From IMG/VR virus record IMGVR_UViG_3300045999_010308, positions 1 to 64,000 of that record: a stretch of DNA of 64,000 nucleotides, one strand, 5' to 3'. Position 1 is the stretch's first letter, and each line of letters starts with the position of its first letter. This document shows, one piece after another, positions 1-64,000 of this stretch. A model generated the notes under the pieces. That model was not told the origin of the DNA, did not search any database, and worked only from the letters and a program-made list of their open reading frames with translations. This DNA comes from a virus. The position numbers and the translations under genes were made by a program.

Positions 1-90
1 GCAGTGACAGAACAATTCAACGACGAAAATCTGTTGGCTCAATTGCTAAATCAAAATATTCTCAAAGTGTCTGCGGTTTTTAATAATTAG
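1..90 (+). CDS. C-terminal end of an upstream plus-strand protein (partial)
   Basis: An open frame enters from the left edge and encodes 29 residues before a TAG at 88-90. It ends ALL-type helix-like sequence rich in N, Q and L. It runs in the same direction as the fibre-like genes that follow, with a ribosome-binding-site-like AGGAG at about 98-102 before the next ATG. It is probably the end of a structural gene of the same plus-strand group, but the fragment is too short to assign a family. Confidence 0.5.
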   Translation, partial: AVTEQFNDENLLAQLLNQNILKVSAVFNN

Positions 91-109
91 TTCTTGTAGG
101 AGTTTTGTT

Positions 110-331
110 ATGTTTGAATCTAAAAAATCACAAATGTGGACACCAGTAAAACTACAATCTAAAAGACTTTATCACTGGTTTGACGCTACTGATAATACTA
201 CTTTTGGTTGCGATAAAAATAATAGTATTTTTATCTTAAAAGGTGGAAGTAATCAGCATTTTCTACAAAAAGTATTTGCTTTCTTTAGAAAAGCAGTAAT
301 TAATCTGATAGCGATTTTTAAAGGTCTGTAA
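110..331 (+). CDS. Short fibre-type protein, probably a truncated LamG/ConA-like N-terminus
   Basis: A 73-aa frame preceded by AGGAG. The stretch YHWFDATDNTTFG resembles the opening 'W-DA-D-ST' motif of LamG/concanavalin-like phage fibre proteins, and the TPVKL-type opening has a counterpart in the next gene (RWTPAFS). The C-terminal third (FLQKVFAFFRKAVINLIAIFKGL) is a hydrophobic, basic helix unrelated to such domains. It could be a real small protein or the stump of a longer fibre gene; the second reading fits the decayed fragments downstream. Confidence 0.4.
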   Translation: MFESKKSQMWTPVKLQSKRLYHWFDATDNTTFGCDKNNSIFILKGGSNQHFLQKVFAFFRKAVINLIAIFKGL

Positions 332-339
332 TTTTAAAA

Positions 340-1131
340 ATGCTAATAATTGATGCTAGTCCGACGCAAAGATGGACTCCGGCTTTTTCAAATTCTGCGA
401 TTTGGATTAAAGCTAATAATAGTAGTAGTTTAACTTTAAGTGGCTTAAACGTGACTGCTGTGCAAGATTTAGTTAATAATTTAAACTTTTCTGTCACGGG
501 GCCAATTACAGTTAATACTACAGAATTAGGAGGGGAGCGATCAGTTTTAAGTATTAATAATACTAGCTCTGCTCAATTTCTTTCTGCTATTTTTAATTAT
601 GCGGGAAATGCAATTACTTTGGCATCTGTTCATAGGAATAATTCTGCGTTAGCAGGAAAAGTTAGATTCGGAAGATTATGGTCGTTGTCGCCATCGACAC
701 AACAAGATTTCGATAACACTGGTGGAATAATTTTAACTTATGGAATTAACTCTAACAATGGTGTATATTTGTTCAGAAATAATGCTGTAGCTGCTCAAAC
801 ATCCCCTTTAATTAATAATCAATGGGCATCTGTTATCGCTACCAGAAACAGTTCCCAATCGAGAATAATTTTAAATGGTGGAACTGCATCATCTGGAACC
901 ACTTCTTTAGCTAATCTTGATTGTAATAGAATTAGGATTGGGAACGATATAACCGCAGTCGATTCAGGGATGAACGGCTTTATCGCTGAAAATATTTTAT
1001 GGACTAGAGAGCTATCTACCAATGAGATTAATTTATTAGCTGGTTATTTTCATTGGGAATGGGGGTTACAGTCTCTTCTACCAACGAATCACCCTTTTAA
1101 AAATCGTCCACCTCTTGTGTCTGATATTTAA
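340..1131 (+). CDS. LamG / concanavalin A-like phage structural protein
   Basis: 263 aa, rich in N, S, T and beta-strand-forming residues. The C-terminal 50 residues contain GMNGFIAENILWTRELSTNEINLLAGYFHWEWGL, the typical end of phage LamG/concanavalin-like jelly-roll domains (an 'i-E-l-w-R-L---E----gYLa-kWG' pattern). The mid-region has alternating strands and an IWIKANNSSSLTLSG opening. By family such domains bind glycans or decorate fibres; host-surface binding is inferred. It lies on the plus strand, opposite most of the genome, next to related fragments, so this is a small convergent receptor or decoration module ending against nrdB. Confidence 0.6.
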   Translation: MLIIDASPTQRWTPAFSNSAIWIKANNSSSLTLSGLNVTAVQDLVNNLNFSVTGPITVNTTELGGERSVLSINNTSSAQFLSAIFNYAGNAITLASVHRNNSALAGKVRFGRLWSLSPSTQQDFDNTGGIILTYGINSNNGVYLFRNNAVAAQTSPLINNQWASVIATRNSSQSRIILNGGTASSGTTSLANLDCNRIRIGNDITAVDSGMNGFIAENILWTRELSTNEINLLAGYFHWEWGLQSLLPTNHPFKNRPPLVSDI

Positions 1132-1168
1132 GGTAAAATAAAATCAGAAAATATTTGGAGAATTTAAA

Positions 1169-1354
1169 TTGAATTACAGAAAATACTTAGCTGGAATTAG
1201 TATTCCACCAGCAGAATTGATCACATGGCAAGACAAGAGTGGCAATAATAACCACCTTTTAGCACAACCGAAAAAAAGGTGGCATCAACGGCTTTCTGTC
1301 TTATCGAGCGATGCTATTAAATATCATCCCATCCCGTTAAGCCAGAAGACATAA
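1169..1354 (+). pseudogene. Fragment of a second LamG-like gene, running into the nrdB 3' end
   Basis: A 61-codon frame with a TTG start and an AAATATTTGGAG ribosome site upstream. It has ELITWQDKSGNNNHLLAQ, the hallmark 'W-D-SGN-N' opening of LamG-like fibre proteins, but then loses similarity and overlaps the last 38 bp of nrdB on the other strand. It is probably a truncated remnant of a gene like its neighbour, cut when nrdB became juxtaposed. A genuinely short expressed protein cannot be excluded. Confidence 0.4.
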
Positions 1355-2384
1355 CATAACTGGTAACAGTTGCTTCAAAAAAGTTTGACTTAGTGTGACC
1401 TTCCCCTTGAGTATCAGAGAATTTCTCTAAATGGGAATAGGGAGATTTTTTGTATTTGTCCTCGGTAAAAATTGGATTTAAGCCGATGGCTTTTAGTCGA
1501 ATATTGGCAAGGTATTTAGTATAGTGATCTATACTTTCTTCAGTAATGCCCAGTATTTGATTACCGATAATATGGTTAGACCAATTAATTTCTTGATTGA
1601 CAGCCTCTAAAAATGAACTTGCTATACCTTCTTTAATTGACTCTTTCGGGAATAATTGCAATGCTTCCACAATTAATTTTTGATACAATCGGACGTGACT
1701 TAATTCGTCTCGGTTGATCATCCTAAAAATATCGGCACTTCCAGCCATTAGCTGTCTAGAAGCTAAATTATAAAAATACTGGAACCCATTATAGAAATAC
1801 AGTCCTTCTAGAATATAATTAGCAACAAGAGAACCAAAATAATTACCCTGTGTTGGGCTGTCAATATATTTTTGATAAGAACTAGCAATAAATTCACAGC
1901 GATTTCTAAGAATTTTATCGGTGCGCCATAAATCATAAATTTCAGCCCTTTTGTTTGAGGGAATAATAGTCTCAATCAAGTATTGATAACTTTGATTGTG
2001 CATAGCCTCTTGAGAGATTTGTTCTGCCATACAAAGGCTGATCTCTGGGGCTGTGACGCAAGATTTTAAGTGAGGAATGTTACAGGTTTGTACAGAATCA
2101 AGAAAAGTTAGATAGGATAAAATACCATCATAAGCGCGTCTTTCATCAAGGGTTAAGTTATTATAGTCAGTTATATCTTGAGTAATATCTATTTTTTGCG
2201 GAATCCAGAAATTTTCACGCATCTGTTGATATAAACCTACAGCCCAAGCGTAGCGGACATCATTTAATTGCATTAGGTTGGTAGTGTTACCAAACCAGAT
2301 AGATCGAGTTTCAGTCGCATCATCCCCCGATGGATTGAAGATCGGGGAAATGGGCATTTTATTGTCAAGATTTGCTGATGTCAT
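1317..2384 (-). CDS. nrdB: Class I ribonucleotide reductase beta (radical) subunit
   Basis: 355 aa, normal length for NrdB. The di-iron ligands are visible in order: D in TFLDSVQT, the ExxH of QEAMHNQSY, E in NYILEGLYF, and ELSH in NRDELSHVRLY. The Tyr of NQSYQY lies where the radical tyrosine belongs (E. coli Y122), so this should be a tyrosyl-radical enzyme. With NrdA encoded upstream at 3019-5271 it would reduce ribonucleotides to deoxyribonucleotides for phage DNA synthesis in the cytoplasm. Two small genes separate it from nrdA in one leftward operon. The 3' end overlaps a plus-strand LamG fragment. Confidence 0.95.
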   Translation of the reverse strand: MTSANLDNKMPISPIFNPSGDDATETRSIWFGNTTNLMQLNDVRYAWAVGLYQQMRENFWIPQKIDITQDITDYNNLTLDERRAYDGILSYLTFLDSVQTCNIPHLKSCVTAPEISLCMAEQISQEAMHNQSYQYLIETIIPSNKRAEIYDLWRTDKILRNRCEFIASSYQKYIDSPTQGNYFGSLVANYILEGLYFYNGFQYFYNLASRQLMAGSADIFRMINRDELSHVRLYQKLIVEALQLFPKESIKEGIASSFLEAVNQEINWSNHIIGNQILGITEESIDHYTKYLANIRLKAIGLNPIFTEDKYKKSPYSHLEKFSDTQGEGHTKSNFFEATVTSYVMSSGLTGWDDI

Positions 2385-2401
2385 AGTTTTGATTGAGTAA
2401 A

Positions 2402-2674
2402 TTATCTGAAGATTGATTTAAAAGCTTCTAGGTCAAGATGTATGTCGTATTTTTTCCAGTGAATATAGCTGCCGTCTTCTGGAATAGTAAATCTTGATTG
2501 GTCGGATATTTCGATTCTTTTTAGTGCTGACAGAGAACTAAACGGAATCTGAAATAAATTTAAATTGCAATCAAAAACGATTAAGCTATCTTTAAAAACA
2601 ATAGCTGTACTAATCATCTTATTAGATGAACGCCATTTGTGAGCGATTATGATTCTTTTAATTATTGAAATCAT
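2402..2674 (-). CDS. Hypothetical protein between nrdA and nrdB
   Basis: 90 aa, no recognised family. It begins with a basic segment (IIKRIIIAHKWRSSNK) followed by short beta-strand-like stretches (FKDSLIVFDCNLNLFQIPFSSLSALKRIEIS), like a small PH-like or beta-barrel fold. The start overlaps the stop of the upstream 96-aa gene by 4 bp (ATGA), so the two are probably translationally coupled in the nrd operon. Confidence 0.55.
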   Translation of the reverse strand: MISIIKRIIIAHKWRSSNKMISTAIVFKDSLIVFDCNLNLFQIPFSSLSALKRIEISDQSRFTIPEDGSYIHWKKYDIHLDLEAFKSIFR

Positions 2675-2961
2675 GGTTTATCTGAAGGTTCCCAGTCTCT
2701 ACATTGTACACAAGAAATAGAGGGATTTACACTACATTTCAGATTAAAATCTTTATGGGTTTCAGGATTATAATATTTACAAGAACTAATCCGATTATAT
2801 TCAGCTGTTGAATAGTATTTGAGTTGTTTAACTGTGTAGATTAAATTGGTCTTAAATCTAAAAAACACTCTACACACGACAACAGCAAAAATTAAAGCAG
2901 TATAAAGTAAAAATATACTTAATACAATAGTTGCTAGAAAGTTAATAATTATTATTGCCAT
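2671..2961 (-). CDS. Membrane-anchored cysteine-rich protein, DUF6464-like tail
   Basis: 96 aa with a long N-terminal hydrophobic segment (residues 1-32, one or two transmembrane passes). The C-terminal domain has the cysteine pattern CKYYN...LKCSVNPSISCVQCRDWEP, close to a 'C--Y---L-CAV-P---C--C-D-EP' pattern I associate with small cyanobacterial DUF6464-type proteins. The cysteines may bind a metal. The function is unknown, and its place in the nrd operon does not explain it. Confidence 0.5.
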   Translation of the reverse strand: MAIIIINFLATIVLSIFLLYTALIFAVVVCRVFFRFKTNLIYTVKQLKYYSTAEYNRISSCKYYNPETHKDFNLKCSVNPSISCVQCRDWEPSDKP

Positions 2962-3018
2962 AATGATTATTTATTTTTTCGAGTATTGATAAAATAACAG
3001 AAAAAATGATATTCATGG

Positions 3019-5271
3019 TTAATTAGCACAACTAGAACAGCTATCTTTAAAGTTATCCTTCTGAACAGTCCGTACATAATAGACTGCTTTACATTCTGAT
3101 TCCCACGCTAAAACTAGAGTTTCGTAAATTTCTTTAACTGTTAATACGCGGTTAGGTTCGTCAGGAAAATAAACACCCTGATTAAGGTTAAATAGTAATT
3201 CCATAGAAATCCCTGTATCAATCCATTTTTGCATTTCAGCAATCGCTTGAACAACAATCTTTTGATCAAGATTTTGATTCTCTTGATAATACCAAAAAGA
3301 ATCTTTGATAAAAGGAGGACAATTAGGAATAGCACCTTTTGAGTTTTTTTCTGTGAATACCCGCTTAAAGACGGGCAAAACACTAGCAGTACAACCCTGA
3401 ATTAAAGATGAAGTAGTATTGGGAGCTATAGCAGTAATATGAGAGTTTCTAATCCCGTAGCGTTGCACATCATTAATTAATTTATGCCAATTATAGGTAT
3501 CATCAGAATTTACTTTGAACCATTCTAATGGTTTAGCCCCTAGTAATTTACCCTGACTCCATTCACTGCCAGAAAAAGCTTGATAAGCACCGCGTTCTTT
3601 AGCTAATTCCATCGAAGCGTGAGTACAAAAATAGCTAATTCTTTCAAATAAATCACTGATAGATTTAAAGTCTTTATAAGATAATTTTTGTTTAGCCAAC
3701 CAATCGGCTAATCCCATGACTCCAACTCCAATCGTTCGATATTTATCATTATGTTCTTTAGCCTCGCCAATTGGGGGACAAGTGAGGTCGATAGTATTGT
3801 CAAGCATCCTGACAGCAAGATGACACATTTCTGATAAATCAGCAAGAGTGTCAATGTTAGCAAGATTAAGACTAACTAAATTACAGCAATGGGCCGTTTT
3901 ACCCGGTGTGACATTAGAAAAGCTTTCACAGCACAAATTAACTTGAGGGATGTACCCATCGTGTTTATTAGGATTAGCCCGATTAATGGTATCTTTGAAG
4001 GCAAGATAAGGCATACCTGTCTCGATTTGAGAGCGCATAATATCTTTAAATAATTCCCTAGCATTAACCTTCTTGTAGAGAGTAATTTTTGTTCCTAGAC
4101 TATCTTCAATTAATTCATAAGCCTCTTCAAATTTGTCCCCCCATAGTTCCGCTAATTCTATCCCTAGTTGTGTGCAAACTTCATAAGGATCAACTAATGT
4201 CCACTCGGCTTTATTTATTACCCGACGCATAAATTCATCGGTGATAACTAATTGGGGAAAAATATCATAAGCTTTGCGTCTTTGATCACCGGTTTCTGTT
4301 TGCATTTCCAAAAATTCTGGCACATCTAAATGCCAGATATCAACACCGATAGTTACTGCCCCGGCGCGTCTTCCCCCCTGATTTACTGCAATAGCTGTGT
4401 CGTTGAGTAATTTAATCCAGGGTATAATCCCCCCGGAAGCGTTAGCTTTTCCCATAACCGAGCTACCAGTGGCACGGATTCTACTCACATTCACCCCGAC
4501 ACCGCCACCATTCTTAGAGATGCGAGCAGTATTAGTAATCTCGCTAAAAATACTCTCTAGATTGTCTTCCATTGCTACGATGAAGCAACTACTTAAAGAA
4601 CCATTAGGGGTTCTTAGATTGCCTAAAATTGGAGTAGCTAGAGAGATTTTTCTTTGGGCTATGGCTAGGTAGATTTGACGAGCAAAACTTAATCTATCTT
4701 CTGGTTCCTTTTCTACACTGGCAAGTAATAAAGCGCAAGTCAAAAAAGCCTCTTGAGGTAATTCACAATCAAGTAAATACCTTTTTGACAACATGATTGC
4801 ACCAGCATAGTCAAAGTCTTTATCGTATTCTGGGTATATCCACTCCCCCGCAATTTCTAAGTCTTTTTCGTCATAGATTTCCGTAATTTTTGAATCATAA
4901 ACACCTCTATCCACTTGCCACTGGGCATATTTAGCGTAGTCAGTTCCTTCTAATCTCCTGAAAACCGTGCGAGATAAATACCCGCCAAATTCTCTTTTAA
5001 TTCTAGTATCCTTCCACAGTCCCCAGACGTGAAGTCTTCCAGCTACATACTTCCAATCGGTTTCTTCTACACAAAACAATCGTGTGGCAACATTGATTAA
5101 ATTTTCTTGAATTTCTTGCGTGGTAATACTATCTCGTAATCGAGAGGTTAACCCTGATTCTAAAGCGAGGGGATTTACTTCTAACCCTTCACACGCCCAT
5201 TCCACTACTCGTCGAATTTTAGTGATGTCTAAGGGACGAGTTTCTCCACTTCTTTGAATTACGTTAATCAT
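3019..5271 (-). CDS. nrdA: Class I ribonucleotide reductase alpha (catalytic) subunit
   Basis: 750 aa. An ATP-cone regulatory domain occupies about residues 1-90 (VIQRSGETRPLDITKIRRVVEWAC). Catalytic features are all present: SSCFIVAM with the first redox cysteine, NLCCE with the N-x-C-x-E radical site, CNLVSLNL with the second redox cysteine, and YYVRT with the paired tyrosines of the radical path. The C-terminus ends DSCSSCAN, a CxxC thioredoxin/glutaredoxin-reducible tail. It acts with NrdB encoded downstream. Length and motifs are normal, so it should be active and allosterically regulated. Confidence 0.96.
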   Translation of the reverse strand: MINVIQRSGETRPLDITKIRRVVEWACEGLEVNPLALESGLTSRLRDSITTQEIQENLINVATRLFCVEETDWKYVAGRLHVWGLWKDTRIKREFGGYLSRTVFRRLEGTDYAKYAQWQVDRGVYDSKITEIYDEKDLEIAGEWIYPEYDKDFDYAGAIMLSKRYLLDCELPQEAFLTCALLLASVEKEPEDRLSFARQIYLAIAQRKISLATPILGNLRTPNGSLSSCFIVAMEDNLESIFSEITNTARISKNGGGVGVNVSRIRATGSSVMGKANASGGIIPWIKLLNDTAIAVNQGGRRAGAVTIGVDIWHLDVPEFLEMQTETGDQRRKAYDIFPQLVITDEFMRRVINKAEWTLVDPYEVCTQLGIELAELWGDKFEEAYELIEDSLGTKITLYKKVNARELFKDIMRSQIETGMPYLAFKDTINRANPNKHDGYIPQVNLCCESFSNVTPGKTAHCCNLVSLNLANIDTLADLSEMCHLAVRMLDNTIDLTCPPIGEAKEHNDKYRTIGVGVMGLADWLAKQKLSYKDFKSISDLFERISYFCTHASMELAKERGAYQAFSGSEWSQGKLLGAKPLEWFKVNSDDTYNWHKLINDVQRYGIRNSHITAIAPNTTSSLIQGCTASVLPVFKRVFTEKNSKGAIPNCPPFIKDSFWYYQENQNLDQKIVVQAIAEMQKWIDTGISMELLFNLNQGVYFPDEPNRVLTVKEIYETLVLAWESECKAVYYVRTVQKDNFKDSCSSCAN

Positions 5272-5339
5272 TTGGTTACTCCTGATTTTTAATTTTACTT
5301 TAATAATGATTGTCCTTTTGGGATAATTTGTGTTGACAT

Positions 5340-6875
5340 TTATTTATCCTGAGTGTAATTTGTTTTTAGTTGAGATGCCCGTTCAATTTCTCTAGCTAGG
5401 TAGCCGATATGAAAAGATTGAATACTGGGACAATCGGCAATTATTTGACGGATTAGCTTCAAAGGATTCTTACCTTCCCATTTTCCCACAAATTCACCGT
5501 TAGGGGTTAGCTGACTGACTGTGATATTATTGCCATCTGTTTCTACTAAAAAGTTACCAGCGGGATCACTGTACTCTCGAAACTCTTGACTAATAATTGA
5601 TTGGTATTGATTGTTAATTAACTGTTGTACGTTTTCCCAACAGTCATCGTAAATATGGGCCGATTGGCTAATAGTAATTAATGGACCCATTGATAAATTG
5701 TAGTCAGAGTGCTTGCTAATCTCATCCCTAATATGTTGCTGTAAAGCCCGCAGTCCCATGGCATTAGCGGGCCAAGCAGAAAACATATCATTACTTCTAA
5801 AGGTAGCTGTTAAAGACAGTTCATTATCTACTACTCTTACCCAAATGTGATTAAGGCAAGGTGAACCGCCGTGATTATGATCTGAGTCACCCCCTTTTCT
5901 TTCTCCTCGCACGATTGTATGATAATCGTTTGTACGCCAACTGTTATGTTCAGCAAGTATTTGATAGTTTCCACTCCCACTATCCCAGAGGGACATAACT
6001 GCACTGGCAGAGTCGATTTCTTTGATTAATTTTGTGATAACTGCTTTAATCTGATCCTGACCGAACCAAGAGCGTAATCTTTGACCGTAGGTATATTTAA
6101 CTCCTTCCCGATAGTTAGCATCACTAAGTATTTGTGGAATATAGTTCTTTAGATATTTTCTATCTAAAGGTAAGTAATTAGGTTCTGGAAAATAAAAATC
6201 TTCTGATTCATCGGTAACTATCGCCATTAAATCGATTAATTCTTGCCATTTACCGTCATAGCCAGTAGGTCTGATCGTGCCAGTAGTTTTGATTCTTTGC
6301 AGTATTTTTATCCAAGTTTCAGCAATGGTTTTACCTTCAATCCGATGACCATAGAGCGACCCAGGTTTTACTTCTGATGTAGGTTCATTGTAGGGAAAAG
6401 CCATCGGTTCTGCCCACGGTTTATTAGCACCATAAACTGTAGCCAGAATTGCGTAAGTTGTGAGACTATCTCTTAAAGTAACAGAAGACCGTAATTGATT
6501 TAAAACTTCTAAAGGAATATCTATATCAATATATCCTTTCACTAAAGAATCAATTACCCAACACTCTTTCCCTACATCATTTTTTCCTTTATAAACTCCA
6601 TTCTCAAAGAAGTCTTTCAAGCATTGAACACTACCAGAATTTTTGTCTTCTTGGGTTGAATCCATTACAACAAGATCGCGGACGTGGGGATTAGCTAACA
6701 AATTGCGAACTAAAAAGTTAATTCCCCTTGATGCACTATAAAGATTGCCAATCACAGCATAATCAGAAGGATCAAGTTTTGCGGCTACCGACTTAGCAGG
6801 AGTCCATCCTGTGCAGATAGCTATACAGCCTGTCCCGACAATTAATTGATTGGGCTTGTAGATTGCATTAAACAT
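5340..6875 (-). CDS. Cyanobacterial-type three-domain thymidylate synthase (MtrA-like / TS / DUF4346)
   Basis: 511 aa, about twice a standard ThyA. Residues about 1-170 (VGTGCIAICTGWTPAKSVAAKLDPSDYAVIGNLYSA...) resemble the MtrA-like domain related to methyltransferase subunit A. The centre is a ThyA-type fold with the nucleophile in GGSPCLNHIWVRV and RSNDMFSAWPANAMGL matching the dUMP-binding 'RS-D----P-N' segment. The last 70 residues (DPAGNFLVETDG...HIGYLAREIERA) match DUF4346. It should make dTMP from dUMP. It lies upstream of the nrd genes, so the block supplies dNTPs. Its start overlaps the preceding 47-aa gene by 8 bp. Confidence 0.82.
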   Translation of the reverse strand: MFNAIYKPNQLIVGTGCIAICTGWTPAKSVAAKLDPSDYAVIGNLYSASRGINFLVRNLLANPHVRDLVVMDSTQEDKNSGSVQCLKDFFENGVYKGKNDVGKECWVIDSLVKGYIDIDIPLEVLNQLRSSVTLRDSLTTYAILATVYGANKPWAEPMAFPYNEPTSEVKPGSLYGHRIEGKTIAETWIKILQRIKTTGTIRPTGYDGKWQELIDLMAIVTDESEDFYFPEPNYLPLDRKYLKNYIPQILSDANYREGVKYTYGQRLRSWFGQDQIKAVITKLIKEIDSASAVMSLWDSGSGNYQILAEHNSWRTNDYHTIVRGERKGGDSDHNHGGSPCLNHIWVRVVDNELSLTATFRSNDMFSAWPANAMGLRALQQHIRDEISKHSDYNLSMGPLITISQSAHIYDDCWENVQQLINNQYQSIISQEFREYSDPAGNFLVETDGNNITVSQLTPNGEFVGKWEGKNPLKLIRQIIADCPSIQSFHIGYLAREIERASQLKTNYTQDK

Positions 6876-7011
6876 TGGCTTTTCCTTTTTCTTTAATATT
6901 GGGTTGCTTCCAAGTTTCTATTTCTTTCAGAAATAAATCAGATTTAGGTTTCCAGTTTTCTATTTCTTTAAGAAGCGAGTCTAATTTTGCGTTGATTTCT
7001 TCAAGAGTCAT
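6868..7011 (-). CDS. Small coiled-coil protein (47 aa)
   Basis: Codons run from ATG at 7009-7011 to TAA at 6868-6870. The product MTLEEINAKLDSLLKEIENW... contains two copies of a KEIE(N/T)WK-type heptad segment and is predicted to be helical. It overlaps the stop of the preceding gene and the start of the thymidylate synthase gene (8 bp), which supports translation. Role unknown. Confidence 0.5.
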   Translation of the reverse strand: MTLEEINAKLDSLLKEIENWKPKSDLFLKEIETWKQPNIKEKGKANV

Positions 7012-7183
7012 AATTGATTTTACCTCTACTTTGTTCAAGAGATTTTATTTCTGCTAATGTTTTTTTGATTGATTCTTTTTCATTGGCAAGCAATTCTCTT
7101 ACTTTTTGAAAAAGAATCAATATTCTTTTGTCAATTTCTGCGATAGTTATAAGTCCCTCTTTATTGAGGCCTAACAAATACAT
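7001..7183 (-). CDS. Small helical hypothetical protein
   Basis: 60 aa, almost wholly helical (IAEIDKRILILFQKVRELLANEKESIKKTLAEIKSLEQ), probably a coiled coil. It overlaps both neighbours (upstream 86-aa gene by 23 bp, downstream 47-aa gene by 11 bp), as expected of a coupled phage operon. No family recognised. Confidence 0.45.
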   Translation of the reverse strand: MYLLGLNKEGLITIAEIDKRILILFQKVRELLANEKESIKKTLAEIKSLEQSRGKINYDS

Positions 7184-7421
7184 GATATACCAATCCAGCT
7201 AGTTGATAAGTTCCAATGTATTGTCCTTTTTCATCTATCCAATAGCTACCAGTATAGTAAGTCAAAATATCAAAAATCCTCTTAGGTTCTTCTGTTTCTA
7301 CTAATGCCCAAAGTGTAGGAATATTATTTTGCAACTGAACGCATAATATCTTCGCGTTTAAAGGCATTTCAATCTCGCGACAAGAAGTTGTATCTATAGG
7401 GTACTTCCAGATGGTTCTCAT
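7161..7421 (-). CDS. Hypothetical protein, DUF7352-like small fold
   Basis: 86 aa. MRTIWKYPIDTTSCREIEMPLNAKILCVQLQNNIPTLWALVETEEPKRIFDILTYYTGSYWIDEKGQYIGTYQL is a compact beta-rich domain often seen in phages ('W-y-l-----q-i-mP-ga-iL-vq-q-----lwa-vd'). The pattern resembles DUF7352-type proteins, but that label is from memory. Function unknown. Confidence 0.5.
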   Translation of the reverse strand: MRTIWKYPIDTTSCREIEMPLNAKILCVQLQNNIPTLWALVETEEPKRIFDILTYYTGSYWIDEKGQYIGTYQLAGLVYHVFVRPQ

Positions 7422-7476
7422 TGGTTTTTTGGGTTAGTGTACATTGATCCGATAACCAGTAACTGACATTGTGGTA

Positions 7477-7680
7477 CTACTCTGTTCTTGGGAAAGGATT
7501 ATCTCCTAATCCCCATTGATGCTTAAGAAAAGCTTTGTACATATTTTCTCTGACCATCATTTGTTCGTAAAGCTTGATCAGGAAATCCTGCGCTTGCTCC
7601 TGACTCATTTTTTCTACCTGAGTCTGAAAAGAACGAATGTTGAACTGTTGTTCTAAGGAAAGTTCGATAGGTTGAGACAT
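7477..7680 (-). CDS. Small helical protein resembling phycobilisome-degradation / NblA-like proteins
   Basis: 67 aa: MSQPIELSLEQQFNIRSFQTQVEKMSQEQAQDFLIKLYEQMMVRENMYKAFLKHQWGL. The pattern 'LSLEQ-F-----Q--V--MS-EQA---L--L--QMM--EN-Y---L---WG' matches NblA, the small adaptor that directs phycobilisomes to Clp proteolysis in cyanobacteria. NblA is known from some freshwater cyanophages. If correct, the phage would dismantle the host antenna during infection. The length (about 60 aa) fits NblA well. A good AGGAG-type site precedes it (TAGGAGTAAT lies after its stop, for the next gene). Confidence 0.75.
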   Translation of the reverse strand: MSQPIELSLEQQFNIRSFQTQVEKMSQEQAQDFLIKLYEQMMVRENMYKAFLKHQWGLGDNPFPRTE

Positions 7681-7695
7681 AGCATTACTCCTAAA

Positions 7696-7887
7696 TTAAA
7701 ATTCAGACTCTTCTTTTTGAGGTTCAAATCTATTATCAAAGTCTTCCAACGTTTGTTTTAGACAATGATAAAAGCCATTAAATTCGTCAAAAGGTTCCCA
7801 GTCTTTTTCGTGATGTTTGAGTAGCTTTCTTGCCATTTCTGGTTCAATGGGAACGTAAATGTAGTCTTCTAGTGATTTATCTTCCAC
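7696..7887 (-). CDS. Hypothetical acidic small protein
   Basis: 63 aa, acidic (MEDKSLEDYIYVPIEPEMARKLLKHHEKDWEPFDEFNGFYHCLKQTLEDF). It overlaps the preceding gene by 11 bp and is followed closely by the NblA-like gene. No family recognised. Confidence 0.45.
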   Translation of the reverse strand: MEDKSLEDYIYVPIEPEMARKLLKHHEKDWEPFDEFNGFYHCLKQTLEDFDNRFEPQKEESEF

Positions 7888-8173
7888 TGTCTAACTCCTC
7901 CCAAAAATTGTCAAAACAAGTGATTTTCGTCTCTAATCTTCTGTCAAATAAATCTTGAAAATTAGGATTATCAATTTCTTTTTTTATTCTATCAGAGTAT
8001 TCATGTACAAAAGAAATAATGTTTTCAAGGCTGATAGCATTGTTAGCTTCATCTTGATAATATTGTTCTTTTTGAGCATTCGACATTTTATCCCAAATTT
8101 GACTTCTTAATTCTATTAAGTCTTTTTTGGTTTTTTCTACAAAAGCAAGTCTAGCTTTAATTCTATCTTCCAT
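7877..8173 (-). CDS. Hypothetical helical protein
   Basis: 98 aa, mostly charged helix (MEDRIKARLAFVEKTKKDLIELRSQIWDKMSNAQKEQYYQDEANN...). The ribosome site GGAGTTAGGCA precedes the ATG. Its MED start and WEELDS end echo the adjacent small genes. Unknown function. Confidence 0.45.
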   Translation of the reverse strand: MEDRIKARLAFVEKTKKDLIELRSQIWDKMSNAQKEQYYQDEANNAISLENIISFVHEYSDRIKKEIDNPNFQDLFDRRLETKITCFDNFWEELDSGR

Positions 8174-8202
8174 TGCCTAACTCCTTCCCAAAATTATCAA
8201 AA

Positions 8203-8712
8203 CTAGGTAATTTTTTGCTTTGTCTTTACTAAAACTTCCCACAGGTCGTTAGTGTAGGCTAGTTCTCTAGCCAGTTTTCTTTGTCTTTCTCTGTAATCTT
8301 CTTCCCATGATTTCTGAAATTCATCCCACGCTTTCTCGTCCCATCGTTTTTCGTATATATCATATTCGTATTGACTGTAGTCAAAGTCGTTCATTTTTTG
8401 CCACATTTCTTGTATTGTTTTTCTGAAATAGTTTTGCCTAATTTTCTTTAATTCCTCCCATACGTCATTAAAATTTGGAATAATTAATTGACTGGTTTTT
8501 ATCCAATTTTTCCAGTTTGCTTGCGTGTACTTTTTTATCGGATTAACCTCGACAATTTCCTGTATAACATTTTTTAGCAGTTCAATGCTTTTAATGTCTA
8601 GACATTCTTGAATTTCAAAACCACAGTAGTTACAAAAAACTACATAACTTAATGTGGTTCCCATTTTTACTCCAAGAGATAACGAGGTTTTATGAAGCTT
8701 GGATTTGTCCAT
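8203..8712 (-). CDS. Hypothetical protein, first gene of the small-gene cluster
   Basis: 169 aa. The N-terminal half is mixed (VKMGTTLSYVVFCNYCGFEIQECLDIKSIELLKNVIQEIVEVNP). The C-terminal half is a highly charged W- and E-rich helix (EMWQKMNDFDYSQYEYDIYEKRWDEKAWDEFQKSWEEDYRERQRKLAREL). A strong AAAGGAGGTACATC ribosome site precedes the ATG. No family recognised; it heads the leftward run to nrdB. Confidence 0.5.
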   Translation of the reverse strand: MDKSKLHKTSLSLGVKMGTTLSYVVFCNYCGFEIQECLDIKSIELLKNVIQEIVEVNPIKKYTQANWKNWIKTSQLIIPNFNDVWEELKKIRQNYFRKTIQEMWQKMNDFDYSQYEYDIYEKRWDEKAWDEFQKSWEEDYRERQRKLARELAYTNDLWEVLVKTKQKIT

Positions 8713-8749
8713 GATGTACCTCCTTTAGATAACTATTTGGCTTTATAAG

Positions 8750-8845
8750 TTAACTTTTTTCTAAGAAAAGCCAAGAAACCCATAGAACTACTATCGCAAT
8801 ATTTAACATGAAAAATGTTAAATCTATCAGTAATTGTTTTGACAT
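8750..8845 (-). CDS. Possible 31-aa single-pass membrane peptide
   Basis: A short frame from ATG (8843-8845) to TAA (8750-8752): MSKQLLIDLTFFMLNIAIVVLWVSWLFLEKS, one clear transmembrane helix with a charged C-terminus. The ribosome site is weak. Such peptides occur in phage lysis or antenna/photosystem-related contexts, but nothing here decides a role. Confidence 0.3.
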   Translation of the reverse strand: MSKQLLIDLTFFMLNIAIVVLWVSWLFLEKS

Positions 8846-8898
8846 AATTTTATCTTGTTTCTACAAATTTACCATAACTCAACTATACGCCTTCTTAC

Positions 8899-8927
8899 TT
8901 GAATTGTCAAGATAATTTTGATACACT
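8899..8927 (+). promoter_or_regulatory. Sigma-70-type promoter for the plus-strand gene at 8956
   Basis: TTGAAT at 8899-8904, a 17-bp spacer, and TACACT at 8922-8927. The transcript would start near 8934, giving a leader of about 22 nt before the ATG at 8956. Confidence 0.45.
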
Positions 8928-8955
8928 AAGATTAGAAAAATTTATATTAATACAA

Positions 8956-9390
8956 ATGTTTGACACTGCTATTGGAGTTGCGGGAAAGTTTCTAGAAAAT
9001 CCCACAATTAAGGCTAATGCCTCTCTATCCTTTTCTGTGGCTACAGGCTCTACCATGACTACCGATGCCGTTGGTAATCCAATTATGCGAGCATCTTCTA
9101 CAGAGTCTTTAGTAATTGCCTGTTGGTTGCAACAGGCAAAACCGCCTGTAGCAGAAGTACAAGAAGGTAGTTATCTCGATTGTGAATATTTTGAGGGAAG
9201 ATTGGTAAAGCCTAAAGATTACCCGTTCCCAATTCAGGCTACAGGGGAATTACAAGTAACAATTAATAACAGAATCGGTCTTGTCAGACAGTTAAATGTG
9301 TTTGAGTCTCCGACAAGCCAGCAGTTAGGGATTGCCGCAAAACTAGGACGGAGGATTAAACTTTATGTAAGATTTGATCAAGGTAGTTAA
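8956..9390 (+). CDS. Hypothetical protein, beta-rich, plus strand
   Basis: 144 aa if it starts at ATG 8956 (MFDTAIGVAGKFLENP...). An upstream TTG at 8899 overlaps the predicted promoter and is rejected as the start. The product is beta-rich with short Asn/Ser/Thr stretches (ANASLSFSVATGSTMTTDAVGNPIMRASSTESLVIACWLQQAKPP). Such a composition suits a phage structural protein or small head-tail component. It is convergent with the RusA/53-aa genes: its TAA overlaps the TAA of the 53-aa gene. Confidence 0.5.
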   Translation: MFDTAIGVAGKFLENPTIKANASLSFSVATGSTMTTDAVGNPIMRASSTESLVIACWLQQAKPPVAEVQEGSYLDCEYFEGRLVKPKDYPFPIQATGELQVTINNRIGLVRQLNVFESPTSQQLGIAAKLGRRIKLYVRFDQGS

Positions 9391-9548
9391 CTTTCAGAAC
9401 CTTTTAAATAACCGAGGTATCCTGAAACAACTGCTACGATAACATTGCCGTAGGTGTCAGTAGTTTCAGGAGTAAAGAAAGAATGAATCAAGCAGGCGAA
9501 AACAATTAAAACACAGACAATAGACGGGTCTAATTTAAGATGTGGCAT
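9387..9548 (-). CDS. Small two-helix membrane protein (53 aa), holin-like size
   Basis: ATG at 9546-9548, TAA at 9387-9389. The product MPHLKLDPSIVCVLIVFACLIHSFFTPETTDTYGNVIVAVVSGYLGYLKGSES has two hydrophobic segments joined by a short polar loop. The start overlaps the 3' end of the rusA-like gene by 14 bp. The topology fits a small holin or a head-module membrane protein; the lysis cassette proper lies at 18-19.4 kb, so the role is uncertain. Confidence 0.45.
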   Translation of the reverse strand: MPHLKLDPSIVCVLIVFACLIHSFFTPETTDTYGNVIVAVVSGYLGYLKGSES

Positions 9549-9945
9549 TGCTGTTATCATCTTCTATAAAAATTTTCTTTAGAATTGGTTTATCACTAAT
9601 TGTTAACTTTAATTCGTCTTGTTTCCATTTTGTAAACATTGAATCGTATCCATAGATATATTTTAAATTGTCGTCGACAATAACTCCTGTCTTTTTCAGT
9701 GCGTCATTAACATATTTTGCGCTGCCACAAACATTATCGGGGTCACGTCCAAAGTTTTTAATTCGCCATTCGTAAAGCATCCATACTTTGTCAGGAAAAC
9801 GTGGAATTTTTTGTTCTATAATAAGTTTTTGTATATTAAAGTCCCATTCTTTTTTAGTAGTTGCGCTTTTAAATTTATTTGCACGAGCTAATCTTATTTG
9901 ATCATTAAGAGTCGGCGGAAGTGGACAGATAAAAATCGCTTTCAT
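9535..9945 (-). CDS. rusA: RusA-family Holliday junction resolvase
   Basis: 136 aa, normal for RusA (about 120). It opens with a beta-strand (KAIFICPLPPTLNDQIRLARANKFKSATTKKEW). The diagnostic acidic core is GRDPDNVCGSAKYVNDALKKTGVIVDDN, carrying the conserved D-PDN, K and DD residues. RusA is an endonuclease that resolves four-way junctions; phages use it to debranch DNA in recombination or packaging. Its start overlaps the connector-gene stop by 4 bp, so it is co-expressed with head genes. Confidence 0.88.
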   Translation of the reverse strand: MKAIFICPLPPTLNDQIRLARANKFKSATTKKEWDFNIQKLIIEQKIPRFPDKVWMLYEWRIKNFGRDPDNVCGSAKYVNDALKKTGVIVDDNLKYIYGYDSMFTKWKQDELKLTISDKPILKKIFIEDDNSNATS

Positions 9946-10640
9946 AATCTTGTTGGGCGATACTTTTTAAATACCATTAGCAAATCATCAGGAATTGTAC
10001 CAAGTTGACCAGTTCCATAATTGATTTTTACCTCTTCAAAAGGTAACTCAACTGACGAAACACCCTTAAAAGAACCCGTATTACATACCCAATCTAAAAT
10101 ACGACCAAAAGCCGCTTTTATTTCCCTTGTTTGTCGGGTATCTTGGGTAAAATCAATGCCACTGGAATACTCTACATCAGCCTCAGAAAACTCAGGATAT
10201 GGTTCCCGACTGTAGCCATGATAGCCGCCATATCCCCACGATCTACCAATTGCTGTAGATAAGTGAATTTGACCATCTATATCGATTATGTAGTCGTTAG
10301 AACCTAAAACTTGCCAACTATCAGGAGCGATAGCCCGATTAAATCCATCGGTAATATTGCCTAGTCTAGCTTTAATTATCGGAGCAGGATTGCTGATAAG
10401 TGGAGTATTTATACTGACATAAGTTAATCTAAAATTTTGGAATTTTAGATTAACTCTTAGTCTTTCCCGGTGACGGGTAATTTCTAAAGGTCGATCTGCT
10501 CCTCTATCGCCTTCAATGATTGATTGAACAAAGTAAATCGCACCAGTGACGGCATCTTCTGATAAAGATACCGATGGTGCGAAAATAGAGAGGTCATCAA
10601 TGGTAAACATCATTAGGAAATTTTGCTCAACAAAGGACAA
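9942..10640 (-). CDS. Probable head-tail connector (adaptor) protein
   Basis: 232 aa. It lies directly after the capsid gene and a small Zn-ribbon gene, where head-completion adaptors are encoded in HK97-type phages. Residues include MFTIDDLSIFAPSVSLSEDAVTGAIYFVQSIIEGDRGADRPLEI, which resembles the 'Tl-dl--f-p-is-da---ai--A---ie---g' opening of connector type 1 adaptors, followed by beta-rich sequence with a Gly/Tyr-rich loop (SWGYGGYHGYSREPYP). The assignment is from position and pattern. Confidence 0.55.
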   Translation of the reverse strand: MSFVEQNFLMMFTIDDLSIFAPSVSLSEDAVTGAIYFVQSIIEGDRGADRPLEITRHRERLRVNLKFQNFRLTYVSINTPLISNPAPIIKARLGNITDGFNRAIAPDSWQVLGSNDYIIDIDGQIHLSTAIGRSWGYGGYHGYSREPYPEFSEADVEYSSGIDFTQDTRQTREIKAAFGRILDWVCNTGSFKGVSSVELPFEEVKINYGTGQLGTIPDDLLMVFKKYRPTRL

Positions 10641-10837
10641 CTTGTGTCATGAACCGGGCAAAATGGACGATGATCGAGATCAGTTCTGAGTTGACCCTTA
10701 CACCGGTTGCAGACTGGATAACCCAATGCCTTCAGATTGTTATAAGTGACCTCATTGGTTCCATTTGTCAGGAGAAGGTTTTTAGTTCCACTTGTTGCGA
10801 TAGATGGAGTTTCTTCGGGGGTTTCTTTGCTTGCCAT
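10613..10837 (-). CDS. Small zinc-ribbon protein in the head operon
   Basis: 74 aa. A flexible Thr/Ser-rich N-terminus is followed by NNLKALGYPVCNRCKGQLRTDLDHRPFCPVHDTSCPLL, with CxxC and CPxH/C ligands consistent with one zinc site. It overlaps the connector gene by 28 bp. Phage head modules often carry such small capsid-associated proteins, but the function is unknown. Confidence 0.5.
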   Translation of the reverse strand: MASKETPEETPSIATSGTKNLLLTNGTNEVTYNNLKALGYPVCNRCKGQLRTDLDHRPFCPVHDTSCPLLSKIS

Positions 10838-10857
10838 AATTGTTAGAAAGATAAGGT

Positions 10858-12732
10858 TTATACAGCTACATCTAGGGTGCGTAATTCGGCTACTCGTAAT
10901 TGTTGAGAAGCTTCCCCAGTACCTACGGGATCAACGTCAAGAGTTTTGTAGCCGAGCCACGCTAACCAAGTTGCGCGAATCCGACGATCAAATTGAGTGA
11001 CATTATCAAAAGTGATTTGAAACGGCATCCCTACACCAACACCTAACGCACCGGCTCCAATTAAATAACCAGTACGGGTAGTTTTAGCACCTAAAGAACC
11101 ACCCAATGTTTCACTTTGAACACCGGGTTGACCGGCCGCTCCGACACCGACACTATTGCCAGTTTCAAAAATATGGAATTTTTCTACCAACCCTAAATAC
11201 GAGCTAACCCTTCCAGTATCCCCGGGGGGAATATAAGACGGATTGAGAATATTTAGTAAAGCGTCAAGATCACGGGTCGTATTTGCTTGCCAATCGTCAT
11301 CATAACTCTCTTTTAATTGCAGAATTTGAGTCGAATTTAGGAATAGCAAATACGTCTGGTCAGGGTACATCTGGAACCTGTTATCGTGGGCGTATTGATA
11401 TAATCGCCGCAAGAATCCTTTGGTAAAAGTTCCATCATCTCCTGTTGCTGATAATCCAGTGGGGGAAGTAACGAGACTGCCTTTTTTGTTATACAAATGT
11501 AGTGACGTGCTATCAAGCATCGTTTTGATCATGGTATTATCAAAACTTGCATAGTCGTAATACAGCGTATTCTGCATCCAATCAATCATTCCCATCGCAC
11601 TAAAATATTCAGTGAAAGTTGGGATAGAAACAGGTCGGATTGCAGTAGAAGCACCTACTTTACCGCGCCCATACTCAAAGATTTCTGCCGATACGCTAGA
11701 CGCACTATTATTATCTGATTCAGAAGTCAGATCAGCATACTCACCCTTTCCTGATAGTTGATAATCGCTTACCGACGGGGAACTTGTTAGGTAATTTAAT
11801 CGAGGAATTCGGATAACAGTTCCATTACGAGCCGTAAAGTCTAAGGCATAATTAGGAATCTGCCAAAAGGCAAACCCAGGGATTTGAGTTTGACGGAGAA
11901 TTGCTGACAAAGTGTCAAGAAAAAACGGGGGAAGATCAGCCGCAGTCGTTGGGGCATTTTTTGAAACTTGACCGCCCATTACAGGAGCCGAACGAGTCCC
12001 TCTGAACCAGCCTTGTTTGCGACCCCAATCATCTAAAGAGTTGACAATCTGTTGCCGGTTATTTTTAACATGGCGATCTAATCGTACTTTATCGTACAGG
12101 TTTACTGTCTGATTACCGCCCATTACAGGAGCCGAATAGATTACACCAGAATTTTTCTGAATGTCTTCAATCAAATCAAAGGTTTCGTCAAGCGCACCAG
12201 TGATTTTATCGGCATCATGGGCGACGGTTTTATTGAAGTTAGGCAACTGCATTTTTTCTGGTGTTTGGCTACCGTAAAGCTTTCCTAAGTCAGCAAAATT
12301 ATTAATCGTTTTTTCCGATTCAGTGACTTTAGTTTCTAGTTGAGCGATTTTTTCATTAGATTTTTGGATAGCTTCCGTGGCAGAATTGAGAGAAGCTTCT
12401 AGGGTAGCTTTTGTAGTTTCAAACTGTTGCTTTTGGAATTCTAGTGCCGATTGTTTTTCCAATTCCATCGCTTGCTTTACTGAAGCTACGGTTTCTGCTA
12501 CGGTGTTTTTGACAATCTCTTGAATCGCTTTGGGGTCAAAGACTGGGACGGGAGTGGGATCAGGGTCAGAATTTTTGACTGGTACACCACCCTCAGAAGA
12601 CTTTAAATCACCTCGAAAAGTGGCTTTTTGAGTCAGGGCGTAGATTTCTTCTTGAGAAGGAGCATCACTTCCTTCTACTGAATCTTTAATAACTACGGGA
12701 GTAACCCGTTTGATTTCTTTTAGGGTATTCAT
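10858..12732 (-). CDS. Probable major capsid protein with N-terminal scaffold/delta domain
   Basis: 624 aa. Residues about 50-160 form a long coiled coil (KNTVAETVASVKQAMELEKQSALEFQ...EKIAQLETKVTESEKTINNF) typical of a delta/scaffolding domain. The C-terminal 400 residues are a beta/alpha domain with a ...DFTARNGTVIRIPRLNYLTSS... strand like an E-loop or spine region. It sits between a protease-like gene and connector genes, the usual HK97-type order. The scaffold domain is presumably removed by the upstream protease during maturation. Identification rests on context and architecture. Confidence 0.7.
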   Translation of the reverse strand: MNTLKEIKRVTPVVIKDSVEGSDAPSQEEIYALTQKATFRGDLKSSEGGVPVKNSDPDPTPVPVFDPKAIQEIVKNTVAETVASVKQAMELEKQSALEFQKQQFETTKATLEASLNSATEAIQKSNEKIAQLETKVTESEKTINNFADLGKLYGSQTPEKMQLPNFNKTVAHDADKITGALDETFDLIEDIQKNSGVIYSAPVMGGNQTVNLYDKVRLDRHVKNNRQQIVNSLDDWGRKQGWFRGTRSAPVMGGQVSKNAPTTAADLPPFFLDTLSAILRQTQIPGFAFWQIPNYALDFTARNGTVIRIPRLNYLTSSPSVSDYQLSGKGEYADLTSESDNNSASSVSAEIFEYGRGKVGASTAIRPVSIPTFTEYFSAMGMIDWMQNTLYYDYASFDNTMIKTMLDSTSLHLYNKKGSLVTSPTGLSATGDDGTFTKGFLRRLYQYAHDNRFQMYPDQTYLLFLNSTQILQLKESYDDDWQANTTRDLDALLNILNPSYIPPGDTGRVSSYLGLVEKFHIFETGNSVGVGAAGQPGVQSETLGGSLGAKTTRTGYLIGAGALGVGVGMPFQITFDNVTQFDRRIRATWLAWLGYKTLDVDPVGTGEASQQLRVAELRTLDVAV

Positions 12733-12787
12733 TACTGATTACTGATCACTAACTATTAGATATAATTGTACTACAGAACTTTCTGTT

Positions 12788-13507
12788 TTAGCTAAAAACA
12801 AAAGTATTAAGACGGGAATCTATTAATCTTGCCTGACGACAATTGCCACTGGTAACAAAACTGCATTCGATAGAATCCATTTTTCCGGAGCGGCGATAGT
12901 AAGGGGTTAGTATTTCTTCATCTACTAATCCCGCCATATACGGGGGGTAGTGGGGACACTTAGGATCACTGTAAGGAATATCGCAGATAGGACAAATCGA
13001 CTCGCCATAAAAGATTCCCCCCATTGAAACATCGGCTTTTCTGCCATAGGAAATTTCAGAAATAATCGGGTGAGTCGCTTCTACAAAACCGAAAACCAAG
13101 ACCTGATGATAGCCATCTTTTTGGATTATTCGGTAATCTTCGTTTGGATTAGGAGATTTTTCGAGGATTCGTGCTATCCCTTCCTTGCTTACACGAGGCA
13201 AGGAATAAATAAAAGAATCATAGATCATCCCAAAAGTTTTGGACTGATCTTCCCATTCATGATCGATCATTAAAGCGCATCCAGGATAACTAGCTACCAT
13301 GGTTTCTAAAACATTTTTATCCCATACCTGGCCAGAACTGTGAATTAAGTTATTTGAGGCAATTAAAGCAAATCGCATCAGTTCCGATGATTCCCACGGA
13401 TCGAGTCCGTAGGGCTTAAATTGATTGATTAACGACATCTCCTCGTCGGTAGGATGACGGGTCTGTAGCAATATCTCTAATTCAGCGCGGGTTAGTTTTA
13501 GTTCCAT
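12788..13507 (-). CDS. Probable prohead maturation protease
   Basis: 239 aa, directly upstream of the capsid gene. Motifs include CALMIDHEWEDQSKTFGMIYDS (a His in a 'l--dH------GkV' type strand of prohead serine proteases) and RKADVSMGGIFYG (Ser after a beta-strand, like the 'vS-G' catalytic serine segment). There is a small cysteine cluster, CPICDIPYSDPKCPHYPP, probably a zinc-binding insertion. It would cleave the scaffold domain of the capsid precursor. Assignment is moderate because the catalytic residues were placed by eye. Confidence 0.6.
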   Translation of the reverse strand: MELKLTRAELEILLQTRHPTDEEMSLINQFKPYGLDPWESSELMRFALIASNNLIHSSGQVWDKNVLETMVASYPGCALMIDHEWEDQSKTFGMIYDSFIYSLPRVSKEGIARILEKSPNPNEDYRIIQKDGYHQVLVFGFVEATHPIISEISYGRKADVSMGGIFYGESICPICDIPYSDPKCPHYPPYMAGLVDEEILTPYYRRSGKMDSIECSFVTSGNCRQARLIDSRLNTFVFS

Positions 13508-13548
13508 GTCAATAAAAAATACTTATATAAATAATTCTATCCAAAGAC

Positions 13549-13577
13549 TTGACGTTTGTGGTTGGTTGATCTATATT
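13549..13577 (+). promoter_or_regulatory. Strong plus-strand promoter facing a short intergenic transcript
   Basis: TTGACG (13549-13554), a 17-bp spacer, and TATATT (13572-13577): a near-consensus sigma-70 promoter on the strand opposite to the surrounding head genes. Confidence 0.6.
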
Positions 13578-13583
13578 AATAGT

Positions 13584-13696
13584 GTCGTCTCCAGCCCAAC
13601 CCTATAAATACAAAATTTCAATACAAAATATTTGTCTCCATAGAAAGTGTATAGCTGAGGAAACAACGCAGGATTGATACCCTGCGTTTTTTATTT
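13584..13696 (+). ncRNA. Putative plus-strand small RNA of about 110 nt in the head module
   Basis: The interval is framed by a promoter (13549-13577) and a factor-independent terminator (13665-13696), both on the plus strand. There is no ATG frame with a ribosome site; a GTG frame exists but is unsupported. The transcript would lie between the protease and head morphogenesis genes, antisense to any leftward read-through RNA. It could be a regulatory antisense or trans-acting RNA. No known RNA family is recognised. Confidence 0.5.
13665..13696 (+). terminator. Rho-independent terminator
   Basis: Stem arms AACGCAGG (13665-13672) and CCTGCGTT (13681-13688) around an 8-nt loop, followed by a T-rich run. 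The T run follows on the plus strand, so it ends the putative small RNA. Confidence 0.75.
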
Positions 13697-14335
13697 CGTC
13701 CAGCCAAAGTTTAACGAGAGCATATTCTCGGTAGGTCGTGTCCTAGAGTTAGAAAAAACAAAATAACAACCGCAATTGGCCCGACAAGTACATCTTTCAG
13801 TCGGTCGGGGAAGTGTTCCAATAGGCTGCCAGCCGGCACTTTCATAAAAAAGACACTCTTGGCAAGATTCTCTTTTGGTAATTATTCTCTTTTCCCACTT
13901 GTTGACTAGAGCGTGTCCTCTCCTATTCCCCTCTTCAAAAGCTTCTCTAGACTTGGCAACGTACTGTTTAGAGCGGTTGATTATTTGAGCCTCTGATTGA
14001 GTACCAAGAATAATATCACGGGAAAACTTTCTTAATCGTGCGTATTGTGTTCTAAGCATCTGACCAATTCTGCCATAGTCAGAAGCGTTCATATCAGGCT
14101 TGCCAACTCGATAAAGCTGAATAGTTAGGTTTTTAATCTCGAAAGACATTTTCTCTTCCCACTCACTAACAGTTATTTTTTTTTCTAAAAGGTCACGGGT
14201 AAGTTTATCTGTTTTTTGAGTACGGGCATTAATAGTTTGTTGAGAGATTTGTCTAACTTTTTCAGTAGAGACAAATCTCCCCGTTCGATTGTCTCGATAG
14301 CGTCGAGTTGCGGGGTTGAAAGAAAAATCACTCAT
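13691..14335 (-). CDS. Head morphogenesis / minor capsid protein (Mu gpF-like C-terminus)
   Basis: 214 aa. It opens with FNPATRRYRDNRTGRFVS, a short basic strand. The C-terminus has TKRESCQECLFYESAGWQPIGTLPRPTERCTCRANCGCYF, matching the cysteine-rich 'C--C-------G--P------P------C---C-C' end of Mu gpF / SPP1 gp7-type minor head proteins. Located between portal-side genes and the protease, as expected. Such proteins join portal to capsid during prohead assembly. It overlaps the preceding 56-aa gene by 8 bp. Confidence 0.65.
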   Translation of the reverse strand: MSDFSFNPATRRYRDNRTGRFVSTEKVRQISQQTINARTQKTDKLTRDLLEKKITVSEWEEKMSFEIKNLTIQLYRVGKPDMNASDYGRIGQMLRTQYARLRKFSRDIILGTQSEAQIINRSKQYVAKSREAFEEGNRRGHALVNKWEKRIITKRESCQECLFYESAGWQPIGTLPRPTERCTCRANCGCYFVFSNSRTRPTENMLSLNFGWTK

Positions 14336-14498
14336 AACTTATTTCAGGTTCTAATAGGTTTTTAAATTCATCATCCGGAGGTTTCTTTTTCCAGTCATCG
14401 ATAGCTTTTTGAATGTCATTGGCTGTTACTTCCGCTCTCTCTAGTAACTGACCAATTGGCTGTAAGTTTTTATCTTCTGGGTTAAATTTATCTGCCAT
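14328..14498 (-). CDS. Small head-operon protein (56 aa)
   Basis: ATG at 14496-14498, TGA at 14328-14330; overlaps the next gene start by 8 bp. The product opens MADKFNPEDKNLQPIG and continues EVTANDIQKAIDDWKKKPPDDEFKNLLEPE. The first residues match those of the neighbouring 66-aa protein (MTDKFNPKDKK), so the two share an N-terminal tag. The 'T--DI--AI--W' segment recurs in small portal-adjacent phage proteins. Function unknown. Confidence 0.55.
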   Translation of the reverse strand: MADKFNPEDKNLQPIGQLLERAEVTANDIQKAIDDWKKKPPDDEFKNLLEPEISYE

Positions 14499-14502
14499 GA
14501 CC

Positions 14503-14703
14503 TTATTCTACTTTCGATGGTTTTATCGGGCTTTTCAATGCTTTAACAAATTTAGAGCGTCCAATGTTTTTATGAATCGGGTCTTGTAAAGCAGAAATTA
14601 ATATTTCTGGCGGCAGTGGTTTTCGCATTTCCCATTCTTCTTTACTCATCTTTTTAGTAAGTTTACTTGACTTTTTATCTTTTGGGTTAAATTTATCTGT
14701 CAT
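14503..14703 (-). CDS. Small basic head-operon protein (66 aa)
   Basis: MTDKFNPKDKKSSKLTKKMSKEEWEMRKPLPPEILISALQDPIHKN... is lysine-rich and begins like the next gene. It starts one base after the stop of the preceding gene. No family recognised. Confidence 0.45.
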   Translation of the reverse strand: MTDKFNPKDKKSSKLTKKMSKEEWEMRKPLPPEILISALQDPIHKNIGRSKFVKALKSPIKPSKVE

Positions 14704-14704
14704 A

Positions 14705-14929
14705 TTATTTATCTCCTAATCCGTCATAAACTAATTCTTGGATTTTTTCTGATTTATTGAGTTTAGCTTTTAGGTTACGGTTTTCAATTTCTAACATTTT
14801 TATCTTTAATTTTAATGTTTCATAATCAAACATCAGGTTATCGTATGAGTCGGTTAATTCGGCGTATTCAGCTCTCAAGTCTTCGATACTCAAATCTTCG
14901 ATAATAGCGTCAAAGTTATTGTTATTCAT
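14705..14929 (-). CDS. Small coiled-coil protein (74 aa)
   Basis: IEDLRAEYAELTDSYDNLMFDYETLKLKIKMLEIENRNLKAKLNKSEKIQEL is a continuous heptad-type coiled coil over about 50 residues. It could be a small scaffolding or internal head protein, or an oligomeric regulator. Context is the portal-protease interval. Confidence 0.5.
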   Translation of the reverse strand: MNNNNFDAIIEDLSIEDLRAEYAELTDSYDNLMFDYETLKLKIKMLEIENRNLKAKLNKSEKIQELVYDGLGDK

Positions 14930-14983
14930 GAATTTTCTCTTTAAATTAAATAATAACTCTTGACCGTCAAGAGTTATTTCTTG

Positions 14984-15169
14984 TCAGTTCCCTAATCTAC
15001 TGTACGCTTTTCTTTCTGCTTTATTAAGTTCGCTAATCAAAGACTTACCCCGAGTTGTTAAGTCACGCACCTCATCTTCTAAAACCTCACTTTTAGCGTC
15101 TTTAGCATCTAGTTCGGTTAGAATACTATTATTAGAATCGGAAACAACATAAGCTTTTAGATTTGTCAT
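14984..15169 (-). CDS. Hypothetical small protein (61 aa)
   Basis: A helical protein (ELDAKDAKSEVLEDEVRDLTTRGKSLISELNKAERKAYSRLGN) preceded by AAGAGATAATT. No recognised family. Part of the cluster of small head-operon genes. Confidence 0.4.
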   Translation of the reverse strand: MTNLKAYVVSDSNNSILTELDAKDAKSEVLEDEVRDLTTRGKSLISELNKAERKAYSRLGN

Positions 15170-15203
15170 AATTATCTCTTGATTTTACTGTATTTTATCA
15201 AAT

Positions 15204-16574
15204 TTAAAACAGTTTTAACTGTAATGGAGAATTATCTACTGGTTCTTCTATCGGTTCATCTGGAATAGGTTCTATAGGTTGGTCTAGTCTGTTACAAGCT
15301 ATCTGATAATATTCTAATTCTTTCTCGATACAGATATAATTTCTACCTAATTCTTTGCAAGCTAAAGCAGTAGTGCCAGAACCACAAAAAGGGTCTAAGA
15401 CTGTCCCACCCGGAGGTAATCCTAGAGTTAAGAGATATTTCATTAATGCTAGTGGTTTTACCGTAGGATGAGTATTACCTTCACCGCGTTCGGATTTACT
15501 AGCTTTAGCGCAATAGAAAAATCGGGCGGCAGAGCCTGAGTCACCGTATGTTTCAGCGATATGGTCTGTCTTGCTTCCGAAGAGAGGCTTGCTGGTTCGT
15601 ATCTGTCCCTCTTTCATCTTTCCGCTTTTTGTCTCAGGAAACAACCCCACCACCTCCTCGCTGCCGTCGTGGATGAAGTTGGCGGGCCATCTTCCGATGT
15701 TGGGAGAAGCGTCACTGTGGCGAAGAAGTGGTGTTGTGTTGCCTAGCTTGTCGAAATGAGAGCCAAGCCCATTCCCACCGCTTCCGCTAGTCTCCACCCT
15801 GCACCTATCGATATTAATCCCCCCAGTTCCCCACTGTAGGACATTCTCCGCGACCGTGCCAGTGAGAGGTTTACGAGCCACAATGATTGGTTCAAAGGCT
15901 GGTTTTAGAGCAGTTCCCCAGCCTTGCCACTGCTGGGCTTCGGGGGTGGCGGGATTGCATGAATCCATCACGGATGCACTATCGCCGATCTTGCTCCAAC
16001 CGTCATCGTTCAGGTTTGCGTTTTTATGAAGTCCTCCGGTAGCTGGCACTTTGTCCCTCTCCGCTCCGCGTACTTTTCCTGTACCATTACACGCAGGACA
16101 TTCAACTATAGATAATTCTAGCAATCGTTCCCACTCTTTGCGTGTCCCACCATAGGCTTGAGTTTTTTTAATCCACTCTTCCCATGACTCAAGTTTAGTG
16201 TTTTTTCCTGTACCATTACACGCAGGACATTCAACTACTGCAATTTTATCAATCGCCTTGCTCACGTCCAACGACTTCGGGAACCCCGACCCATAGACCC
16301 ACATAATTGTATCTCTGATTTCCCAACCAGCGTCCTCGATCGCTACTGCCAATCGGTGAAAAGTACGAGTCCCACCAAAAGCAAATAGGTGCGCTCCTGG
16401 GTTAGCAACTCGTAAAGCTTCAATCCAAAACTGTACACCGGGTACACCATGATCCCAATTTTTTCCCATGAACGAAAGTCCATAAGGAGGATCAGTAAGG
16501 ATTAAATCAATAGAACCATCAGAAATAGTTTTCAAAACCTCAAAACAATCACCATGAATAATTTGATTAATCAT
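15204..16574 (-). CDS. DNA methyltransferase (N6-adenine/N4-cytosine, beta-class order) with Zn-knuckle insert
   Basis: 456 aa. The catalytic TDPPYGLSFMGKNWDHG lies near residue 30 and the SAM-binding DPFCGSGTTALA near residue 400, the order of beta-type MTases. The centre carries two copies of CPACNGTGK (DnaJ-type CxxCxGxG half-sites), which could form a zinc site, and a long serine/glycine-rich target-recognition region. It would methylate phage DNA to evade restriction or regulate packaging. It overlaps portal by 8 bp (ATGATTAA), so it is expressed with head genes; no cognate restriction endonuclease is seen. Confidence 0.88.
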   Translation of the reverse strand: MINQIIHGDCFEVLKTISDGSIDLILTDPPYGLSFMGKNWDHGVPGVQFWIEALRVANPGAHLFAFGGTRTFHRLAVAIEDAGWEIRDTIMWVYGSGFPKSLDVSKAIDKIAVVECPACNGTGKNTKLESWEEWIKKTQAYGGTRKEWERLLELSIVECPACNGTGKVRGAERDKVPATGGLHKNANLNDDGWSKIGDSASVMDSCNPATPEAQQWQGWGTALKPAFEPIIVARKPLTGTVAENVLQWGTGGINIDRCRVETSGSGGNGLGSHFDKLGNTTPLLRHSDASPNIGRWPANFIHDGSEEVVGLFPETKSGKMKEGQIRTSKPLFGSKTDHIAETYGDSGSAARFFYCAKASKSERGEGNTHPTVKPLALMKYLLTLGLPPGGTVLDPFCGSGTTALACKELGRNYICIEKELEYYQIACNRLDQPIEPIPDEPIEEPVDNSPLQLKLF

Positions 16575-17850
16575 TTTGATTTATATTTAGTTTCTTAACA
16601 GGTTGTTTATTAGTTTCTTCATCGGTTAAATCAGAGTCAGTGTCTTCAACCTCCCCTCCTGATAGACCATCTATAGATTCACTCCATTCTGGCCACAGTA
16701 TCCGATATTTATTTTTAGCATTTTCGGCATAAAAATCTAACCCTTTTCTGAGAATGATTTCTGTATCAATTACCTGTTTGATAGCACCGCTAAGAAGCTG
16801 ACACCATCCGTATCTCATCCTAGAATAGCGACGATCAGGCGACCGGGATAACTCTTTAGTTCCCCCTTTTGATTCTAATCCTGGGAAGAAATAGGTCGGG
16901 AATCCAGGGATAATTAGCTTGTACCGGCATTGTAAAAGAGTATCAATTAACCCTGTTAAATCAGAGTTAAAATTAGTCATTTTGCGAATATCTTGTCCAG
17001 GATAGCTGAGAATATGGTCGGTTATTATTCCGCTTTTTCTACGGATTTCTAATTCTCGCTCATAAATTCTTTCTTGCTCGGTAGAAATACCTGGCATAAT
17101 ATGAAGCGTCGGGGAAACTCCTAAGTCATTGGATGCCCTAATCAAATTATCGAAAGCTTGTTTAACATCAGCCCAAGCATCTAAAGAAGCTAACCAAAGA
17201 GAGCGACCATAAAGAAAATCAGGTTCATGGCGAATATGGCAGATTTTATAGGGTTCAAAAAAATAATCAGGGTCAGACTCCGAAACGTATTTCCTTTGCT
17301 CAAACCCAATTAATTCCCCTTGATCTGTTTCTTTCCTAAACATCTCAAAGGTAGGCAAATAAAGAGCCTTTGCTACACCAAAATCCTTAGACTTGTTAGC
17401 AGATAAACCCTCTCGTTCAATACCTAACTCTAGAAAGCATTCTCCCTTCCCTAATGCCCATCTTAAGGCTTTCTTGAGTCTATCCCCACCAATCACATAG
17501 GTTGAAAAATTCTGCTTTCTCAACCTAATATCTTCTGCAATGGCAAACACTTCTGGGTTAATAGGAGTTTCTTCATCATCAAGGGTTTTGGCTACTACCC
17601 ATCCCTGATCATCTCCATCGTCAGATGCAAAGGTATCAGAAGCGGCCATGTCAAGGGCATGGATAACCTCATAGCACCATTGATTAAGTTCAATTAATTC
17701 TCTTGATATTCTTGGATCACGGATAGGATTTTCCGTAATCTCCAAATCGTACCGACGTGATACCGACACGATCCCCGGTGAAGTAAGGGATCGCTGAGAG
17801 CCTCTTAATTTGTCATCCTTTTTCTTCTTTTTTGCCATTAGAACTGCCAT
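16567..17850 (-). CDS. Phage portal protein
   Basis: 427 aa with a basic N-terminus (MAKKKKKDDKLRGSQRSL). A helix-rich body has VIHALDMAASDTFASDDGDDQGWVVAKTL, and LYGRSLWLASLDAWADVKQAFDNLIRASNDLGVSPTLHIMPG resembles the 'YG-S-l-----' wing and stem segments of DUF1073/SPP1-like portals. Its place upstream of head morphogenesis, protease and capsid genes supports the call. The portal would form the 12-subunit DNA-packaging vertex. The terminase expected before it is not in the adjacent sequence; upstream are a small gene and the endolysin instead. Confidence 0.72.
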   Translation of the reverse strand: MAVLMAKKKKKDDKLRGSQRSLTSPGIVSVSRRYDLEITENPIRDPRISRELIELNQWCYEVIHALDMAASDTFASDDGDDQGWVVAKTLDDEETPINPEVFAIAEDIRLRKQNFSTYVIGGDRLKKALRWALGKGECFLELGIEREGLSANKSKDFGVAKALYLPTFEMFRKETDQGELIGFEQRKYVSESDPDYFFEPYKICHIRHEPDFLYGRSLWLASLDAWADVKQAFDNLIRASNDLGVSPTLHIMPGISTEQERIYERELEIRRKSGIITDHILSYPGQDIRKMTNFNSDLTGLIDTLLQCRYKLIIPGFPTYFFPGLESKGGTKELSRSPDRRYSRMRYGWCQLLSGAIKQVIDTEIILRKGLDFYAENAKNKYRILWPEWSESIDGLSGGEVEDTDSDLTDEETNKQPVKKLNINQND

Positions 17851-17928
17851 GTACTATTTCTATGATATAAGAAAACAGACCATTTTGTTGATGGTCTGTC
17901 TTAAATCACCCAAGGAGAAATCTAAATA

Positions 17929-18195
17929 TTAAAAATATCTATCAAATGTCCCATCGCTCCGCAAAACTTTTCTTTCGTCAATGTCATCATCGGAAAAAAA
18001 TAAATCAGTAGTTAACGCTTTCATTAAAGCCTTAGCCGCAACATTAGATATTACAATTCCCACTTGTGAAGTCGCATCGACTATGTAATTATCTTCAATA
18101 GAGCAATAGGTAATTGTAATAATCTCGTAACAGTTAATAAATGCCGGATAACCTTCTACTGTCTCTAGTATTAACGGACGGTATTGTTTTCTCAT
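17929..18195 (-). CDS. Hypothetical protein between endolysin and portal
   Basis: 88 aa, beta-rich first half (RPLILETVEGYPAFINCYEIITITYCSIEDNYIVDATSQVGIVIS) and an acidic tail. A possible promoter motif, with TTGACAATTC on the minus strand at about 18233-18242, lies just upstream. Unknown function. Confidence 0.45.
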   Translation of the reverse strand: MRKQYRPLILETVEGYPAFINCYEIITITYCSIEDNYIVDATSQVGIVISNVAAKALMKALTTDLFFSDDDIDERKVLRSDGTFDRYF

Positions 18196-18250
18196 GACAA
18201 CCTCTAATTTTAACTAAATATTACAGGTTACTTTTTGAATTGTCAATATC

Positions 18251-19009
18251 TTAGATAAATCTTAAAGCCCTCTCATAATACCGTTTTCTTTCAGCTAGAC
18301 CATTTGTACCACCGTTGACACGACGGGTAATTTGTTCAACGGTTGCCCCACGGTCACACAGTTCGTTCATTTTGTTATTTTGCCACCAAAACCCAGAAGG
18401 TAAAAATAAATATTTTTCGCTAACATATCGCCACCCTTCCATAACACGCTGATCGCCTATATAGTTAGCAAATGCCTGATAATGGGTTCTGCCAGTCATT
18501 TGAATAGCATCTACACCTCTGAACTTTTTGCCGTCACCAGGTCTGGTATTCCCTAAGTCTTTTCGTCCTTCATAATTTGAGCCGTCGTGGATTTCTACCA
18601 TAAACCTTAAGCCAGCTGATTCATGGGCTATTTGGCTTAAAAAATGTCGAACTCTTTGTACTGTGGTAATGTCAAATCTCTTAAGGCACTCATCTAATTT
18701 TTGAAACTGAAAATCAGTAATTTTATCGTTAAGCCTATTAAACACACCCTCAACTTGATCCTTGCGGACTACCGAGGGATTAGGGTCGTCAAAGTGACTA
18801 GCAAAAGCGTACCAATTAAATTTACCCTCAATCGGAGGCTTTACTTCTAGTAAATAGTGATTTTTTTCTTTTTTGAGAATCTGATTATAAATTACTCTTT
18901 GTCCAGCTTTGATTGGGATTGTTCTAAAGTCTTGGGGAAGACTTTCAGAACTAGAGTCAATTAGGTGCGATTTTAATATAGTGTTGCGATTTGCCGTTAG
19001 GGATTTCAT
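18251..19009 (-). CDS. Endolysin with GH19 (chitinase/lysozyme-like) domain
   Basis: 252 aa. Residues about 1-85 are an N-terminal accessory domain (IPIKAGQRVIYNQILKKEKNHYLLEVKPPIEGKFNWYAFASHF, possibly a small cell-wall-binding fold). The catalytic domain starts near residue 95. LSQIAHESAGLRFMVE holds the GH19 catalytic Glu, followed by KFRGVDAIQMTGRTHYQAFANYIG ('G-G-iQlTGr-nY') and the C-terminal RRVNGGTNGLAERKRYYERAL. It would cut host peptidoglycan at lysis. The 134-aa membrane/coiled-coil gene upstream is the holin or spanin candidate. Confidence 0.85.
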   Translation of the reverse strand: MKSLTANRNTILKSHLIDSSSESLPQDFRTIPIKAGQRVIYNQILKKEKNHYLLEVKPPIEGKFNWYAFASHFDDPNPSVVRKDQVEGVFNRLNDKITDFQFQKLDECLKRFDITTVQRVRHFLSQIAHESAGLRFMVEIHDGSNYEGRKDLGNTRPGDGKKFRGVDAIQMTGRTHYQAFANYIGDQRVMEGWRYVSEKYLFLPSGFWWQNNKMNELCDRGATVEQITRRVNGGTNGLAERKRYYERALRFI

Positions 19010-19040
19010 GGTAATTTAGTTAATAAAGTTGACAATTCTG

Positions 19041-19445
19041 TTAAGATTTATGTTCAAGTATTCCGATTCGTATATCAAATTCTTCCTGTTTTTTGCGAAT
19101 TGCTTCTATTTGATTAGAAATAGAAGAGAAAGTTTCTTGTTTCGCTTTAATAAGGCTTATCTCTTTGTCAAGTTGCGCTGTTAATATAGTCAGTTTTTCT
19201 ATCCCTGTTGATAGTCTTTCGACCATTTTCTCTAGCTTTTGCTCAAGAGATTCCATCTTCTTTGATGTTTTCTCAAAAGTTTCGTGATCAAGTTCTTTGG
19301 CCTGTGATTTGGTATTTCTTGAAAACATACTAAGTAATGCTATTGCGATAGCCACAACAGTGCCAATGTCATTAAGACTTATTTTTAGACCATGATTTTC
19401 GACATAGGGGGGATGGCTTTGGCTGGCAACAGAAATATAATACAT
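19041..19445 (-). CDS. Holin/spanin candidate: membrane segment plus coiled coil
   Basis: 134 aa. Residues 22-42 (LNDIGTVVAIAIALLSMFSR) form one transmembrane helix. Residues 60-130 are a long coiled coil (TFEKTSKKMESLEQKLEKMVERLSTGIEKLTILTAQLDKEISLIKAKQ). It is adjacent to the endolysin in the same direction with 31 bp between them. The topology suits a lysis-accessory protein such as an inner-membrane spanin subunit or a holin; sequence alone does not decide which. Confidence 0.5.
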   Translation of the reverse strand: MYYISVASQSHPPYVENHGLKISLNDIGTVVAIAIALLSMFSRNTKSQAKELDHETFEKTSKKMESLEQKLEKMVERLSTGIEKLTILTAQLDKEISLIKAKQETFSSISNQIEAIRKKQEEFDIRIGILEHKS

Positions 19446-19524
19446 GGCAGAAGGGGAACATTAATAAAACTATTCTACAGTTTTTACTGTTATTTATGAA
19501 TTCAAATTAATTCTTTAGAAAAAC

Positions 19525-22500
19525 TTAGCTTTGCTTTGGAGAACTTAACAAAAAGTCATTTCCAGGCATAAAGTTGCCAAAACTGGGGATATTGCCAAAA
19601 TTTATAGTATTATTCCAAGTGTTTTTACAAGTATTGTAAGTTTTGTCACAGCCGGCTGTAAGGATTACGCCATCGTGGGTAGCTACGGGGCCAGATGCTT
19701 CAGTAAATAACTGAATATTAGTTTTACCTCCAAATATTGAAACAGTTCGGTAGATTGCGTAAGTAGCTGATTTATTTGCCCCGTCTGTAAATGTGCATTT
19801 TCCCCAAGCAAGATTTTGGTATTCTCCCCACACCTCAAAGTCTCTCCGACCATTAACACCAGCAACCTGAGTTTCGTAAAATGGTACTTGTTTACGGCAT
19901 CCTGAGTTATCACCGTTATCCTGTCCAAAAGCCCATTGGCAAAAAGGTGATGTTTTTTGATCTCTACTTTGCCTTAAATTAATACTAGAGCCAGTAAGAT
20001 TTTCAAGTGTATAGCTTTCGCCACCAAGTGATTTAATTTCTCCCACATAACCTATTTGTATTTGCTCGTCTGGAAGATCTAAAAGTGAATTAGGTAGGTT
20101 TCTCCAGTCAACAACTGCTGTAATAATTCGAGCTTCTCTAAATTTATTAGAAAAAAGTAAATTTTCGTCAATATTATCACTAAAAGCACCTCTATATTCC
20201 TGATTATCCGATTGTATTCCCAATCGTTTTTCCATTGCAGTCGGATCAAGAGATTGCTTTGCTCGAAATACTACCCCGCCAATTTTTAAGTCTTGGGAAA
20301 AATTCGTATAACCGAGATTTTCTCCGTTTGTAAGTTCAATTAAAACGCAATAACACAGCGTTAGAACAGGATTCGCGAAAAAATCTTCTAGCCCTGAATC
20401 TTGTTGTATTCCCTCGGTAAATCTCCTGATCTGTAATTCTCCAAGTGAATAAATCTGTAAAGAGGATTGGTTTTGGTAGCTCAAAGAGACAGAGTTGAAT
20501 CGGGACAAAATTGATAAATTGTTAACTAAATCAGGATAACGAAATGTCGCTCCTGAACCCTTGGCACACAACCATAGGGCAATCAAATAATCAATATCTT
20601 TTTGAGATAAAGTTTTTCTTTGTTGTAAAGAGCTAATGTCAGAGGGAATATTTCTCCGAGAAAATCTTTTTCTTTCTCCACTAGATAAACTAATAATATT
20701 TGTCTCAAATTTAGGAGAAATTGTACACCTTTTAGTCAAATTTAAATTAAAATCGTGATTTAAGTCCGAAGAAAAAACATCGCTAGGTAGCAATGCAATT
20801 TCAGGCTCAATTCTTGATTCTCGTAAAATTAATTTTGGGATAGAAAAAATAGCGTTATCTCTATTTTTTGTAATAGGTTGATAATCTAATTTATCTTCTT
20901 CAAAATGACATAATACCTTAAAAGTGCCTTCCCAAGTTAATTTGGGGCTACTAGGAGGTGGATTGTTGAAAACTATTTTACCAGGAGCTACTATATATTC
21001 CGACGGTGGTATCTCTGTAGTTCCTTGATAAATTTTTAGGTTGTCAATATCTGGGTAAAGAATAGGCCTGTAATGCACGTTGTCGCCGCAGGAATATGTT
21101 TTGATCAAAATAAATTCTGTATTTACTCCATTGTGTTCTGGGCTAAATATTCCTTCTGTGGGGGATGTTGAAGCAGTGAGATTAAATTTACTGGTGATAA
21201 ACATTCCGAAAACGTTATCATCATTGCTTGGGTTCACTGTTTTTAAGCTAAGGAAAGTATCTCCTGGCTGGATAAAAGGAGTGGTACTAGCGCTATTGCC
21301 AAGAGCAAGGTTATAGTATTCGTCGTCTGGATTCCCAACCCCAAAAGGATTGGGCTGAATCGTCGGATTTGGATTGGCAGGATTATCGCCTATCCCCCCA
21401 ACAGTTATCAAACTTCCATCTGCCGATGTTTGACCAGTAGTGCGGTCATCCGCTCCCCCTGCACTTGTAGTTAAACGTCGATTATTGGTTGAGTTAGTAG
21501 TTACGTCAATTACGGTAAATTGCTGCTGCCCCAAGACTGGCTGATGGCTATGACTAGAGGCAAGTGAAACCAGAAAATCTCCCCCAGTGTAAGGACTGGC
21601 AAAATTAAACTGGAACGTGTCTCCTTCGGTGGACAGTTCTCCGTCTAAGATAACCGAGGTAAAACCTTGGGTAGAAGGATTACTATAGGCAACGACAAGA
21701 ACCGCCCCATCGTTAGTTAGGTTTGGAGAAGGAGGCCCGTTTTCAACGATAGTAAAGTTTTGCAATCCCCCCGTAAAAGAAGAGGCGATGATACTGGTGA
21801 CATCCCAAAGGACGGTAGTGGCTAGGTTGTTATTCTGACTAAGAATAGTTGCTGAATCTAAGGAAAGTGTATTCCCATTAAAAGTTACTCCGTAAACTGA
21901 ACTTTTATCCCAGACGGAAACAGCATAGAGATAAGCCCTCTCAATAGTAGAACCCGTGGGTATATTGGCTTGAATAACTCCACTATTAGTTGTACTACCG
22001 AAACCGTCAATAGAAAGGGCAGCGTTGGGAATGACATTTCGTACCATCAAATCACCCATCAAACTGGTGGCAGCAGTGGCAGCACTCAATAGGCCTTTTA
22101 CCTGATAATCAGAAAGGTCACGATAAAGAAAATCTTTTTTTGATCCTTTCATTTCTTCATGAAAGTCGAGAATGGCATTTAAATCATCAGATTGTAACGT
22201 AGTTCGAGCAAGATTGAACACTCTAATAGGGCTAGACCATTCCACTATTCGTTGTTCTGCCCCTTCTGTGTTTTCTAGTAAAGAATTAGAAAACTGAATT
22301 TCTGTTTGATAGTCTTTGTCTGGAATAATAGGAAATTCAGGAATATTTACTGGGTAAGGATCATCAGGAAAATCAACTGGATCAGTGACACGAATAATGT
22401 CAATTACTGTAACATCATAAGCTAGTTTTTTGGGTTCGCTTACAGTACCAGAATAAGTGTAATTTTTACTGGTTCTCTCTAAAGAGATTGTGTCGGCAAT

Positions 22501-22737
22501 TGAACCAGTGTAACGAGAGTTATACTGATTTTCTGGAATAGAGAAAATACTTACTTGTTGACCGTATTTGCTAATTATTTTCCAAAATTGACCAAATAGA
22601 TTAATTCCACCAACAGGCTTTAATGTCGGTTCTTTGTCCCACGAAACCGGTATACCAGTACGCCAAAATATGGGATTATCTTGACTCCCATTTAAGCTTT
22701 TTTCTCTAGCAGTTCCAAAAACGTGATAATAAATCAT
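19525..22737 (-). CDS. Fused tail-tip hub protein: DUF2460 plus DUF2163, with an inserted beta domain
   Basis: 1070 aa. Residues about 90-215 (FPDDPYPVNIPEFPIIPDKDYQTEIQFSN...LARTTLQSDDLNAILDFHEEMKG) match DUF2460, the GTA gp12-type distal tail protein. The C-terminal 270 residues (CYCVLIELTNGENLGYTNFSQDL...FREARIITAVVDWRNL...FCQWAFGQDNGDNSGCRKQ) match DUF2163, the GTA gp13-type hub. Between them about 300 residues form an Ig-like/lectin-type beta domain (NIPTGSTIERAYLYAVSVWD...). These are normally two genes; here they are one. It should build the tail tip with NlpC/P60 and the GTA gp15-like protein at 37967. Confidence 0.75.
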   Translation of the reverse strand: MIYYHVFGTAREKSLNGSQDNPIFWRTGIPVSWDKEPTLKPVGGINLFGQFWKIISKYGQQVSIFSIPENQYNSRYTGSIADTISLERTSKNYTYSGTVSEPKKLAYDVTVIDIIRVTDPVDFPDDPYPVNIPEFPIIPDKDYQTEIQFSNSLLENTEGAEQRIVEWSSPIRVFNLARTTLQSDDLNAILDFHEEMKGSKKDFLYRDLSDYQVKGLLSAATAATSLMGDLMVRNVIPNAALSIDGFGSTTNSGVIQANIPTGSTIERAYLYAVSVWDKSSVYGVTFNGNTLSLDSATILSQNNNLATTVLWDVTSIIASSFTGGLQNFTIVENGPPSPNLTNDGAVLVVAYSNPSTQGFTSVILDGELSTEGDTFQFNFASPYTGGDFLVSLASSHSHQPVLGQQQFTVIDVTTNSTNNRRLTTSAGGADDRTTGQTSADGSLITVGGIGDNPANPNPTIQPNPFGVGNPDDEYYNLALGNSASTTPFIQPGDTFLSLKTVNPSNDDNVFGMFITSKFNLTASTSPTEGIFSPEHNGVNTEFILIKTYSCGDNVHYRPILYPDIDNLKIYQGTTEIPPSEYIVAPGKIVFNNPPPSSPKLTWEGTFKVLCHFEEDKLDYQPITKNRDNAIFSIPKLILRESRIEPEIALLPSDVFSSDLNHDFNLNLTKRCTISPKFETNIISLSSGERKRFSRRNIPSDISSLQQRKTLSQKDIDYLIALWLCAKGSGATFRYPDLVNNLSILSRFNSVSLSYQNQSSLQIYSLGELQIRRFTEGIQQDSGLEDFFANPVLTLCYCVLIELTNGENLGYTNFSQDLKIGGVVFRAKQSLDPTAMEKRLGIQSDNQEYRGAFSDNIDENLLFSNKFREARIITAVVDWRNLPNSLLDLPDEQIQIGYVGEIKSLGGESYTLENLTGSSINLRQSRDQKTSPFCQWAFGQDNGDNSGCRKQVPFYETQVAGVNGRRDFEVWGEYQNLAWGKCTFTDGANKSATYAIYRTVSIFGGKTNIQLFTEASGPVATHDGVILTAGCDKTYNTCKNTWNNTINFGNIPSFGNFMPGNDFLLSSPKQS

Positions 22738-22738
22738 A

Positions 22739-23599
22739 CTAAACTAATCCCTCAGTCCATACTCGCGTTAAAACTCTTTCATTGCCTATCTCTGCCACAC
22801 AAATCCAAAAAGGGTTATCGCTTCCATCAGGGTCAACTCCAGTATTGCGAATAACTTGACCTAATGGAATAGCTTGATTTACTTTTATAAGGTTGTGTGC
22901 TATTCCTATGGCTCTGTTAGGAGAAGCATTATCCCTAAAAACGTAATCTGTAGCGTCAGCACCTGGAGTTGATGTTTGGCAAGTTATGCCGTAATTATCA
23001 TTTAAGATAAGGGGTTCTCTTATTGTTTGGTTTTCAGATGCAACCCTAGCCGCTTGGTTGATGCTATGAGAGCGATATAATCCGCAAATATTTCTAAATC
23101 TGCTAGTCTCAGTATATAAACCTTGTTTTGTCCATCCTGCATAAAAAAATCTATATAAACCGAAATTATAGGCTCCCCCATTATTTGATACTGCAAAATA
23201 GCAAATAGATTCGGAATTGGCTACCATGTAAATATAAGCAGTTGAAACATTTAAAGTGTTTGAAAAGAAGCTACTATCGCTAACACCTATGGATTGGCTA
23301 TTACCATTAGCGGAGCCAGATTTTATCCTCAGATTATTACGTCCAGTCTCATTTTCCCCTATCCCAACTTTAAATCTCCAATTAGCAGAACTGGAAGTTG
23401 ATGTAATGTTTCCCGTCAAAGATTCATTTGTGGACGGCGGCCTAATATAAATGGCATCAGTTCCGTCAACAAAAAAGTTGCCAGCACCAAAAGCTGTTGT
23501 GCAAAAATTAGTTAAATCAGTCGATGTGATGCCCGCTTGTCCTAGTGTCAAGGAGCGTTCGTTAAAGTAGGTATTCCCAATATTGTCTTGGTTTATCAT
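22739..23599 (-). CDS. Probable tail-tip or receptor-associated structural protein
   Basis: 286 aa, beta-rich and Asn/Ser-rich (SANWRFKVGIGENETGRNNLRIKSGSANGNSQSIGVSDSSFFS...). No family recognised. It overlaps the upstream 54-aa gene by 4 bp and is followed one base later by the fused hub gene. Such composition and context suggest an adhesion or fibre accessory protein. Confidence 0.5.
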   Translation of the reverse strand: MINQDNIGNTYFNERSLTLGQAGITSTDLTNFCTTAFGAGNFFVDGTDAIYIRPPSTNESLTGNITSTSSSANWRFKVGIGENETGRNNLRIKSGSANGNSQSIGVSDSSFFSNTLNVSTAYIYMVANSESICYFAVSNNGGAYNFGLYRFFYAGWTKQGLYTETSRFRNICGLYRSHSINQAARVASENQTIREPLILNDNYGITCQTSTPGADATDYVFRDNASPNRAIGIAHNLIKVNQAIPLGQVIRNTGVDPDGSDNPFWICVAEIGNERVLTRVWTEGLV

Positions 23600-23760
23600 G
23601 GTGTTCTATTGAATTGGTTAATATCTTGAGCGCAATATAAGAAAGTCCCACCGACTAATATTGGTGGTCGCCATGCTTGTATTTGAGAATTTGCAAGTTG
23701 GCAATAAGTAAATTCTCCGTAAAGAGATGTAAGAGAGGGGAAAAATAACCATCTAGACAT
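23596..23760 (-). CDS. Small tail-operon protein (54 aa)
   Basis: ATG at 23758-23760, TGA at 23596-23598. The product MSRWLFFPSLTSLYGEFTYCQLANSQIQAW... overlaps the DUF2793 fibre gene stop upstream and the start of the next gene downstream (ATGA), so it is flanked on both sides by coupled frames. Aromatic-rich; unknown role. Confidence 0.5.
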   Translation of the reverse strand: MSRWLFFPSLTSLYGEFTYCQLANSQIQAWRPPILVGGTFLYCAQDINQFNRTP

Positions 23761-24943
23761 ATTTTCTTCCTATAGTAAAAAATAAATGTTTAGGGTTATT
23801 AACAGCAGAAACAACAAGTTCTAACCTGTCTCCTATGTCAAGAAGATTCCCTGTTGTTACGGGAACAGTTAATCGAGTAGAAGTAATAGATAAATTATTC
23901 AATCCAGAAATATTTATTCCATTAATGCTAACCGATATAGTAGCTGTACCAGATTCAGATACGGCACTAAAGCTTAGGATGTTATACCCTTTTAATAAAG
24001 CGAAATCAAGAGGATAAGTTTGAACAATAGGAGATTCTATGTCCCCAGAATATTGTTCTGTATTATCATTAATCTGATTTTGGATTTTGCCTAACGCAAT
24101 CAACAGTGTATCAGTAGCAGTTATTGCGCCACCAGTAGCTGTTGACAATCCAGTTAATACGGTTGTTAAAATATTTCCACTCAAATTAATATTAATACTA
24201 TTAATCTGATTTTGGATTTTGCCTAACGCAATCAACAGTGTATCAGTAGCAGTTATTGCGCCACCAGTAGCTGTTGACAATCCAGTTAATACGGTTGTTA
24301 AAATATTTCCACTCAAATTAATATTAATACTATTAATCTGATTTTGGATTTTGCCTAACGCAATCAACAGTGTATCAGTAGCAGTTATTGCGCCACCAGT
24401 AGTTATATTTAAAGCCGTCAATGAAGTTGACAAAACTTTTGAGAAAAAACCGAAGAATCCTTTATTTCCTGATTCTTTCCCGTAGAAAGTATCATTACTA
24501 GGATTCCCTACAATTTCATCAGCTCTAGCCACTGTCCCGAACGATGATCCCCCGTAATCAGCGATAAGCATATCCCCCCCCGCGACTGAGGTTCGCCAAT
24601 CTATACCATCAAAAAATATTATTTCTCCAGAAACAGAAAAAACTGTTAATCCAGTAAAAGGCTGCCAGAATTTCCAAGTTCCTGTAGGTAATCCATTCAA
24701 GCCAATTACGGGATAAGCTATCTGATTAGTTTTTCCCGCCCATGCCCCAGTAGCTCCTGCGGGGACAATATAGTAGCTATCTATACTTTGAGGAATTGGG
24801 GGTGTGGTAAGGGTATAGGAAAGAATAGGCGCGGAGCCTATAGAAATAAGTCTAAATAGCTCGTTAGCTATTTGTTCCTTGTATTCCTGGGAAGATGCCA
24901 GTAATAATCCATTAGAGCCGAATATTGTCCCAGCCATCTCCAA
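23753..24943 (-). CDS. Tail fibre / DUF2793-type protein with 44-residue tandem repeats
   Basis: 396 aa. Residues about 40-125 (PQSIDSYYIVPAGATGAWAGKTNQIAYPVIGLNGLPTGTWKFWQPFTGLTVFSVSGEIIFFDGIDWR) match DUF2793, found in phage and GTA fibre/host-specificity proteins. Next come repeats of a 44-residue segment (ATGGAITATDTLLIALGKIQNQINSININ...), coded by 132-bp tandem units. The C-terminal 90 residues are a beta-sandwich tip (SFSAVSESGTATISVSINGINISG). It would be a trimeric fibre with a repeat shaft. Its 5' end overlaps the helicase gene by 32 bp. Confidence 0.7.
   Translation of the reverse strand: MEMAGTIFGSNGLLLASSQEYKEQIANELFRLISIGSAPILSYTLTTPPIPQSIDSYYIVPAGATGAWAGKTNQIAYPVIGLNGLPTGTWKFWQPFTGLTVFSVSGEIIFFDGIDWRTSVAGGDMLIADYGGSSFGTVARADEIVGNPSNDTFYGKESGNKGFFGFFSKVLSTSLTALNITTGGAITATDTLLIALGKIQNQINSININLSGNILTTVLTGLSTATGGAITATDTLLIALGKIQNQINSININLSGNILTTVLTGLSTATGGAITATDTLLIALGKIQNQINDNTEQYSGDIESPIVQTYPLDFALLKGYNILSFSAVSESGTATISVSINGINISGLNNLSITSTRLTVPVTTGNLLDIGDRLELVVSAVNNPKHLFFTIGRKYV
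24071..24403 (-). repeat. 132-bp tandem repeats coding the fibre shaft
   Basis: Units begin at 24071, 24203 and 24335 with exact 132-bp spacing (44 codons). The first two appear identical; the third is partial (about 69 bp). The near-perfect identity suggests recent unequal recombination in the fibre gene. Confidence 0.9.
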
Positions 24944-26720
24944 ATTCCTCTTTCATCTTGGCTTTTACCCAGTTATCGTTCTCGATTTGACAAAGACTTT
25001 TCAAGTAAGCCTCGTAATTATTCAAGTCTTTTACAGTATAGTCTTTTTTGAAGATTGCGTGTAACTTCCAAGATTTAGGGGGCATCCAGTCTTTAGTTAA
25101 TTTAGGATTTTTGAATGTTTTGATCATCCATCCCCGGACACTATCAATATGCTCACCTTTCTTATAGGCTTCCTTGAGGGCGTACTTATAGGCTAAGTAT
25201 AATTCTCTATCTTTATCGTGAATAATGATCTCTAGTCTTTCGTTAGCGATTTGTTTCTTTTCTTTTGTCGGAAATTCGTAGCCACAATGAGGACAAATAC
25301 GAGCGGAAGCGTAGGTTATTTTATTGCAATTTTTGCACTCTTTGATCGGAGCTTGTCCTTTTTGAGTATCAGAAGATGTAAAAAGCTTAGGATACTCTAC
25401 ATCCTCGATAAATCCATGCTCGGTTACGTTCCCCGCTTGATCCAAAATCAGACAATCGATCTTGCCCAACCAGCTACAGAGCCGCTGACCCCGACCAGTC
25501 ATCTGAATATAAAGAGTTCTGCTCTTAGTTGGTCTAGCGTGAATTATGCAAGAAATTGCGGGTAAGTTGAACCCTATCCCGCAAGTATTGATATTTATGA
25601 TCCCCCGCAATCTCAATTCAGCTACTTTTCTAAATATTTCTCTTCTTTCCTGCTCTGGTGTTTCGGCCGTAATAACAGCCGTGGGAACACCCCTCTCGTT
25701 AAATTCTGTACAGAGGCTTTTAGCGTGTTCCACACCCGTAGCAAAACAAACGAATTGTCTCCCTTGACCGAGCCTGCGATACTCGGAAACTGTTGATTTT
25801 ACCGCCTCAAGACAACGAATCTCTAACTGACTAGCATCAAAGTCACCGCCATTAATTTTTACTCCTTTAGTATTAATTTTATTTTTAGTTCCAAAATAAA
25901 CACAACCGACAAGCGCGCCACGTTCGATCATTTCTTTTGGAGTGGGTCCAGTTACCTGAACCTCAAAAATATCTCCCAACTCTTCACGCGGAGTTGCTGT
26001 TAGTCCAATTACGAGGCGATTATCTACTGGTAGGGTTTTCCCTGAAAAAAGGTGCTGTTGTTTCCGAATTACTCCCCATGCTGAGTTTATTTCTTGTAAT
26101 ATCTCTTTTGACTCAGCGTAAACTAGGCTAAGGTGTTTGCATTTTTCTTTAGCTTCCTCAAAAGTAATTTTGTAAGATTCTATGTCTTCTCTTTCTACAG
26201 CGATACCTAATACTGCTAATTCATCACGAATGTCTTTAATTGAGGTTGTTTGCTTACCGTTTTTAAGATTGGGAAAATTGTCTCTAAACCATTGGCAGTA
26301 AGCTGATAGATGAACTTCGTCGGCCAGTATTACTTCGGGATTAAACCAAGTAATATCTCGTCCTCTAGATAAGGTTTGAGTTGTTGCGATTTGTACTAAT
26401 TGGCTTCTATCTTCTTTGTAGTTACCAGCAATTACCCCAGCAGATAGTCCAAATTTTCCTAGAGTTTCTAGGGTTTGCTCAATAAGCACCCTAAAAGGTA
26501 CTACGATTAAAGTCCGACGCTGTCTTTTTACAGCAGCGTCGTAGATTATTTGACACAAAAATACTGTTTTACCCCATCCGCAAGGGGCAACTGCTAAGGC
26601 TCTTTTGTAGATTTTTAGAGCATCATACAGTTCTCTTTTAAGAGCTTTTTGGTCATCTCTTAATTGAATTTGTGGCTTGGTCGGCACGAAAAGTGTTTGT
26701 GTTTGTAGTGTTAGTGTCAT
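24912..26720 (-). CDS. SF2 DEAD/DEAH-type helicase with C-terminal zinc ribbon
   Basis: 602 aa. Walker A is AVAPCGWGKTVFLCQI (about residue 44). Motif II is ADEVHLS (DEVH, unusual order for DExH). Motif III-like LVIGLTATPREELG and the C-terminal motifs GIININTCGIGFNLPAISCIIHARPTKSRTLYIQMTGRGQRL (motif VI, Q--GR-QR) are clear. A zinc ribbon, CKNCNKITYASARICPHCGYEFP, follows near residue 465. It resembles phage/ResIII-type replication or repair helicases (T4 UvsW class). Likely role: unwinding branched intermediates in replication or recombination. Confidence 0.88.
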   Translation of the reverse strand: MTLTLQTQTLFVPTKPQIQLRDDQKALKRELYDALKIYKRALAVAPCGWGKTVFLCQIIYDAAVKRQRRTLIVVPFRVLIEQTLETLGKFGLSAGVIAGNYKEDRSQLVQIATTQTLSRGRDITWFNPEVILADEVHLSAYCQWFRDNFPNLKNGKQTTSIKDIRDELAVLGIAVEREDIESYKITFEEAKEKCKHLSLVYAESKEILQEINSAWGVIRKQQHLFSGKTLPVDNRLVIGLTATPREELGDIFEVQVTGPTPKEMIERGALVGCVYFGTKNKINTKGVKINGGDFDASQLEIRCLEAVKSTVSEYRRLGQGRQFVCFATGVEHAKSLCTEFNERGVPTAVITAETPEQERREIFRKVAELRLRGIININTCGIGFNLPAISCIIHARPTKSRTLYIQMTGRGQRLCSWLGKIDCLILDQAGNVTEHGFIEDVEYPKLFTSSDTQKGQAPIKECKNCNKITYASARICPHCGYEFPTKEKKQIANERLEIIIHDKDRELYLAYKYALKEAYKKGEHIDSVRGWMIKTFKNPKLTKDWMPPKSWKLHAIFKKDYTVKDLNNYEAYLKSLCQIENDNWVKAKMKEEFGDGWDNIRL

Positions 26721-26767
26721 GTTTTTATTTTAGATTATATTTTGGTTTTAATAAAATCTATAGCCAC

Positions 26768-27190
26768 TTACAATTGACTATTTTTTTTTCTAGACGAGTC
26801 TATTTTAGACTGTATTCCATTTTCGATAAAATCTGAGATAGGTCTCATTATTTCCTTTGTTTCTGTGAGTAAAATATCCAAATGTTTACCATCTCCTTGT
26901 ATTTTTTTCTTGTTTGATTTTATTTCAACCCAACTAAGATAAGGTACAGAATTATGCTCTAAAGCTAAACAAGCTTCTACTGTAACTATTAATTTTTTAG
27001 AATATTTATTTTGAAACTCAATCCACACTTCGTATTGACATTGGACTAGACATTGAGAAAACATATGCAGTGTTCCTTGTAGATAGGAAAATCCGTCTTC
27101 CGTCTTTATTTGCCATTCTGAGTAATTAGACTGACTAAAAGTTTCTCTACAAAAAACCTCAATTTGTTTCAATGCTTCTATTTTGTTCAT
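26768..27190 (-). CDS. Hypothetical protein, member 1 of a local small-protein cluster
   Basis: 140 aa. It opens KIEALKQIEVFCRETFSQSNYSEWQIKTEDGFSYLQGTLHM and ends in a helix LTETKEIMRPISDFIENGIQSK. The same layout (N-terminal helix with FC, a beta middle, and an '(E)ARKIM--I--FI' C-terminal helix) is seen in four further neighbours. Probably an anciently amplified family; function unknown. Confidence 0.45.
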   Translation of the reverse strand: MNKIEALKQIEVFCRETFSQSNYSEWQIKTEDGFSYLQGTLHMFSQCLVQCQYEVWIEFQNKYSKKLIVTVEACLALEHNSVPYLSWVEIKSNKKKIQGDGKHLDILLTETKEIMRPISDFIENGIQSKIDSSRKKNSQL

Positions 27191-27195
27191 TAGCG

Positions 27196-27672
27196 TTAAT
27201 CCTCAGCTTTAATTGTTTTGATAAAACCTAAAATAGTTTCCATTATCTTTGTTGCTTCTGGAATCAAAATATTGAACTCTTCTTTGTTTCCGCTTGGATA
27301 AAGATTATATCTTGAAGTTTCATTGTTTTTGTCAAGACTGTAGTTCCAATGCAGGACAACCAAAGACCCGCCTAACGTACCTTCTATTGTGATTTTTTCA
27401 AAGCATTTGTTTATCAATTGATATTCAGTCGAAATTTCTCGACATTCAATCAAAACTTCATACCTTTTGTTTTTTATTAACTTACCATAAGTTTTGTAAA
27501 GATAATCTTCTTTAATTACCAAAGTTCCTATCAAACGAATACATTTGTCGTCTGCGACTGTATCCCACTCTGAGATGTCCACTGTATCGTATTCGGAGAT
27601 ACTCATCTGCTCAAAAGTTTTTTTAAAGACATCTCTGATTTCTTTAAGTGACGCTTTTTTTAATAGTTCCAT
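27196..27672 (-). CDS. Hypothetical protein, member 2 of the cluster
   Basis: 158 aa. Opening helix LKEIRDVFKKTFEQMSISEYDTVDISEWDTVADDKCIRLIGTLVI, closing ILIPEATKIMETILGFIKTIKAED. The arrangement and closing helix match member 1. It ends 6 bp before member 1. No known domain. Confidence 0.45.
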   Translation of the reverse strand: MELLKKASLKEIRDVFKKTFEQMSISEYDTVDISEWDTVADDKCIRLIGTLVIKEDYLYKTYGKLIKNKRYEVLIECREISTEYQLINKCFEKITIEGTLGGSLVVLHWNYSLDKNNETSRYNLYPSGNKEEFNILIPEATKIMETILGFIKTIKAED

Positions 27673-27682
27673 TGTTATTGCC

Positions 27683-28015
27683 TCAAATACAAATAACTAA
27701 ATCGCCGACACAAACATTGACAAATTTCTTGCAGTCATATCGAGAATTATTACAAGCTTGAATAATAGAGGTATTTTCTTTAACAGAAATAATCATTCCT
27801 GACCCTTTATAAAGAATACGATGACCAATGAAGTCGCTAGTTATCGGGTCGTATATTGGCTTGTTTGTAATCGAATAAACTAGATGAGAAGTATCTATTC
27901 GGATACAATTTAATTTACCACGGTTTATTACTACTTTAAAATCATCGATAACTTCAATTACCTTAGCTGGATACGTTCCTTTAGGCGGAAGTCCTAACTC
28001 TTTGTTTGTCGCCAT
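27683..28015 (-). CDS. Small beta-barrel-like hypothetical protein
   Basis: 110 aa: LGLPPKGTYPAKVIEVIDDFKVVINRGKLNCIRIDTSHLVYSITNKPIYDPITSDFIGHRILYKGSGMIISVKENTSIIQ. The alternation of short strands and the 'aKVi-v-d---vvInrG' start resemble FlgT/OB-like barrels. It interrupts the paralogous cluster and is unlike it. Function unknown. Confidence 0.45.
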   Translation of the reverse strand: MATNKELGLPPKGTYPAKVIEVIDDFKVVINRGKLNCIRIDTSHLVYSITNKPIYDPITSDFIGHRILYKGSGMIISVKENTSIIQACNNSRYDCKKFVNVCVGDLVICI

Positions 28016-28038
28016 TGTTTTAACTCTTAGTAATGTTT

Positions 28039-28401
28039 TTACTCTTGGATTTCATCGAGAATAAAGTTAAAAATATTTAACATTATTTTTCGAGTTTCTC
28101 TGTATTTGTTATCAAAATAATCAGATTTTGACTTTCTAATATAATTAAATGCTATTTGATTCTCATAACGATAGTTATTGTCTCTATCATCAGGGTTTAT
28201 CCATAATTCAAACGTGCCTACATAATACGCTTTGCATAAAACACGCTTAAGCGGACTATCCAGAAAAACCTCTATTATTAATTCATCAGGAAAAAGTGGA
28301 CACTGAATTATATTATTTTCAGAGTCAAGATTCCATCTTAAATTTGGATAACTTCTGTGACAGAATTCCAATATTTTCTCTGTTACTTGTTTTATGTCCA
28401 T
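28039..28401 (-). CDS. Hypothetical protein, member 3 of the cluster
   Basis: 120 aa. Opens DIKQVTEKILEFCHRSYPNLRWNLDSENN and ends RKIMLNIFNFILDEIQE. It is clearly a paralogue of the next gene (28415), with shared FC--(S/R)YP-L(R/K)W and FNFI-DEIQE segments. Unknown role. Confidence 0.5.
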   Translation of the reverse strand: MDIKQVTEKILEFCHRSYPNLRWNLDSENNIIQCPLFPDELIIEVFLDSPLKRVLCKAYYVGTFELWINPDDRDNNYRYENQIAFNYIRKSKSDYFDNKYRETRKIMLNIFNFILDEIQE

Positions 28402-28414
28402 TTGTTACTCCTGT

Positions 28415-28861
28415 CTATTCTTGGATTTCATCTTCAATAAAATTAAAGATTTCTCTCACTATTTTTCTGGCTTTTTTTACTAAAAGCCAGCTATCATCAT
28501 TCCACTCGTCATGAGTGGCAATCGTAAACTCTAACTCGCTATTCTTATCATGGTTTAGACTTACTTGAAAGCTACCTGACCAGGGAAGTAAGGATTTTTC
28601 TTCTGATTGAGATATTCGAAGCAACCCTAGTATATAATCGTAAGTAGCTTCTTTTTCGTAAGAATAACGCTCTTGTTTTTTCTCTGAGCGAATTTCTAGC
28701 TCCAGTTTAAACAAAGAGCAAGAACCAAAAATAAGTGAAACATCCTTACAATTATCAATACCACTATAAGAATAATCCCAAGACCATTTTAAATCTGGAT
28801 ATCTTCCCTCACAAAAATTAAACAGTTTTTCCGCTACTAACCGTGTGTCCATTAGTGTCAC
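28415..28861 (-). CDS. Hypothetical protein, member 4 of the cluster
   Basis: 148 aa. Opens LVAEKLFNFCEGRYPDLKWSWDYSYSG and ends ARKIVREIFNFIEDEIQE. Paralogue of member 3, with a longer middle. An AGGAGTGACACT ribosome site overlaps the frame start (MTLMDTR; the second Met at codon 4 is also possible). Confidence 0.5.
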   Translation of the reverse strand: MTLMDTRLVAEKLFNFCEGRYPDLKWSWDYSYSGIDNCKDVSLIFGSCSLFKLELEIRSEKKQERYSYEKEATYDYILGLLRISQSEEKSLLPWSGSFQVSLNHDKNSELEFTIATHDEWNDDSWLLVKKARKIVREIFNFIEDEIQE

Positions 28862-28879
28862 TCCTGTTGGGTGAAATTA

Positions 28880-29032
28880 CTAGGAAATACCTACTGATTC
28901 CTCTACTAGAATACCGCGATGCCCGTTGCGGCTTAAAGCGTCTAAATAAGCCATTAATCGGCTTTCGTGCATAGAAGTTTTAATCTTGCAAGGTTTATTT
29001 TTTCTATCTATTGTTCTGATTGTATATTTCAT
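28880..29032 (-). CDS. Small hypothetical protein (50 aa)
   Basis: ATG at 29030-29032, TAG at 28880-28882: MKYTIRTIDRKNKPCKIKTSMHESRLMAYLDALSRNGHRGILVEES... The layout (short strand, helix, strand) is compact. It overlaps the next upstream gene by 4 bp (ATGA). Unknown function. Confidence 0.45.
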   Translation of the reverse strand: MKYTIRTIDRKNKPCKIKTSMHESRLMAYLDALSRNGHRGILVEESVGIS

Positions 29033-29190
29033 TGTCTCCAATCCTTTAAGTGTTTTCTACAATTTTCTAGATGCGCTTTAAGCCTATTAGCAGACTCTTG
29101 TTCTTCCGTTCCTCTGACAAGTCCTTTGTTCTTGTCAATCTCATCCTGACTTGATAATTTAGCCCATGCTTTCTTTTTTTCTTCTGTCAT
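29029..29190 (-). CDS. Small hypothetical protein (53 aa)
   Basis: ATG at 29188-29190, TGA at 29029-29031: MTEEKKKAWAKLSSQDEIDKNKGLVRGTEEQESANRLKAHLENC... A charged helical product coupled to the 50-aa gene. Unknown function. Confidence 0.45.
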   Translation of the reverse strand: MTEEKKKAWAKLSSQDEIDKNKGLVRGTEEQESANRLKAHLENCRKHLKDWRQ

Positions 29191-29192
29191 GA

Positions 29193-29381
29193 TTACACCT
29201 TTACTTTTTTAAAACCCCGTTGTTCTAAAACTTTATTATACTCCTGGATTTTAGAGTATAAAATGGCACGTTTTTTTTGGACATTTTCTCCAGATTCTTT
29301 TTTAGAATTTCGATATTGTCCCGCATAGAAATTAGCGTAATAACTAATTTCAGCAGTGTTCATGTTTACGATAAGCTTCAT
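29193..29381 (-). CDS. Small basic helical protein (62 aa), first gene after a promoter
   Basis: MKLIVNMNTAEISYYANFYAGQYRNSKKESGENVQKKRAILYSKIQEYNKVLEQRGFKKVKV. It lies 27 bp downstream of a consensus promoter (29408-29436) with a GAGGAAATC ribosome site, and likely heads the leftward unknown-gene operon running to 26768 or through the helicase. Confidence 0.5.
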   Translation of the reverse strand: MKLIVNMNTAEISYYANFYAGQYRNSKKESGENVQKKRAILYSKIQEYNKVLEQRGFKKVKV

Positions 29382-29407
29382 GATTTCCTCTTCAATCTAT
29401 TACTTAA

Positions 29408-29436
29408 ATCTTACATCATTTTACTAGAATTGTCAA
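29408..29436 (-). promoter_or_regulatory. Sigma-70 promoter, TTGACA-17-TAAGAT
   Basis: On the minus strand TTGACA (29431-29436), 17 bp, TAAGAT (29408-29413). Same consensus as the promoters at 37571 and, more loosely, 40924 and 43975. Drives the 29.4-26.8 kb operon. Confidence 0.75.
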
Positions 29437-29636
29437 GAAATTTCTGTAAAATCTTCTTTGCGAAAACAGTAAAAATGTTCTCCTTTTGTGAGGTGATCGA
29501 GTGACTCAAAGTGATAGTAGATTCCTATAGCAGTCTTAACAATCCCCAGTGGTTTGCACCGAGGAAAAACTTGACCATAGGAATTGACACGATAAACCTT
29601 TTCAGGGTATCGAGAGGGAATGTATTGTCCAATCAT
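29433..29636 (-). CDS. Small hypothetical protein (67 aa) after the tRNA-like gene
   Basis: MIGQYIPSRYPEKVYRVNSYGQVFPRCKPLGIVKTAIGIYYHFESLDHLTKGEHFYCFRKEDFTEIS. Beta-rich and aromatic. It starts 5 bp after the 3' end of the RNA gene and ends inside the next promoter. No ribosome site is obvious. Unknown function. Confidence 0.4.
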   Translation of the reverse strand: MIGQYIPSRYPEKVYRVNSYGQVFPRCKPLGIVKTAIGIYYHFESLDHLTKGEHFYCFRKEDFTEIS

Positions 29637-29640
29637 TAGG

Positions 29641-29838
29641 TACTAGAGACGGGAATTGAACCCGCAAAACTTAATTAAATCTACTCCTGACGAAACGCCC
29701 TTCCCTCACTCAATCTTTGCCAAGTTCGGTGGATTCGCAAATTTCAGTTTTGAAACAAAAAATAACTTTATTTTTTGCATTAAGTCCCTTTTCGGTTGAA
29801 GGCTCCGTTTCAGCCTTTAGCTACCAAGCTACTCTAGC
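29641..29838 (-). ncRNA. Solitary tRNA-like RNA of 198 nt with large internal insertion
   Basis: The 3' end has a perfect T-arm (GCGGG, TTCAATT loop, CCCGT), then a 7-nt acceptor strand CTCTAGT and a discriminator A. It pairs with GCTAGAG at the 5' end (29832-29838, one G-U pair). A D-arm-like TAGC-TTGGTA-GCTA follows the 5' strand. Between these are about 120 extra nt, with a hairpin AAGGCT/AGCCTT, a 9-10-bp AT hairpin, and a CTTAAT/ATTAAG pairing just before the T-arm. A promoter places the start exactly at 29838. It may be a tmRNA-like, intron-containing or decayed tRNA; no anticodon arm or tag frame is clear. Confidence 0.5.
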
Positions 29839-29844
29839 ACTTTA

Positions 29845-29873
29845 ATCCTATCAGGGACTCCTAAAATTGTCAA
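29845..29873 (-). promoter_or_regulatory. Promoter of the tRNA-like RNA gene
   Basis: TTGACA (29868-29873), 17-bp spacer, TAGGAT (29845-29850) on the minus strand. Expected transcription start is about 29838, the first base of the paired acceptor strand. Confidence 0.65.
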
Positions 29874-29878
29874 TCCTA

Positions 29879-32746
29879 TCAGGTGCTTATATCCTGTAAA
29901 TAGCAATCAGAAAACGGAATTGTAAAAATGATCACAGACCCATTTAGAACAGTTTCTACCCTCAAAAGCCATTGATCGTCAAAAGTTACTTCTATAATTT
30001 TTCCGACCGCTCTCGGAGGGATAGTTCGCTCTCCTATCTGAATAGGTGCAGCCGTCCGCACTAATACCCTTTCTTTTTCAAGATCAGGTAAGTTATCGAT
30101 GTGTACACCATCAGCCGATAGCTCATCGACTGGTTCTGGTTCAATTTTTACTGTCTCAGGTTCTGATTTTGGCGTAGGAGTGGGAACCTGAATAACTTCC
30201 TCTTTTATCTCTGATTGATATTCCAGAGAATCTTCTATCTCAAAAGTTTCTACTACTTTTGGCTCTTGATAGTGCAACACCATACCCCTTGACTTAATTT
30301 CTAATCGTCCATAGCCAGCTTGCTCTAACTGAGTAAGTAGGGTACGGGCGATAGATGTATTTACTTTTTCCCCATTAATTTTACGCCCGCCGAATTTTTG
30401 GGCAACGTCCCGAGGTTTAATTTGACCTGCGCTTTTAACGATCTCCCAGATTTCGGATAAAATACCCTGTACTGGATTTTCGTCCTGAGACGTGACTCCC
30501 TGAATTGTCAAGAATTGACTGATATAGAAGTCGGTCATCTTAGCAGCTTTAATGGCTGTTTGTACAGGAATACTGTAAAGATTGGTATTATCTGGATCAA
30601 ATATCCAATTGAGAAGATGAATACTTAATGTAAGCCTTAAAAAGGTCTTCATTTGTTTTCCTAAGTAGGAAGCAAATGATGGATTAATCGCTCGATACTT
30701 CTTAATAAGTATCTCGTAATGGTACTTAATACCAAAGGCATAACTTTCTCCAATTTCGCTAAACCAGCAATTATGAGGATCGACAATCCCATCCTCATCG
30801 GCTTCTAGGCTAATTCCACTGATTTGATTGATAATATTTTCGATACACTCATCGATAGAATTAGGGTCTTCTGGCGGCTTACCAGGGCGAGGATCAAGAG
30901 GTTCGTGTAGCAAGAAAAGATACCGAGAAACCGCTCCGTCAACATCATTAGATAAATCAAGATATTTCCTAAGTTTGTCGACTTGTATCCCACCTAATTT
31001 ATTAAGTGTCTGTCCATCTAAATAGTATCGATTATCTTTGTTTACACGGTCAAAAGTATTTCGGATTGGTCCATTCCAATTGCTTAAATCTCGTTGCCGG
31101 TCATTCCCTTTACCACCTGATCGGTACTGATTTAATCCCTCGAAAAATCCCGATAGCTCATCATAGACGACTACCCCACCTTGCCAAGAAGGTTGTGAGG
31201 ACATCGTTTTTAAAATGCCATCAAGAGTCCCCTCGTCGTAAAACCACCGACGCGCCTGACAGTGTTCTTTTTCGTAAAGACGTGGGTTGATTTCAGCGTT
31301 TGTTTTGTTTGCCTTGCGATCTGATGCTGACATTTCTTGCCACGCAGCTTTTAGATCGTCTAGTGTGGATTGTTCCTTAGTAACTCTTTTCTGCTCGGCT
31401 AAATCTTTTCTTTTCAAAACCCGACAAACTTCGTTTTGAGTGAGAGTTTTTCCAGTAGAAACCCCGCCTAAGTCTGCACAATAGAAGATCGGGTATTCCT
31501 TCCAGCATTCCCTTTCTCTTGCAGTAGTTCGGAGGTTAATCGCAAACCGACTTCCTAAAATAGCTCCTAGTATTGGCCATAAAGAATGCAGTAATCTGAT
31601 TGGGGGTTGATTCAAAGTTTTGGCACGGGATATAATCGCTTCGGCTAAAGGTTTGGGAAGTATCTCAAAAAGATCAATCTCTTTTTTCTGGTAATGCTTA
31701 CCTTTCAGGAACCCTTCTAATCCTGATTTAATAGCGTCCCCTTCTGCTATTTCTGTTTTACGGATTTCAATTAAATGTCGTATTTCTGCTGGTTTTTTAC
31801 CAGTGGCTTTTGCCCACAGATCGACTTTTTCTTGCCATTGAGTTCGGGTAATTTCGTCTTGACCAATACAGCCGTCAATAGCTGTTATTAGGTCTTGAAA
31901 AGTCATCGTTTCTGTTACCGTGACTTCTTTTTCTTTGCTCTCTTTTATTTCTTTTGGCTTATCAACTATTGAAGTTAATAATGTATCGAGAGTTACCTTC
32001 TTTTCTTCAATCCAATTGATAATATCTACCCCTTGAGATTCTGGCAAGTGATCCCATAAAGGAGAATCTGGATAGGCATAAAGCCATTTTGCATCGGGGA
32101 AATCTTGATAAATTTTCTGGCAGTGAGACACTCCCCCTTTGTCACGATCAGGACATAAAACCAGATTTGCTCCCTTTAAAGCTTCTGTGTGAAGCGGCTG
32201 CCATTTCTTTGATCCGCCTATATTACAAGTGGCAACTAATCCCAGAGATTCAAGCTTTTCTACTTTAGCCTCACCCTCAACTACAAATACCCGGGTTCCT
32301 TCCTTAATAGCCTTTTCCAGCCGATCTTGACGGTAAAGAGGTATATCTTTGTACTCAATATCACCTAGTCCCCATTTCCAATTTTTACCATTATCTGTAG
32401 AATGCTGCTGCTTGATATCCTTTTTCCAGATACCATTCTCTTGATAGTCCTTCCGGTACACACGGATTTTCAAGCCACTGGCAAGAGGGGGATAAAGGGA
32501 GTATTGAGTTTTTTCTGTTTTGTAGTCGGAAAATTTGACTTCTTTCTTGAGATAGTAGAGCGGTGTACCCTCACTATCTACGTTGCTCGATTTTTCCCAT
32601 CCTGGTGCAGGGTCGTAGTTTCGCTTGCATACCGAGAGTAGATTGCCGTCCTGGGCTGTGTACATATAGCACCAATCAGGCTTGCCACAGTGGGGACAAG
32701 GATTGTTTTTATCGATCTTGACACGGTTAGAGTTTTGTGTTACCAT
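29879..32746 (-). CDS. Primase-helicase: Zn finger, TOPRIM-like and DUF3987 domains
   Basis: 955 aa. A zinc finger opens the protein (CPHCGKPDWCYMYTAQDGNLLSVCKR, residues 17-42). A TOPRIM-like region at about 150-260 includes VFVVEGEAKVEKL and LVLCPDRDKGG. The DUF3987 core spans about 340-720 with Walker A-like DLGGVSTGKTLTQNEV and GGVVVYDELSGFFEGL as the Walker B region. A winged-helix segment (IKPRDVAQKFGGRKINGEKVNTSIARTLLTQLEQAGYG) and an SH3-like C-terminus follow. It should prime and unwind DNA for phage replication. Confidence 0.82.
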   Translation of the reverse strand: MVTQNSNRVKIDKNNPCPHCGKPDWCYMYTAQDGNLLSVCKRNYDPAPGWEKSSNVDSEGTPLYYLKKEVKFSDYKTEKTQYSLYPPLASGLKIRVYRKDYQENGIWKKDIKQQHSTDNGKNWKWGLGDIEYKDIPLYRQDRLEKAIKEGTRVFVVEGEAKVEKLESLGLVATCNIGGSKKWQPLHTEALKGANLVLCPDRDKGGVSHCQKIYQDFPDAKWLYAYPDSPLWDHLPESQGVDIINWIEEKKVTLDTLLTSIVDKPKEIKESKEKEVTVTETMTFQDLITAIDGCIGQDEITRTQWQEKVDLWAKATGKKPAEIRHLIEIRKTEIAEGDAIKSGLEGFLKGKHYQKKEIDLFEILPKPLAEAIISRAKTLNQPPIRLLHSLWPILGAILGSRFAINLRTTARERECWKEYPIFYCADLGGVSTGKTLTQNEVCRVLKRKDLAEQKRVTKEQSTLDDLKAAWQEMSASDRKANKTNAEINPRLYEKEHCQARRWFYDEGTLDGILKTMSSQPSWQGGVVVYDELSGFFEGLNQYRSGGKGNDRQRDLSNWNGPIRNTFDRVNKDNRYYLDGQTLNKLGGIQVDKLRKYLDLSNDVDGAVSRYLFLLHEPLDPRPGKPPEDPNSIDECIENIINQISGISLEADEDGIVDPHNCWFSEIGESYAFGIKYHYEILIKKYRAINPSFASYLGKQMKTFLRLTLSIHLLNWIFDPDNTNLYSIPVQTAIKAAKMTDFYISQFLTIQGVTSQDENPVQGILSEIWEIVKSAGQIKPRDVAQKFGGRKINGEKVNTSIARTLLTQLEQAGYGRLEIKSRGMVLHYQEPKVVETFEIEDSLEYQSEIKEEVIQVPTPTPKSEPETVKIEPEPVDELSADGVHIDNLPDLEKERVLVRTAAPIQIGERTIPPRAVGKIIEVTFDDQWLLRVETVLNGSVIIFTIPFSDCYLQDIST

Positions 32747-32778
32747 AGTTTCTATATGAAAAGTGTTTGTTTACACGA

Positions 32779-32800
32779 CCCGCCTCTGAGCGGGTTTTTT
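32779..32800 (+). terminator. Plus-strand terminator-like hairpin upstream of the primase gene
   Basis: Stem CCCGC (32779-32783) and GCGGG (32790-32794) followed by six T on the plus strand. No plus-strand gene precedes it, so it may block antisense transcription or end an unrecognised short RNA. Confidence 0.5.
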
Positions 32801-32917
32801 GTTGGGTAGTTGGGTAGATGGGTAGGAGGGAGCAAATCAAGGTATTTACTATCCTAGCAGAATTTTCTTGATCGGTAAATACTACACTTGCACTACACCT
32901 GTAAATCCTTGCTACGC

Positions 32918-33142
32918 TTAGGTTTTAGATTTATGCAAAGAGTTGTAAAACGCAGCTTCGCCTTCTTTTCTGGCATTGAGTTCGGTGTCAATGGGGATAA
33001 AAAGGTAAGATTTTAGTGCAATTTCAAATACTTCTTGGGTCTTTAGGTCTAAAACCTCGGCCCTTTGACAAATTTCAGCCCATAGCTCTCGTTTTACCCG
33101 GATCGAAACAACTTTTATTGGGGCATCTTGATTGGCGGACAT
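32918..33142 (-). CDS. Ribbon-helix-helix-type small regulator
   Basis: 74 aa. APIKVVSIRVKRELWAEICQRAEVLDLKTQEVFEIALKSYLF has the strand (VVSIRV) - helix - helix layout of MetJ/Arc/CopG DNA-binding proteins. It is divergent from the XRE gene at 33271 and may share control of the 33.14-33.27 kb intergenic region. Confidence 0.6.
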   Translation of the reverse strand: MSANQDAPIKVVSIRVKRELWAEICQRAEVLDLKTQEVFEIALKSYLFIPIDTELNARKEGEAAFYNSLHKSKT

Positions 33143-33193
33143 AGTTCAATCTACAGAATTTTCTATATTGTAGCATAAAAGTTGAGATTGGTT

Positions 33194-33226
33194 GCAAGTT
33201 TTTTGTAAGTTTTTTGTAAGTTTTTT
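33194..33226 (+). repeat. Iterons: three 11-bp units
   Basis: GCAAGTTTTTT at 33194, GTAAGTTTTTT at 33205 and GTAAGTTTTTT at 33216, exactly 11 bp apart, about one helical turn. Two further units occur in inverse orientation at 37611-37632. The last copy runs into the -35 region of the XRE gene promoter. Confidence 0.8.
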
Positions 33227-33255
33227 ACAGGGTAGTGTAAGATAAGGGTATCTTA
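33214..33255 (+). promoter_or_regulatory. Promoter with overlapping palindromic operator for the XRE gene
   Basis: TTGTAA (33214-33219), 18 bp, TAAGAT (33238-33243). A palindrome covers the -10 box and start site: TAAGAT and ATCTTA around AAGGGT (33238-33255). The same AAGGGT-centred palindrome recurs at 37678-37699, so both are likely sites of one regulator, perhaps the XRE protein. Confidence 0.55.
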
Positions 33256-33270
33256 TCAAAATACACTTTT

Positions 33271-33876
33271 ATGGCTACACCACGATTCAATAGCGACGGA
33301 TCACCCCGGAAACGAGTAAAAAGTTCGGCCCTGTCAGAAAAAGGGATAAGTAGAATGTCTGATACTATTAAAGCGAAAAGAATAGGTCTAGGTATGACCC
33401 AAGCCGAATTTACCGAGTGGATACTAAAAGAAGGCCGGCGATTGGGATTACCTGGCACAGAATTTTCTGGGGGAGCGGTTCAAAACTGGGAGCTAAAAAA
33501 TATCGCTAGTTGCCCTGATCTAGGGAATATGCGATTACTAGCTGCTGTATTTGGACTTGATACAGATTCTTTTGTGAATTATCTTAATGGCGATTGGCTA
33601 ACAATTCAGGATTTTCTAAAAGATCCAATCAATCAAAAAAAGGATTGTGTTAAAAATCCTAATTTAGTTCCCGAACTTTTTCAGGAAGCTGATACTCAAG
33701 TTAAAGCAAAGCTTGTAATTAAAGAAGTTGAGTCTCTTTACTCAAAGCTAGATGAGTTACAGAAGATGATTAAAGAGATTGATCTAGAAGATGTGAAAGC
33801 TTTTCTGTGTTCCGCCCCAAAAGATTTACAGAAAGAAGTTTACCAATATTTACAGGAGAAACTAATCGGAGCATAA
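33271..33876 (+). CDS. XRE-family helix-turn-helix regulator with coiled-coil tail
   Basis: 201 aa, the only sizeable plus-strand gene in this region. The HTH is at about residues 32-90 (SDTIKAKRIGLGMTQAEFTEWIL...GGAVQNWELKNIASCPDLGNMRLLAAVFGLD), Cro/CI type. Residues 140-200 form a helical, coiled-coil oligomerisation region (KLVIKEVESLYSKLDELQKMIKEIDL). Placed between divergent promoters with palindromes on its own start site, it looks like an autoregulated repressor governing the leftward replication/regulation block. It ends at a bidirectional terminator. Confidence 0.75.
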   Translation: MATPRFNSDGSPRKRVKSSALSEKGISRMSDTIKAKRIGLGMTQAEFTEWILKEGRRLGLPGTEFSGGAVQNWELKNIASCPDLGNMRLLAAVFGLDTDSFVNYLNGDWLTIQDFLKDPINQKKDCVKNPNLVPELFQEADTQVKAKLVIKEVESLYSKLDELQKMIKEIDLEDVKAFLCSAPKDLQKEVYQYLQEKLIGA

Positions 33877-33882
33877 CAGAAA

Positions 33883-33914
33883 AAAAACAGAGGGTTAACC
33901 CTCTGTTTTTTATT
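33883..33914. terminator. Bidirectional terminator between converging genes
   Basis: Perfect arms ACAGAGGGTT and AACCCTCTGT, flanked by an A run on the left and a T run on the right. It serves the XRE gene (+) and the 119-aa gene (-). Confidence 0.85.
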
Positions 33915-33920
33915 TGAGAT

Positions 33921-34280
33921 TTATTGAAACATATCATTTGTTGCTTGATATGTTCTAACTGGAGTAAATCCTTCTTTATCTTTTCGGTTAATTCCATAAT
34001 CACTTAAGTACGGACCGTAAAGGGGAATACTTTCTAAATGTCTATAATAATCCTCTAAGTTCCATCGGCTGCCATCAGAAAATACATAAATTGTATATCC
34101 GTAAACTATTTCAATTTTTTCTAGACTCCCAAGTATTCTTTTTGAATGAATACTTCTAAAAATCTTTTTTTCTGCCCGTTTTTTTTCTTGTTCTATTTTT
34201 TCTGGACTCAGTTGTACGGGGTCAAGCTGAGGCCACTCTGTGTCACGAGAAGGACAATCTGAAAAGACGAAAAAAGACAT
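33921..34280 (-). CDS. Hypothetical protein (119 aa)
   Basis: MSFFVFSDCPSRDTEWPQLDPVQLSPEKIEQEKKRAEKKIFRSIHSKRILGSLEKIEIVYGYTIYVFSDGSRWNLEDYYRHLESIPLYG. A charged helix is followed by a short strand-turn-strand and helix. The last gene of the leftward run from 37544. No family recognised. Confidence 0.45.
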   Translation of the reverse strand: MSFFVFSDCPSRDTEWPQLDPVQLSPEKIEQEKKRAEKKIFRSIHSKRILGSLEKIEIVYGYTIYVFSDGSRWNLEDYYRHLESIPLYGPYLSDYGINRKDKEGFTPVRTYQATNDMFQ

Positions 34281-34332
34281 AATACTCCTAATTGTTTTGA
34301 TTTTTAGTTGATAACTGATAGCTAATTTTAAA

Positions 34333-34563
34333 CTAATCTAACTTAGATAGTAAAGCTTCAATTGTTTTTAGCCCATTCCCCGCCGCTACACATCCGTCTT
34401 GAGAAGCTAAAAGCGACAAATCTACAAGTATTAATTCAAAAAAGACTGTTTTTTCTTCTTTACTAGCAAAGAGAAAAACTAAATCACCGACTACATCTGT
34501 TAGTTTTTCGGCCATTAGTGAAGTCTGTGTAGGATCGCTGTAATAGTCAATTTTTTGGCTCAT
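34333..34563 (-). CDS. Small helical hypothetical protein (76 aa)
   Basis: MSQKIDYYSDPTQTSLMAEKLTDVVGDLVFLFASKEEKTVFFELILVDLSLLASQDGCVAAGNGLKTIEALLSKLD. Hydrophobic helices without a clear transmembrane pass. Expressed between two short intergenic repeats. Unknown function. Confidence 0.45.
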   Translation of the reverse strand: MSQKIDYYSDPTQTSLMAEKLTDVVGDLVFLFASKEEKTVFFELILVDLSLLASQDGCVAAGNGLKTIEALLSKLD

Positions 34564-34595
34564 TGTTTTTCTCTGATTTATTTAGTAATTTTCTA

Positions 34596-34613
34596 CTGAT
34601 AACTGACAACTAA
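34596..34613. repeat. Short interspersed intergenic repeat
   Basis: CTGATAACTGACAACTAA at 34596-34613 recurs exactly at 36226-36243, with variants at 34308-34325 and 62800-62828, always in short gaps between genes. Such TTATCAGT-type repeats are frequent in cyanobacterial DNA. Confidence 0.7.
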
Positions 34614-34615
34614 TC

Positions 34616-35677
34616 CTAACTTAATCTCTCTACAAAATCAATGACTTTTTCCCATAACTCTTTGGGAAAGTCCACACTCATTGTATCATCATCTGTTTGC
34701 CTCGCATTCCCTTCGGTTGCTAAAGTCATTAGTAGATATTTAACTTCTTTAGCTTTCGGAGTAAGCTTAATTGGTTTTGGCTCTGTTTCGTCGCTAGGTT
34801 TTACACTCTCATCAGAGTCTAAAAAGGTTGGATTTTTAGACTCTATAAAGTTGGCTGTTACCGATTCGACTAATTCCCCAGTGGCTTTTATCCCTTTTTC
34901 TTCTGCTATAGCTACAGTCTCTAAAAGAACACTTTCTTTCTCCGAGAGTGTTAGTTCATTTTTCCTCACAAGATTGTGTAAAGTCGTTTCCGATACTTTA
35001 CCTTCGATTGCTTTTAATGTCGGACTAGACATCGAGGAAATCTCTAAAGTTCGGTTATAGTCCGATTTTTTCCATCCTGTTTTTTCACAAAACTGTTGGC
35101 AGGACTGTTCTTCAGTTAAGCCACCTAATCTGTCCTCATGTAGATGTCTTTTGATCAGTTTTGCTTTATCGTACACCGATAGTTTTTCGCTGTCAGTGCC
35201 GTAGGAAAGCATTTGATACTCTAAATCACGGACGGTCAGACCTGATGCTAGAGGCTTAATAATTGCCAAAACATTAGGAACAATAATCTCTTGAGAGGCT
35301 AAAAGCAACCAAGCCAAGACCCTCCGATGCCCGTCCATAGGAAACAATCTATCGCCGTCGGCGACTAAATGTAAAGGTTGATAAATTGTTCCCGATGCTA
35401 GTATTTTATCGGCTAGTTCCTGAATTAGCTCCAAATCGTAGGTAACGCGGGTATTCCATCCGTTTTCTCCTGAGATAGCCTCGATTAAATCGAGGCTAAA
35501 GGTTAAATGGGTTTCGCTAGGTAAGACGCGCATTTTGCCGTCGTCATGAAGCCCTATTCTTGGTCCGATAAAGTCACCGTTAGCTAATCTAAAAGAAATT
35601 AGCTGGGGATCGACTACGATTAACTCTCCTCTTGCAGACCCATAAGTTCTGATTTTGTCTCTTGATTTTGCGCTCAT
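34616..35677 (-). CDS. ParB/Srx-like protein
   Basis: 353 aa. The ParB N-terminal fold is visible at about residues 70-145 (RVTYDLELIQELADKILASGTIYQPLHLVADGDRLFPMDGHRRVLAWLLLA), with DGHRR corresponding to the conserved GERR box. An HTH-like part follows (YDKAKLIKRHLHEDRLGGLTEEQSCQQFCEKTGWKKSDYNRTLEISSM). By family it could bind a centromere-like site with CTP, or be a ParB-like nuclease/regulator. No ParA is in the window. Nearby iterons at 33194 and 37611 are possible targets. Confidence 0.72.
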   Translation of the reverse strand: MSAKSRDKIRTYGSARGELIVVDPQLISFRLANGDFIGPRIGLHDDGKMRVLPSETHLTFSLDLIEAISGENGWNTRVTYDLELIQELADKILASGTIYQPLHLVADGDRLFPMDGHRRVLAWLLLASQEIIVPNVLAIIKPLASGLTVRDLEYQMLSYGTDSEKLSVYDKAKLIKRHLHEDRLGGLTEEQSCQQFCEKTGWKKSDYNRTLEISSMSSPTLKAIEGKVSETTLHNLVRKNELTLSEKESVLLETVAIAEEKGIKATGELVESVTANFIESKNPTFLDSDESVKPSDETEPKPIKLTPKAKEVKYLLMTLATEGNARQTDDDTMSVDFPKELWEKVIDFVERLS

Positions 35678-35738
35678 ATGGCTTACCCCTGTTTTAGGTT
35701 ATTTTTAGTTGTTTTTTACTTTATTTATGGCTCTAATA

Positions 35739-36167
35739 TTAGAGACTAGATTTATCGTCATCGCTCTTTACAGAATAGCTAGAAGCTATAACAAGAGATT
35801 GCAGAAAAAGACAATAGTTTTCTTTGAGAAGTTTAGGTATTGCTACACCTGTTAAAATCGAAAAGATAAACTGGAATATAGCAATTTTAAAATGCCAAAA
35901 ACATCCTGCTTCCCTATCTGAATCAGCGTCAATAAATGCACCGCTTAAAAGTGCATCTATGTCGTCTGCTTTGATTGCAATGTCATGAAAATCTTTTAGG
36001 ATTGTCGATACAAAGGGTTTTTTTGTTTTTATTAAGTGCTTAATGTATTGTTTAGCTTCAGTTGGTAACTCATCATAACTTAAATCAACTAAGAGATTCA
36101 GAATGTATTGTTTAGCTTCAGTTGGTAACTCATCATAACTTAAATCAACTAAGAAATTCAGATTCAT
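35739..36167 (-). CDS. Hypothetical protein with an internal 20-residue duplication
   Basis: 142 aa. Residues about 5-45 consist of two copies of LVDLSYDELPTEAKQYI, coded by a nearly perfect 60-bp tandem duplication. The C-terminal half has hydrophobic helices (HFKIAIFQFIFSILTGVAIPKLL) that may form one membrane pass. Unknown function. Confidence 0.5.
   Translation of the reverse strand: MNLNFLVDLSYDELPTEAKQYILNLLVDLSYDELPTEAKQYIKHLIKTKKPFVSTILKDFHDIAIKADDIDALLSGAFIDADSDREAGCFWHFKIAIFQFIFSILTGVAIPKLLKENYCLFLQSLVIASSYSVKSDDDKSSL
36042..36160 (-). repeat. 60-bp tandem duplication within the 142-aa gene
   Basis: Period 60 bp, copies at about 36042-36100 and 36102-36160, nearly identical and in frame (20 codons). 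Confidence 0.85.
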
Positions 36168-36246
36168 TTAATACTCCTTAATTTCTATTTTTAGATTTTT
36201 TAGTTTTTCAGGTCTTTATAGGTTGCTGATAACTGACAACTAACTA

Positions 36247-37239
36247 TTAAAAATCTTCACTGAGGAGTTCACCAGGATCAATAATTTCACTGCAAACTTC
36301 TATTACTGGCTTTGTCCTTGCGTCTATAGCTTTTTTCAGGAGGTCGGCTAATTCTTTTTCAGAGGTTGCTTGTTGGGCGATTTGCTCTGCTTGTGATTGA
36401 GGTAATCCTTGATTTACAGCCCAAGCGATACCAGCTTTTTTACGATCATCTAGTAGTGATTGCGAAGGGTTAAACATTTTTACGTTTCCCGTTGACGCAG
36501 GAGTTAGAGTTCTGATAGGTTCTACATTTCCCGTAAATTGCTGAAAAGCTTTTGTTTCGATTATTTGCAATACTTGAGAAGCACTATTAGGGTGAACACG
36601 GATCGATAAAAGACTAAAAGTCTTTCGTCCCCTTTTTCCGTCTGGTAAGGGATAAGATAGCTCTCTTGACCCGCGTTCTAATAGAAAAGGGATACCAATC
36701 AAACTACCAGCCGATGTTTCAATAGCTAGTAGTTGCTCTGTTAGTCCGATAATATCCCACTTTGAATGGGTTTCGACTTCAAAGTATCCTAGCTCACCTA
36801 ATTTAGGCAAGACAACTTGTAATCGACCGACTTGCTTGCATTTACACCCTGAATAGCTTCCGTCAGGGTTTTGTTGACGTTTGCACGGGATAGGATTAGT
36901 GGCAATCATTTTGCCAGCTTGTTGGTAGATATGTTGCTTTTCTTCGTCACAACGAGAAACTAATCCCGTAGCTCCCCAATCTTCCATCCAACAAGGAAAT
37001 ACTTGATCTGTATAAGGAAAAGGTAATAAGCAATCTAATTGCTTTGGTTCTTTCCCGTAAATAGCGGTAAATTTTTCGTTGATTCCTTGAATATCAGAAT
37101 CAATGCGAAAATATTCTAAATCATCTCCGCTTATTAGAGTGCCAGGTCTTTTAGGGTTTTCTTTTTTTTCTCCCCCTTTGCGAATTTTCCCTAATAAAGG
37201 GAATCGGGCCTGCCTTGTTGTCAAAGATTTTATAGGCAT
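36247..37239 (-). CDS. Gp3-like protein, recombination-directionality-factor family candidate
   Basis: 330 aa. The pattern LLGKIRKGGEKKENPKRPGTLISGDDLEYFRIDSD, GWxx-type WGATGLVSRCDEE, then NPIPCKRQQNPDGSYSGCKCKQVGRLQVVLPKLGELGYFEVETHSKWD matches what I recall of the phiC31 gp3-like family: an 'RiR-G--------P--LdtFR-TS' opening, a CxC cluster and an 'RL---LP---glG-w-leT-s' strand. phiC31 Gp3 controls serine-integrase directionality. No integrase is visible here, and many family members are just phage proteins of unknown role. The cysteines may bind zinc. Confidence 0.55.
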   Translation of the reverse strand: MPIKSLTTRQARFPLLGKIRKGGEKKENPKRPGTLISGDDLEYFRIDSDIQGINEKFTAIYGKEPKQLDCLLPFPYTDQVFPCWMEDWGATGLVSRCDEEKQHIYQQAGKMIATNPIPCKRQQNPDGSYSGCKCKQVGRLQVVLPKLGELGYFEVETHSKWDIIGLTEQLLAIETSAGSLIGIPFLLERGSRELSYPLPDGKRGRKTFSLLSIRVHPNSASQVLQIIETKAFQQFTGNVEPIRTLTPASTGNVKMFNPSQSLLDDRKKAGIAWAVNQGLPQSQAEQIAQQATSEKELADLLKKAIDARTKPVIEVCSEIIDPGELLSEDF

Positions 37240-37250
37240 TGTTTTTACTC

Positions 37251-37544
37251 CTAAAACGGAAGGTTACTCTGTAATTCAGAATAAATAGATGATGGAAACT
37301 CATCTATTTCTTTACCAGCAAAATATTTAGTAACACTGGGGCAAACGACGCTGTGAGCCTCTGTTATTTCTTGCAGTTTCGACATAACTACTTGCTGTGC
37401 TTGATTTAAAAGAAATTCATAGCAAGCGTCAGGATATTCGTCGTCTTCTGGTTTTCCGTGAATATTTAGGGAGATACTCACAGACTCAAAATTACCAAGG
37501 TTGACTTTCTGAGTGTAATCTACCGAGATATGGGTGATAAGCAT
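37251..37544 (-). CDS. Hypothetical protein, first gene of the 37.5-33.9 kb operon
   Basis: 97 aa (HISVDYTQKVNLGNFESVSISLNIHGKPEDDEYPDACYEFLLNQAQQVVMSKLQEI). A small alpha/beta protein with the 'NLGNYESVxI' opening seen in several phage and mobile-element proteins. It lies directly downstream of a consensus promoter, with an AGGAGAGATGC ribosome site. Confidence 0.5.
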   Translation of the reverse strand: MLITHISVDYTQKVNLGNFESVSISLNIHGKPEDDEYPDACYEFLLNQAQQVVMSKLQEITEAHSVVCPSVTKYFAGKEIDEFPSSIYSELQSNLPF

Positions 37545-37570
37545 CTCTCCTCTAAAATTTGATTAATACA

Positions 37571-37599
37571 ATCTTATAGTAAATTGCTAGAATTGTCAA
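37571..37599 (-). promoter_or_regulatory. Sigma-70 promoter, TTGACA-17-TAAGAT
   Basis: TTGACA (37594-37599), 17 bp, TAAGAT (37571-37576) on the minus strand. Two iterons and an AAGGGT-centred palindrome lie just upstream. Drives the ParB-like/Gp3-like operon. Confidence 0.75.
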
Positions 37600-37610
37600 G
37601 CATTTTTTAA

Positions 37611-37632
37611 AAAAAACTTGCAAAAAACTTAC
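37611..37632 (-). repeat. Iterons: two 11-bp units in inverse orientation
   Basis: On the minus strand GTAAGTTTTTT (37622-37632) and GCAAGTTTTTT (37611-37621), the same units as at 33194-33226. They abut the -35 box of the leftward promoter. Confidence 0.75.
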
Positions 37633-37675
37633 AAAAAGATAATAGTACAAAAAAACTAAGTTATTATCGTTAATA

Positions 37676-37917
37676 AATTGTAGATAAGGGTATCTACAAT
37701 GGAACTATTGATATATATAGGTTTCAGGCTTTGTTGATGTTGTTAACGCTATCCCCCAATATTGTTTTTCTTACACTCTTACTGTTGAGGCTGTCTTCCC
37801 CCTTTACCCCATTTTCTTTTTTTCCCCTATAAAGCATCAACGGTATCAACAAACCTTAAAACCTAGTCAGGTTAAAGGTTTCGATTGTTAATAAGGTTAT
37901 TAACAATCGAATTACAA
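37676..37917. repeat. Structured non-coding element, copy A (about 240 bp)
   Basis: A gap of about 420 bp between the operon promoter and the tail-tip gene holds this element. It aligns over its whole length, at roughly 80% by eye, with copy B at 48499-48739. It opens with a perfect palindrome (TTGTAGAT and ATCTACAA around AAGGGT, 37678-37699). It contains a long imperfect inverted pair (TTTGTTGATGTTGTTAACGC with GC..AAC..ATCAACAAA). It closes with CGATTGTTAAT and ATTAACAATCG. The core is pyrimidine-rich. No credible coding frame. Confidence 0.8.
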
Positions 37918-37966
37918 AAGAACAGTAGATATACTTAGCATATTTAAATTAAATGCTGCTATCTGC

Positions 37967-40228
37967 CTAGCTGATCGTTGCTAGTGATTCTTTAAAAGGC
38001 ACTGGATAACTTGAATTTTGAAAAACCCGTACTGTGTAAGCCGATTGGACTGACCCCCAGTCGGCTATCTGTTGCGATTCTGTGTAAACGACGCTTCGGG
38101 TCGATGGTACTGACCATTCTCGTTTTACTGTGTCCCCGTCGTAAATTCTGACTACATAGCTGTCCAATTCTCCTGCTGCGTAAGCAATGTCGATATAGTC
38201 GATCCAACGACCATTTAACCGCGTCCGTCGATACCAAGTAATAATTAAATCGTTGTTATCTTTTTCGCCTCTTACAGCACAAGGGAAAGGCTTCAATCCT
38301 TCTAGGGTGATTGTGTGAGCAATCTCGTCTTCTATATCAGTTTCAAGTAGTCCATTAGGAACTACTTTTAATAAATATTCTCGATTAATATCAGAAAGAT
38401 TTAAGGGGAATCGAACTAAATAATTAGTTAGTAACACAAATTTTTCCCCTATTATATGCCTAGAAATAACTGGTTCAGTTCCTTTGACTCCACGAATTGT
38501 ATATGAAATATCAAAGGTTAAGGGATTGTTGGACACAATAGCAGCATTTTTAAAAGCTATAATTTCTCCGGTAGAGAACCAACCTAATTGTTTGCCCGAT
38601 AGAAATGTTTCAAGAGTGACTGGCTCTAATTCCCCTGAATTCATGCTTACTCGTATCCAGTTTGAATCGTCAATAAAACTAGGAGAAGCGTTGTTAAAAT
38701 TTGGGGAGAAGCTTAATACAGTACCAGTTGTGCTGTTGATGATATTGCCAGCAGCAAAATCATAACTTAAGCCGTTGTCATCGGAATAAAATAAGGCTCC
38801 TCTGTTAAAACTAGAGTTACCTTCAATTGCCACATAAATTCCTATGTCTGTATCTCGGGTATCAACTATTGGGCATTCAATAGGAATAGCGTTAGCGCGT
38901 CCGTAGGGACGAGGGCTGTTATTGTCTGGTGGAAATTCGTTATCTATAGGAATATCTGGTGAATATCCTACTCCTTGAAATCGAGTAGCTTCAATTTCAA
39001 TTAAATAATTTACACCTCTTACTTTCTTTGTAATTTGCATCAATTCCTGATGATAATTGTTATTATCATCGGTAAAAATTACATCCCCAACTTTCAAATT
39101 TTCCCATGCTGGCAATAAAAACATTTTTGAAAAAGTTTTTGATTGCGTTTTCCCTAAAAAAAGAATTTTTGAAGCAATATTCATGAAAAGCGTATCTACA
39201 TCTATTAACTTAGTTTGAAAACTAAGCTCGTTTGTGTGAGTATCTGATGGGTCTTTAGCTACTACGGTAATAGTTTCATGATTTTTTAAAACATTTAGTC
39301 CAGATACTGTAACGGCACTAGGAGTTTCTCTAAAATGAGTCAGTTTTTTCTCATTAATGTCAATAGGATTTTCTCCAAATTTTTTAGATCCAAAAGAGCT
39401 TTTAGGGATAAAAATAGGATCAGATAATTGTTCTTGTCTTTTAAAAATGATTTTATCTTTTGGCTCCCTTGCTACAATAAAAAAAGCTCTCATAAGTTCT
39501 TCTAACTGATCAGCAAAAGATGTCCCATCAAACAATAAATCAAATCCTTGAATTCGGTAATCATCAGGAATGTCAGTCACATCAATTTGATCGTCTTTTC
39601 TACTAGCTAATTTACAAATAGTTTTCAAAATATCTTTTATTTTTGGATTGTCTTCACTTTCTCCAATCACCTCAATATCAATAGCAGGAAATCCAGTGCC
39701 GTCATAGTTAGCAATCGGATAATTATCGAAAATTAAAAAAGACATTCCAGTAAAAGCAGGTACTGGATTAGATTCTTTTGATTGAATTACTGACGATGGT
39801 GTAGTTTGATTGCCAGTATAAATAGTTGTATGCTCAATAAACTTTAGGCTTTTTTCGTCATTAGTTTCGGAATTGTAAACGAGGACGCTGTTCATCCAAA
39901 CCCGCCTAACAGAGCCAATTTTTCTAGCAATTGGATAAGCAGCTGTCAGAAAATAAGTGTAAACTTCGGTAGTTTGCCCACCACCACCACCTTTTCCGCC
40001 TTGTCTTTCGGTCGTGACGACTTCCTTAAGAGGAATCCCCCACATCATAGTTAGCCCTTCTTTCCTCACTTTTCCAAAAGGATAGGATAGGCTTTTACCG
40101 TATTCAGCATCGGGAAAACCAGTATCCTCAATTTTTCCTTTTTGTTGGGTAGGAGGTTTAGGAGCAAATAGAGATAATAATAGGTTAGCTCCGATTCCTA
40201 TCGCTACGGGAATGAGAAAATTAGCCAC
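37967..40228 (-). CDS. Tail-tip attachment protein (GTA gp15 / J-like, phage-tail_3 type)
   Basis: 753 aa. It begins with a hydrophobic segment (FLIPVAIGIGANLLLSLF) followed by APKPPTQQKGK and YGKSLSYPFGKVRKEGLTMMWGIPL...GGGGGQTTEVYTYFLTAAYPIARKIGSVRRVWMNSVLVYN, the standard opening of GTA TIM-barrel-type or J-like central tail-tip proteins. A phage-tail_3-like centre (DLLFDGTSFADQLEELMRAFFIVAREPKDKIIFKRQ) and FN3/beta C-terminal domains follow. It should sit at the tail end and contact the host. It is separated from the NlpC/P60 gene by the inserted 40.2-48.7 kb block. Confidence 0.8.
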   Translation of the reverse strand: MANFLIPVAIGIGANLLLSLFAPKPPTQQKGKIEDTGFPDAEYGKSLSYPFGKVRKEGLTMMWGIPLKEVVTTERQGGKGGGGGQTTEVYTYFLTAAYPIARKIGSVRRVWMNSVLVYNSETNDEKSLKFIEHTTIYTGNQTTPSSVIQSKESNPVPAFTGMSFLIFDNYPIANYDGTGFPAIDIEVIGESEDNPKIKDILKTICKLASRKDDQIDVTDIPDDYRIQGFDLLFDGTSFADQLEELMRAFFIVAREPKDKIIFKRQEQLSDPIFIPKSSFGSKKFGENPIDINEKKLTHFRETPSAVTVSGLNVLKNHETITVVAKDPSDTHTNELSFQTKLIDVDTLFMNIASKILFLGKTQSKTFSKMFLLPAWENLKVGDVIFTDDNNNYHQELMQITKKVRGVNYLIEIEATRFQGVGYSPDIPIDNEFPPDNNSPRPYGRANAIPIECPIVDTRDTDIGIYVAIEGNSSFNRGALFYSDDNGLSYDFAAGNIINSTTGTVLSFSPNFNNASPSFIDDSNWIRVSMNSGELEPVTLETFLSGKQLGWFSTGEIIAFKNAAIVSNNPLTFDISYTIRGVKGTEPVISRHIIGEKFVLLTNYLVRFPLNLSDINREYLLKVVPNGLLETDIEDEIAHTITLEGLKPFPCAVRGEKDNNDLIITWYRRTRLNGRWIDYIDIAYAAGELDSYVVRIYDGDTVKREWSVPSTRSVVYTESQQIADWGSVQSAYTVRVFQNSSYPVPFKESLATIS

Positions 40229-40266
40229 GGGTTAAGTAGGTAGAGTGAGTATTTTCTCTATTCTAA

Positions 40267-40339
40267 TAGGTTGAGTAGGAATCGAACCTACCCAAGACGA
40301 ATTATGAGTTCGTTGCCTCAACCGCTCGGCCATCAACCC
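40267..40339 (-). tRNA. tRNA with CAU anticodon (Met or Ile2)
   Basis: A full cloverleaf on the minus strand: acceptor GGGTTGA/TCAACCT, a D-arm GCCGAGCGGTTGAGGC, anticodon arm ACGAA-CTCATAA-TTCGT (anticodon CAT), and T-arm GTAGG-TTCGATT-CCTAC. 73 nt. The 1-72 pair is G-U, and the CCA is not encoded. The long D-arm is unusual. It cannot be told by eye whether it reads Met or, after lysidine modification, Ile AUA. Confidence 0.88.
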
Positions 40340-40344
40340 TTGAC

Positions 40345-40755
40345 CTATTTAGGAAAAAATAAAGTAGGAGAGATATTAAAAAAATCGGCTAATTTTTGAA
40401 CGTGAATATCTGTTATCTCTCGCTGTCTATCAAAAATATCATCTAGGATTGATTGATCCTCAAAAATAGATAATAAGTCTTGCTTTTGCAAGTTCTTTAG
40501 TTCTAACAAAAATTTCAATAGCTCAACTCCATAAATATCAGGTATTGGCTCTTGATTTTCCTCATACTCATAAATCAAAGTTCCTAAAACACTTAAATAC
40601 TCCCTTTCTTCTATTGTCAATTGAATTTTATCTAATATGATTTTATCTAAAAAAGAACTGATAACTCTTTCCGTGTTTTCTAGCTCTTCCTTGTCGTGAA
40701 TAGGACGAGGAGGGTATTGTTTTAATAATTCTAAGTATTTATTTGTATCAAACAT
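40345..40755 (-). CDS. Orphan HigA-like antitoxin / XRE regulator
   Basis: 136 aa. YLELLKQYPPRPIHDKEELENTERVISSFLDK...TIEEREYLSVLGTLIYEYEENQEPIPDIYGVELLKFLLELKNLQKQDLLSIFEDQSILDDIFDRQREITDIHVQKLADFFNISPTLFF is the HigA-type (COG5499) architecture, an N-terminal helical part followed by an HTH. No HigB-type toxin adjoins it. As an orphan in a phage it could neutralise a host toxin during infection. It sits between two tRNA genes. Confidence 0.75.
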   Translation of the reverse strand: MFDTNKYLELLKQYPPRPIHDKEELENTERVISSFLDKIILDKIQLTIEEREYLSVLGTLIYEYEENQEPIPDIYGVELLKFLLELKNLQKQDLLSIFEDQSILDDIFDRQREITDIHVQKLADFFNISPTLFFPK

Positions 40756-40828
40756 AGTGTGACTTTAATCGCTGTAACTTTTTATTATAGGTCAAGTCTT
40801 TGATTTTGTCAATATGTTTGATTTTAAG

Positions 40829-40911
40829 TGGGTTGGGCTGGATTTGCACCAGCGTGGAATTAAATCTACAGATTTACAGTCTGTCACCTTCGGCTACTCG
40901 GTCACTAACCC
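40829..40911 (-). tRNA. tRNA-Tyr (GUA)
   Basis: 83 nt on the minus strand. The anticodon arm is CAGA-CTGTAAA-TCTG (anticodon GTA). A long variable arm is present as in bacterial tRNA-Tyr. T-arm GCTGG-TGCAAAT-CCAGC has TGC instead of TTC. Acceptor GGGTTAG/CCAACCC has one A-C mismatch. Confidence 0.88.
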
Positions 40912-40923
40912 TTGTTTAAATTT

Positions 40924-40952
40924 ATCTTACCACAATTAAAGTTATTTGTCTA
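40924..40952 (-). promoter_or_regulatory. Promoter for the tRNA-Tyr / higA-like / tRNA-CAU unit
   Basis: TAGACA (40947-40952), 17 bp, TAAGAT (40924-40929) on the minus strand. Transcription would start about 6 nt before the tRNA-Tyr. Confidence 0.6.
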
Positions 40953-41133
40953 TAGTTTTGATAAAAAAATAAATTAGATTTACTTTTTCCGATGTCAGTG
41001 TTTTGATTTTCATTAAGATTTCTATTAATTTATCCTTAAGTTCTTTTTTAGTGGGTTCTGTGTCAGTTGGTTTGTAAATGAAAGTTTTAGCACTCCCATC
41101 TTGTTCTATTTTAATCAAAGTGTATTTTTCCAT
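40942..41133 (-). CDS. Small hypothetical protein next to the CRISPR trailer
   Basis: 63 aa from ATG at 41131-41133 (MEKYTLIKIEQDGSAKTFIYKPTDTEPTKKELKDKLIEILMKIKTL). An upstream in-frame ATG at 41190 would add 19 hydrophobic residues and is less likely. Unknown function. The stop lies in the tRNA promoter. Confidence 0.45.
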   Translation of the reverse strand: MEKYTLIKIEQDGSAKTFIYKPTDTEPTKKELKDKLIEILMKIKTLTSEKVNLIYFFIKTIDK

Positions 41134-41203
41134 TGTTTTGTTCTTCAATAAGAAATCCTGATATATCAAAATGATATTCACTGTCACCATTTTGAGAAAC
41201 TAC

Positions 41204-42264
41204 CCTGCAATCTACTTAACAAGTCAAGCCGATTGTTACAAAAACCAGTAAATGCGATGGTGAAGGTAGCTTTTTCCTTGCAATCTACTTAACAAGTCAA
41301 GCCGATTGTTACCCTTAGTGGCGAAGGTTTCCCCTGAGATGAAGCGTCACTTGCAATCTACTTAACAAGTCAAGCCGATTGTTACGAAAAGCGAGGGGAA
41401 ACCGCGGCCACAATCTTAAGAGACTTGCAATCTACTTAACAAGTCAAGCCGATTGTTACTGTGGGGAGGGTTCCCCAGATTGTCGGTATAGTACCCTTGC
41501 AATCTACTTAACAAGTCAAGCCGATTGTTACGGAAAAGGAAAGATTCACTTGACAGATTCCAAGAGAAACTTGCAATCTACTTAACAAGTCAAGCCGATT
41601 GTTACCCCGATCGACCGCGAGTCTCTCTCGACAAAGGGGCTTGCAATCTACTTAACAAGTCAAGCCGATTGTTACCTGATTTTGATAACGTTGATTGGCA
41701 CTGGATAGGTCTTCTTGCAATCTACTTAACAAGTCAAGCCGATTGTTACTAGATGAAATTTTGGCCGCAATTGCTATAAGTAACCCACTTGCAATCTACT
41801 TAACAAGTCAAGCCGATTGTTACTTCGCGGTTTATCAGGCTTAAAACACCCCCATTGTGCTTGCAATCTACTTGACAAGTCAAGCCGATTGTTACTAACT
41901 GATTAAGATCATCGGAGTAGTACACTTCTGTCCTACTTGCAATCTACTTAACAAGTCAAGCCGATTGTTACCAATTGCCTCGATAATTTGATCCTTAGTT
42001 GCCCCTTCATCCTTGCAATCTACTTAACAAGTCAAGCCGATTGTTACCAGTTACCGGCTAGAGTGCCGGGAGTGTGGACGGTTCCAAACTTGCAATCTAC
42101 TTAACAAGTCAAGCCGATTGTTACAGGTTCATTTTGGCAAAATAAGCCAAAATGACGCGCTTGCAATCTACTTAACAAGTCAAGCCGATTGTTACTGGGA
42201 ATACAATTTTGATCGCTCAAGTGCCGGTCTTGCAATCTACTTAACAAGTCAAGCCGATTGTTAC
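41204..42264 (-). CRISPR. CRISPR array 1: 15 repeats of 36 bp, 14 spacers
   Basis: Repeats start at 41204, 41277, 41350, 41424, 41496, 41570, 41640, 41714, 41788, 41860, 41936, 42012, 42089, 42160 and 42229; spacers are 33-41 bp. On the minus strand the repeat begins GTAACAATCGGC and ends GATTGCAAG. The copies are identical except one base in the 41204 copy (its minus-strand 3' end) and one in the 41860 copy. The imperfect 41204 copy marks the trailer, so the leader is at 42264. There the stop codon of the nuclease gene lies inside the repeat. Spacers show no repeated sequence; no self-match was noticed by eye. Confidence 0.98.
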
Positions 42265-43946
42265 CCAGTCTCCCAGAGTGTAAGCTGCGTATAGTCTGCG
42301 TTGACTGTTTGCGCGGGTTGCGAGTGGATCGACCTTTTCCTTGTTTTTTTCTTAGGTGTCACTGGCTCGGAGGTCAAAACCAGTAAGGTTTCGAGGGTTT
42401 CTTCCCCAAGTAACAATCGGCTGGACTTGTCAAGTAATTCCTCCTGCGCTGATTCCTTATCGAAATCCTTCAGAGGCTTAACTTCCCCGGTGCAAGCCGG
42501 GTAGCTTCTTACGAAGTCTGCTTTCCCTAAGATGTTGATTGCGGCGGCCACATCTCTGGGTAAAGTACATCCACACTCTAAACATTTATGGGTGCGGGTT
42601 GATAAACTTTTTTTAACACGATTGCCACAGCGAGGACAATCCTGACTGGTGTAAGCTGGTTGAACTTTGATAAACTCTCGGTTGGGAGTTTTCATTTTCG
42701 TTTCAAGAAAACCAGTTAATTGTCCTAAACTAGCATCAGCAAAGGATTTATTTAATCCCCCTTTGGCTTTCGCGTTATTGCGTTCGTAGCCTTTACCGTC
42801 TTCTCTTTTTTTCGGTTTAGGTCGTCGCATTAAATTCTTTAAGTTGAGGTCTTCTACGGCTACAGCGCCATGATTTCTAGCAATATCGGTACTTAAGGCA
42901 TGATTAAATCCTTTGCGTTGTCTTGCTATTTTTTCGTGAGTTTTGGCAACTTTAGCACGAGTTTTAGCGAGATTTTTGCCGTCTTTATTTTCCCCTGCTT
43001 TATACTGTCTAGCGGTTTTTCTTTGCAGTTTTGCTAGTCTTTTTTGCTGTTTTCTATAGTATTTGGGCGGGTCAATTTGTTGGCCGTCGCTGGTACTAAT
43101 TATATATTCTAGTCCTACGTCAATACCGATTGCTTTATCGGAATCAGGTAGATCATCTACTTCAAATTCACCAAATAGACTTAGATAATATCCCGATGGG
43201 TATTTGATAATTGATACGGTAGAGGCTTTTCTGTCACCCCACCGAATATCTAAGGTATTGTTGATAATTTTTAAATCGCCTAATGTTTTGCCACAGCTAC
43301 CTATAGATATTTTATCCCCTTTTCTAACAGCGCAATCGCTGATCTCAGAATAAAGAGATTTAATTTTATCTTCTTTTCTTTTAAATCTAGGAAGTTTTCT
43401 GTCTAAATTCTTTTTATCGAGTTTGGTGTAAGCTTTCCAAGAATCAGCAAGCTTTTTTAAAACCCCTTTGACAAAAGCCATAGGGATGTCCTTGCATAGC
43501 TCTGGACATTTTTCTTTTGTAATACAGCCACATAACCCAAAATAATTATCAGATTTTAACCGCCGTTGAATAGGGATATGGACAGGATAAGAGTGACCTG
43601 CTTTTTGTCTTTTTTCTCTAGCTATCTGTATTTTAACTTTTTGCTTGCCAGTTAAATATTTGGGGGTGTAAAGGGGATTAGGAAGGGATTTACCTTTTTC
43701 GTTTTTCAGGGAGTCAATAAATTGAGGTTTTTTAGCTAAACGACGTTTAACCCGTTTAACTGGTTTTCCTGTTATTTTCTCAATCTCGTCGTAATACTTA
43801 TTAAGCTGATATTCCATCAGTAGCTCTAGCCCAAAATTCCAGACAGCTTTAAGCTCGTCCATCCAGCGATCAATATAGGCTCGCTGAGTAGCATTAAGGT
43901 TAAGCTTTATGTCCGCAATAGTTTTCTTGACTAGCATGGCTCTCAT
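42261..43946 (-). CDS. Compact TnpB/Cas12-like (type V-U-like) RNA-guided nuclease, unit 1
   Basis: 561 aa. RuvC-I AIGIDVGLEYI (D276), RuvC-II VAVEDLNLKNL (E365) and RuvC-III LPRDVAAAINI (D465) are intact. The zinc finger CPRCG...CLEC uses C437, C440, C455 and C458. The bridge-like basic helix RLAKLQRKTARQ and HEKIARQRKG are TnpB hallmarks. Residues 476-561 are an extension beyond the usual TnpB end and end QLTLWETG. This extension encodes the anti-repeat. No cas1/cas2, tnpA or Tn7 genes are nearby. The gene abuts array 1. The RNA-guided DNA nuclease role is from family. Ribosome site AAAGGAAGG. Confidence 0.88.
   Translation of the reverse strand: MRAMLVKKTIADIKLNLNATQRAYIDRWMDELKAVWNFGLELLMEYQLNKYYDEIEKITGKPVKRVKRRLAKKPQFIDSLKNEKGKSLPNPLYTPKYLTGKQKVKIQIAREKRQKAGHSYPVHIPIQRRLKSDNYFGLCGCITKEKCPELCKDIPMAFVKGVLKKLADSWKAYTKLDKKNLDRKLPRFKRKEDKIKSLYSEISDCAVRKGDKISIGSCGKTLGDLKIINNTLDIRWGDRKASTVSIIKYPSGYYLSLFGEFEVDDLPDSDKAIGIDVGLEYIISTSDGQQIDPPKYYRKQQKRLAKLQRKTARQYKAGENKDGKNLAKTRAKVAKTHEKIARQRKGFNHALSTDIARNHGAVAVEDLNLKNLMRRPKPKKREDGKGYERNNAKAKGGLNKSFADASLGQLTGFLETKMKTPNREFIKVQPAYTSQDCPRCGNRVKKSLSTRTHKCLECGCTLPRDVAAAINILGKADFVRSYPACTGEVKPLKDFDKESAQEELLDKSSRLLLGEETLETLLVLTSEPVTPKKKTRKRSIHSQPAQTVNADYTQLTLWETG
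42410..42440 (-). ncRNA. Anti-repeat to array 1, inside the 3' coding end of nuclease 1
   Basis: On the plus strand this segment reads GTAACAATCGGCT, G, GACTTGT, C, AAGTA, ATT, which is the minus-strand repeat with two substitutions and one deletion in about 28 nt. The nuclease mRNA is therefore complementary to the crRNA repeat. It encodes about residues 502-512 (ELLDKSSRLLL). It lies about 145 nt before the first repeat, so it could act in cis as an omega-RNA-like fold or give a tracrRNA. Confidence 0.75.
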
Positions 43947-44067
43947 GGATCGACCTTCCTTTATTCTTATTTAAATCTACCACAACCCTACTAGAAATGT
44001 CAAGTAAAAAGTCTAAAGATTTTTTGGGATACCAGTTCCCACATCAGAACCTGTAGCCCAACCCTTA
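43937..44067. repeat. 131-bp perfect direct repeat, copy 1
   Basis: Identical to 46832-46962, offset 2895 bp. Contains the first bases of the nuclease gene (ATGAGAGCCA), its ribosome site and promoter, and the last 53 bp of a 122-aa gene (GWATGSDVGTGIPKNL). Copy 1 is the displaced remnant, since only copy 2 continues into the full 122-aa gene. Confidence 0.97.
43975..44003 (-). promoter_or_regulatory. Promoter of nuclease unit 1
   Basis: TTGACA (43998-44003), 17 bp, GTAGAT (43975-43980; TAGATT at 18 bp also possible). Leader of about 22 nt to the ATG at 43944-43946. Identical in unit 2 (46870-46898) and nearly so before the 122-aa gene (47322-47350). Confidence 0.6.
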
Positions 44068-44146
44068 GTTAGGCTAACCATGTTCCCAAGAGAAATCCTA
44101 GTAATAAAGTTGGTATTCCAATAAGATAAATTTCGTGATTTATTAT

Positions 44147-44434
44147 TTATTCTTTATAATTATTAATAGTTTCCCAGAAATAAATCTCTGCTAGTAATTT
44201 ATTTCTTTTAAGTATTAGTTTTTGCCAAAAACGAAAACTTTCAAAAAAGTTATCCCATCCACGAGGGACATCAACAAAAATACTATCTAAAATGATAAGT
44301 AGATACCTCTCGACAAAATTGCGTATTGTTAAGATTAAAGAACGTGGTTTTATTTCCATTTCTTTTAGTTCCGCTTTGGTTAATTTTTTCCTTAAAAATT
44401 GACTAATCTTTTTATCTAGTTGTGTTTGATTCAT
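44147..44434 (-). CDS. Hypothetical basic helical protein between the two CRISPR units
   Basis: 95 aa (MNQTQLDKKISQFLRKKLTKAELKEMEIKPRSLILTIRNFVERYLLIILDSIFVDVPRGWDNFFESFRFW). It lies between array 2 and the 131-bp repeat, within the 2.9-kb segment that was added. No family recognised. It could be cargo or an accessory factor such as an anti-defence or regulatory protein. Confidence 0.45.
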   Translation of the reverse strand: MNQTQLDKKISQFLRKKLTKAELKEMEIKPRSLILTIRNFVERYLLIILDSIFVDVPRGWDNFFESFRFWQKLILKRNKLLAEIYFWETINNYKE

Positions 44435-44458
44435 TGTTTTTTTCGGGTTTAATATTTA

Positions 44459-44854
44459 GTTTAATCTTAATAAGGCTTAAGCTTAATTGTTTCACTCAAA
44501 ATCACCCATAGGATGATATTAAGATGGTACGTTTCAATCCCTAATAAGGATTAAGGTTAATTGCTTTAACATATTAATTTGCAAACAATAGCTTCAGATG
44601 AAGTTTCAATCTCTAATAAGGCTTAAGGTTAATTGCTTCATCGCCTAGACTTGAAATAATTCTCAATGATTACATCGTTTCAATCCCTAATAAAGCTTAA
44701 GCTTAATTGCTTCTGTTAAAGGGGAAAAATTGTCATCATACCGTGAGTTTCAACCCCTAATAAGGATTAAGCTTAATTGCTTCGCTAATTGCGACCGGGT
44801 TAATTGGGACTACATTGGTTTCAACCCCTAATAAGGCTTAAGCTTAATTGCTTC
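44459..44854 (-). CRISPR. CRISPR array 2: 6 repeats of 35-37 bp, 5 spacers
   Basis: Repeats at 44459-44493 (degenerate), 44531-44567, 44603-44639, 44677-44713, 44747-44783 and 44818-44854; spacers are 33-37 bp. On the minus strand the repeat starts GAAGCAATTAAG and ends GGGGTTGAAAC, the ending of many cyanobacterial repeats. The copies differ at several positions. The most degraded copy is distal to the nuclease gene, so the leader is on the gene side and transcription is leftward. The repeat is unrelated to array 1. Confidence 0.95.
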
Positions 44855-44951
44855 CCATCTTCTTTTAGCCCTTGATGTAAAAGGGTTTCGGGTAAGGATT
44901 GCGCCCCATTCGCTAAAATTTAGTTTTCAAGGTTCTGCTCATTCCAAAAAA
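44855..44951 (-). other. Leader / guide-scaffold region of array 2
   Basis: 97 bp between the nuclease 2 stop and array 2. On the minus strand GGGGCGCAATCC occurs here (about 44897-44908) and again inside the gene 3' end (about 44995-45006), where it forms a GGGG/CCCC hairpin. This suggests a structured RNA spanning the gene end and the leader. Confidence 0.5.
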
Positions 44952-46841
44952 TCAGGCTAGTAAATCCCAGATCGTAAGTTGGTCGGGGTTTTCGGGGATT
45001 GCGCCCCGTGATTTTTTAGAACTTCGCTTAGATGCCTTATTGGGTAAGGCTTTCGGGTTATTTATGCCGTGGCTATCCTCGCACGGCTGAGGTGGGGCGG
45101 AAAGAAAAATAAGGGATTGCGAGTCATTCTCGGACTGAGTAGGTATGCGATTCCCTTCCTGCTTCATCTGCTTACTGATCGAGTGTTCGGCATTCTCTAT
45201 CGGCGCGTCCCCGATAGACTCTTGATTTGCATCAAGATCAGGCGTGAATTCCCTCGCTAAACCGAGGTATTTTCCAATCAAAGAGACAGGAAACTTGATT
45301 AAAGAGCCAATCGCTCTTAAAAACTCATCTCGTAAGCCACGAATCAGAATATTTGCGGCGGCATTCTGATCGGCGTGGGCTTCGTAACCACAGCTAGTGC
45401 ATTTAAACTTTGATTGACTAACGCGGTTAGCTTTATTAATATTACCACAATTGAAGCAAGTTTGTGAAGTATGTTTAGGATTAACTCGGATCACTTTTCT
45501 GCCACGTTCTTTGGCTTTATTCTCGATGAACGTGCGAAGTTGACCGATAGCATTATCAAGCAATACTTTATTTAATCCAGACTTTCTTTTTTTGCCATTC
45601 TGTTTATAGCCATTGCCGTCTTCCTTTTCTTTAGGTTTTGCGGCGGCTGTCATGTTTTTTAGTTTTAAATCTTCTAAAATAACTGATTGATATTCGCTGG
45701 TTATTTTATGGGCTAATTGGGCATTTCTCCCTTTTCTTTGACGGGCTATTTTCTCATGAACACGGGCAAGTTTAGCGTAAGTTTTACGCTGATTATTAGA
45801 GTTATCTTTTTGTCTAGAAGCTTGACGTTGCAATCGGTTAAGTCGCTTTTTCTGAATTTTTGCGTAGCGTTTAGCTTCTGATTGTCTCCCTAAGTCATCG
45901 GTAAATATTGCTACAGCACCCATATCTAACCCGACACACTTATCAGATTCTTTGTAGATCGTGTCGTCAGTTTCGATTTCGATAGTTAGCTGTAAATAAT
46001 ATCCCGTCGCTTTACGAGTAATTTTAGCCATTCGGGGAGCTTTCCCTTGCAATCGATCAAGTCCCCGTACTTTCAGTAATCCTATCTTTGAAGAAACAAT
46101 AACTCCATTAGATTTAATCTTTATAGTTTCAGGTTGACCGTTAACAAGAGTCTCTACCTTATCCCGTCTTCCTTTAAACTTAGGAACCCCACGAATACCT
46201 TTTTTAGCGGCATCGTAAGCGGGTTCAATCACACTTTTAAAAAAGCCTTTTTTAAACTCTGTTTCAATTTCACCGATAAATTTTGCTGTATCTTCTCGGA
46301 AATAAAAAGCAAGTTTCTGTCTATTAAGATAGTTAACAGCATCCTTATCAATATTTTCAGCATTCATAAAACGACGGATAGGAATAGCATCTAAGGGAGT
46401 GTACTCTTTTCCGTTACTTGTCTTTTTAAAATAGGCGATTTTACAGCAAGGATTACCGATTAAAAGTTCTTTCTCTTCATCTTTAAGGGTTTCAAACTCT
46501 TTTTCGTCGTAATGCCCAAAATAACTTAACTCCCATATTTCAGGGCTAAACTCATCAAATTTATGTTTTGTGCGATAATATCTTTGTTTTGATTCTTCCT
46601 TAAGTGCGATCGAAAGATTCCAGAGTAACTTACACGCCACTAAAGAACGATCAATCTCTGTGATTTGTTCTTTAGTAGGATGTATTTTAAATTCTAAGAC
46701 TTTCCTAGGAGGCTTTTCTTCCTTTGTCTTAGGAGTCTTTTTGACAATACTAAACCTTATATGCCCGTCTTTAGAACTAGGCGTTTTTTGAATTTGATAC
46801 TCATCTACTTTACGCTTAACTTTACTTTTTTTGGCTCTCAT
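44952..46841 (-). CDS. Compact TnpB/Cas12-like (type V-U-like) RNA-guided nuclease, unit 2
   Basis: 629 aa. RuvC-I KCVGLDMGAVAIF (D306), RuvC-II VILEDLKLKNM (E390) and RuvC-III AHADQNAAANIL (D491) are intact. The zinc finger uses C462, C465, C481 and C484. RLNRLQRQASRQ and VHEKIARQRKG match nuclease 1, but the N-terminal recognition region differs. The C-terminal extension (about 500-629) ends DQLTIWDLLA, echoing QLTLWETG of nuclease 1. It lies 97 bp from array 2. Its first 10 bases and upstream 121 bp equal those of unit 1. Function as an RNA-guided nuclease is by family. Confidence 0.87.
   Translation of the reverse strand: MRAKKSKVKRKVDEYQIQKTPSSKDGHIRFSIVKKTPKTKEEKPPRKVLEFKIHPTKEQITEIDRSLVACKLLWNLSIALKEESKQRYYRTKHKFDEFSPEIWELSYFGHYDEKEFETLKDEEKELLIGNPCCKIAYFKKTSNGKEYTPLDAIPIRRFMNAENIDKDAVNYLNRQKLAFYFREDTAKFIGEIETEFKKGFFKSVIEPAYDAAKKGIRGVPKFKGRRDKVETLVNGQPETIKIKSNGVIVSSKIGLLKVRGLDRLQGKAPRMAKITRKATGYYLQLTIEIETDDTIYKESDKCVGLDMGAVAIFTDDLGRQSEAKRYAKIQKKRLNRLQRQASRQKDNSNNQRKTYAKLARVHEKIARQRKGRNAQLAHKITSEYQSVILEDLKLKNMTAAAKPKEKEDGNGYKQNGKKRKSGLNKVLLDNAIGQLRTFIENKAKERGRKVIRVNPKHTSQTCFNCGNINKANRVSQSKFKCTSCGYEAHADQNAAANILIRGLRDEFLRAIGSLIKFPVSLIGKYLGLAREFTPDLDANQESIGDAPIENAEHSISKQMKQEGNRIPTQSENDSQSLIFLSAPPQPCEDSHGINNPKALPNKASKRSSKKSRGAIPENPDQLTIWDLLA
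45022..45045 (-). ncRNA. Weaker anti-repeat to array 2, inside the 3' coding end of nuclease 2
   Basis: The mRNA sense strand reads ACCC, AATAAGGC, ATC, TAAGC. It can pair with the array 2 crRNA repeat through GCCTTATT (8 bp), GGGG (3-4 bp with a one-base bulge) and GCTTA (5 bp). It encodes about residues 599-607 (LPNKASKR). The position mirrors the anti-repeat of unit 1: about 70-95 nt before the stop and about 170 nt before the array. Confidence 0.45.
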
Positions 46842-46962
46842 GGATCGACCTTCCTTTATTCTTATTTAAATCTACCACAACCCTACTAGAAATGTCAAGT
46901 AAAAAGTCTAAAGATTTTTTGGGATACCAGTTCCCACATCAGAACCTGTAGCCCAACCCTTA
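46832..46962. repeat. 131-bp perfect direct repeat, copy 2
   Basis: Identical to 43937-44067. Here it joins the 3' end of the intact 122-aa gene to the start of nuclease 2, probably the original arrangement. Includes the shared promoter (46870-46898) and ribosome site. Confidence 0.97.
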
Positions 46963-47276
46963 TAAAAGTTAAAGGCGGTAGTATCAATATAAAGGGGAAA
47001 ACCTATAGCTTCCCAACAGTATAATAATCTTGGCACATCAACAATCTGAGACTTATAATTTAATCCTGTTTCAGTGATGATAAATTTTTCAAAAATCTCT
47101 GGGGCAACTAAAACAGAACAATAGCTAGTATCGTTAAATTTACCAGATTTTTTGGCTAATTCAGAAGTAATTGCGATCAAAATCTCTTTTGTAAGTAATC
47201 TTTCTTGCGATATATTGCAACTATCTAAGTTAGTCCAAGCGGTAAATTTAACATAATTAGATCGGGAATTAAACAT
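46908..47276 (-). CDS. Hypothetical protein (122 aa) upstream of the nuclease units
   Basis: MFNSRSNYVKFTAWTNLDSCNISQERLLTKEILIAITSELAKKSGKFNDTSYCSVLVAPEIFEKFI... A small alpha/beta protein, possibly with an enzyme-like fold. Not recognised. Its last 17 codons are duplicated at 44015-44067. It has its own copy of the shared promoter. It may be an accessory of the module or a neighbouring phage gene. Confidence 0.5.
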   Translation of the reverse strand: MFNSRSNYVKFTAWTNLDSCNISQERLLTKEILIAITSELAKKSGKFNDTSYCSVLVAPEIFEKFIITETGLNYKSQIVDVPRLLYCWEAIGFPLYIDTTAFNFYKGWATGSDVGTGIPKNL

Positions 47277-47321
47277 AACTTATAGCAGAAAAAGGTGCTA
47301 AACTATATTTGACTAACTTAA

Positions 47322-47350
47322 ATCTACCATAAACCTACTAGAAATGTCAA
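47322..47350 (-). promoter_or_regulatory. Promoter of the 122-aa gene, third copy of the shared cassette
   Basis: TTGACA (47345-47350), 17 bp, GTAGAT (47322-47327) on the minus strand; the surrounding TTTCTAGTAGG is shared with the two nuclease promoters. The -35 box overlaps the ATG of the divergent RHH gene. Confidence 0.6.
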
Positions 47351-47496
47351 ATGAAAATAAGGATATAGATTATTATCCTCTCAATGCCCGTATCTCGATC
47401 CCCGAAGAGAAAAAGCTAAAAAACTACTGTAAAGCCCAAAAGCGGTCAATAACCGAGGTAGTCCGGGAATTGATTAGAAGTTTACCCGATGACTGA
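47344..47496 (+). CDS. Ribbon-helix-helix (CopG/Arc-type) protein, 50 aa
   Basis: ATG at 47344, TGA at 47494. YYPLNARISIPEEKKLKNYCKAQKRSITEVVRELIRSLPDD has the strand-helix-helix pattern with the 'sitevvReLI' signature. Divergent from the 122-aa gene with overlapping control sequences, so it may repress the nuclease-module promoters, all of which share the same sequence. No clear ribosome site, so translation may be weak or leaderless. A terminator follows. Confidence 0.6.
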   Translation: MSNENKDIDYYPLNARISIPEEKKLKNYCKAQKRSITEVVRELIRSLPDD

Positions 47497-47527
47497 TACT
47501 CAAGAGTGTTGTCGGAATAGCCAACAC

Positions 47528-47558
47528 AAAAAGTGCCAGTTCATAGACTGGCACTTTT
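47528..47558. terminator. Bidirectional terminator
   Basis: Arms AAAAGTGCCAGT and ACTGGCACTTTT around a 6-nt loop, ending both the plus-strand RHH gene and the minus-strand Rha-like gene. Confidence 0.85.
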
Positions 47559-47562
47559 AACT

Positions 47563-48309
47563 TTATTCCCCAATTAATAGTTGACGGTTTCTAGCCTTAG
47601 AAAAAAGCTGCTTAACTTCCTTGAGGTTTTCGGTGGGGACATAGGATGCTTGATTAACTCGCAACCCCTGACACACTAAATGAGAGTGTCCATTCTTCTC
47701 TAACCAACGCTCTAACTCTCTTCCAGACTTGAATCCTAGTTCTTTCCCTAACTCAGCAGTAGAACGACCCTCAAAACTCACGTTTCGTCCGTTTTTACAA
47801 ATAATTGTCTCAGTAATTTTTTCAACCTTCTCGATCACAATATCTGGACGGCCATCTAACAAGGCTAAAACCTCAGCACCATGTATTAATCGAATTGCGT
47901 CACGCCGATCCATGTAGTAGGTTTTGGCTTTTGTCAGTTCTAACTCAAGTTCTAATTCTCGAATACGTCCACTTTGAGCGGGGATTACTTCTTTGATAAG
48001 TTGCTTTGCTTGACTAAATGCCTTGACTAAGTTGCGCTTACAAGCAATGACCTGCGAAGTATTTCGAGACAGTGTCATCAAAAAAGTTGCTTGCTCTTCA
48101 TTCAGGTAGCAGTAACGCTCAGGACGACCGCCGCTAGAGCCTTCTAGGGGTTTCGACATTTGAAATGCGACAACTCCAAACTCTTGAATCTCGTCAATGT
48201 ATTTTTCTATGGTTTGACGCAAGGCGCGGTGTTCAATCCCCAACTCATCAGCAATCAAACGAGAATCAACGACAAGACAATCATTCTGTGATACTATTTC
48301 AATAGCCAT
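47563..48309 (-). CDS. Rha-family / antirepressor-like phage regulatory protein
   Basis: 248 aa from ATG at 48307-48309 (MAIEIVSQNDCLVVDSRLIADELGIEHRALRQTIEKYIDEIQEFG), preceded by AAGAGG; the upstream in-frame extension lacks a ribosome site. The Rha signature is present: 'DSR-iAe-lGi-H--l---I-----e--eFG', RPERYCYLNEEQATFLMTLSRNT and a KRNLVKAFSQAK helix. The C-terminal part (ELGFKSGRELERWLEKNGHSHLVCQGLRVNQASYVPTENL) is a second DNA-binding-type region. Rha/antirepressors modulate lysogeny or host specificity. Confidence 0.78.
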   Translation of the reverse strand: MAIEIVSQNDCLVVDSRLIADELGIEHRALRQTIEKYIDEIQEFGVVAFQMSKPLEGSSGGRPERYCYLNEEQATFLMTLSRNTSQVIACKRNLVKAFSQAKQLIKEVIPAQSGRIRELELELELTKAKTYYMDRRDAIRLIHGAEVLALLDGRPDIVIEKVEKITETIICKNGRNVSFEGRSTAELGKELGFKSGRELERWLEKNGHSHLVCQGLRVNQASYVPTENLKEVKQLFSKARNRQLLIGE

Positions 48310-48430
48310 ATTGGCCTCTTGTTCAGGTAATGTGGTTAGTCCCCCGGTACTAACGGGGGCATCGCTACAATTGTACCATTTCAAATAGTTGCTTGACGAT
48401 TCTAGTCAGTAGGAAGAAATAATCAGGGAA

Positions 48431-48460
48431 AGAGGATTAAAATAATCCTCTTTCTTTTTT
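48431..48460 (+). terminator. Terminator-like hairpin, plus strand
   Basis: Arms AGAGGATTA (48431-48439) and TAATCCTCT (48443-48451) around AAA, followed by a T-rich run on the plus strand. No plus-strand gene ends here. Confidence 0.6.
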
Positions 48461-48498
48461 AGTGTCCTATGCTGGCAGTCATTGTTAGTTTGTAGTTA

Positions 48499-48739
48499 GA
48501 TTGTAGATATTGTTATTAACAATAGAACCCTTGATATATATAGCTTCTAGACTTTGTTAATACTGTTAACGCTATCTCCCGATATTATTTTTTTACGCTC
48601 TTATTGCTGAGACTGTCTTTCCTTTTTACCCCATTTTCTTTTTTTTCTCTATACGACATCAACGACATCAACAAAGCCTAAAACCTAGACAGGGTAAAGG
48701 TTTCGATTGTCAATAACTTTATTAACAATCGAATTACAA
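48499..48739. repeat. Structured non-coding element, copy B (about 240 bp)
   Basis: Aligns end to end with copy A (37676-37917), same orientation. The opening palindrome differs in sequence but not position (TATTGTTA and TAACAATA around T). The internal inverted pair and the closing CGATTGTCAAT / ATTAACAATCG are kept. It lies in the non-coding gap between the Rha-like gene and the 103-aa secreted protein. Confidence 0.8.
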
Positions 48740-48763
48740 TCTAACTTCTCACGGCATTACCTC

Positions 48764-49075
48764 TCAGTTACGCGGAAAAAACTCTGGACATCTTTTTTTA
48801 GCGTTGACAAGGATTGCTTCTGTTTGACCTCTCACAATTTCATCGCGCAAAATATACAGTATTTCTGATCCTGATCCTGTCCCCGTCCCTACTCTTGCTG
48901 TTGCGTACGGAAAAACAGCAGAACTAATCGCTCCCATAGTTTCTCCCAGTGTCAGTCCAGATTTGAGATACTGACAAGTTCTTTTCTCAAGTATCTCTTG
49001 AGTTTGAGCATCGAGAGACAGTGCCACGGTAGGCATCATTCCTAAAAACAATAAGCTTAAAACAATCTTTCTCAT
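48764..49075 (-). CDS. Small secreted/periplasmic protein in the tail operon
   Basis: 103 aa. The signal peptide is MRKIVLSLLFLGMMPTVALS (basic n-region, hydrophobic core). The mature part, LDAQTQEILEKRTCQYLKSGLTLGETMGAISSAVFPYATARVG..., has two cysteines that may form a disulfide. It follows the NlpC/P60 gene. A similar pattern, with C-x-y--sG-s--ea----, occurs in cyanobacterial small proteins. It may be a lysis accessory or envelope factor; unproven. Confidence 0.55.
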   Translation of the reverse strand: MRKIVLSLLFLGMMPTVALSLDAQTQEILEKRTCQYLKSGLTLGETMGAISSAVFPYATARVGTGTGSGSEILYILRDEIVRGQTEAILVNAKKRCPEFFPRN

Positions 49076-49093
49076 CGGGGTTATGGTAATTTT

Positions 49094-49537
49094 CTATGAT
49101 TTTACCACTCCCAAAACAGGTACTCGATAAATTAGTACAGGCGGGTATTCATGGATATAGGTCTTAGTCACGCCATTTATTGAATCAGCATGGATGTACT
49201 CACCATCTCCCAGATAAATCCCCACGTGACCATTTACTCCTGACTTACGAAACATCAAAATATCTCCTTTAAACAAATCACCTTCAACTCTATCTAGTAA
49301 GCGATCAAGGAATTTAACTAAGAAGTTATTCCGGGGAATCCGTTCGTAGTTTTCAATAATGAAATCATGAGGCAAGAATCCGACTTCAATCCCTACGCCA
49401 GCGATAAATCCTACACAATCGGTTCCAATTCCTTTAAGCGATTGACCATGAAACCAAGGAGTACCGAGCCATTCAAGAGATTCAGCAACGATTTGATTAC
49501 CCAAAGAATCGTTTTTTAGTTCGTTCATTTTGTGCAT
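49094..49537 (-). CDS. NlpC/P60 tail-assembly peptidase
   Basis: 147 aa. AESLEWLGTPWFHGQSLKGIGTDCVGFIAGV carries the catalytic Cys (TDCVGF), GVNGHVGIYLGDGEYIHA the catalytic His, and the third residue follows in the next strand. This is the GTA gp14 / lambda K-type tail-tip peptidase that opens peptidoglycan or trims tail proteins. It overlaps the tape-measure gene by 41 bp. A second in-frame ATG at 49526-49528 is an alternative start. It normally precedes the gp15-like protein, here displaced to 40228. Confidence 0.87.
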   Translation of the reverse strand: MHKMNELKNDSLGNQIVAESLEWLGTPWFHGQSLKGIGTDCVGFIAGVGIEVGFLPHDFIIENYERIPRNNFLVKFLDRLLDRVEGDLFKGDILMFRKSGVNGHVGIYLGDGEYIHADSINGVTKTYIHEYPPVLIYRVPVLGVVKS

Positions 49538-52500
49538 TTTCCCGTTCTTTCAATTGATTTAAACTATAACCCATATCATTCCGTGATTCTACAGTCACAT
49601 TATTGGTGTTATTAATTACCAAAGACTGATTAGAGCTATTAGTATTTGAAGTTGTGGAGTAATTAGGCTTACCCCCGACAAATCCTCCATTAGCATAGTT
49701 CTTAATAGGAGCGTTGTTTCTGTACTCTAGATATGCTTCTGTTTCTTTAGGGTTGAGAACTAATTCGTCTTCATTGGCTACGATTAATCGAGGTTTTCGG
49801 CCTCCTGACATTGATCGTTCACGCTGGAAAGCTGAAATGATATTTTTCTCTATCGGAACATTGGCATCCCCAACTTTCCCGCCATCACTAAATAAGCTGA
49901 ATCCTGTACCTAGAGAAAAGGCAGAAGCTGGGACAGAAGCAAAGCTAGAGGCTCCTATACTACCAAGTGATCCAATGGAACCGAGTCCTCCACTAAAAAT
50001 CCCTGTTATTCCACTAAATAAGCTATTAAATAAGCCACCTCCGCCACCGCCCCCAAAAATAGAGGAAAAGATGTTACCTACTGGTTTGAAGATACTGTTT
50101 AGGGCGTTAGTAAAGAAATTGCCTACTGGCCCGATGATTGCATTAAATACTGATTCAAATGCCTGAGTAATCGGCTTTATAAATCCATCGATAGCAGAAG
50201 TTAGGACATCGATAGCAGGCTTAGTAATACCCTCGACAAATTTTGTCATGATATTTAAGCCAAGACTACTAAAAGCTGATCCTATTCCTTTTCCTTCTCT
50301 AATATCAGAGAAAAAGCTTTCAGCTGCGCCACGATTTGGGGAAGCGTCTAACTCCGCTCGTTCTAATCTTAATTCTGCAAGTTTTTCCCATTCCGAGCGA
50401 ATATTAGCCACATATTCAGCGTATTGTGGTAAGTTTTTGTAAGGTTCTAAATAATCCTCTAATTCTTCTTTTTCTTTTTGTAGGCTAATACGTTCGGCAA
50501 GGATAGCAGAATCATCAAATAAAGTCGGTCGGGATTGATTCTCTAACTTCATTCTTTGGACAGTTAAATCATTTAACCGATCACGAATACTCCTGACTGT
50601 ATCTCTGGTTTTTCTAAATGATGCTTCTAAGGTAGCTACTCCCTGATTCTTGCCTAATCGTTCAATTGCTTGATCAAGAATTGTTACCTGTTCTTTAGCT
50701 GATTCAGCGTTTTTAGCTAAAACCTCGATACTATCTGTCATCTCTTTGACAAATTCAGGAGGAAGAGCTATACCTTTTTCTTGAAATTCTCCTAAGATTT
50801 CTTTTATTGCGTCGCTGTATTTTTTTTGAGCGTCGGCATTTAAAAGTAAAGTCCGTCGCTGGTCTTGTAGTGATTCAATCTGAGAGCGGTATTGTCGAGA
50901 GACTTCTGTGGCACTCTTATTAATTTCTTCTTGTACTGTCAGATACCCTTTAGAGTTGATAGTCAAATCAGCGACATTCTCGGAAGCATCTCTTAAAGTA
51001 CGTTCTAATCCACGGGCATCTTCCTCTTGCTGCCGTCTAAATTTCATTGATCTGTCAAGAGCATTGTTTAGATTTTGTTGCTCTTCTAGTCGTCTTGAAA
51101 ACTCCTCAGCGTTTTGGTTAGCTATTTCAGCTTTGCGAATTTGATCAGCGGCCGCATCAAGATTACCCGTAGGGAGATTAGGAACGGGAAGTAAATTAGG
51201 ACTCTGGAAGTTAATCGGATTGTCTTTAAGAACCGGTGGTAAATCGGCATCCCAGAAATTATCTTGATTTTGATTAGGTAGAGTCGGTAATTGGGCTATA
51301 GGTGGAGGACTACTATATTCTGGACCACCTTGATTTCTTCTGAATTGCCGAAGAAATTCCCGGTAATACTGCATTACTATCTTGACATCTTCAACAGTAC
51401 CCTTGGCTAATTGACCATTTCTAACATTTCCTGGTCCTGCTTTGTAGGCTGATATAGCTAACTCAATATTGCCGTTAAATCGCTCAAGCATTCTAGCAAG
51501 ATAAGTTGCGCCGCCAATTAGATTTTCAGTAGGATTAAGGGGATTTACTCCTAACTCTTCGGCAGTGCCAGGCATTAATTGACTAAGTCCCATTGCACCC
51601 GCTGAACTCTTATGGATTTGAGTAGGATGATCGGGATCCATGTGATGGAAACTTGATTCTTTTTTAATTAAAGCGGCAAAAAGAAGCGGATCAATGCCAA
51701 CTTGTCTAGCCGCACCTTCAATCAAAGAAGCAAAGGGAACTTTAGGAAATCCTGAACTTACAGTATTTTTTTGTTGATTTGCAATCGCATCAAACACTCG
51801 TAAAGTGTCGCGATTTGATAAAGCTGATCGCCCTCGAAAATTTGCAGTTTCTGAGAGTCCTAAGTGGAGATGAGGTGCTCCTCCAGCCATGCCTACGCCG
51901 CCTAAAACTACTCCTTCTTTTACTTGTTGCCCTACCTGAAAATTTTGTGCAAGATCAGTTAAATGAGTATAGTAAGCGTGTGTCAAAGTTTTCCCATCTA
52001 CGACAATTGGAATATCAAATTGGATTTTGATCGAATGTTGATTTTGATATCCAGGTAAACTTGGATTAGAATCTTCTTTATTAATTGTTCCGCCTGGTCC
52101 AGCACTAACAATCCTTCCTGATCGAATATTTAAAACTGGCGTTCCTACGGGCGCAAAAACATCAACTCCGCGATGTTGATCGCCCTGATCGCCTGTGATT
52201 TGCCCGTTTGGAACAGGATAAACAAAGATATTGCGCGGGATATTTTTAAATTCCGAGCCGTTAAAAGTTTGTCGAAAATTATTGCGGCCTTTTAACGACT
52301 GTGGTGGCGGTAAAAACCCTCCCCCATTCCACACAGGAGCAGGGGCGAAATTACCAGGTGCTGGTAGTATCAAACCTTCCTTAGCTTTTCTAATTGCCTC
52401 AGCAGTTTCCTCTATACTTTTTACTAAGTCTTCTCCAGAAGTCTTAATATTTGGGGGAATAGCCACTAACTCAGAATTGATTAATTTAATTGGTTCTGGA

Positions 52501-55500
52501 AGTGTATTAAGATTTGTGACAATATCCTTGATTGATTGGGGAATAAAGCCTAATTCTTTATTAGTTTGTCGGATTAAATCAGCTAAAGTGCGATTAAGGT
52601 TTTCCTGAGTCCGTTTAATATCCTCAATCGTTCTTAGTCTATTTCTTTCAGCGTCTTGCTGTTGCTCTTGTAGATTACGGATATTTCTTAGGGTAGAGAT
52701 ATAGGAAGTTTCTATCTCCTCGGTTCGGGATTGGAAGGTGCGTCCGCGACTGGCAAGGTCAGCTTGTCCCTGTACAAATTCCAGGAAAATGTCCCCTAAT
52801 TCTTTACCAGCGTCGCTTGTACCGGGTATTAATAACCGATTTTTAACTTGCTGTACCCTGATTCTATCAGTTGTATCTAGTAGCTGATTTTGGGCATTTA
52901 AGAGGTTCTTATCGAGTTCCCTAACTAAATCACTGTAACTTTCAGATAGGGAACGATTCTCTTTAAATGCTGACAGTTGAGCGTCTTCAATCTGTCTCCT
53001 GTAATCGTCAATCTGACGATTAAAGTCGATTATCTGACGGTCAAGGTTGCGGTAATAGTCTTGTAGTGATGTTTGTTGCTGTAATAGGTTAGCGCGGGCT
53101 TGTTCTAGGGCTAATCGGGTATTATCAACCTCTTGCTGAATCACATTAGGGTCGTCTGACGCACTTTCTAATCGACGATAAGCCTCTCCTAATAATCTCT
53201 CTTGGTTGCGAACTTCTGATAAGGCATCCCGATAGGAAGCGGCTGGCCCCCCAAAGGGTAATTGCCTTAAAGTAGCAATTCTCTCGTTGACATTGGCACC
53301 GACTATTGATGCTTGTCTGGCATTTCTTGCGCGCTCTCGTCTAGCGTTAGCAATTTCTAGTTCTGTATCAACAATTGATTTATCAATAGTTAAAGTTTGT
53401 CGTCTAATAGATGCTTGCTGTTTAGCTGTTTCTAATACCTGTTTTAATTCAAAAGGCGATTGATCTCCCAACTGTTGTAACCGATCACCTATAGCTTCTG
53501 GTGACACACTTCCCTGCTGTAATGCCGTTCTAAAATCTATTCCATTTAATTCAGGCATTAACTCAGTTATTCGCTGATTAATCTGATCTGTTAGGGTGTT
53601 TTGTAATTCTTTTTCTTTAGTTGCCAGTAATCCATTAAGCGAATTAAACTGATCCTTGACAATAGATAGGCTCTGTTCTCTAACGGTCAAGTCTATTTCA
53701 AACGGCTTCAGGTTCCCAGATAAAACTTGTCGTTTAATATCTGTTTCAGACAAAATAGTTCGACCACTAGAGACAAATTCAATATTAGATAAAGCTCTTG
53801 CTACTTTATTTATTTGTTCTGTTAATTGTTGATAGTTGACTAAATTCTCTTTGACTGCTTCGTTATATTTTTCTTGCGATTCTTTTAATTTTCTAAGTTG
53901 AACTTCAGTAATTTCTAGCTGGATACTAGCATTATCTTTTTGGGAATTAGAAGACTCTGGATCATCTAAAACTTTTTTAATTGCTGTAATTCTTTCTTCT
54001 GTAGATGCTATCTCATTAACAATAAGCCCAATTTGAGGAAAGTATTTTTCCGTTAAAGCTTGTATTTCTTGGTTTACTTTCGCAATTTCTTGACGAACAG
54101 ATGTAGCTTTTTTAATGTCAGCATCTCCACTAGCTATGATTTCATCTATCTTGAGGTCTTTCGCTTTTTGCCGCAATGTGTCAAGTTTACCTGTAAATTC
54201 GGTAATCTTTGTATCACTGAATGTATCGGTTGATAATCTTAAAATTTGTGTCGTATCAATGAGTCCCCCCGCAGTAAATTCTAAGCTTTTATCTCTTTCT
54301 CTGTTGTTTTTAAATCGCTGAATTGCGGTTGCACTATCAGTTATAACAGTAGAAGCTTTAGGTGTAGGCAAAGGTTTCTCTAGTAATCTTCTCAATTCTT
54401 GTAACGATTCTTGAGTTGATTTAAGAGATCGTTTAGACTCTTCGGAGCCTGCGTTGATGTACTGATAAAGCTCTTTAAAAGCTTCCATTACACCATAAAT
54501 TAAAGCAGTCCATCCTAGTCCTTTAAGTAGTCCTACTCCAATCTGAGATATTGCCCCACGAGTAGATGCCGCTGTAACTCCCAGTGCTTTTAATCCTAAG
54601 TCTATAAGTCCGATATTTTTTAAAACCATAATAAAACCGCCAGCACTAACAACACCAATAGATGTCAATACAGTAGCTAACGACTGACCATTTTTCGTTA
54701 ATATTTCTAGTCCTTTTGTTATTAATGGTAATCCTAATTTAGAAGCGTTTAATAAAGATTCGCCTAATGAAATGCGAAGCAATTCTATCTGATTTTGAAC
54801 TCTGGCAACTTGAGCAAAAGCAGTATCATCAATAACACTAAGTCCACCAGCACTTTCTAAGTTAATCTGTGTAGCTAGTTTAGGTAGCAAATCTTCTGCT
54901 AAAATAGATCCTGATTCAACTAATTTAATAAATTCTTGAGAAGTCAATCCCATAGAACGAGCAGCAATCTGTAACGCGCCTGGCATTGCTTCACCTAACT
55001 GAGAGTTAAGTTCTTCCATTGAAACACGACCTTTACTAGCTATCTGAGTAATGGCTAGTAAAGCTCTGTCTTGCTGTTGAGAACTAGCACCTCTAGTAGC
55101 CAATCCTAATGTTATTCCTTCAAAAATTTTATCTTTTTGAAATTCTAATGGCGTATTTATTACAGAAGCACTAAACTGCTGATAATTTTTGGCAGAAGAT
55201 AAAAATGATATTCCTAATCGGTCAGCTTGTATCTTTAATTTAGCAAGAGAAGATTCAGCATTTCCAGTTGAGAAATTTAAGACTGTTTCAAGCCGCTCCA
55301 TGTTTAATGCTGCTTGAAAAGAATCAGTGGTAAATTGTCGAAAAAACACACCGGCTTGCTGAAGAATTTGAAAACCAGCAAAAGCTGATAACAGTGTTCT
55401 TGCTCCAAGCAAGACTCGTTTAATAGGTTCAGGCAAGTTATTTAACTGATTTTTAATTGCTTCAAATGCCTTACCTATTTTTTGTAATTGAGTAGGATTG

Positions 55501-58500
55501 TCTATATTCTGAATTATCTTGCTTGCCGATTTTACCTGTTTATTTGGTTCGGGTTCGGGATCAGATGAAGCAACAGGTCGGTTGATAGGGGGTTTAGGAG
55601 GTTGCCCATCTGCACCACCTGTAGATGCTTCTGTCCAAGGATCAGGAATTGAACCAAGATTAATAGCAGGCGGTAAAGCTTTCTGTTTAAATTCCTTAAT
55701 AGTTTTAGCATAAATTTCTTCCGCTTTTTTAGCTGAACGTTTTGTCATTTCTTTTAAAAATAACTCTTCAGACTTTTTAGCAGATTCTGCTAACATTTTT
55801 TCAATTTTATTAGTAGATTGCCCAGATTCTTTTAATACTTGAACCTTTTTTTCTACAATAGAAGACGGTGTATAAAGAGGAAGTTCTTCTTCTGTCTTTT
55901 CTGTTTTTATTTTGTTGTTACCTAGTGTTTCAGTGGATGCTATAACAGGAACTAGCTGTTGTGTACTAGCTTTTTTCTGCGCTTCATGATTTGTCCATAA
56001 TTTTGCCCATGCTTCTTTTTCTGCTTTATGTTTACGAGTACGTTCCGCATCTTTCTCAGACAGTTCTCGTATTTTTGCAGTATATTTAGATGCTTCAGTT
56101 AATGCTTTATTAGTAGCTTTTCTATTTGCTTCATTTTCGGCTTCTAACGCTAGTCTTTGGTTAATAGCTTTTTGATTGACTTGAGAAATAGATTGACTTT
56201 GATATGAAACGCCTTGTATTTTTTCTTGCCCTAATTGGATGTCCCCAATAAAAGTATTTGATGATTGTTTTTGATACGCTTCTATTTGATGAGGAAAAAA
56301 CGGATCGATGTTTACAGGATTTTTAGTTGCCAAATAACGATTTTCTATCATATTTTTAGCAATGATAGCCATCGTCGCTTGTAAGTCTTTTTCTTTTGAC
56401 TTAATTCCTTTAATTTCACCTTCAACTATATTTTTTCCTACTTTTTCAAATTCTTTAGAAGGCGACTGTATTTTATTGATTTGTTTGGTTATTTCTAGTG
56501 GAATAGAGGCAATGTCTATTGAAACAGTCTCAAGTTCTGCTAATTTACTATTTAATCCTTGTACTAATCCAGAGACAATACTAGAACCAGTATCAGTCAT
56601 TTCTGGTATTACTTGAGATTTAACGTCAATAGCGTCAAGAATTTCTTTATTTACACCTAATTTTTTTAAATCATAAATAGGATTAACATTTTCGGCAGAT
56701 TCTTTAAGTTGAGTAAGGTTCCCTTTTAATGACGCTAATGGATGCCCAAATCTTTCGTTTTTTGGCACTTTAGCTAATAAATTATTAACTCGATCAATAG
56801 CATCTTGAGACGCTTTTCTTAAAGTGTTAGCATTTTGAATAACATAGGAAACTTCGCGTTGAACGTCTTCAATTCTAAGGTTTTTAGCAATTGTCTGTTT
56901 ATCAATCTTGCTTAACTGTGGAGGGGTCGGTATTTTGGCTTCTGGATTGTTGGTCTGCTCGTATTTAATTAATGCTTGCTCGTATTCTGTTTGTTTTTTA
57001 AGAAATGATTCTCGTTTTTTTTCTGGTAATAAATTTAGATAATTTGAATTAACACCACTACCGAACATTTTTAATTGAGGTGTTACTCCTGTTAATTGAG
57101 TTTGTATATCTTTTGTTAATGAAGAAATAATTGATCCTAAGAGTGTAGGATCAATTATTTCTTCTGGCTGAAATTGTGCAACACGCTCAAGTAATTTTTT
57201 AACAATTTCTTTAGGCACATTTTCTGTGATTTTAGTAATTTTTAATGCAATTTTTGCTAATTGTTCTTTTGGTACAAGAGTATCTATATTTGTTATGTCT
57301 ATTTTAGAAAAATCCCGTAAAATAGGATCGTTTTGTAGTCTTTTGCTTTGTTTTATCCTTGCCTGTAAGTTTTTTAAATTTTGATTTATTTTATTTTGAG
57401 ATTGTATTGCGGGTGAATCATCATATTCAGCGTTTTGGGCTTCTTTTTGAAGTTGCTCTAAATCTTGTTGAATTAACTCGCTTCCAACAATTATAGATTT
57501 AGCGTATTGAATAGCTTGTGAAATACTATGCTGAAATAAATTATCGAACGTACCTAAAGTAGTTGTCAATCTTTGTTCAATCTGTTTACTTATTTGAGTA
57601 ACTTGTTCATTCTGTTTTAAATTAAATTTTAAGTTTGGCTCAACAATTTTTCTAGAAGAAATTTGCGCTACTAAACGATTACCTTCTCCTTCAGGAACAA
57701 ACCCAAATCGTTGATAAATTGATCCCCGTCTTTTTCCTTTTTGATCTGCATTTTCTGGCGATGCAGTTAATATAGCTTCATTAGTATTGCTTACAAACTT
57801 ATTAAAAAACTCAGACACAGAGTTTTTTAGCTGAATTACTTCTTTTTTTGTTAATTGCGCTGCATCCCCTAGACTAGAAAACTGAGAATCTAGAGAAAAA
57901 GCAATTTCATAAATATCTTGCCCAACACCAGGCATTGATTGTTTTGGTGTGGCTGTAAATCCGATCACTCGACCACCTACATTGTCGGTTCCAATATATT
58001 TACCTTCATCGTTAACAAAAAATGATTTATGATTTTCTCTTGCAATTAATCTAAATCCTTGTTCAATAATTTTTTGCTCTGATACTGCTTGCTTTAAAGC
58101 TCCGATAAATTCTGCGCTACTTCCCTCTAAAGCTTTTTGAGTTTTCAAAAGAGAGTGAGATTGTTTAATAATTTGTAAAAAATCTTTTCCACTAAAAGCA
58201 ATTGTTATTTTTAATAAATCTGCTAAATCTTTAGTAAGCTCACCTAAGTCATTTTCGGAAGATATAAGGTTTAATAACTCTGTTAGTGAAGTTATTGCTT
58301 TTTGAGATGCTTCTGGAAATTTTGAAAATTCGCCACTTCCTAAAACACTGAGCATATTTTGAAAACTTGCTATCGAATTATCTATAGATTTTTGAGTATA
58401 AGGATTATTATTAGAAACTCCTATCTTGGTTTGTATTTTTTGGAAAGTTTCTGATGCAGTTAATATTCGTTCTCCAATCGGTTTATCTCTGCCTGTTATT

Positions 58501-59204
58501 TTATCTATTTTTATTTGTAAAGTATCAACAAGTTTATTTAATACTGGTTGAACAAACTGTACAGAACTAGCAGTTATATTTCCAGTTTTTTGCCCAGCGG
58601 ATTCAAAGTTAAACCCAGTTTTTTTAGTAAAACTTTGTTCAAATCCTTGACTAAAACTTTTAGTCAAATTAAATCCAATTCCTTGTATTAAAGAATTGCT
58701 TATAGTTCCAATAGCTGTAGGCTTTAATCTAGAAACAGATTTAACAACTTCTTTAATTTCTTTTGTAACCGCTTTAATTTCTGTTAATAATTCAAGATTT
58801 GCATTTTTGATAGATACTTCTACTTTTTGTTTAATCTCATTAGAATATTTTTGGCTAGAACCTTTAGATTGAACTGATGCCTGAACTATAACTGTTTTGT
58901 TTGCTATTTCTTGTAGTTCACTGTCATCAACTTTAATCCTGATAACTTTTTTACTAACTCGATCAATGTGTTTTTCTTTTTCTGATAAATGTTTATTTAA
59001 ACCATGCAATGGGCGATGATCTACTACTGGAACAATTGTTAACTTAGGAATACTTTGCTTAAGAGACCATTCTATGTCTCTAGTGATTTTTTGGGCATGA
59101 TCTTCTAAAGAAGAAAGCTGGTCTTTAGCCGATTTGATACCGCTATCATATTGGGCTGTATTTAGCCCTAGACCGATTTCTAAAGTACCAAGTGATAAAG
59201 ACAT
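49497..59204 (-). CDS. Giant tape-measure protein with M23 peptidase and SLT transglycosylase
   Basis: 3235 aa from ATG at 59202-59204 (MSLSLGTLEIGLGLNTAQYD, ribosome site GGGGAG); the upstream extension lacks support. Residues about 1-1250 are helical with repeated segments. Residues about 1280-1450 match the tape-measure core (MERLETVLNFSTGNAESSLAKLKIQADRLGIS...SQLGEAMPGALQIAARSMGL). Hydrophobic helices follow near 1510-1570. An M23 domain sits near 2325-2440 (HRGVDVF, HLHLG) and an SLT domain near 2490-2610 (ALIKKESSFHH, GAMGLSQLMPGTA, AYKAGPGNV). It sets tail length (a long tail is implied) and digests the wall at injection. Confidence 0.93.
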   Translation of the reverse strand: MSLSLGTLEIGLGLNTAQYDSGIKSAKDQLSSLEDHAQKITRDIEWSLKQSIPKLTIVPVVDHRPLHGLNKHLSEKEKHIDRVSKKVIRIKVDDSELQEIANKTVIVQASVQSKGSSQKYSNEIKQKVEVSIKNANLELLTEIKAVTKEIKEVVKSVSRLKPTAIGTISNSLIQGIGFNLTKSFSQGFEQSFTKKTGFNFESAGQKTGNITASSVQFVQPVLNKLVDTLQIKIDKITGRDKPIGERILTASETFQKIQTKIGVSNNNPYTQKSIDNSIASFQNMLSVLGSGEFSKFPEASQKAITSLTELLNLISSENDLGELTKDLADLLKITIAFSGKDFLQIIKQSHSLLKTQKALEGSSAEFIGALKQAVSEQKIIEQGFRLIARENHKSFFVNDEGKYIGTDNVGGRVIGFTATPKQSMPGVGQDIYEIAFSLDSQFSSLGDAAQLTKKEVIQLKNSVSEFFNKFVSNTNEAILTASPENADQKGKRRGSIYQRFGFVPEGEGNRLVAQISSRKIVEPNLKFNLKQNEQVTQISKQIEQRLTTTLGTFDNLFQHSISQAIQYAKSIIVGSELIQQDLEQLQKEAQNAEYDDSPAIQSQNKINQNLKNLQARIKQSKRLQNDPILRDFSKIDITNIDTLVPKEQLAKIALKITKITENVPKEIVKKLLERVAQFQPEEIIDPTLLGSIISSLTKDIQTQLTGVTPQLKMFGSGVNSNYLNLLPEKKRESFLKKQTEYEQALIKYEQTNNPEAKIPTPPQLSKIDKQTIAKNLRIEDVQREVSYVIQNANTLRKASQDAIDRVNNLLAKVPKNERFGHPLASLKGNLTQLKESAENVNPIYDLKKLGVNKEILDAIDVKSQVIPEMTDTGSSIVSGLVQGLNSKLAELETVSIDIASIPLEITKQINKIQSPSKEFEKVGKNIVEGEIKGIKSKEKDLQATMAIIAKNMIENRYLATKNPVNIDPFFPHQIEAYQKQSSNTFIGDIQLGQEKIQGVSYQSQSISQVNQKAINQRLALEAENEANRKATNKALTEASKYTAKIRELSEKDAERTRKHKAEKEAWAKLWTNHEAQKKASTQQLVPVIASTETLGNNKIKTEKTEEELPLYTPSSIVEKKVQVLKESGQSTNKIEKMLAESAKKSEELFLKEMTKRSAKKAEEIYAKTIKEFKQKALPPAINLGSIPDPWTEASTGGADGQPPKPPINRPVASSDPEPEPNKQVKSASKIIQNIDNPTQLQKIGKAFEAIKNQLNNLPEPIKRVLLGARTLLSAFAGFQILQQAGVFFRQFTTDSFQAALNMERLETVLNFSTGNAESSLAKLKIQADRLGISFLSSAKNYQQFSASVINTPLEFQKDKIFEGITLGLATRGASSQQQDRALLAITQIASKGRVSMEELNSQLGEAMPGALQIAARSMGLTSQEFIKLVESGSILAEDLLPKLATQINLESAGGLSVIDDTAFAQVARVQNQIELLRISLGESLLNASKLGLPLITKGLEILTKNGQSLATVLTSIGVVSAGGFIMVLKNIGLIDLGLKALGVTAASTRGAISQIGVGLLKGLGWTALIYGVMEAFKELYQYINAGSEESKRSLKSTQESLQELRRLLEKPLPTPKASTVITDSATAIQRFKNNRERDKSLEFTAGGLIDTTQILRLSTDTFSDTKITEFTGKLDTLRQKAKDLKIDEIIASGDADIKKATSVRQEIAKVNQEIQALTEKYFPQIGLIVNEIASTEERITAIKKVLDDPESSNSQKDNASIQLEITEVQLRKLKESQEKYNEAVKENLVNYQQLTEQINKVARALSNIEFVSSGRTILSETDIKRQVLSGNLKPFEIDLTVREQSLSIVKDQFNSLNGLLATKEKELQNTLTDQINQRITELMPELNGIDFRTALQQGSVSPEAIGDRLQQLGDQSPFELKQVLETAKQQASIRRQTLTIDKSIVDTELEIANARRERARNARQASIVGANVNERIATLRQLPFGGPAASYRDALSEVRNQERLLGEAYRRLESASDDPNVIQQEVDNTRLALEQARANLLQQQTSLQDYYRNLDRQIIDFNRQIDDYRRQIEDAQLSAFKENRSLSESYSDLVRELDKNLLNAQNQLLDTTDRIRVQQVKNRLLIPGTSDAGKELGDIFLEFVQGQADLASRGRTFQSRTEEIETSYISTLRNIRNLQEQQQDAERNRLRTIEDIKRTQENLNRTLADLIRQTNKELGFIPQSIKDIVTNLNTLPEPIKLINSELVAIPPNIKTSGEDLVKSIEETAEAIRKAKEGLILPAPGNFAPAPVWNGGGFLPPPQSLKGRNNFRQTFNGSEFKNIPRNIFVYPVPNGQITGDQGDQHRGVDVFAPVGTPVLNIRSGRIVSAGPGGTINKEDSNPSLPGYQNQHSIKIQFDIPIVVDGKTLTHAYYTHLTDLAQNFQVGQQVKEGVVLGGVGMAGGAPHLHLGLSETANFRGRSALSNRDTLRVFDAIANQQKNTVSSGFPKVPFASLIEGAARQVGIDPLLFAALIKKESSFHHMDPDHPTQIHKSSAGAMGLSQLMPGTAEELGVNPLNPTENLIGGATYLARMLERFNGNIELAISAYKAGPGNVRNGQLAKGTVEDVKIVMQYYREFLRQFRRNQGGPEYSSPPPIAQLPTLPNQNQDNFWDADLPPVLKDNPINFQSPNLLPVPNLPTGNLDAAADQIRKAEIANQNAEEFSRRLEEQQNLNNALDRSMKFRRQQEEDARGLERTLRDASENVADLTINSKGYLTVQEEINKSATEVSRQYRSQIESLQDQRRTLLLNADAQKKYSDAIKEILGEFQEKGIALPPEFVKEMTDSIEVLAKNAESAKEQVTILDQAIERLGKNQGVATLEASFRKTRDTVRSIRDRLNDLTVQRMKLENQSRPTLFDDSAILAERISLQKEKEELEDYLEPYKNLPQYAEYVANIRSEWEKLAELRLERAELDASPNRGAAESFFSDIREGKGIGSAFSSLGLNIMTKFVEGITKPAIDVLTSAIDGFIKPITQAFESVFNAIIGPVGNFFTNALNSIFKPVGNIFSSIFGGGGGGGLFNSLFSGITGIFSGGLGSIGSLGSIGASSFASVPASAFSLGTGFSLFSDGGKVGDANVPIEKNIISAFQRERSMSGGRKPRLIVANEDELVLNPKETEAYLEYRNNAPIKNYANGGFVGGKPNYSTTSNTNSSNQSLVINNTNNVTVESRNDMGYSLNQLKERENAQNERTKKRFFG

Positions 59205-59655
59205 TAGCTTTTCTCCCCTATTAATTGAATTATTTCGTCGTATAGTCCGCAATCAACTATTATCTGAGTGGCGAAGACTGGCACTTGGCCAGCTTGCATA
59301 GCTTCTAACAGAATTTGAGCGGTTTCTTGATCAAGAAAATATTTTTTATTTTCTTTAAACTGGTAAGGCAGAAAATCATTGGGTTTTGGAGGTTGAGACT
59401 GTGATTTTTCTTTTGATTGTGCTATTAGGTAGGCGTGAACCATGGCGGCAATTTGACTAACCGTAGCCGATAGTGAATTAATTTCTTCACATTTGACTTT
59501 TTGAATCCCTGAATATTTTTTTAGGATTAACCAGTCTGGCCACTCTTCCCACTCCTCGATAGGCAATCCCCATGCACACCATTTGTAATAGATTTCTTCC
59601 CAATTAATGGGGTTAGCGATTGCCTCTAACCGCGCATTAATTGCGTCATCTATTC
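59204..59655 (-). CDS. Tail assembly chaperone, -1 frameshift extension (T part)
   Basis: The open frame follows the slippery site at 59656-59662. After a -1 shift it reads KKRIDDAINARLEAIANPINWEEIYYKWCAWGLPIEEWEEWPDW and continues to the stop at 59204. Ordinary initiation would need a TTG at 59566 without a ribosome site, so the frameshift product is favoured. Residues IDDAINARLEAIANPINWEEIYYKW suit a tail-chaperone T domain. It guides the tape-measure protein during tail assembly. The stop overlaps the tape-measure start (TAATG). Confidence 0.8.
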
Positions 59656-60438
59656 GTTTTTTTCGTCATCCTCCGTTGATTCTGATTCTGATTTTTCAGG
59701 CTCTGGTTTCTCAGTTTCTGGGTTTTGCCACTGAGTTATGTCTTGCCAGAGATAGTCTTGATAGAGTTTTACTACCATAAATTGAGACATATCATTAATG
59801 TCTTGTATGGTAAAATCAACAGAAGATTTATTATCTTTAAGTTTAACTACCCGTCGAGGACTACCTAGAAAGTTAGCTAACAAGGCTTTATTGTAAGTTT
59901 CATAGGTTGTTTCCCGATCCTTAAATAAAGCGTTTAATTCATCGAGATAAGGCTCTACAAGTTCTATAGATTCTCTTGCTAGTTCTCTTGTTTTTTTACG
60001 GTTGCTTAAAATCGATTGCTGTACAATAGCGGCGGTTTCTACTTTTTGTTCTACGCTGTCAGATTTTACCCCGTCAAGGGCATCAACCATGACCTGTTCA
60101 ATCCGTTCTCGGATCGAACCGTCGTTAACTACTACTCCTTCAATTTCAGCAGTGGATAGTCCCGTTTTTTGTCCGATAGCTTTAATTTTCTCAAGATAAG
60201 CTTTGTCAGCTTTTTCCCGTGCCTCTAAGTATTCCTTGACTGTTTCATTTTCCTTTGGATTAATTCCGTATCGTTTTAAAAACTTGATTCCAATCTCTCC
60301 ATTTTCTTCAGTGGCAATTGTATCTATCTTTTCTAATAAAGCATCATTGTCTTGGATATAATAAAGCCACTCTTTTTTTAAAGGAAAAAAGAATGTTTCA
60401 TTAAATTTCAATTTGCCCAATACGCTTAACTTCGCCAT
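59650..60438 (-). CDS. Tail assembly chaperone (G part)
   Basis: 262 aa. FNETFFFPLKKEWLYYIQDNDALLEKIDTIATEENGEIGIKFLKRYG, a long helical middle (TVKEYLEAREKADKAYLEKIKAIGQKTGLS), then a KLKDNKSSVDFTIQDINDMSQFMVVKLYQDYLW segment and an acidic tail with EPEKSESESTEDDEKNE. It lies between the tail tube and tape-measure genes, the standard place for chaperones. Most ribosomes stop at TAG (59650); some shift at A AAA AAC just before it. Confidence 0.75.
   Translation of the reverse strand: MAKLSVLGKLKFNETFFFPLKKEWLYYIQDNDALLEKIDTIATEENGEIGIKFLKRYGINPKENETVKEYLEAREKADKAYLEKIKAIGQKTGLSTAEIEGVVVNDGSIRERIEQVMVDALDGVKSDSVEQKVETAAIVQQSILSNRKKTRELARESIELVEPYLDELNALFKDRETTYETYNKALLANFLGSPRRVVKLKDNKSSVDFTIQDINDMSQFMVVKLYQDYLWQDITQWQNPETEKPEPEKSESESTEDDEKNE
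59656..59662 (-). promoter_or_regulatory. Canonical -1 ribosomal slippery site A AAA AAC
   Basis: In the chaperone frame the codons are GAA AAA AAC GAA TAG, which gives the heptamer A AAA AAC in X XXY YYZ phase, 4 nt from the stop codon. The downstream -1 frame stays open through 59204. Confidence 0.85.
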
Positions 60439-60694
60439 TTATTTTTACCTTTTGATTTCTTTTTGCACTTTGTTCAGTATTGAGCCACAGAGGATCAATG
60501 ATCACAGATACCTGTATTCTTTCTTGGTTTTTTGTTCCGTCTGGTGGTTCGATTAATATCTTTTCTTGTTGACTTATTTCTCGATCAAACGTACCGAAAG
60601 AAAACCAGAGGTAATTATTGATTATTCTAGAATTGACTAACATTACCTCTTGGTCTTCATCAACAAGGAGTTTAACTATTTTAATTGAGGTCAT
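60401..60694 (-). CDS. Hypothetical tail-operon protein (97 aa)
   Basis: MTSIKIVKLLVDEDQEVMLVNSRIINNYLWFSFGTFDREISQQEKILIEPPDGTKNQERIQVSVIIDPLWLNTEQSAKRNQ. Small, beta-rich. It overlaps both neighbours (38 bp with the chaperone, 14 bp with the tube gene). Possibly a minor tail component. Confidence 0.5.
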   Translation of the reverse strand: MTSIKIVKLLVDEDQEVMLVNSRIINNYLWFSFGTFDREISQQEKILIEPPDGTKNQERIQVSVIIDPLWLNTEQSAKRNQKVKINGEVKRIGQIEI

Positions 60695-61421
60695 CGGCTA
60701 CATTAGGAGAGAATGGCGACGTTGCCATCGGTTTAATGTCAAACACATTGCCACTAATAGTTAGAGTTACGTTTCCTTGTAGGAAATTGCCTTTTTCACC
60801 ACTAACATTTTGGCTAACATTTGTCTGGAACCCTAAACCTCCGCGCTGTCCCATATAGACAATTTCGAGGTAAATTCGCTCACCTTTTTGCTCTGCGGCC
60901 TTTACGATTTCATATCCAGGATCACCAAATACAAGCGGACCCGATACCGACCCAGTACTCATGATCTCAGAGATAAATTTCTCCACCGCCATTTCACCAA
61001 AGACGGAATCAGTAACCTCAGTAGAGGAGGTGTCAACGTTAAAGGTCTTGGCGCTCAAAAAAGGAACCCAAGATTTAATCGTGCATTTTTGAGCGGGAGT
61101 ACCAACAGCAGCAGCAATTTTGGAAGGTTCGATCTGGATTGCTGTCTGAGTTAGCGTCGTCGTTTTTGTTCGGACGATCACATAATCACCGGCAGTCCCC
61201 ACATAAATTAAAGTGCCAGCATATAAAAGGCGACCAAAACCCCCAGTCGCTACGGTAAGAGTGGTATCACCTAAGACGATTGCGGAAGCTAAATCGGCTA
61301 CTCGTGTGGGAGGTTCTTGTCCAAATCCGTAAGCACCAGAAATAAAAAATTGCGTATCACGGCTAGGGGTGAGGTTGTCACTCCGATTCAACTCTAAAAT
61401 CTGATTGGACATTCTAATCAC
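60681..61421 (-). CDS. Probable major tail tube protein
   Basis: 246 aa. Beta-rich sequence typical of tube proteins (ASAIVLGDTTLTVATGGFGRLLYAGTLIYVGTAGDYVIVRTKTTTLTQTAIQIEP...KTFNVDTSSTEVTDSVFGEMAVEKFISEIMSTGSVSGPLVFGDPGYEIVKAAEQKGERIYLEIVYMGQRGGLGFQTNVSQ). A GxGFxxNVS-type end and position before the chaperones support the call. A second Met (61412) could be the start; no clear ribosome site for either. Would form the siphophage tail tube. Confidence 0.7.
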   Translation of the reverse strand: MIRMSNQILELNRSDNLTPSRDTQFFISGAYGFGQEPPTRVADLASAIVLGDTTLTVATGGFGRLLYAGTLIYVGTAGDYVIVRTKTTTLTQTAIQIEPSKIAAAVGTPAQKCTIKSWVPFLSAKTFNVDTSSTEVTDSVFGEMAVEKFISEIMSTGSVSGPLVFGDPGYEIVKAAEQKGERIYLEIVYMGQRGGLGFQTNVSQNVSGEKGNFLQGNVTLTISGNVFDIKPMATSPFSPNVADDLN

Positions 61422-61474
61422 TGACTAAACTTTTCTAGTTATATTGTACTATAAAAGATTAGTAAATGTGTACT

Positions 61475-61924
61475 CTAGAAGTCTAAAAGCCTAGCAGTAG
61501 TGATTTTAAAGGTCACTTTTGGTCTGATAATCCCCTCGGAGGTTTTGGTATAGGGGGTTAGGCGAGGCTGATCTAGAAAATTCCAGTAGCGAGAAGATTT
61601 AAGTCTCTCGATCACCGGTGTTAAGGATTTCTCTAGATTGTACTGTTTTAGGGTAATGCAATAGTTATTTATACCTACGGTATATCCTAGTAAATTTTCG
61701 TGATAAGGATTAGGCTCTCTTTGAATAATTGCTTCGATGCCGCTATTAGGTTTTACTTTATAGTTAGGGGGTAATTCAGGAGGCTCTACCCAAATAGCAT
61801 CAATTTCTTTTAAATTTTGCCCTGTAGGGCTTGTTATTTCGTATTTACCTAAGTCAGTACCGATAAGTATCTTTAAATTGTTTCTAATACCTAATAAAAT
61901 ATTTCTTAATTCTGATTCACTCAT
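61475..61924 (-). CDS. Tail terminator / head-tail connector candidate
   Basis: 149 aa. LRNILLGIRNNLKILIGTDLGKYEITSPTGQNLKEIDAIWVEPPELPPNYKVKPNSGIEAIIQREP... with NNYCITLKQYNLEKSLTPVIERLKSSRYWNFLDQPRLTPYTKTSEGIIRPKVTFKI. Position between the gp10-like and tube genes is that of tail terminators. It overlaps the gp10-like stop by 8 bp. Confidence 0.55.
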   Translation of the reverse strand: MSESELRNILLGIRNNLKILIGTDLGKYEITSPTGQNLKEIDAIWVEPPELPPNYKVKPNSGIEAIIQREPNPYHENLLGYTVGINNYCITLKQYNLEKSLTPVIERLKSSRYWNFLDQPRLTPYTKTSEGIIRPKVTFKITTARLLDF

Positions 61925-62315
61925 TTAATTTTTCCTTTAAGATTTCACTATAAGCCTCAATTGGATTATAGTCTTCTATAGCCGTGTCGATAAATGGGCG
62001 GGCGGGAACATCTGTCACCGTCCCATCGTTACGCTCTATTTGATACCCTTCATGGACAAGAGCGGCATGATCAGCCGTGTAACCGATTACTTTATAGGTA
62101 TCCGATACATCTTCAATAAATTGGCTATTTTTTAGCTCACCTGTATCTACAATGTCCCGGGGTGAGCCAACTACACCGCCATTTTTTCGTACAGTCTCCC
62201 GTGGCCAGTTCCATTTAGTATCTTTTATCTGAAAGTTAATCTCTTGGGCAAATTCGCCCACCATTTCATTAAAAGACTCAATGGCTAATTGTCTTCCTAG
62301 ATTCCAGTTAATCAT
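61917..62315 (-). CDS. HK97 gp10-like neck / head-tail joining protein
   Basis: 132 aa. MINWNLGRQLAIESFNEMVGEFAQEINFQIKDTKWNWPRETVRKNGGVVGSPRDIVDTGELKNSQFIED...YTADHAALVHEGYQ...VPARPFIDTAIEDY. The 'RDIVDTG-L--S' and 'H-A-lVHEGy', 'pARPFi--ai-d' motifs are clear in gp10-like connector proteins. First gene of the leftward tail operon. Its ATG follows a terminator T run at once, with no ribosome site. Confidence 0.8.
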   Translation of the reverse strand: MINWNLGRQLAIESFNEMVGEFAQEINFQIKDTKWNWPRETVRKNGGVVGSPRDIVDTGELKNSQFIEDVSDTYKVIGYTADHAALVHEGYQIERNDGTVTDVPARPFIDTAIEDYNPIEAYSEILKEKLNE

Positions 62316-62349
62316 TAAAAAATAGCTGTAAGGATAACTTACAGCTATT
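62315..62349 (-). terminator. Terminator upstream of the tail operon
   Basis: A perfect 12-bp stem (AATAGCTGTAAG at 62321-62332 and CTTACAGCTATT at 62338-62349) is followed, on the minus strand, by TTTTTTA and then the ATG of the gp10-like gene. It ends the 62409-gene transcript, but could also be an attenuator for tail genes. Confidence 0.7.
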
Positions 62350-62408
62350 ATAGCAACTTTAGACTAACCGATTACGGATAGTCAACTCTTATGTCTCGTG
62401 GTGAGATA

Positions 62409-62777
62409 TTAATTTATCATTAAAGACTCAAACAATTCTTTAAATTTAACGTTTCTCCATCCTTTTTGAATTTTAAAAAAAACTTGTAACTCACCGTTAA
62501 TACATTCTGTGGTTTGTTTACCAATAGTTTCTATGCCTTGAGTTAAAGAATCCGAAAAAGTGTTACATTCTTGCGTGTAAGTTTTTTGAATAAACCACTG
62601 CCCGCAATTGCAGTTTTTCTCGTCTATTATGTATCTTACCTGAAAAGATACATATTCTACGCCATGATAATTAATATCTGCCGAGAAACTTGAGCAACTT
62701 TTCCAAAACTTACATTCTCTTTCACTTGGACTAAGAACGTTCAAAACTTGTTCTTGAAACTCTTGAAATGATAGCAT
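62409..62777 (-). CDS. Hypothetical protein downstream of the variable protein
   Basis: 122 aa from ATG at 62775-62777 (MLSFQEFQEQVLNVLSPSERECKFWKSCSSFSADINYHGVEYVSFQVRYIIDEKNCNCGQWFIQKTYTQECNTF...). The longer in-frame reading overlaps the FGE gene out of frame and is rejected. The layout (N-terminal helix, beta middle, C-terminal helix) recalls the 26.8-28.9 kb cluster. The cysteine-rich centre is distinctive. Unknown function. Confidence 0.5.
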   Translation of the reverse strand: MLSFQEFQEQVLNVLSPSERECKFWKSCSSFSADINYHGVEYVSFQVRYIIDEKNCNCGQWFIQKTYTQECNTFSDSLTQGIETIGKQTTECINGELQVFFKIQKGWRNVKFKELFESLMIN

Positions 62778-62824
62778 AATTACTCCCGTTGATTCGTTGC
62801 TGACAACTGATAACTGATAACTGA

Positions 62825-63460
62825 CTAATTGTCGCAGACAACTCGAAAACCGAGGCTGAAGTTGAAGCGGAAGCCGGGGAAGAGCCAGAAACGAACCGCA
62901 CTGCGACAGTACCTCGGATTGATGAACCAAGAACCGCCGCGCAGACAACTATCTTCGCACCACTCCCAAACATTACCACTCATGTCATACAGTCCCCAAC
63001 CATTGGGCTTTTTCTGTCCTACGGGATGAGTTGTGTCATTAGAATTTTCGCTATACCAAGCATAATCTCTTAACTGATTAGCATCATCACCAAAATAATA
63101 TGTAGTAGTTGTACCTGCTCGACAAGCATATTCCCATTCCGCTTCTGTGGGTAGGCGATAGGTTTTACCGGTTATTCGACTCAATTTCTGACAAAAAGCT
63201 CTAGCATCGTCCCAACTAACCTGTTCTACCGGATTTTGGGGATTATTTTTAAAGTGAGAGGGATTGGTTCCCATTACTGCTTGATATTGTTCCTGAGTCA
63301 CCGGATATTTGCCAATCGCAAAACTGTTGACTTTAACTTGGTGTGAAGGCTTTTGATGATTTTGAACATCGGGATCACTATCAGGAGAGCCTATGAGAAA
63401 CTCACCTGCTGGTAAGTTCACCATTTCTAATGCGACTTGATTGGGTAGTTTTTCGGTCAT
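62825..63460 (-). CDS. FGE/SUMF1-type protein with DGR-like variable C-terminus
   Basis: 211 aa. The formylglycine-generating-enzyme/C-type-lectin-like fold is plain: VNLPAGEFLIGSPDSD, VNSFAIGKYPVTQEQY, NPVEQVSWDDARAFCQKLS, YRLPTEAEWEYACRAG, GLYDMSGNVWEWCED and a C-terminal GGSW...GFRVVC. In DGR targets this end is the variable region. Here codons at typical variable positions are almost all NNC (TTC, TAC, CTC, GGC, AGC, one AAC), as expected from adenine-directed mutation of AAC codons. It probably displays a variable ligand-binding face. No reverse transcriptase or template repeat was found in the window. Ribosome site AAAGGAG. Confidence 0.82.
   Translation of the reverse strand: MTEKLPNQVALEMVNLPAGEFLIGSPDSDPDVQNHQKPSHQVKVNSFAIGKYPVTQEQYQAVMGTNPSHFKNNPQNPVEQVSWDDARAFCQKLSRITGKTYRLPTEAEWEYACRAGTTTTYYFGDDANQLRDYAWYSENSNDTTHPVGQKKPNGWGLYDMSGNVWEWCEDSCLRGGSWFINPRYCRSAVRFWLFPGFRFNFSLGFRVVCDN
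62828..62945 (-). repeat. Candidate DGR variable region (VR)
   Basis: The last 39 codons of the FGE-type gene. Fixed residues (CLRGGSW, NPR, CRSA, R-W, GFRVV) alternate with NNC codons coding F, Y, L, G, S and N. A matching template with AAC at those places is not visible elsewhere in the window. Confidence 0.6.
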
Positions 63461-63484
63461 CGTGAACTCCTTTGGTTTTTTGGT

Positions 63485-63521
63485 ATATACCTATAATGAC
63501 AGGTATATGTTTGTATGTCAA
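63485..63521 (-). promoter_or_regulatory. Operator-controlled promoter of the variable-protein gene
   Basis: TTGACA (63516-63521), 17 bp, CATTAT overlapped by a palindrome with arms ATATACCT (63485-63492) and AGGTATAT (63501-63508). Spacer contains ACATACAAACATAT, shared with the promoter at 63908. Confidence 0.55.
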
Positions 63522-63715
63522 GTGTTTTTTTGTTTTTTTTTCAGCCGATAACGACGACATCTTTCGGCGTTAGTCATTGAATCAGGGTGGGAGGGTTTTC
63601 CTGCCGGATTACCAGTAAAATGATGATTGCAATCCTTACATCGGTATCTCTGTTTTCCTGACACAGAGAACCCTTTTTTAGAGATTCTCTGTGATTGGCA
63701 TTTAGGACATTGCAT
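63518..63715 (-). CDS. Small zinc-ribbon protein resembling the IS1-type N-terminal zinc domain
   Basis: 65 aa. MQCPKCQSQRISKKGFSVSGKQRYRCKDCNHHFTGNPAGKP has two CxxC pairs and the 'CP-C-s--i-k-G-----qRY-C--C---F' pattern of InsA/IS1595-type zinc ribbons. There is no transposase catalytic part. The basic C-terminus (NAERCRRYRLKKKQKN) suggests nucleic-acid binding. It overlaps the preceding gene by 14 bp. Confidence 0.65.
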   Translation of the reverse strand: MQCPKCQSQRISKKGFSVSGKQRYRCKDCNHHFTGNPAGKPSHPDSMTNAERCRRYRLKKKQKNT

Positions 63716-63878
63716 TAATTAAGGCTTCCATTTTTTCAATTTCAGACAAAATCAAGTCTCTTTCTTTTTTGTATTTACCAGGATTTCGGTGTTTTCTAAT
63801 TTGTAATTCAACTACAGAAAGTCTTTGTTTTTTGTATTCAATTTGTATTTCTATTGTACGTTTTTTTCTGTTAAGCAT
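63702..63878 (-). CDS. Small basic coiled-coil protein (58 aa)
   Basis: ATG at 63876-63878, TAA at 63702-63704. MLNRKKRTIEIQIEYKKQRLSVVELQIRKHRNPGKYKKERDLILSEIEKM... is a charged helix with an excellent AAAGGAGAT ribosome site. Coupled to the zinc-ribbon gene. Unknown function, possibly a DNA-binding partner. Confidence 0.55.
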   Translation of the reverse strand: MLNRKKRTIEIQIEYKKQRLSVVELQIRKHRNPGKYKKERDLILSEIEKMEALINAMS

Positions 63879-63907
63879 CTGCTTATCTCCTTTGTGTTTG
63901 TTTCTCT

Positions 63908-63945
63908 ATATCCCCATTGTAGGGGATATGTTTGTATGTTGTCAA
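63908..63945 (-). promoter_or_regulatory. Operator-controlled promoter for the small-gene pair
   Basis: TTGACA (63940-63945), 18 bp, TACAAT (63916-63921). The -10 box sits exactly in the loop between palindrome arms ATATCCCC (63908-63915) and GGGGATAT (63922-63929). Confidence 0.65.
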
Positions 63946-64000
63946 GGGGTTTGGAAAATATTTTTCAAATAACCCCGTAGTCTGACAATGCAAATACTGA

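What the first reader, a model, noticed from the sequence alone, without database searches (positions are those of the whole stretch)
41204..46962. Two different compact Cas12/TnpB-like nucleases, each with its own CRISPR array, in one phage locus
Seen: two RuvC nucleases (561 and 629 aa) with intact D/E/D and zinc-finger residues, each directly upstream of an array with an unrelated repeat (15 and 6 units), both transcribed leftward with the leader on the gene side. No cas1, cas2, cas4, tnpA or Tn7 genes lie nearby. Known: type V-U effectors in cyanobacteria are TnpB-like and lack adaptation genes; compact phage-borne type V systems exist (Cas12j). Inference: a phage-borne minimal pair, perhaps against rival mobile elements or host genes. 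A double, tandem arrangement with distinct repeats seems unusual.
Basis: partly seen in the sequence, partly recalled or inferred. Interest (0 to 1): 0.92.

Follow-up and report, generated by a model that had tools for sequence, protein, structure and literature searches.

The report
Paired mini-CRISPRs in a Microcystis phage
A virus of bloom-forming Microcystis cyanobacteria carries two tiny CRISPR systems whose stored targets point mainly at small plasmids of its host, and one of them seems to hide part of its guide RNA inside its own nuclease gene.

Summary
Confirmed: two intact c2c8-type (V-U2) effectors, E1 (42261-43946) and E2 (44952-46841), each upstream of its own array (15 and 6 repeats) in an 82.8 kb virus record. 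Of 53 related contigs, 32 hold array 1 only, 16 array 2 only, one holds both (near-identical to the window), four show none (fragments). The tandem is a merger of two alternative cassettes at one site. Findings: (1) E1's first repeat overlaps its stop codon, and a 30-nt anti-repeat (likely tracrRNA) lies inside E1's coding end; phages CL131 and L157 have an equivalent with two compensatory changes. None was found for E2. (2) 76 of 176 spacers match four 7-9 kb Microcystis plasmid-type replicons (up to 8 mismatches); 56 of 126 spacers not used to choose them also do; controls 0. (3) Protospacers carry 5'-TT (array 1) or 5'-GTY (array 2). (4) Array 2 resembles the host type I-D array in repeat, PAM and spacer length. 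Five of 176 spacers hit sibling phages, one of them in the E1 gene. Best reading: RNA-guided nucleases against host plasmids and, less, rival phages. Phage V-U2 systems are already in print; targets, PAMs and the gene-embedded anti-repeat I did not find reported. Activity untested.

The parts
42261..43946 (-). E1: c2c8-type (V-U2) RuvC effector, 561 aa, with C-terminal tail after the zinc finger
   Evidence: NCBIfam NF038192 369.7 bits, cut-off 350; PADLOC Cas12u2 419.6 bits; RuvC and zinc-finger residues; c2c8 clade
42410..42439 (-). anti-repeat inside the E1 coding tail, complementary to repeat R1; candidate tracrRNA core, 145 nt before the first repeat
   Evidence: pairing score 48.5; 200 shuffles mean 18.3, max 26.0; 0 of 387 control windows reach it; also seen as inverted repeat
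41204..42264 (-). array 1: 15 repeats R1 (36 nt), 14 spacers; first repeat overlaps the E1 stop codon by 4 nt
   Evidence: R1 with up to 3 mismatches in 0 of 388 cyanobacterial genomes
44952..46841 (-). E2: c2c8-type (V-U2) RuvC effector, 629 aa
   Evidence: NCBIfam NF038192 463 bits; PADLOC Cas12u2 551.7 bits
44457..44854 (-). array 2: 6 repeats R2 (37 nt), 5 spacers; distal repeat degenerate; R2 variants 29-31 of 37 identical to the Microcystis type I-D repeat
44855..44951 (-). 97-nt stretch between the E2 stop and array 2 (leader); holds GAACCTTGAAAA, also in the host I-D leader
   Evidence: similarity weak on its own (score 24, 200 shuffles max 25)
43937..44067 (-). 131-bp upstream sequence of E1, identical to that of E2; likely seam of the cassette merger
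46832..46962 (-). 131-bp upstream sequence of E2, identical to that of E1
42432..42467 (+). protospacer inside E1, 35 of 36 matching an array-2 spacer of sibling phage L052/G011, with GTC in front
44147..44434 (-). 95-aa ORF of unknown function between array 2 and E1; relative in Microcystis myophages MaMV
   Evidence: no Pfam or PHROGs match

Best explanation
Two TnpB-derived, single-protein CRISPR systems (V-U2/c2c8) that a Microcystis phage brings into the cell as portable RNA-guided DNA nucleases. E1 is guided by two RNAs: crRNAs from array 1 and a tracrRNA read from the 3' end of its own gene and pairing with the repeat (inferred from a strong anti-repeat). E2 is guided by array 2; its second RNA, if any, is unknown. 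E1 recognises DNA next to 5'-TT, E2 next to 5'-GTY (inferred from protospacer flanks). The guides mainly aim at small CyRepA1/DUF3987-type plasmids of the host and, less often, at sibling phages, including the rival E1 gene; the likely gain is freeing the cell of competing or protective replicons. Spacer turnover is real, but the phages show no Cas1; array 2 is probably fed by the host type I-D Cas4-Cas1-Cas2, array 1 by recombination between phages or an unknown source. Shown: genes, arrays, anti-repeat, targets, PAM bias, cassette exchange. Inferred: transcription, processing, cleavage, benefit.
For: Effector class. Anti-repeat: E1 0 of 387 control windows, CL131 0 of 274, L157 0 of 277; two pairs change on both sides and stay paired between CL131 and L157. 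Array fused to the gene end: overlap 4 nt in E1; L154, L155, L156, L161, L166 by 14-30 nt, L164 27, L165 11; L157-L160 begin 5 nt after. Targets: 76 of 176 spacers against four replicons of 31.4 kb, 0 of 176 against 46.4 kb and 12.9 kb of other Microcystis DNA; 56 of 126 spacers not used for the choice, reversed spacers 0; five shuffled sets 0. PAM: array 1 (39 spacers) T 72% at -2 and 59% at -1; array 2 (40) G 70%, T 85%, C/T 85% at -3, -2, -1. Contrast: one host I-D array has 11 of 195 spacers on the plasmids and 30 of 195 on 11 phage records; phage arrays 76 and 5 of 176. Array-2 growth at the gene side: shared spacers at 0.70, unshared at 0.29 of array length.
Against: No RNA or activity data. 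No anti-repeat for E2 (37 of 385 control windows reach its score), nor for L154, L164, L165, G371, G099. Most matches carry 3-8 mismatches: only 7 of 176 at up to 2, so the exact target replicons are not in hand; of the window's own 19 spacers, 4 of 14 and 1 of 5 have no more than 10 mismatches to a replicon. 57% of spacers stay unassigned. The PAM counts include two array-2 'hits' that are really spacers of a host array (L205). Small multicopy plasmids are also what unselected acquisition would sample. Two chromosomal stretches also match (9 and 2 hits). Array-1 sharing shows no polarity (0.47 against 0.51). Arrays without any effector exist (L119, L122).
Confidence: 0.68

Rival explanations
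1. Array 2 is a decoy or hitchhiker of the host type I-D system: its RNAs are processed by host Cas6d and loaded on host Cascade, or sponge it, and E2 is a passenger or a separate nuclease.
For: R2 is 29-31 of 37 identical to the I-D repeat; GTY lies within the M. aeruginosa I-D PAM GTH (PMC7648086, PMC10212523, passages read); spacers mostly 34-35 nt in both; arrays persist without an effector in L119 and L122; the leader motif is shared.
Against: E2 is intact and adjacent in most E2 loci; repeats are similar, not identical, unlike the mini-arrays described in PMC11656645 (passages read); array 1, with an unrelated repeat, targets the same replicons.
Confidence: 0.3
2. The target plasmids are phage satellites or defensive plasmids, and the two systems are the phage's answer to them, as in ICP1 against PLE.
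For: 7-9 kb size, tyrosine recombinase, a replication-type gene shared with the phage (NIES-2549 p1 DUF3987 gene and window about 32003-32764, tblastx; annotation), a shared leader-like element, and heavy, diverse targeting by both arrays.
Against: No structural or packaging gene seen in the ORFs listed; the 1005-aa protein of L201 found no relative in IMG/VR, so packaging is not supported; the shared element may be a common Microcystis repeat (recalled).
Confidence: 0.2
3. Ordinary IS200/IS605 or IS607 TnpBs with accidental repeats.
For: TnpB domains are present and the generic guided_TnpB model matches.
Against: c2c8 cut-off passed, IS200 (171.1, 139.1 against 425) and IS607 (87.6, 81.2 against 350) cut-offs not; separate clade; TnpA in 0 of 10 records; spacers match replicons next to a PAM.
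Confidence: 0.03
4. The systems repress rather than cut, as roadblocks on plasmid genes.
For: Type V-M does so (PMC11656645, passages); the CL131 authors suggested a regulatory role for V-U2 (PMC6293099, passages).
Against: All RuvC acidic residues are intact in both.
Confidence: 0.15

Closest known systems
Type V-U2 locus of cyanophage vB_AphaS-CL131 (PMC6293099, passages read)
   Same: c2c8 effector, single array, phage-borne, no adaptation genes reported there
   Different: Here two effectors in tandem, plasmid targets assigned, PAMs, and an anti-repeat; the paper says tracrRNA was absent, but I find an anti-repeat in CL131 too
Virus-encoded type V-U systems in huge phages and landfill viruses (PMC7162821, PMC12607003, passages read)
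   Same: Compact type V effectors without acquisition genes, sometimes 2-3 per virus
   Different: Those passages name phage or bacterial targets; here mainly small plasmids
LaTranC transposon-CRISPR intermediates (PDB 9jfo, 9jfp, 9jfq; the split-RNA idea is recalled, paper not held)
   Same: TnpB-like nuclease with a guide split into tracr and crRNA (for E1)
   Different: E1 is nearer to Cas12p and ISDra2 TnpB chains by sequence; the anti-repeat lies inside the coding sequence
ICP1 phage CRISPR-Cas against PLE satellites (search listing and abstracts only)
   Same: A phage carries CRISPR against another mobile element of its host
   Different: Type V-U2, no Cas1; targets are plasmids not shown to be satellites
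Plasmid type IV-A using host I-E adaptation (PMC11656645, passages read)
   Same: Effector and array without own acquisition genes; host machinery suspected (array 2)
   Different: Phage-borne, class 2, host type I-D

Membership tests
Type V-U2 (c2c8) | Effector scores above the curated c2c8 cut-off | tested here: met
   369.7 and 463 bits against 350
Type V-U2 (c2c8) | Intact RuvC D/E/D and zinc finger | tested here: met
Type V-U2 (c2c8) | Groups with c2c8 rather than with TnpB of insertion sequences | tested here: met
   13-row clade 98/98, 11 Microcystis TnpBs outside; several long branches, E2 among them
Type V-U2 (c2c8) | CRISPR array next to the effector | tested here: met
Type V-U2 (c2c8) | No adaptation module | tested here: met
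   Cas1 in 0 of 10 records; Cas2 and Cas4 not searched as families
Type V-U2 (c2c8) | RNA-guided interference | not testable with these tools
   no experiment
Transposon-CRISPR intermediate (TranC-like, split guide RNA) | tracrRNA pairing with the repeat | tested here: met
   E1 only: 0 of 387 control windows; E2 not met (37 of 385)
Transposon-CRISPR intermediate (TranC-like, split guide RNA) | Closest relationship to LaTranC | tested here: not met
   E1 to LaTranC E 6.1e-7, behind Cas12p and TnpB chains; E2 E 2.1e-4
IS200/IS605 or IS607 TnpB | Passes the curated cut-off and belongs to an element with TnpA | tested here: not met
   scores far under cut-off; Y1 TnpA in 0 of 10 records; IS607 serine recombinase not searched
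Viral mini-array using host effector | Repeats identical to the host's and spacers mostly against related viruses | tested here: not met
   R2 29-31 of 37 to the I-D repeat of one host genome; 3 of 90 array-2 spacers hit the 11 phage records
Anti-satellite phage CRISPR (ICP1-like) | Spacers target a satellite of the same phage | tested here: inconclusive
   targets are small plasmids sharing a replication-type gene with the phage; no viral contig found for one rep-type protein

The most novel reading that the evidence does not exclude
An arms race of the ICP1-PLE kind run with TnpB-derived nucleases: the small CyRepA1/DUF3987 plasmids are satellites or guardians that harm this phage, and two alternative V-U2 cassettes, exchanged and stacked at one phage locus, police them; array 2 borrows host type I-D acquisition, and E1 reads its tracrRNA out of its own gene's tail, a living step between TnpB with omega RNA and true type V CRISPR.
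Probability: 0.2. Interest if true: 0.92.

Novelty: new variant of a known kind. Interest (0 to 1): 0.72.

Why it matters
It gives a phage V-U2 system a concrete target class (small host plasmids), two predicted PAMs and, for E1, a predicted second guide RNA inside the coding sequence: three ready tests for effectors whose function was left open in the CL131 paper. The layout (first repeat overlapping the stop codon, anti-repeat in the tail) is what one expects if arrays grew from the 3' end of a TnpB guide RNA. It also ties together phage, plasmid and host type I-D immunity in a bloom-forming cyanobacterium.

Tried and rejected
Rejected: ordinary TnpB with chance repeats. Rejected: targets mainly among sequenced phages; 95 of 180 unique spacers had no match in 50,697 phage records, and two recurrent spacers searched in IMG/VR hit only arrays of the same phage group. 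Not supported: an anti-repeat for E2 and five other loci. Weak: leader motif, shared 50-nt element. The landmark 105 of 180 used a loose criterion and stretches chosen by matches; shuffled sets gave 2-6 and reversed 5 there, so I rely. No structure prediction was run. One search was a wasted literature search (one broad term). Rows dropped: spacers under 30 nt (4 of 180); L040 and L001/L002 as duplicates of other records.

Full report
Observation. The two effectors and two arrays are as described. E1 and E2 both pass the NCBIfam c2c8 cut-off and best match Cas12u2 in PADLOC. The acidic RuvC triad and four cysteines are invariant in an alignment with CL131 gp061 and two cyanobacterial c2c8 proteins. 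In a 28-row tree, 13 c2c8 proteins form one clade (98/98) without the 11 Microcystis TnpBs; E1 groups with L165, L164 and L162 (96/88 for the group), E2 with CL131, L157, L154 and L163 (86/96); several branches, E2's among them, are long. So E1 and E2 seem to come from different c2c8 branches.

The phage. The record is a virus of 82,822 bases with tail and tape-measure genes and tRNA-Met and tRNA-Tyr next to the locus. The host is Microcystis by two lines: an E2 relative lies on a Microcystis sp. LSC13-02 contig, and 30 of 195 spacers of one Microcystis type I-D array match the 11 phage records held, 20 of them within 4 mismatches. No close relative was found among 50,697 phage records for the locus; only a small ORF and a repeat-like stretch match MaMV phages.

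Cassettes. Searches of IMG/VR gave 37 loci with E1 and 17 with E2, from 53 contigs: 32 show array 1 only, 16 array 2 only, one both, four none in the stretch held. Many are fragments, so absence of the other cassette is not proved for each; among 13 longer records only G007, near-identical to the window, has both effectors intact. E1-only and E2-only phages align to the window on the same outer flanks, and the window has the same 131 bp upstream of both genes. The simplest reading is recombination between two alternative cassettes through the common upstream sequence.

Guide RNA. Array 1 begins inside the E1 stop codon. Within E1, 145 nt before the first repeat, 30 nt pair with R1 (score 48.5; 200 shuffles max 26.0; 0 of 387 control windows). 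Other phage c2c8 loci repeat the layout: the first repeat overlaps the gene end in L154, L155, L156, L161, L166, L164 and L165 and starts 5 nt after it in L157-L160; L162 (249 nt) does not. An anti-repeat lies 133 nt before the first repeat in L157 and 147 nt in CL131, 0 of 277 and 0 of 274 control windows. L157 and CL131 are close relatives; of 21 duplex positions two changed on both sides and stayed paired, while CL131 pairs at 18 and L157 at 17. The CL131 gene stops earlier than L157's, but the region with the anti-repeat is kept. E2, L154, L164, L165, G371 and G099 gave no significant anti-repeat. Thus the tracr claim is strong for E1, supported for L157/CL131, and open for E2.

Targets. 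56 arrays gave 325 spacers, 180 unique. 50 of them, searched in 12 Microcystis genomes, matched small contigs (6 of 12 genomes). The four small replicons are L201 (8,846 b), L202 (8,000 of 9,160 b), L203 (7,606 b) and L204 (6,987 b), the last identical to plasmid p1 of NIES-2549. L203 resembles NIES-2549 p1 and part of a NIES-2481 plasmid annotated with a CyRepA1 replication protein; L201 has a tyrosine recombinase. Against these four, 76 of 176 spacers of 30 nt or more match over their whole length with at most 8 mismatches (46 at most 6, 23 at most 4, 7 at most 2); 46.4 kb and 12.9 kb of other Microcystis DNA gave 0. To remove the selection effect: of the 126 spacers not used, 56 match and 0 of their reversals do. 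Array 1 contributes 39 of 86, array 2 37 of 90; one host I-D array only 11 of 195. A further set of stretches (G018:C50 and two chromosomal places, chosen by matches) gave 17 of 176.

PAM. Best hits over eight stretches show 5'-TT for array 1 (n = 39) and 5'-GTY for array 2 (n = 40), with no bias on the other side. Two of the array-2 rows come from L205, which is a host CRISPR array and not a protospacer. The host array holds near-copies (2 mismatches) of the window's third array-2 spacer, so host and phage aim at the same replicon.

Sibling phages. 2 of 86 array-1 and 3 of 90 array-2 spacers match the 11 phage records. One, from E2-phage L052/G011, matches the E1 gene of rivals at 35 of 36 with GTC in front, beside the anti-repeat; another, from L024, matches four siblings perfectly and, in the stretch held, not its own record outside its array.

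Acquisition. Array-2 pairs share distal spacers and differ at the gene side; array 1 shows no such polarity. The phages lack Cas1 (0 of 10). R2 is 29-31 of 37 identical to a Microcystis array whose neighbours are Cas1, Cas2d, Cas4d, Cas6d, Cas3d, Cas7d and Cas10d; the published M. aeruginosa I-D PAM is GTH (PMC7648086, PMC10212523, passages), and spacers of array 2 and of the host array are mostly 34-35 nt. Use of host acquisition for array 2 is therefore likely but not shown. R1 is in 0 of 388 cyanobacterial genomes at up to 3 mismatches.

Function. Most likely the phage carries sequence-specific nucleases that remove or disable small plasmids and, at times, rival phages during infection. Whether the plasmids are satellites is open: they share a replication-type gene with the phage, but no packaging evidence was found and one rep-type protein had no IMG/VR relative.

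Novelty. V-U2 in a phage (PMC6293099) and several type V effectors in one virus (PMC12607003) are in print. I found no report of plasmid targets, PAMs or a gene-embedded tracr for phage V-U2 in ten searches of the open library; subscription papers and the TranC paper are not held.

Noticed in passing
L119:3326-3490 and L122:4377-4905: R2 arrays standing without an effector gene in two phage contigs of the same group; natural orphan arrays.
   Followed up: partly
L048-L050 (G010:C1:73061-74926): E2 copies with an in-frame TGA, next to 4-repeat arrays.
   Followed up: no
L029 / G008:C1:24548-25602: An E1 copy that looks broken (several stops in the best frames of the E2-based search).
   Followed up: no
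L127:3483-14501 (G098:C73): A prophage-like region with two similar c2c8-type genes in a duplicated module (Rha/antirepressor-like gene beside each), no CRISPR array found, and a separate 394-aa TnpB.
   Followed up: partly
L130 (G014:C171), 1079-3588: Microcystis sp. LSC13-02 contig where another TnpB lies between the two parts of a c2c8 gene that is followed by R2 repeats.
   Followed up: no
L131:5392-5648 (CL131): CL131 gp061 ends earlier than its close relative L157, but the tail region with the anti-repeat is kept.
   Followed up: partly
window:31900-32760: Phage gene region with about 53-61% amino-acid identity in pieces to the DUF3987 protein of Microcystis plasmid NIES-2549 p1.
   Followed up: partly
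L205:730-8000 and L210 (G021:C45): Microcystis type I-D array with 196 repeats; 30 of 195 spacers match this phage group, 11 the small plasmids.
   Followed up: yes
L207 (G023:C1:3362001-3376000): Chromosomal stretch with 9 spacer matches; perhaps an integrated relative of the plasmids.
   Followed up: no
L057:6001-6275 (MaMV-CH01): Relative of the 95-aa ORF beside array 2 with a single R2-like repeat in Microcystis myophages.
   Followed up: no
window:49497-59252: Very long tape-measure protein (3251 aa) with transglycosylase- and metallo-endopeptidase-like parts.
   Followed up: no
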